A stretch of DNA of 8,774 nucleotides, from NCBI GenBank assembly GCA_029261305.1, contig JAJDBO010000300.1, forward strand, positions 1 to 8,774, written 5' to 3'. This document shows positions 1-8,774 of this stretch, one piece after another. This DNA is from Nitrospirales bacterium (lineage in GTDB: Bacteria; Nitrospirota; Nitrospiria; Nitrospirales; UBA8639). The position numbers were made by a program, and so were the translations under genes. How positions within the stretch are numbered: the stretch's first letter is position 1; the number at the start of each line of letters is the position of its first letter. The notes under the pieces were generated by a model. The model was not told the DNA's origin. It saw only the letters and a list, made by a program, of their open reading frames with translations, and searched no databases.

Positions 1-123
1 AAAAAGTTGAAGTCTGCTCGTGCGATATTCATCCATACGACCCTCTGCAAAATAATCAGAACCCTATTTCATCATTGACGATGCAATAAATAACCACACT
101 TTTTAACCATGAGGAGATTCATC

Positions 124-315
124 ATGATGCAGATCGACAAAACAAATGACCAAGCAGGGATAGAACCCAAGGATGTAGATCGCTATTGGCACCTTCATCC
201 CATGAAGACTGAAGAAAATCAGGGAGTCCTAGCCACACACACTCAATCATTGAGACGCCAAAGAATCCGACGCGCGCAATATGCTGCGGTCGGAGCTGTG
301 CGTTGGATACCGTAA
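124..315 (+). CDS. Small hypothetical protein (63 aa)
   Basis: I do not recognise this protein. Its best support is a Shine-Dalgarno AGGAG at 112-116, placed 7 nt before the ATG at 124. The ATG at 109 overlaps this site and is the poorer start. The product begins MMQIDKTNDQ, is polar, and has a basic Arg-rich tail (SLRRQRIRRAQ) followed by a short hydrophobic end. It has no signal peptide, no cysteines and no double-glycine motif. It ends at TAA 313-315. In the same frame a further 19 codons from ATG 316 run to TGA 373-375, which could mean a decayed longer gene. It could be a real small protein, a remnant, or chance. Confidence 0.35.
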   Translation: MMQIDKTNDQAGIEPKDVDRYWHLHPMKTEENQGVLATHTQSLRRQRIRRAQYAAVGAVRWIP

Positions 316-371
316 ATGAAAGGGAAGGAAGATCAATCACATCCGAAACTCGGATATGCGGAACGCTTTTC

Positions 372-548
372 ATGAAAATATTCTTTGCGGCTGCCTTGCT
401 CGTAAAACCAGTGGTGGCGCTTACAGAGCCATTTGGGGAAACTCCCGTGTCTATGGCCACCGTGAGTGAAATTGGCTCTGTGAAGTCAAGTCATCGTCGA
501 ATTGGTGACGACAGAGTCAGAAATTTTATTGCTCCAAAGTCCACCTAA
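372..548 (+). CDS. Doubtful short ORF with a hydrophobic N-terminus (58 aa)
   Basis: The ORF starts at ATG 372, and this ATG overlaps the TGA at 373-375 of the preceding short reading frame. The product begins MKIFFAAALLVKPVVA, which resembles a short signal peptide, and continues with about 40 polar residues that I cannot assign. No convincing Shine-Dalgarno precedes it. A 6-bp hairpin, CATGGC (565-570) with GCCATG (578-583), lies 17 nt after the stop but has no T-tract. It is as likely to be chance or a gene remnant as a real gene. Confidence 0.18.
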   Translation: MKIFFAAALLVKPVVALTEPFGETPVSMATVSEIGSVKSSHRRIGDDRVRNFIAPKST

Positions 549-877
549 TTTATCACTCATCGTTCATGGCTCGTTACGCCATGTCTAATCAATGGCCCTG
601 TCACTTTCTCCTACCTTTTGTTTCCTGTCTCCCGCCCAGTCCCACATTTACCATTATCATTTTCCACATCACCATTACACTTTCTGCGTTTGCTCCTAAC
701 CAAGACCCTAATAGTCTTGATCGCTGTTGGGTCCAAGTACAGAACCTTCCCTCAAAACGGAATGATCATCACTGACTTACCCCACAAAAACTTTTTCGTG
801 GTGTGAACCATTTTGTCAGCAGCCCCGACTCATCGACGATAAGCGGGCCAGGTGTTTCTCAATTTTTCCACTTTAAC
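549..877. other. Intergenic stretch before the S8 peptidase gene
   Basis: I see no credible gene here. Roughly 598-700 is strongly pyrimidine-rich on the plus strand. There is a small dyad, CAAGAC (701-706) with GTCTTG (714-719), and another, CCAC (782-785) with GTGG (798-801), flanking A and T runs. A weak sigma70-like promoter for the peptidase gene could be TTGTCA (813-818) with CGATAA (837-842) and an 18-nt spacer. The -10 element is poor, so this is only a candidate. Confidence 0.3.
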
Positions 878-884
878 GAAGGAG
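878..884 (+). promoter_or_regulatory. Shine-Dalgarno that fixes the S8 peptidase start
   Basis: GAAGGAG lies 6 nt before ATG 891. The open frame extends upstream to a GTG at 852, but the extra 13 codons have no ribosome site of their own. The protein from 891 begins with a standard signal peptide, so 891 is the likely start. Confidence 0.85.
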
Positions 885-890
885 AATACG

Positions 891-3863
891 ATGAAGCGCA
901 ATTCATCAATCAAAGAATTTCATAGAATTCGTAGCTATTCTAAATCGGTTAAGTTTGGAATTGGCATGATCTCGTGGGTCTTGGTGTCAGTCACCGTTCC
1001 AGCGATGGCAGCAAAGGATACTTTTAGCCGGGAATTAGCAAATACCCTACAATCAAGTTCTAAACTCCTATCATCCGCTAATAAGGCCACGGTCTTAAAG
1101 AACTTAAAGAAAAGGGAGCGAGCTCTGCACCTGAAAAATGATTTTTATTATTTCAAAGGAAAGCGAATGACGCTTTCTCGATCGCTTGACGAACTCGCAA
1201 TTCGATTTAAAAAACGAATGACCTCCCAAGAGGAGGACAGCGTGGTGAAGGACTACACCTTGTCTGGGAAAGCGATGGGCAAGGTAGATCTCCCTAGCGG
1301 GGCCTATTCGGTGTATTCCCTCCAAGAGAAAGAATTGGCAGCGGAACAAGACCTCCAATTGTTGATGGATACTTTGGAACACAACGAGGATATCGGGTTT
1401 GTCTCGCCGGTGTTTGTCAATGAAGAAACGGGCACGAAAATGACCTTAACGCAAGAACTTGTGGCGAAGATCAGATCGGATCGCACCAAAGAAGATCTTC
1501 AATCCGTTGCGGAATCCCTGGGGTTGTCTATTGATCATCTCATTGCGGGGACAACGGATCAGTTTATTCTTCGAGTCAAGGACTCAAAACAAACCGATCC
1601 CTTGGAAGCGGCTAATAGTTTGCATAACAGTGGGGTGGTGGAATGGTGCGAACCAAATTTTATTCAAGAATATAAGCTTTTTTCGGTGCCCAATGATCCC
1701 CTCTATCCGATGCAATGGCATTTGGATAATTCCGGCCAGGGTGGTGGATTTCCTGGTGCATCAGTCGAGGCGTCGGTCGCATGGGATTTAGAACAAGGCA
1801 GTCCAGATATTACAATTGCCGTTTTGGATGACGGCGTACAATTGACGCATCCGGATTTGGTCCCAAATCTGTTCTCGAATCCTGACGAGATTCCGGACAA
1901 CGACATTGATGATGATGGGAACGGTTATGTCGACGACACGCATGGTTGGGATTTTGCTAATAAGGACAACGACCCAAATCCGCATTTGAATTCAGGAGGT
2001 GTTGGTCCAGATTCCCATGGAACCTCTGTCGCAGGTGTGGCTGCAGCAAAAGGAAATAATAATCTTGGGGTCACAGGTGTGTGCCAAGACTGCAAGATCT
2101 TGCCAGTGAAAATCGCAAACAACCCAGGTGCAGGGCAGAATTTCATCAATTTTTCCAATGTTCAAGCTGCTGAAGCCATTCGATATGCCGCGAGTCTTGC
2201 TGATGTTCTCAACAATAGTTGGGGTGGAGGTGCACCCTCCAATGTAATTCAAGACGCCATCCAATTTGCCTCCACGCAGGGGCGAGGGGGCAAAGGCTCG
2301 GCGGTATTCTTTGCCACGGGAAATAGTGCAAACGGAGCCGGGGCCTTAGGGCTGAATATTCCAGCTGGAACCCATCGTATCATGTGGGAATATTCAACAG
2401 ATGCAAATGGCCAATCCGTGGGTGATGATGCGACATGGTTAAGTTGGGTCCGTTTTCCAGGAGGAGAAGTCGTGGATTTTGAAAAAGGCACCCTTCCTAA
2501 TGGTTGGACGACTGGCACAACCAATGGATGGGTGGTGGTGGAAGATGCTGTGCATGGGGATGAAGGCCGATGTATTTACCATCCCGTCAAATCCGCAAAA
2601 ATTGGTCCCAATCAAACCTCGGTATTGGAGGTTGTGAAAACAGTTGAAGAGGGAAGGTTAGATTTTTATACCTGGATTTCCAGTGAACGTGAAAGTGATG
2701 GGCTTCGTCTGTTCATCGATTACAACAATGATGGTTCAATTGATTTTGAGTCAGTCCTCCTTTCCGGTGTGCCGGCCACCAACCAAAATGTCGGGTACCC
2801 GGCTGCGTTTCCGGAAGCCATAGCCGTAGGTGCTAGTTCTAACTTTGATTGTCGGTCAGGCTATAGCCAATTTGGTCAGGAACTCGACCTTGTGGCACCC
2901 AGTGGTGGAGGGCCCCTGAATCACAAAATCACCACAACCGATCGGACCGGTCCGGCGGGGTATGATCCTGCGGATTACCTTCCGAATGAGCCGGGATCAA
3001 ATGGATTCAGCGGAACTTCTTCTGCGACTCCCTTGGTCGCGGGAATCGCAGGGCTCATGCTATCCAGAAATCCCATGCTAACCGCTGAAGAGGTCCGTGA
3101 GATTTTACATGACACATCAGATCAAATCGGTCCGGATCCTTACGTTGGAGGAAGGAATGACCGCTATGGTCATGGCCGAGTAAACGCCTTCCGCGCTGTA
3201 CAATCAGTCACCCCACCAATCCAAATCATAGCACCAGAAATGTCTGAGCCAGTTCCTGGTTCAACATTATCCGGGTCAAAAGAAGTGTTTACATGGACAA
3301 CTGGTAAAGGCACTTCTCAATACCGGCTCACTGTGGGGTCAACCCAAGGAGACAACGACATTTTCGATAGTGGTGAAACCCTATATACGACGATTTCTAT
3401 CAGCAACATTCCCATGAATGGCCGAACCTTATTTGTTCGCTTGTTGTATCAAGCCAACGGGGAGTGGCAATTAATGAATTATCAATACAAAGCGGCCAAA
3501 CACACTCAAGTCGTGACAGTGGATGATCTCCTTGGCTATTGGTGGCATCCAGCAGGGAGAAACTGTTCCTTTGGTCAATGCACGGACTTTGGTTTTGTGT
3601 ATGGATTCAACAAAAATCGGTGTTTTGGTGGGTGGTGCGGCGGAAGCCGCCAGGGTTGGATTAACACGGGTTCGGGATGGCGGACGACTAACGTTGTCCC
3701 TCATTCTTTCGCCTGGCGAATCCAAGAAGATCGGTTGGTCCTGTTTTTCTTCAATAGCTACCGCTTCGAAGTCTTTCAGCTAGGAGATTACGATCCTGCT
3801 AATTGGAAACTCAGACTGAGTTCGCGCGCCTACCCGAGTGCCATGTTTTTCAAACTGAAGTAA
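891..3863 (+). CDS. Exported S8 (subtilisin/kexin-like) serine peptidase, multidomain
   Basis: This is a secreted or surface serine endopeptidase of 990 aa. Residues 1-40 are a signal peptide ending AMA. Residues 41 to about 290 form a long propeptide that ends in the usual VEWCEPN and NDPLYPMQWHL segments (C253, N268). The catalytic domain, about 296-770, has Asp313 in LDDGV, His376 in SHGTSVAG, oxyanion Asn478 in ATGNS and Ser710 in SGTSSATP. All catalytic residues are intact, and a calcium-loop-like DIDDDGNGYVDD is present. Between Asn478 and Ser710 sits an extra module (about 490-626). After the catalytic domain come a fibronectin-like module with VPGSTLSG near 783-793 and a C-terminal domain from about 876 with two CX4C motifs (C892/C897, C911/C916). 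The kexin-type P-domain is not seen. The family and activity are secure, but the substrate is unknown. It could mature other exported proteins here or be a degradative enzyme. Confidence 0.95.
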   Translation: MKRNSSIKEFHRIRSYSKSVKFGIGMISWVLVSVTVPAMAAKDTFSRELANTLQSSSKLLSSANKATVLKNLKKRERALHLKNDFYYFKGKRMTLSRSLDELAIRFKKRMTSQEEDSVVKDYTLSGKAMGKVDLPSGAYSVYSLQEKELAAEQDLQLLMDTLEHNEDIGFVSPVFVNEETGTKMTLTQELVAKIRSDRTKEDLQSVAESLGLSIDHLIAGTTDQFILRVKDSKQTDPLEAANSLHNSGVVEWCEPNFIQEYKLFSVPNDPLYPMQWHLDNSGQGGGFPGASVEASVAWDLEQGSPDITIAVLDDGVQLTHPDLVPNLFSNPDEIPDNDIDDDGNGYVDDTHGWDFANKDNDPNPHLNSGGVGPDSHGTSVAGVAAAKGNNNLGVTGVCQDCKILPVKIANNPGAGQNFINFSNVQAAEAIRYAASLADVLNNSWGGGAPSNVIQDAIQFASTQGRGGKGSAVFFATGNSANGAGALGLNIPAGTHRIMWEYSTDANGQSVGDDATWLSWVRFPGGEVVDFEKGTLPNGWTTGTTNGWVVVEDAVHGDEGRCIYHPVKSAKIGPNQTSVLEVVKTVEEGRLDFYTWISSERESDGLRLFIDYNNDGSIDFESVLLSGVPATNQNVGYPAAFPEAIAVGASSNFDCRSGYSQFGQELDLVAPSGGGPLNHKITTTDRTGPAGYDPADYLPNEPGSNGFSGTSSATPLVAGIAGLMLSRNPMLTAEEVREILHDTSDQIGPDPYVGGRNDRYGHGRVNAFRAVQSVTPPIQIIAPEMSEPVPGSTLSGSKEVFTWTTGKGTSQYRLTVGSTQGDNDIFDSGETLYTTISISNIPMNGRTLFVRLLYQANGEWQLMNYQYKAAKHTQVVTVDDLLGYWWHPAGRNCSFGQCTDFGFVYGFNKNRCFGGWCGGSRQGWINTGSGWRTTNVVPHSFAWRIQEDRLVLFFFNSYRFEVFQLGDYDPANWKLRLSSRAYPSAMFFKLK
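2358..2768 (+). other. Beta-sandwich module inserted in the S8 catalytic domain
   Basis: These are residues 490-626 of the peptidase, between the oxyanion Asn segment and VGYPAAFPEAIAVGAS (634 on), which are normally close together in subtilases. The first part, IPAGTHRIMWEYS to WVRFPG (490-524), matches the usual end of a MAM/jelly-roll-like module common in bacterial secreted proteins. The second part, VDFEKGTLPNGW to LRLFIDYNNDG (528-614), matches the usual beginning of the same module. The order is therefore tail then head, as in a circular permutation. A DYNNDGSIDFES stretch (610-621) resembles a calcium-binding loop. The family match is from memory of sequence patterns, not from a search. 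Confidence 0.6.
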
Positions 3864-3883
3864 TCCCACTGGTCCCAAAGTTC

Positions 3884-3909
3884 CCCCGGTCGCTCAAGTG
3901 CGACCGGGG
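3884..3909 (+). terminator. GC-rich hairpin after the S8 gene, no U-tract
   Basis: CCCCGGTCGC (3884-3893) pairs perfectly with GCGACCGGGG (3900-3909) around a 6-nt loop, 20 nt after the peptidase stop. There is no T-run on either side, so it is not a textbook intrinsic terminator. It may protect the 3' end of the mRNA, weaken read-through into the C39 gene, or work with a termination factor. Confidence 0.5.
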
Positions 3910-3972
3910 AAACCGCATTCGTTGAAATATTCATAGGTGCTGGATAGGAAACAGTTTTTGGTGAAGTGAAGA

Positions 3973-4827
3973 GTGAGAAAAGTACGAGTACGACAAAAAT
4001 ATGAATTGCTGAGTGATCTCCAAACCTTGGTTTGGAGAAACCTTTTCAATTATAGTGGAAATTCTTTCCGCCAATTGCCATTAATCAAGTTGGGGATTTT
4101 CCAAGTGCAAGTTTGGAAAACGTTATTTGTAGTATTGGGGATAATGGCTTTTGGCCTACCTTTGCTCGGACACGCGACCACCTTAGATATTGGCCAGAGG
4201 TCGCGGGTGTTTTTACCCTTAAAATCCTTCAAAGATATGCGGGACGGCAACATGGTTCGGCAGGCGTTTGATTACTCCTGCGGAGCCGCTGCTTTTGCGA
4301 CCCTGCTCACTTACGGCCTTGAGGATCCGATCAGCGAGCAAGAGGTTCTCGCTCAAGCGTTTCAAAATCTTTCTCAAGACGAGGAGGCACTACGGAAAAA
4401 AGAAGGGCTGTCATTGTTAGACTTACAAAAAATTGCACAAGGCCGTGGGCACAAAGCTCTGGGGTTTCGGCTTAAGCCCGACGCATTGGTGAAACTTCCA
4501 GGCCCAGTCATCATCTTCATCAAACCTCGCGGCTATGAGCATTTTGCGGTCCTAAGAGGAATTCGAGGAGACCGCGCCTATGTAGCCGATCCGTCATTGG
4601 GCAATGTCAGAATTCCCATGTATAAATTTCTGCATATGTGGTTGGACGAAAAGGGGAAAGGCATTATTTTTGTGGTCGAGCGTGCTGACGGGGCTTGGTC
4701 CGAAGACTATGCCCTTCAACTACCCCGACACGGGGAATGGCAGCCAGAAGTGTTATCGACGCGTCAATTACTCGAAATCGGCCGATCATCTCCCCCTGTA
4801 TTACATCCTTTTCAGGTATTACCATAG
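3973..4827 (+). CDS. Exported C39 family (double-glycine type) cysteine peptidase
   Basis: C39 peptidases cut after double-glycine leaders. They usually sit at the N-terminus of ABC exporters, but here the domain stands alone and appears to be exported. Counting from GTG 3973 (284 aa), the catalytic elements are Gln97 (oxyanion), Cys103 in DYSCGAAAFATLL six residues later, His190 in EHFAVL and Asp206 in VADPSLG, so the triad is complete. Residues 45-68 form a signal peptide (MQVWKTLFVVLG when started at GTG 4105) ending GHA. The start is uncertain: GTG 3973 has only a weak ribosome site, while GTG 4105 has GGGGA 8 nt upstream and puts the signal peptide at the N-terminus. The stop is 2 nt before the next ATG, which indicates an operon with the barrel gene. 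Stand-alone exported C39 proteins such as FapD of the Pseudomonas Fap amyloid system are a precedent; the substrate here is inferred. Confidence 0.88.
   Translation: MRKVRVRQKYELLSDLQTLVWRNLFNYSGNSFRQLPLIKLGIFQVQVWKTLFVVLGIMAFGLPLLGHATTLDIGQRSRVFLPLKSFKDMRDGNMVRQAFDYSCGAAAFATLLTYGLEDPISEQEVLAQAFQNLSQDEEALRKKEGLSLLDLQKIAQGRGHKALGFRLKPDALVKLPGPVIIFIKPRGYEHFAVLRGIRGDRAYVADPSLGNVRIPMYKFLHMWLDEKGKGIIFVVERADGAWSEDYALQLPRHGEWQPEVLSTRQLLEIGRSSPPVLHPFQVLP
4017..4038. repeat. Perfect inverted repeat near the C39 gene start
   Basis: TCTCCAAACC (4017-4026) and GGTTTGGAGA (4029-4038) form a 10-bp dyad with only TT between them. A 2-nt loop is too tight for a full RNA hairpin, so it may be a dimeric protein-binding operator. 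If translation starts at GTG 4105 it lies in the leader or promoter region; if at GTG 3973 it lies within codons 15-22. Confidence 0.5.
4027..4056 (+). promoter_or_regulatory. Candidate promoter for the C39-barrel unit
   Basis: TTGGTT (4027-4032) and TATAGT (4051-4056) are separated by 18 nt. The -35 element overlaps the dyad at 4017-4038, which would suit repression or activation by a dimeric regulator. This placement only makes sense if the C39 gene starts at GTG 4105. The -35 match is weak, so confidence is low. Confidence 0.28.
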
Positions 4828-4829
4828 CC

Positions 4830-6212
4830 ATGCTCAGAAGAAATTTTTCATGCTATTTTATGGTCGTCTTGGCAATAACCTTGAGTTCCACTCTGCTAAT
4901 TATAGAACCAGCTAGGGCTGAGGGCAGACAATCCAATGCTATCAAAGCCGTTCTCACCTTGGAGGAGACTGCGAGCCTGTTACAAATCAATCCAAAAATA
5001 CTTGCCCGAATGGCTCGTCAACGCAAAATTCCTGCTCGTTTAGTAGGAGGTTACTGGCGTTTCAATCGCAAAGCGGTGATGGAATGGTTGCGAGGAGAAA
5101 ACCTAGAGACAAGTTCTGAACAATTCAAAATCGTAAAGAAACCTGGCAGAACAATAAATGACCAAGATTCCCTAATACCATTGGATCCAGGCATCAGAAA
5201 GCATTCAGCGAAATTTCCATCCTCTCACTCCATTTCAGAACCTGAACTTCCCAAGATTAAGGGGCGAGGCACGAAGTCCCTAAGTGGTGGAAAAACCGAG
5301 GAAATTGGAGAGAAACCCGAACTGTCGACAGCCGATGAGGTGTTTCTTCGGCAACAACAGGTGTTACTCAAGCCCAGCGAAGTGACCTTTGAAATAAGCC
5401 TTTTTTACACCAAAGCAGAACAAGACAGTTTGCTCGTGATCCCTCGAGGCGATCTGGGCTTTTTCTCTCAAATCAACTCAACTCAAACCGGCCAGGATGT
5501 CTTTACGGCCGTATACACCGGGCGATACGGCCTGGCGGATGACCTACAGTTGTCGGCAAGTATTCCCCTTATTCACCGGATCACTGATACCACAAGCACT
5601 TCGACTCTGGTTCCCTTAGGAATTCCCCAAAACCAAACCGGTAGCACAAGTCTCACGGAATTTGGCAGTTTAAATGTCGGACTTCGGTATACCTTAGTTC
5701 GCGAGGGATATGGGTACCCTGATGTCATTGTGAATGTGGATGGGATCATTCCAACCCGGCATAGCTCGTATGGCATTGCAACGGGGCTCGCCCTTATTAA
5801 GCGGTTTGATCCTGGTGCCGTCTTTGCAAATTTCAATTATCAGCACACCTTCAGTCGAGAATTACTGGATACCACACGTCTGCAGCCGGAAAACACGTTT
5901 ACCACTGCTTTTGGATATGCGCTGTCAATGAATGACACACTGGCCATCAGCAATTCAGTAACTGGGGTTTTTACAACACGGACCACCTTTAATAATCCTC
6001 TGCTTCCAAGCCTACCCGCACAAGAATTGATTAGCATGCGCTTCGCCCTCACAGCCTTGATCACCGAAAAACTCTATGCTGAACCGTCAGTAAGTTTTGC
6101 GCTCAACGGTCCTTCGAATGTTACAATGGGCGTAAACTTTCCCTACACCTTCACGATCCCAGCGTGGGAAACCTGGTTTCGGACCCAGGCATCGTCAGAA
6201 CCTTCCCCGTAA
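4830..6212 (+). CDS. Exported excisionase-like HTH domain fused to an outer-membrane beta-barrel
   Basis: Predicted outer-membrane protein of 460 aa. The frame is open from 4695, but ATG 4830 gives a clean signal peptide (1-30, MLRRNFSCYF to PARA) and lies 2 nt after the C39 stop; only a weak AGG precedes it, so coupled translation is likely. Residues 42-91 match the excisionase/MerR-like HTH_17 consensus, with LTLEETASLL, a recognition-helix region, IPARLVGGYWRF and AVMEWL. Residues 92-168 are a polar Ser/Lys/Pro-rich linker. From about 169 (DEVFLRQQQVLL) to the end, alternating hydrophobic/polar strands with Thr/Ser-rich loops indicate a barrel of the transporter or phenol-degradation (MetA-type) porin-like kind. 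Being exported, the HTH fold cannot act as an ordinary DNA-binding domain. I infer a role as channel plug or as recognition module for a client processed by the neighbouring C39 peptidase. Barrel family by pattern only. Confidence 0.85.
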   Translation: MLRRNFSCYFMVVLAITLSSTLLIIEPARAEGRQSNAIKAVLTLEETASLLQINPKILARMARQRKIPARLVGGYWRFNRKAVMEWLRGENLETSSEQFKIVKKPGRTINDQDSLIPLDPGIRKHSAKFPSSHSISEPELPKIKGRGTKSLSGGKTEEIGEKPELSTADEVFLRQQQVLLKPSEVTFEISLFYTKAEQDSLLVIPRGDLGFFSQINSTQTGQDVFTAVYTGRYGLADDLQLSASIPLIHRITDTTSTSTLVPLGIPQNQTGSTSLTEFGSLNVGLRYTLVREGYGYPDVIVNVDGIIPTRHSSYGIATGLALIKRFDPGAVFANFNYQHTFSRELLDTTRLQPENTFTTAFGYALSMNDTLAISNSVTGVFTTRTTFNNPLLPSLPAQELISMRFALTALITEKLYAEPSVSFALNGPSNVTMGVNFPYTFTIPAWETWFRTQASSEPSP

Positions 6213-6456
6213 ACAATCAGGGCCTCTAATCCAATCGTCAAACGAAAAGAAACTGTGGCTTCTGTGCTCTTGAGATTAGAATTTAGGATGGGTAACACCG
6301 CAAGGTAATGAATCAAAATCGATGGAAGAAAAAAGTTTCCGAGGCTTGTCAAGCTTAGATTTATATCTAGAAATTAGTAGGCCACTGTATCCCAAAATAA
6401 AAACTAGGGGAGACGAGGTCGAGCCTTTGGACGTGTTTCATTTGTTCTCGTGGTCA
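6213..6456. other. Long untranslated stretch after the barrel gene
   Basis: I see no gene with a ribosome site. About 245 nt separate the stop from the terminator, which is long for a plain 3' UTR. A possible -35 (TTGTCA, 6346-6351) has no good -10 partner, and a small dyad TAGAT-TTAT-ATCTA lies near 6356-6369. A small RNA ending at the 6457-6505 terminator is possible but not supported further. Confidence 0.3.
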
Positions 6457-6505
6457 AAAAGGAAGAACCCCCGTACCGGGTGCCCTTCCTTTTCTATTTT
6501 TTTTT
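6457..6505 (+). terminator. Intrinsic terminator of the C39-barrel unit
   Basis: AAAAGGAAG (6457-6465) pairs with CTTCCTTTT (6485-6493), with an inner ACCC/GGGT stem (6467-6470, 6478-6481). It is followed by CTA and nine Ts ending at 6505. This is a classic rho-independent terminator for plus-strand transcription. The A-run on its left side may let it work partly in the other direction too. Confidence 0.88.
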
Positions 6506-6923
6506 AAGAAACAGGTACCTGCCGACTTTTAACATGCAAATAAATATGTATTGTCTGACCTAGTAACCTACTTAATTTTCGGTAATCATTGGCGGTAGCT
6601 CTGGGAGCTTATATCATTGTTACAGATTTTCGTGTCACCTGATATGGTGTAATTTTATTTCCCTCCATAATACATGAATCAAAACTCTGGCGGGGCATAG
6701 CATTTTGCTTGAAAATTTGGTTGGACTCAGCTGCCTTGGTTTGTGCAAAGTGCCTAAGTCTTGAACCTCCTGCCACCATTTCATACCTCGTATGCTGTCA
6801 CATTTTCTGGACTATCAAATGCGGAGTAGCACACGAGGGAATGGCATCTTTTTGGTGGGAATAAACGGTGAGAGTTTTTCAAAACTACGATCAACCCAGA
6901 TAGGAATTCTGATTCTCAAACGC
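6506..6923. other. AT-rich convergent intergenic stretch
   Basis: This lies between two convergent transcription units. I find no credible gene, only a 10-bp palindrome CAGGTACCTG (6512-6521) and a short CACC/GGTG dyad around TGATAT near 6635-6650. The plus-strand ORF from 6792 runs antisense into the 202-residue gene and has no ribosome site. Confidence 0.4.
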
Positions 6924-6959
6924 ATTGCGGGAGAAGGATGTTGTTCCTTCTCCCGCAAT
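6924..6959 (-). terminator. Strong hairpin terminating the GG-leader protein gene
   Basis: ATTGCGGGAGAAGGA (6924-6938) pairs perfectly over 15 bp with TCCTTCTCCCGCAAT (6945-6959) around a 6-nt loop. It sits 35 nt downstream of the minus-strand stop at 6995. On the minus strand only GCGTTTG follows, so the U-tract is short. It is placed exactly where a terminator or 3'-stabilising structure of this gene should be. Confidence 0.72.
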
Positions 6960-6994
6960 AGATTGGATGACGTGTTGAGTTCTTCCTATAAATA

Positions 6995-7603
6995 TTATCG
7001 GCAATACGCCAGACCGCAACCAATATTTACACCCGCAAGTCTAAGGCCCCCATATGTTCTTTGCATTCCTTGGTTGTATCTGTAGTTCATTTGGGCTTGC
7101 GCTTGCCTTTGTTGATACTGGTATTGTTGCATTTGTTGTTGATAGCGCATTTGAGCATAGGGATTGTAGGTGGGACCCTGTGGCATGCCATTAGTCTGTG
7201 AACCTACAGATGGGTAAGCGTTGCGATAGGGTGCAACCGCGATCGCGGCCGAAGGGGATTGACTAATCATATCTAAAGCCGCACCCACCACTGTCTTATG
7301 CCCAGCAGCTATTCCATTTATATAACGAAAACCCGAGTTTACAACCTGCGCTTGAGCCTGAGGGTACAAGGGGACAAAGTTAGGTGTACCCTGCGTCGTT
7401 CGAATCATGCTGTTGTTTAACCAAGGGAAAAACACTTGCTGACCGAATACGCCCTTTCCCTCTACGGCATCCATTTCGGTTTCCGTCATGGCTTCTGCCT
7501 GAATTCCTTCGAGAATGGAGAAATTGTCTTCGGCCACGGCGGTTGTGCTCATACTCGCGACCATGGCCAACCCGATAATTGATGTGATGAGTGTGTGTTT
7601 CAT
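6995..7603 (-). CDS. Exported Gln/Tyr-rich protein with a double-glycine-like leader
   Basis: A 202-aa protein of no family I recognise. The start ATG (7603-7601) follows a strong AGGAGGG (7614-7608). Residues 1-24 are a Sec signal peptide ending TAVA. Right after it, residues 27-51 contain FSILEG, MTETEMDAVEG and KG, the pattern of double-glycine leaders (L/M-S/T-x-x-E-L/M-x-x-V-x-G-G), with GKG at 49-51 in place of GG. Residues 93-122 are Gly/Ala-rich and hydrophobic. Residues 146-185 are dominated by Gln, Tyr, Met and Asn (for example YQQQMQQYQYQQRQAQAQ), a prion- or amyloid-like composition. The protein ends CGLAYCR, a CX4C pair (C196, C201) that may form a disulfide. It lies convergent to the C39-barrel unit. 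I infer that it is a client cut by a periplasmic C39 peptidase and exported, perhaps as a fibre subunit or bacteriocin-like effector. Coding status is firm; function is hypothesis. Confidence 0.85.
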   Translation of the reverse strand: MKHTLITSIIGLAMVASMSTTAVAEDNFSILEGIQAEAMTETEMDAVEGKGVFGQQVFFPWLNNSMIRTTQGTPNFVPLYPQAQAQVVNSGFRYINGIAAGHKTVVGAALDMISQSPSAAIAVAPYRNAYPSVGSQTNGMPQGPTYNPYAQMRYQQQMQQYQYQQRQAQAQMNYRYNQGMQRTYGGLRLAGVNIGCGLAYCR

Positions 7604-7607
7604 GATG

Positions 7608-7703
7608 CCCTCCTAATTGGTGAATTAATTTGTGGGTTTTTGACTCTTTGTTTCCCTCGCCGTCTATCCTCATGTGCGGCGTTCTGTCCAATTAGTCGAG
7701 GGG
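7608..7703 (-). promoter_or_regulatory. 5' leader with a Shine-Dalgarno-sequestering stem and an alternative fold
   Basis: In the minus-strand transcript, CCCTC-GA-CTAATTGG (7702 to 7688) can pair with CCAATTAG-GAGGG (7620 to 7608). This makes 13 bp with a 2-nt bulge and buries the whole ribosome site of the 202-residue gene. The enclosed 67 nt contain a 5-bp hairpin CGCCG/CGGCG (7681-7677 with 7662-7658). They also hold a second GAGGG: CGAGGG (7659-7654) can pair with CCCTCG (7702-7697). That pairing competes with both other stems and would free the ribosome site. The layout resembles a translational switch or RNA thermometer. No known riboswitch class is recognised. Confidence 0.55.
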
Positions 7704-7723
7704 TATCCCAAAAAGGTTCAAAG

Positions 7724-7751
7724 GCCTCAAAAATATAATTACATGCCTCAA
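7724..7751 (-). repeat. Direct repeat TTGAGGC with a 21-bp period
   Basis: On the minus strand TTGAGGC occurs at 7751-7745 and again at 7730-7724, two helical turns apart. They flank AT-rich DNA with a -10-like TATATT (7737-7732) and no good -35. This is upstream of the leader of the 202-residue gene, so the repeats could be regulator half-sites at its promoter. A 7-bp repeat can also arise by chance. Confidence 0.3.
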
Positions 7752-8012
7752 TATTCGTGCCTGCTTGATGTGAAAGGTTGCTAAGGAAATCTGGGAGGAA
7801 AGGGATGCTGAGAGTGGGAAATTCCTTGAAACGCAAGGGACTGTGGCGGATGCACTGCTTGAAAGCTTAACTGCGGAAAAGTCTATTTGAACAAGAGGCC
7901 CATGACTTTTGCCATCGTCCTCTTATTCTTTGGGATTTCTCCGAAAAAATGACATGGGCCAGCTTCTTTGAAAATAGGGACTTGTCAATACTGCGGAGAA
8001 AGAATAGGCGGC
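7752..8012. other. Intergenic stretch between the two minus-strand genes
   Basis: There is no convincing gene. It holds an inverted repeat, GGCCCATG (7897-7904) with CATGGGCC (7953-7960), whose arms continue imperfectly into AC-TTTT and TCA-TTTTTT on their inner sides. A small CCTTG/CAAGG dyad lies near 7824-7838, and ACTGCGGA occurs twice (near 7870 and 7989). No clear terminator for the gene ending at 8013 is visible. Confidence 0.35.
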
Positions 8013-8717
8013 TTAATTTACATGTCTTCGCTCATTTTTCCAGGTTTTGTAATATTCCCAGTTTTCTTCCGATCTCTTTCGTTCAAGATTTCTTTTGGCA
8101 GTTTCTGTCTTTATCTTTGACCCGGCCAATTGAGCATCTATCAAAGGCGCCATTTCCTTCGCCCATTTAGCGCAATGTTCATCTATGGCCTTGTCTTCAG
8201 CACTATAGTTTCCATTCTGCCTTCTCTCCCATCGAGCCATGTCTTCAAATATTCCATGGGCAAAATCATTGACGGCATCCCCTGTGCGGGCATTATCTGT
8301 AGTGCAATTATAATTTTTGACATTAGATGAATCGGAAAGAGGGTTGAATGTTGGGTCCTTCTGCGTTTCACGTGCTCTGGGGCCTGGACGTGGGCGTTTC
8401 ACCCACTCATCAATTTTTCTCCCAATGTCAAAAATTGATCTTTCAAAATTTCCAAATTGTTGTTTATTCTGCCGTCTCATCGTTTCTAAATACAGCCTCT
8501 CACGTTCTTGACTCACTCTTGACTGGCATATGTCCAATGGTTCGCCCATGCGGCACCCGAGAGACCCTCTGACAATTGAATTGATCTCCTCAAAATCCGC
8601 TGTGCCGTTGTTGTCATATGAGGGGGAAGTGTCCCACGGCTCACCATAAGCGGGAGAAAATAATAGAATTCCCAGAATGAATCCTCCTACCAATAATTTT
8701 TCCATATGATTTTTCAT
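8013..8717 (-). CDS. Exported hypothetical protein, charged and mostly helical
   Basis: A 234-aa protein of unknown family. The ATG at 8717 follows AGGAGG (8727-8722) by 4 nt; the next Met (8705) is 16 nt away and less likely. Residues 1-25 are a signal peptide (MEKLLVGGFILGILLF core, cleavage near SPAYG/EPW), with no lipobox. The mature protein is hydrophilic. Residues 66-108 and 172-232 are rich in Arg, Lys, Glu and Gln and probably helical or coiled. The middle (109-135) is Pro-rich. Four cysteines (55, 64, 138, 182) fit two disulfides. The stretch DNNGTADFEEI (35-45) weakly recalls an EF-hand loop but lacks the first ligand. It is co-oriented with the GG-leader gene and 409 nt upstream of it, so it probably has its own transcript. 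It has no double-glycine motif beyond GG in the signal core. Confidence 0.8.
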   Translation of the reverse strand: MKNHMEKLLVGGFILGILLFSPAYGEPWDTSPSYDNNGTADFEEINSIVRGSLGCRMGEPLDICQSRVSQERERLYLETMRRQNKQQFGNFERSIFDIGRKIDEWVKRPRPGPRARETQKDPTFNPLSDSSNVKNYNCTTDNARTGDAVNDFAHGIFEDMARWERRQNGNYSAEDKAIDEHCAKWAKEMAPLIDAQLAGSKIKTETAKRNLERKRSEENWEYYKTWKNERRHVN

Positions 8718-8774
8718 GATACCTCCTTCAGAAAAGTTGGATGGTGACCAGGTTAGCTTTTGAACGTCTTTAAT

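What the first reader, a model, noticed from the sequence alone, without database searches (positions are those of the whole stretch)
3973..7603. Candidate C39 peptidase - HTH-barrel - GG-leader export system
Three genes fit together. One encodes an exported C39 peptidase with a complete triad and no ABC transporter. A second, 2 nt downstream, encodes an outer-membrane barrel. A third, next door and convergent, encodes a Sec-exported protein with a double-glycine-like leader. C39 enzymes cut such leaders. In the Pseudomonas Fap amyloid system a C39-type protease (FapD) and a barrel (FapF) export Gln/Asn-rich subunits, so the parts list is analogous while the sequences and the HTH-bearing barrel differ. 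The link between client and peptidase is inferred from proximity and motif.
Basis: partly seen in the sequence, partly recalled or inferred. Interest (0 to 1): 0.72.

Follow-up and report, generated by a model that had tools for sequence, protein, structure and literature searches.

The report
Two-step leader-guided protein export system
Three neighbouring genes look like an export route in which a protein crosses the inner membrane by the general pathway, is trimmed behind it by a bacteriocin-type protease that reads a second address tag, and leaves through an outer-membrane barrel that carries a repurposed DNA-binding-like domain.

The parts
4105..4827 (+). C39 peptidase gene (FapD/FilB-like), probable start GTG 4105, 240 aa; the open frame runs from 3973
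4830..6212 (+). outer-membrane barrel gene (FapF-like) with signal peptide and HTH domain, 460 aa
4830..4922 (+). signal-like N-terminus of the barrel protein (MLRR...ARAE)
   Evidence: read from the sequence; helix 3-24 in the model
4950..5096 (+). HTH_17 domain, residues 41-89, placed after the signal peptide
   Evidence: Pfam 1.2e-10
5316..6155 (+). barrel domain, residues 163-442
6995..7603 (-). client gene, 202 aa, convergent to the pair
7532..7603 (-). client signal peptide, residues 1-24 (crude call by eye and hydrophobicity)
7454..7531 (-). client double-glycine-type leader, residues 25-50, predicted cut after K50
6998..7453 (-). mature client, 152 aa, Q/Y-rich towards the C-terminus, two Cys
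6915..6970 (-). stretch with a strong hairpin just downstream of the client gene, perhaps a transcript end
   Evidence: -30 kcal/mol, z -8.05

Best explanation
A leader-addressed, two-step export route of the Fap hybrid type. The client is made with a Sec signal followed by a double-glycine-type leader (consensus FSxLxGVxAxxMSxxEMxxVxG, then K, Q or E). Sec carries it to the periplasm and signal peptidase removes the first tag (inferred from sequence). The periplasmic C39 peptidase binds the leader and cuts at the GK/GQ/GE position (inferred from motif, linkage, fold and one leaderless paralog). The freed chain leaves through the FapF-like barrel (inferred from homology). The HTH domain stands where FapF has its periplasmic coiled coil and probably docks client or peptidase at the pore (a guess). 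In the window the cargo is most likely a surface or matrix protein; in other genomes the same route seems to carry small peptides and, once, a CHAP cell-wall hydrolase.
For: Homology and fold. C39 used alone as bait: a barrel hit lies within 2 kb of C39 in 78 of 80 loci, two of them weak. A leader profile from the window family only: 11 hits of 16,889 ORFs, 10 within 1.5 kb of C39. Client at 14 of 15 HTH-barrel loci. In 13 whole genomes of this group, 18 strong leader hits, 17 at the system locus; G1687 was not in the training of that profile and has three. Paralogs keep the pre-cut part (L002 47/47) and differ after it (17/61); the leaderless paralog of G1687 lacks just the leader, to within a residue. 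The C39, barrel and client families recur in 12, 13 and 9 of 15 neighbourhoods by BLAST, the next-commonest clusters in 3.
Against: No experiment. The residue before the predicted cut is K, Q or E in 19 of 19, where canonical C39 sites have G, A or S (recalled). In the window the client gene is convergent and 2.2 kb from C39, not in the operon. L009 has no client (its C39 frame is broken). L004 has Ala, not Gly, at -2. In the same half of the tree 13 of 25 HTH-less rows have no client that I could see. Signal peptides were called by a crude hydrophobicity rule, not by a trained predictor.
Confidence: 0.78

Rival explanations
1. A divergent Fap amyloid operon: the window client is a fibre subunit exported as in Pseudomonas and the leader is incidental.
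For: FapD/FapF homology; the window client is Q/Y-rich (23 Q, 11 N, 13 Y of 152), and the three G1687 clients are long and look rich in Q, N, G and Y.
Against: The leader is the best conserved part of the client; no Fap family matches the client in Pfam or NCBIfam; 28 of 31 other-locus and window clients have mature parts under 80 aa (with G1687's three, 28 of 34); one is a CHAP hydrolase.
Confidence: 0.1
2. A bacteriocin-like export system: the cargo acts on other bacteria, and Sec + C39 + barrel stands in for a peptidase-containing ABC transporter.
For: Short mature parts, 29 of 31 with 0 or 2 Cys; basic peptides in L001, L017 and L157 (read); CHAP cargo in L004; weak match of the L016 leader region to the CTB bacteriocin family (0.014).
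Against: No immunity gene recurs among the neighbours; the window client is long and Q/Y-rich; only one cargo has a known domain among the ten scanned in Pfam.
Confidence: 0.35
3. C39 cuts the barrel's own linker to open the pore, and the client is unrelated to it.
For: The barrel has a long low-confidence linker, residues 90-162; Rouse 2017 discusses cleavage of FapF by FapD (PMC5557850, passages).
Against: I saw no shared cut motif in the linkers of A4 (by eye), while the leader recurs with C39.
Confidence: 0.08

Closest known systems
Fap functional amyloid system (FapD C39 protease, FapF barrel)
   Same: Exported C39 peptidase beside a trimer-type polypeptide barrel; FapF is the best structural match; FapD is the best NCBIfam match, below its cut-off
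   Different: HTH domain instead of a coiled coil; client with a C39-type leader, which Fap proteins lack (PMC5557850, passages); no FapA, FapB, FapC or FapE match among the five window proteins scanned
Fil pilus system of Acinetobacter (FilA-FilB-FilC)
   Same: FilB (1.2e-23) and FilC (7.3e-7) match below cut-off; a leader-like protein of L043 matches the FilA profile at the leader region (0.0092)
   Different: No HTH seen in the FilC match; order and cargo differ; the FilA sequence itself was not examined
Peptidase-containing ABC transporters of bacteriocins (PCAT, LahT, ComA)
   Same: C39 fold and catalytic residues; best fold match 6mpz, solved with a leader peptide; leader spacing
   Different: No ABC or membrane part; the protease is exported; the client has a Sec signal before the leader; K/Q/E at -1
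RiPP recognition elements (winged-HTH leader binders; recalled)
   Same: An HTH-type fold in a system with leader peptides
   Different: Other HTH family (HTH_17/BldC-like), outside the cytosol; leader binding is untested

Membership tests
Fap system | FapF-type barrel | tested here: met
Fap system | exported C39 protease of FapD type | tested here: met
   98 bits to NF058616, under its cut-off of 330, so a homologue and not a called FapD
Fap system | periplasmic coiled coil with Q-layers before the barrel | tested here: not met
   An HTH_17 domain and a low-confidence linker lie there; all FapF homologues studied have coiled coils (PMC6173795, passages); no coiled-coil predictor was run
Fap system | FapB/FapC-type repeat subunits and FapE next to it | tested here: not met
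   No such match among five window proteins
Fil system | FilB, FilC and FilA equivalogs above cut-off | tested here: not met
   FilB and FilC match below cut-off; client has no match
C39 double-glycine peptidase | C39 fold with Gln, Cys, His, Asp | tested here: met
C39 double-glycine peptidase | substrate leader with E -8, L/M -7, V/I -4, G -2 and G/A/S -1 (recalled) | tested here: inconclusive
   -8 to -2 met in the window; -1 is K
DNA-binding HTH_17 protein | recognition helix with the conserved Tyr, as in cytosolic relatives | tested here: not met
   Tyr in 0 of 20 barrel HTHs and, read from the list, in 28 of 28 short HTH proteins
Double-glycine leader export | cleavage at the leader shown | not testable with these tools
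   needs an assay

The most novel reading that the evidence does not exclude
The periplasmic HTH is a leader receptor: a DNA-binding fold recruited to the outer membrane to recognise the double-glycine-type leader, or the C39-leader complex, so that the pore opens only for addressed cargo. With it, Sec signal + C39 leader + FapF-type barrel is a general export pathway of Gram-negative bacteria with swappable cargo, from matrix proteins to small antibacterial peptides and hydrolases.
Probability: 0.3. Interest if true: 0.88.

Novelty: new variant of a known kind. Interest (0 to 1): 0.76.

Why it matters
What the periplasmic FapD-type C39 protease cuts, and at which site, is an open question: Rouse 2017 and 2018 call the target unclear or undetermined, and a 2025 review says it is 'thought to' process FapE and FapF (PMC5557850, PMC6173800, PMC12822426; passages read). 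Here relatives of that protease come with clients whose tag looks like a C39 site, so the question can be tested with purified parts. It also gives a way to find unknown secreted peptides (Sec signal followed by this leader beside C39 and barrel) and suggests a DNA-binding fold put to new use outside the cytosol.

Tried and rejected
Chance motif: not favoured. A looser pattern test gave 22 of 848 signal-bearing ORFs within 3.5 kb of C39 and 6 of 1105 farther off (p 1.5e-4; 2.7e-4 without the window). Of the 6 far ones, 4 are an Oxalobacteraceae leader-like group (L041, L047, L050, L059) and 2 look like chance (L057, L058).

HTH needed for leader clients: rejected. In the half of the C39 tree that holds the window, 12 of 25 HTH-less rows have a client (L011, L016, L017, L019, L021, L025, L028, L029, L031, L045, L159, L160). 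None was seen for the other 13 (L012-L015, L018, L020, L022-L024, L035, L158, L161, L162). The upstream leader block occurs in L019, L159 and L160 too, so it is not an HTH-specific element.

HTH charge: lower on average than in cytosolic relatives (2.7 vs 4.5), but the window's own HTH is +7, so this is no argument for the window.

Nitrospirota as home of the system: among 295 genomes of that phylum no listed place joins HTH and barrel. In seven groups, 1750 genomes (cut-off 1e-10 in two, 1e-25 in five), four HTH-barrel genomes appeared beyond the seven seeds: G343, G399, G837, G1687. Plasmids: six weak barrel matches, none over 80% of the query. Promoters and terminators: no more than in shuffles. 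The stem after the barrel gene (6450-6510) is not special (z -1.37). Pfam on ten clients and NCBIfam on ten proteins gave one clear domain, CHAP. Neighbours: a TPR-like family in L002, L155 and L189 recurs in 3 of 15 only.

Tree: HTH needs one change, support 78/78; long branches meet; L189 is not in it because it was fetched after the file was made; L009 entered as a fragment.

One search counted 9 hit rows near C39; one ORF (L191) was counted twice, so 8 ORFs of 778; recomputed p 4.4e-4 against the call's 1.7e-4.

Papers: ten searches listed no description of an HTH-barrel or of a Sec + C39-leader client; the library misses most subscription journals. Passages only were read of PMC5557850, PMC6173800, PMC6173795, PMC6193526, PMC11784438, PMC3498257, PMC12822426 and PMC11787515.

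Full report
What is there. The window (8774 nt; no whole genome is held for it) carries on the + strand a C39 peptidase gene and, 2 nt on, a barrel gene, and convergent to them a 202-aa client gene. The C39 frame opens at 3973, but relatives align from the GTG at 4105 (240 aa). Its Gln, Cys, His and Asp are invariant in the 20 rows of A3. The best fold match is 6mpz, a double-glycine protease solved with a leader peptide (TM on target 0.75). NCBIfam gives FapD (4.7e-28) and FilB (1.2e-23), both far below their equivalog or exception cut-offs.

The client. In A2 (window, P0011-P0015) signal and leader are the conserved part and the rest drifts: 31 to 40 of 50 residues identical before the cut, 30/114 to 76/144 after it. 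The leader has the spacing of double-glycine leaders (E -8, M -7, V -4, G -2; consensus recalled) but K at -1. Relatives of the three proteins share contigs by their lengths: barrel and client at 15,987 and 3,692, barrel and C39 at 2,661, 2,894 and 100,772 (inference from equal lengths).

Do the three recur? C39 alone was the bait (486 stretches matched, 469 relatives, best 80 kept). A barrel hit lies within 2 kb of C39 in 78 of 80 (76 at E <= 1e-3, L031 and L067 weak; L012 and L020 none). The ten best C39 loci, L001-L010, have the HTH on the barrel gene (on the first of two frames in L002); in the other 70 no barrel has it. The leader profile from the window family only was run on the ORFs of the 80 loci: 11 hits at E <= 0.01 of 16,889, 10 within 1.5 kb of C39, where 3,698 ORFs lie, and all within 3.5 kb. 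With G343, G399, G837 and G1687 there are 15 HTH-barrel loci, the window included. Fourteen have a client: window, L001, L002 (two), L003, L004, L005, L006, L007, L008, L010, L154, L155 (5.8 kb from C39), L157 (three in tandem) and G1687 (three; L189). L009 has none. In the other 13 the nearest client is within about 2.2 kb of C39.

Whole-genome specificity. A5, a profile of 15 leaders, was run on 13 of the 15 (not on the window's genome or that of L010): 18 hits under 1e-9, 17 at the system locus, one orphan in G343 beside a transposase-like frame. Eight further hits between 0.0017 and 0.1 were not followed, except G1687:C192, which is a second C39-barrel locus without HTH hit (L191). On 201 genomes of the order of G002 it hits five: the four with the HTH-barrel and G417, whose client lies near the end of a 3.9-kb contig without C39 (Fisher 7.6e-8). 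Those four were in the training, so the weight lies on the near-absence in the other 197.

Leader and cargo. Paralogous clients of one genome keep the pre-cut part and differ after it: L002 47/47 against 17/61; L157 37-40 of 57-60 against 7-9 of 25-27; G1687 29-36 of 47 against 39/115 to 68/167. In G1687 a further paralog (L189 3204-3854, minus) has the mature part of client a but no leader: its signal peptide ends AHA and QSIYD-QIMAG follows, where client a has GK and then TDIFA-QIMAG. The gap is the leader, to within a residue. It is one case, but it points to the mature start without use of the motif.

Wider family. The C39 tree (89 rows) parts a half of 50 rows, mainly Fap-type loci, from a half of 39 that holds the window (96/92). 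In that half leader clients also stand beside HTH-less barrels: a core profile from HTH loci gives 8 ORFs of 778 within 2.5 kb of C39, 0 of 1,262 farther off, and 4 of 5,676 in the other half. The Marinobacter and Oceanospirillales loci show no strict motif within 3.5 kb, in line with Rouse 2017, who found no canonical C39 site in Fap proteins. L038 and some Oxalobacteraceae loci of that half have leader-like proteins, one of which weakly matches FilA (0.0092). Rouse 2018 (PMC6173800, passage) already reports colocalised fapD-fapF homologues in five additional phyla; what is added here is the client with its leader, and the HTH.

Cargo. Of 31 clients tabulated, 28 have a predicted mature part of 13-79 aa and three of 123, 141 and 152; the three of G1687 have 118-179. 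Of the 31, 29 have 0 or 2 Cys. The L004 client is a CHAP hydrolase (8.7e-16). The window client is Q/Y-rich near its end (15 Q and 8 Y in 45 residues). 'Amyloid export' is therefore too narrow a name; a leader-addressed route with swappable cargo fits better.

How it most likely works. Sec export and removal of the signal; leader bound and cut by the periplasmic C39; cargo out through the barrel; the HTH as docking or gating domain. Shown: anatomy, homology, linkage, leader conservation. Inferred: cleavage and its place, export through the barrel, the role of the HTH, the function of the cargo.

Limits. No experiment; short motifs; mostly draft genomes; signal peptides by a crude rule; co-occurrence partly on training loci; K/Q/E at -1 departs from canonical sites, so either the pocket differs or the cut lies one residue earlier.

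Noticed in passing
window 852-3863 (+): Secreted S8 subtilase (Pfam 9e-44) just upstream of the C39 gene on the same strand; no S8 family recurred in the neighbourhood clusters.
   Followed up: partly
window 8013-8717 (-): 234-aa protein with a signal-like N-terminus, same strand as the client and 410 nt upstream of it; no Pfam or clear NCBIfam match.
   Followed up: no
L004 9391-9903 (+): Client whose cargo is a CHAP peptidoglycan hydrolase domain (8.7e-16): a leader-tagged enzyme.
   Followed up: partly
L028, L029 (Helicobacter), L031, L045 (Marinifilum): HTH-less C39-barrel loci in Campylobacterota and Bacteroidota with small Sec proteins that end their leader in motifs like ENEMKETKGE.
   Followed up: partly
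L190 8027-8347 (+): Orphan client of G343, 2.2 Mb from its system locus and beside a transposase-like frame; leader ends VEGKG.
   Followed up: partly
L009: The only HTH-barrel locus without a client also has a C39 gene in two frames, as if the system were decaying or the draft had an error.
   Followed up: partly
L041, L043, L047, L050, L054, L059: Oxalobacteraceae Fap-type loci with proteins of the pattern signal + LDDAELSQVSGGDGISF, resembling a short leader and weakly FilA.
   Followed up: no
clients: 29 of 31 have 0 or 2 Cys in the mature part, 2 have 1, which suggests disulfides.
   Followed up: no
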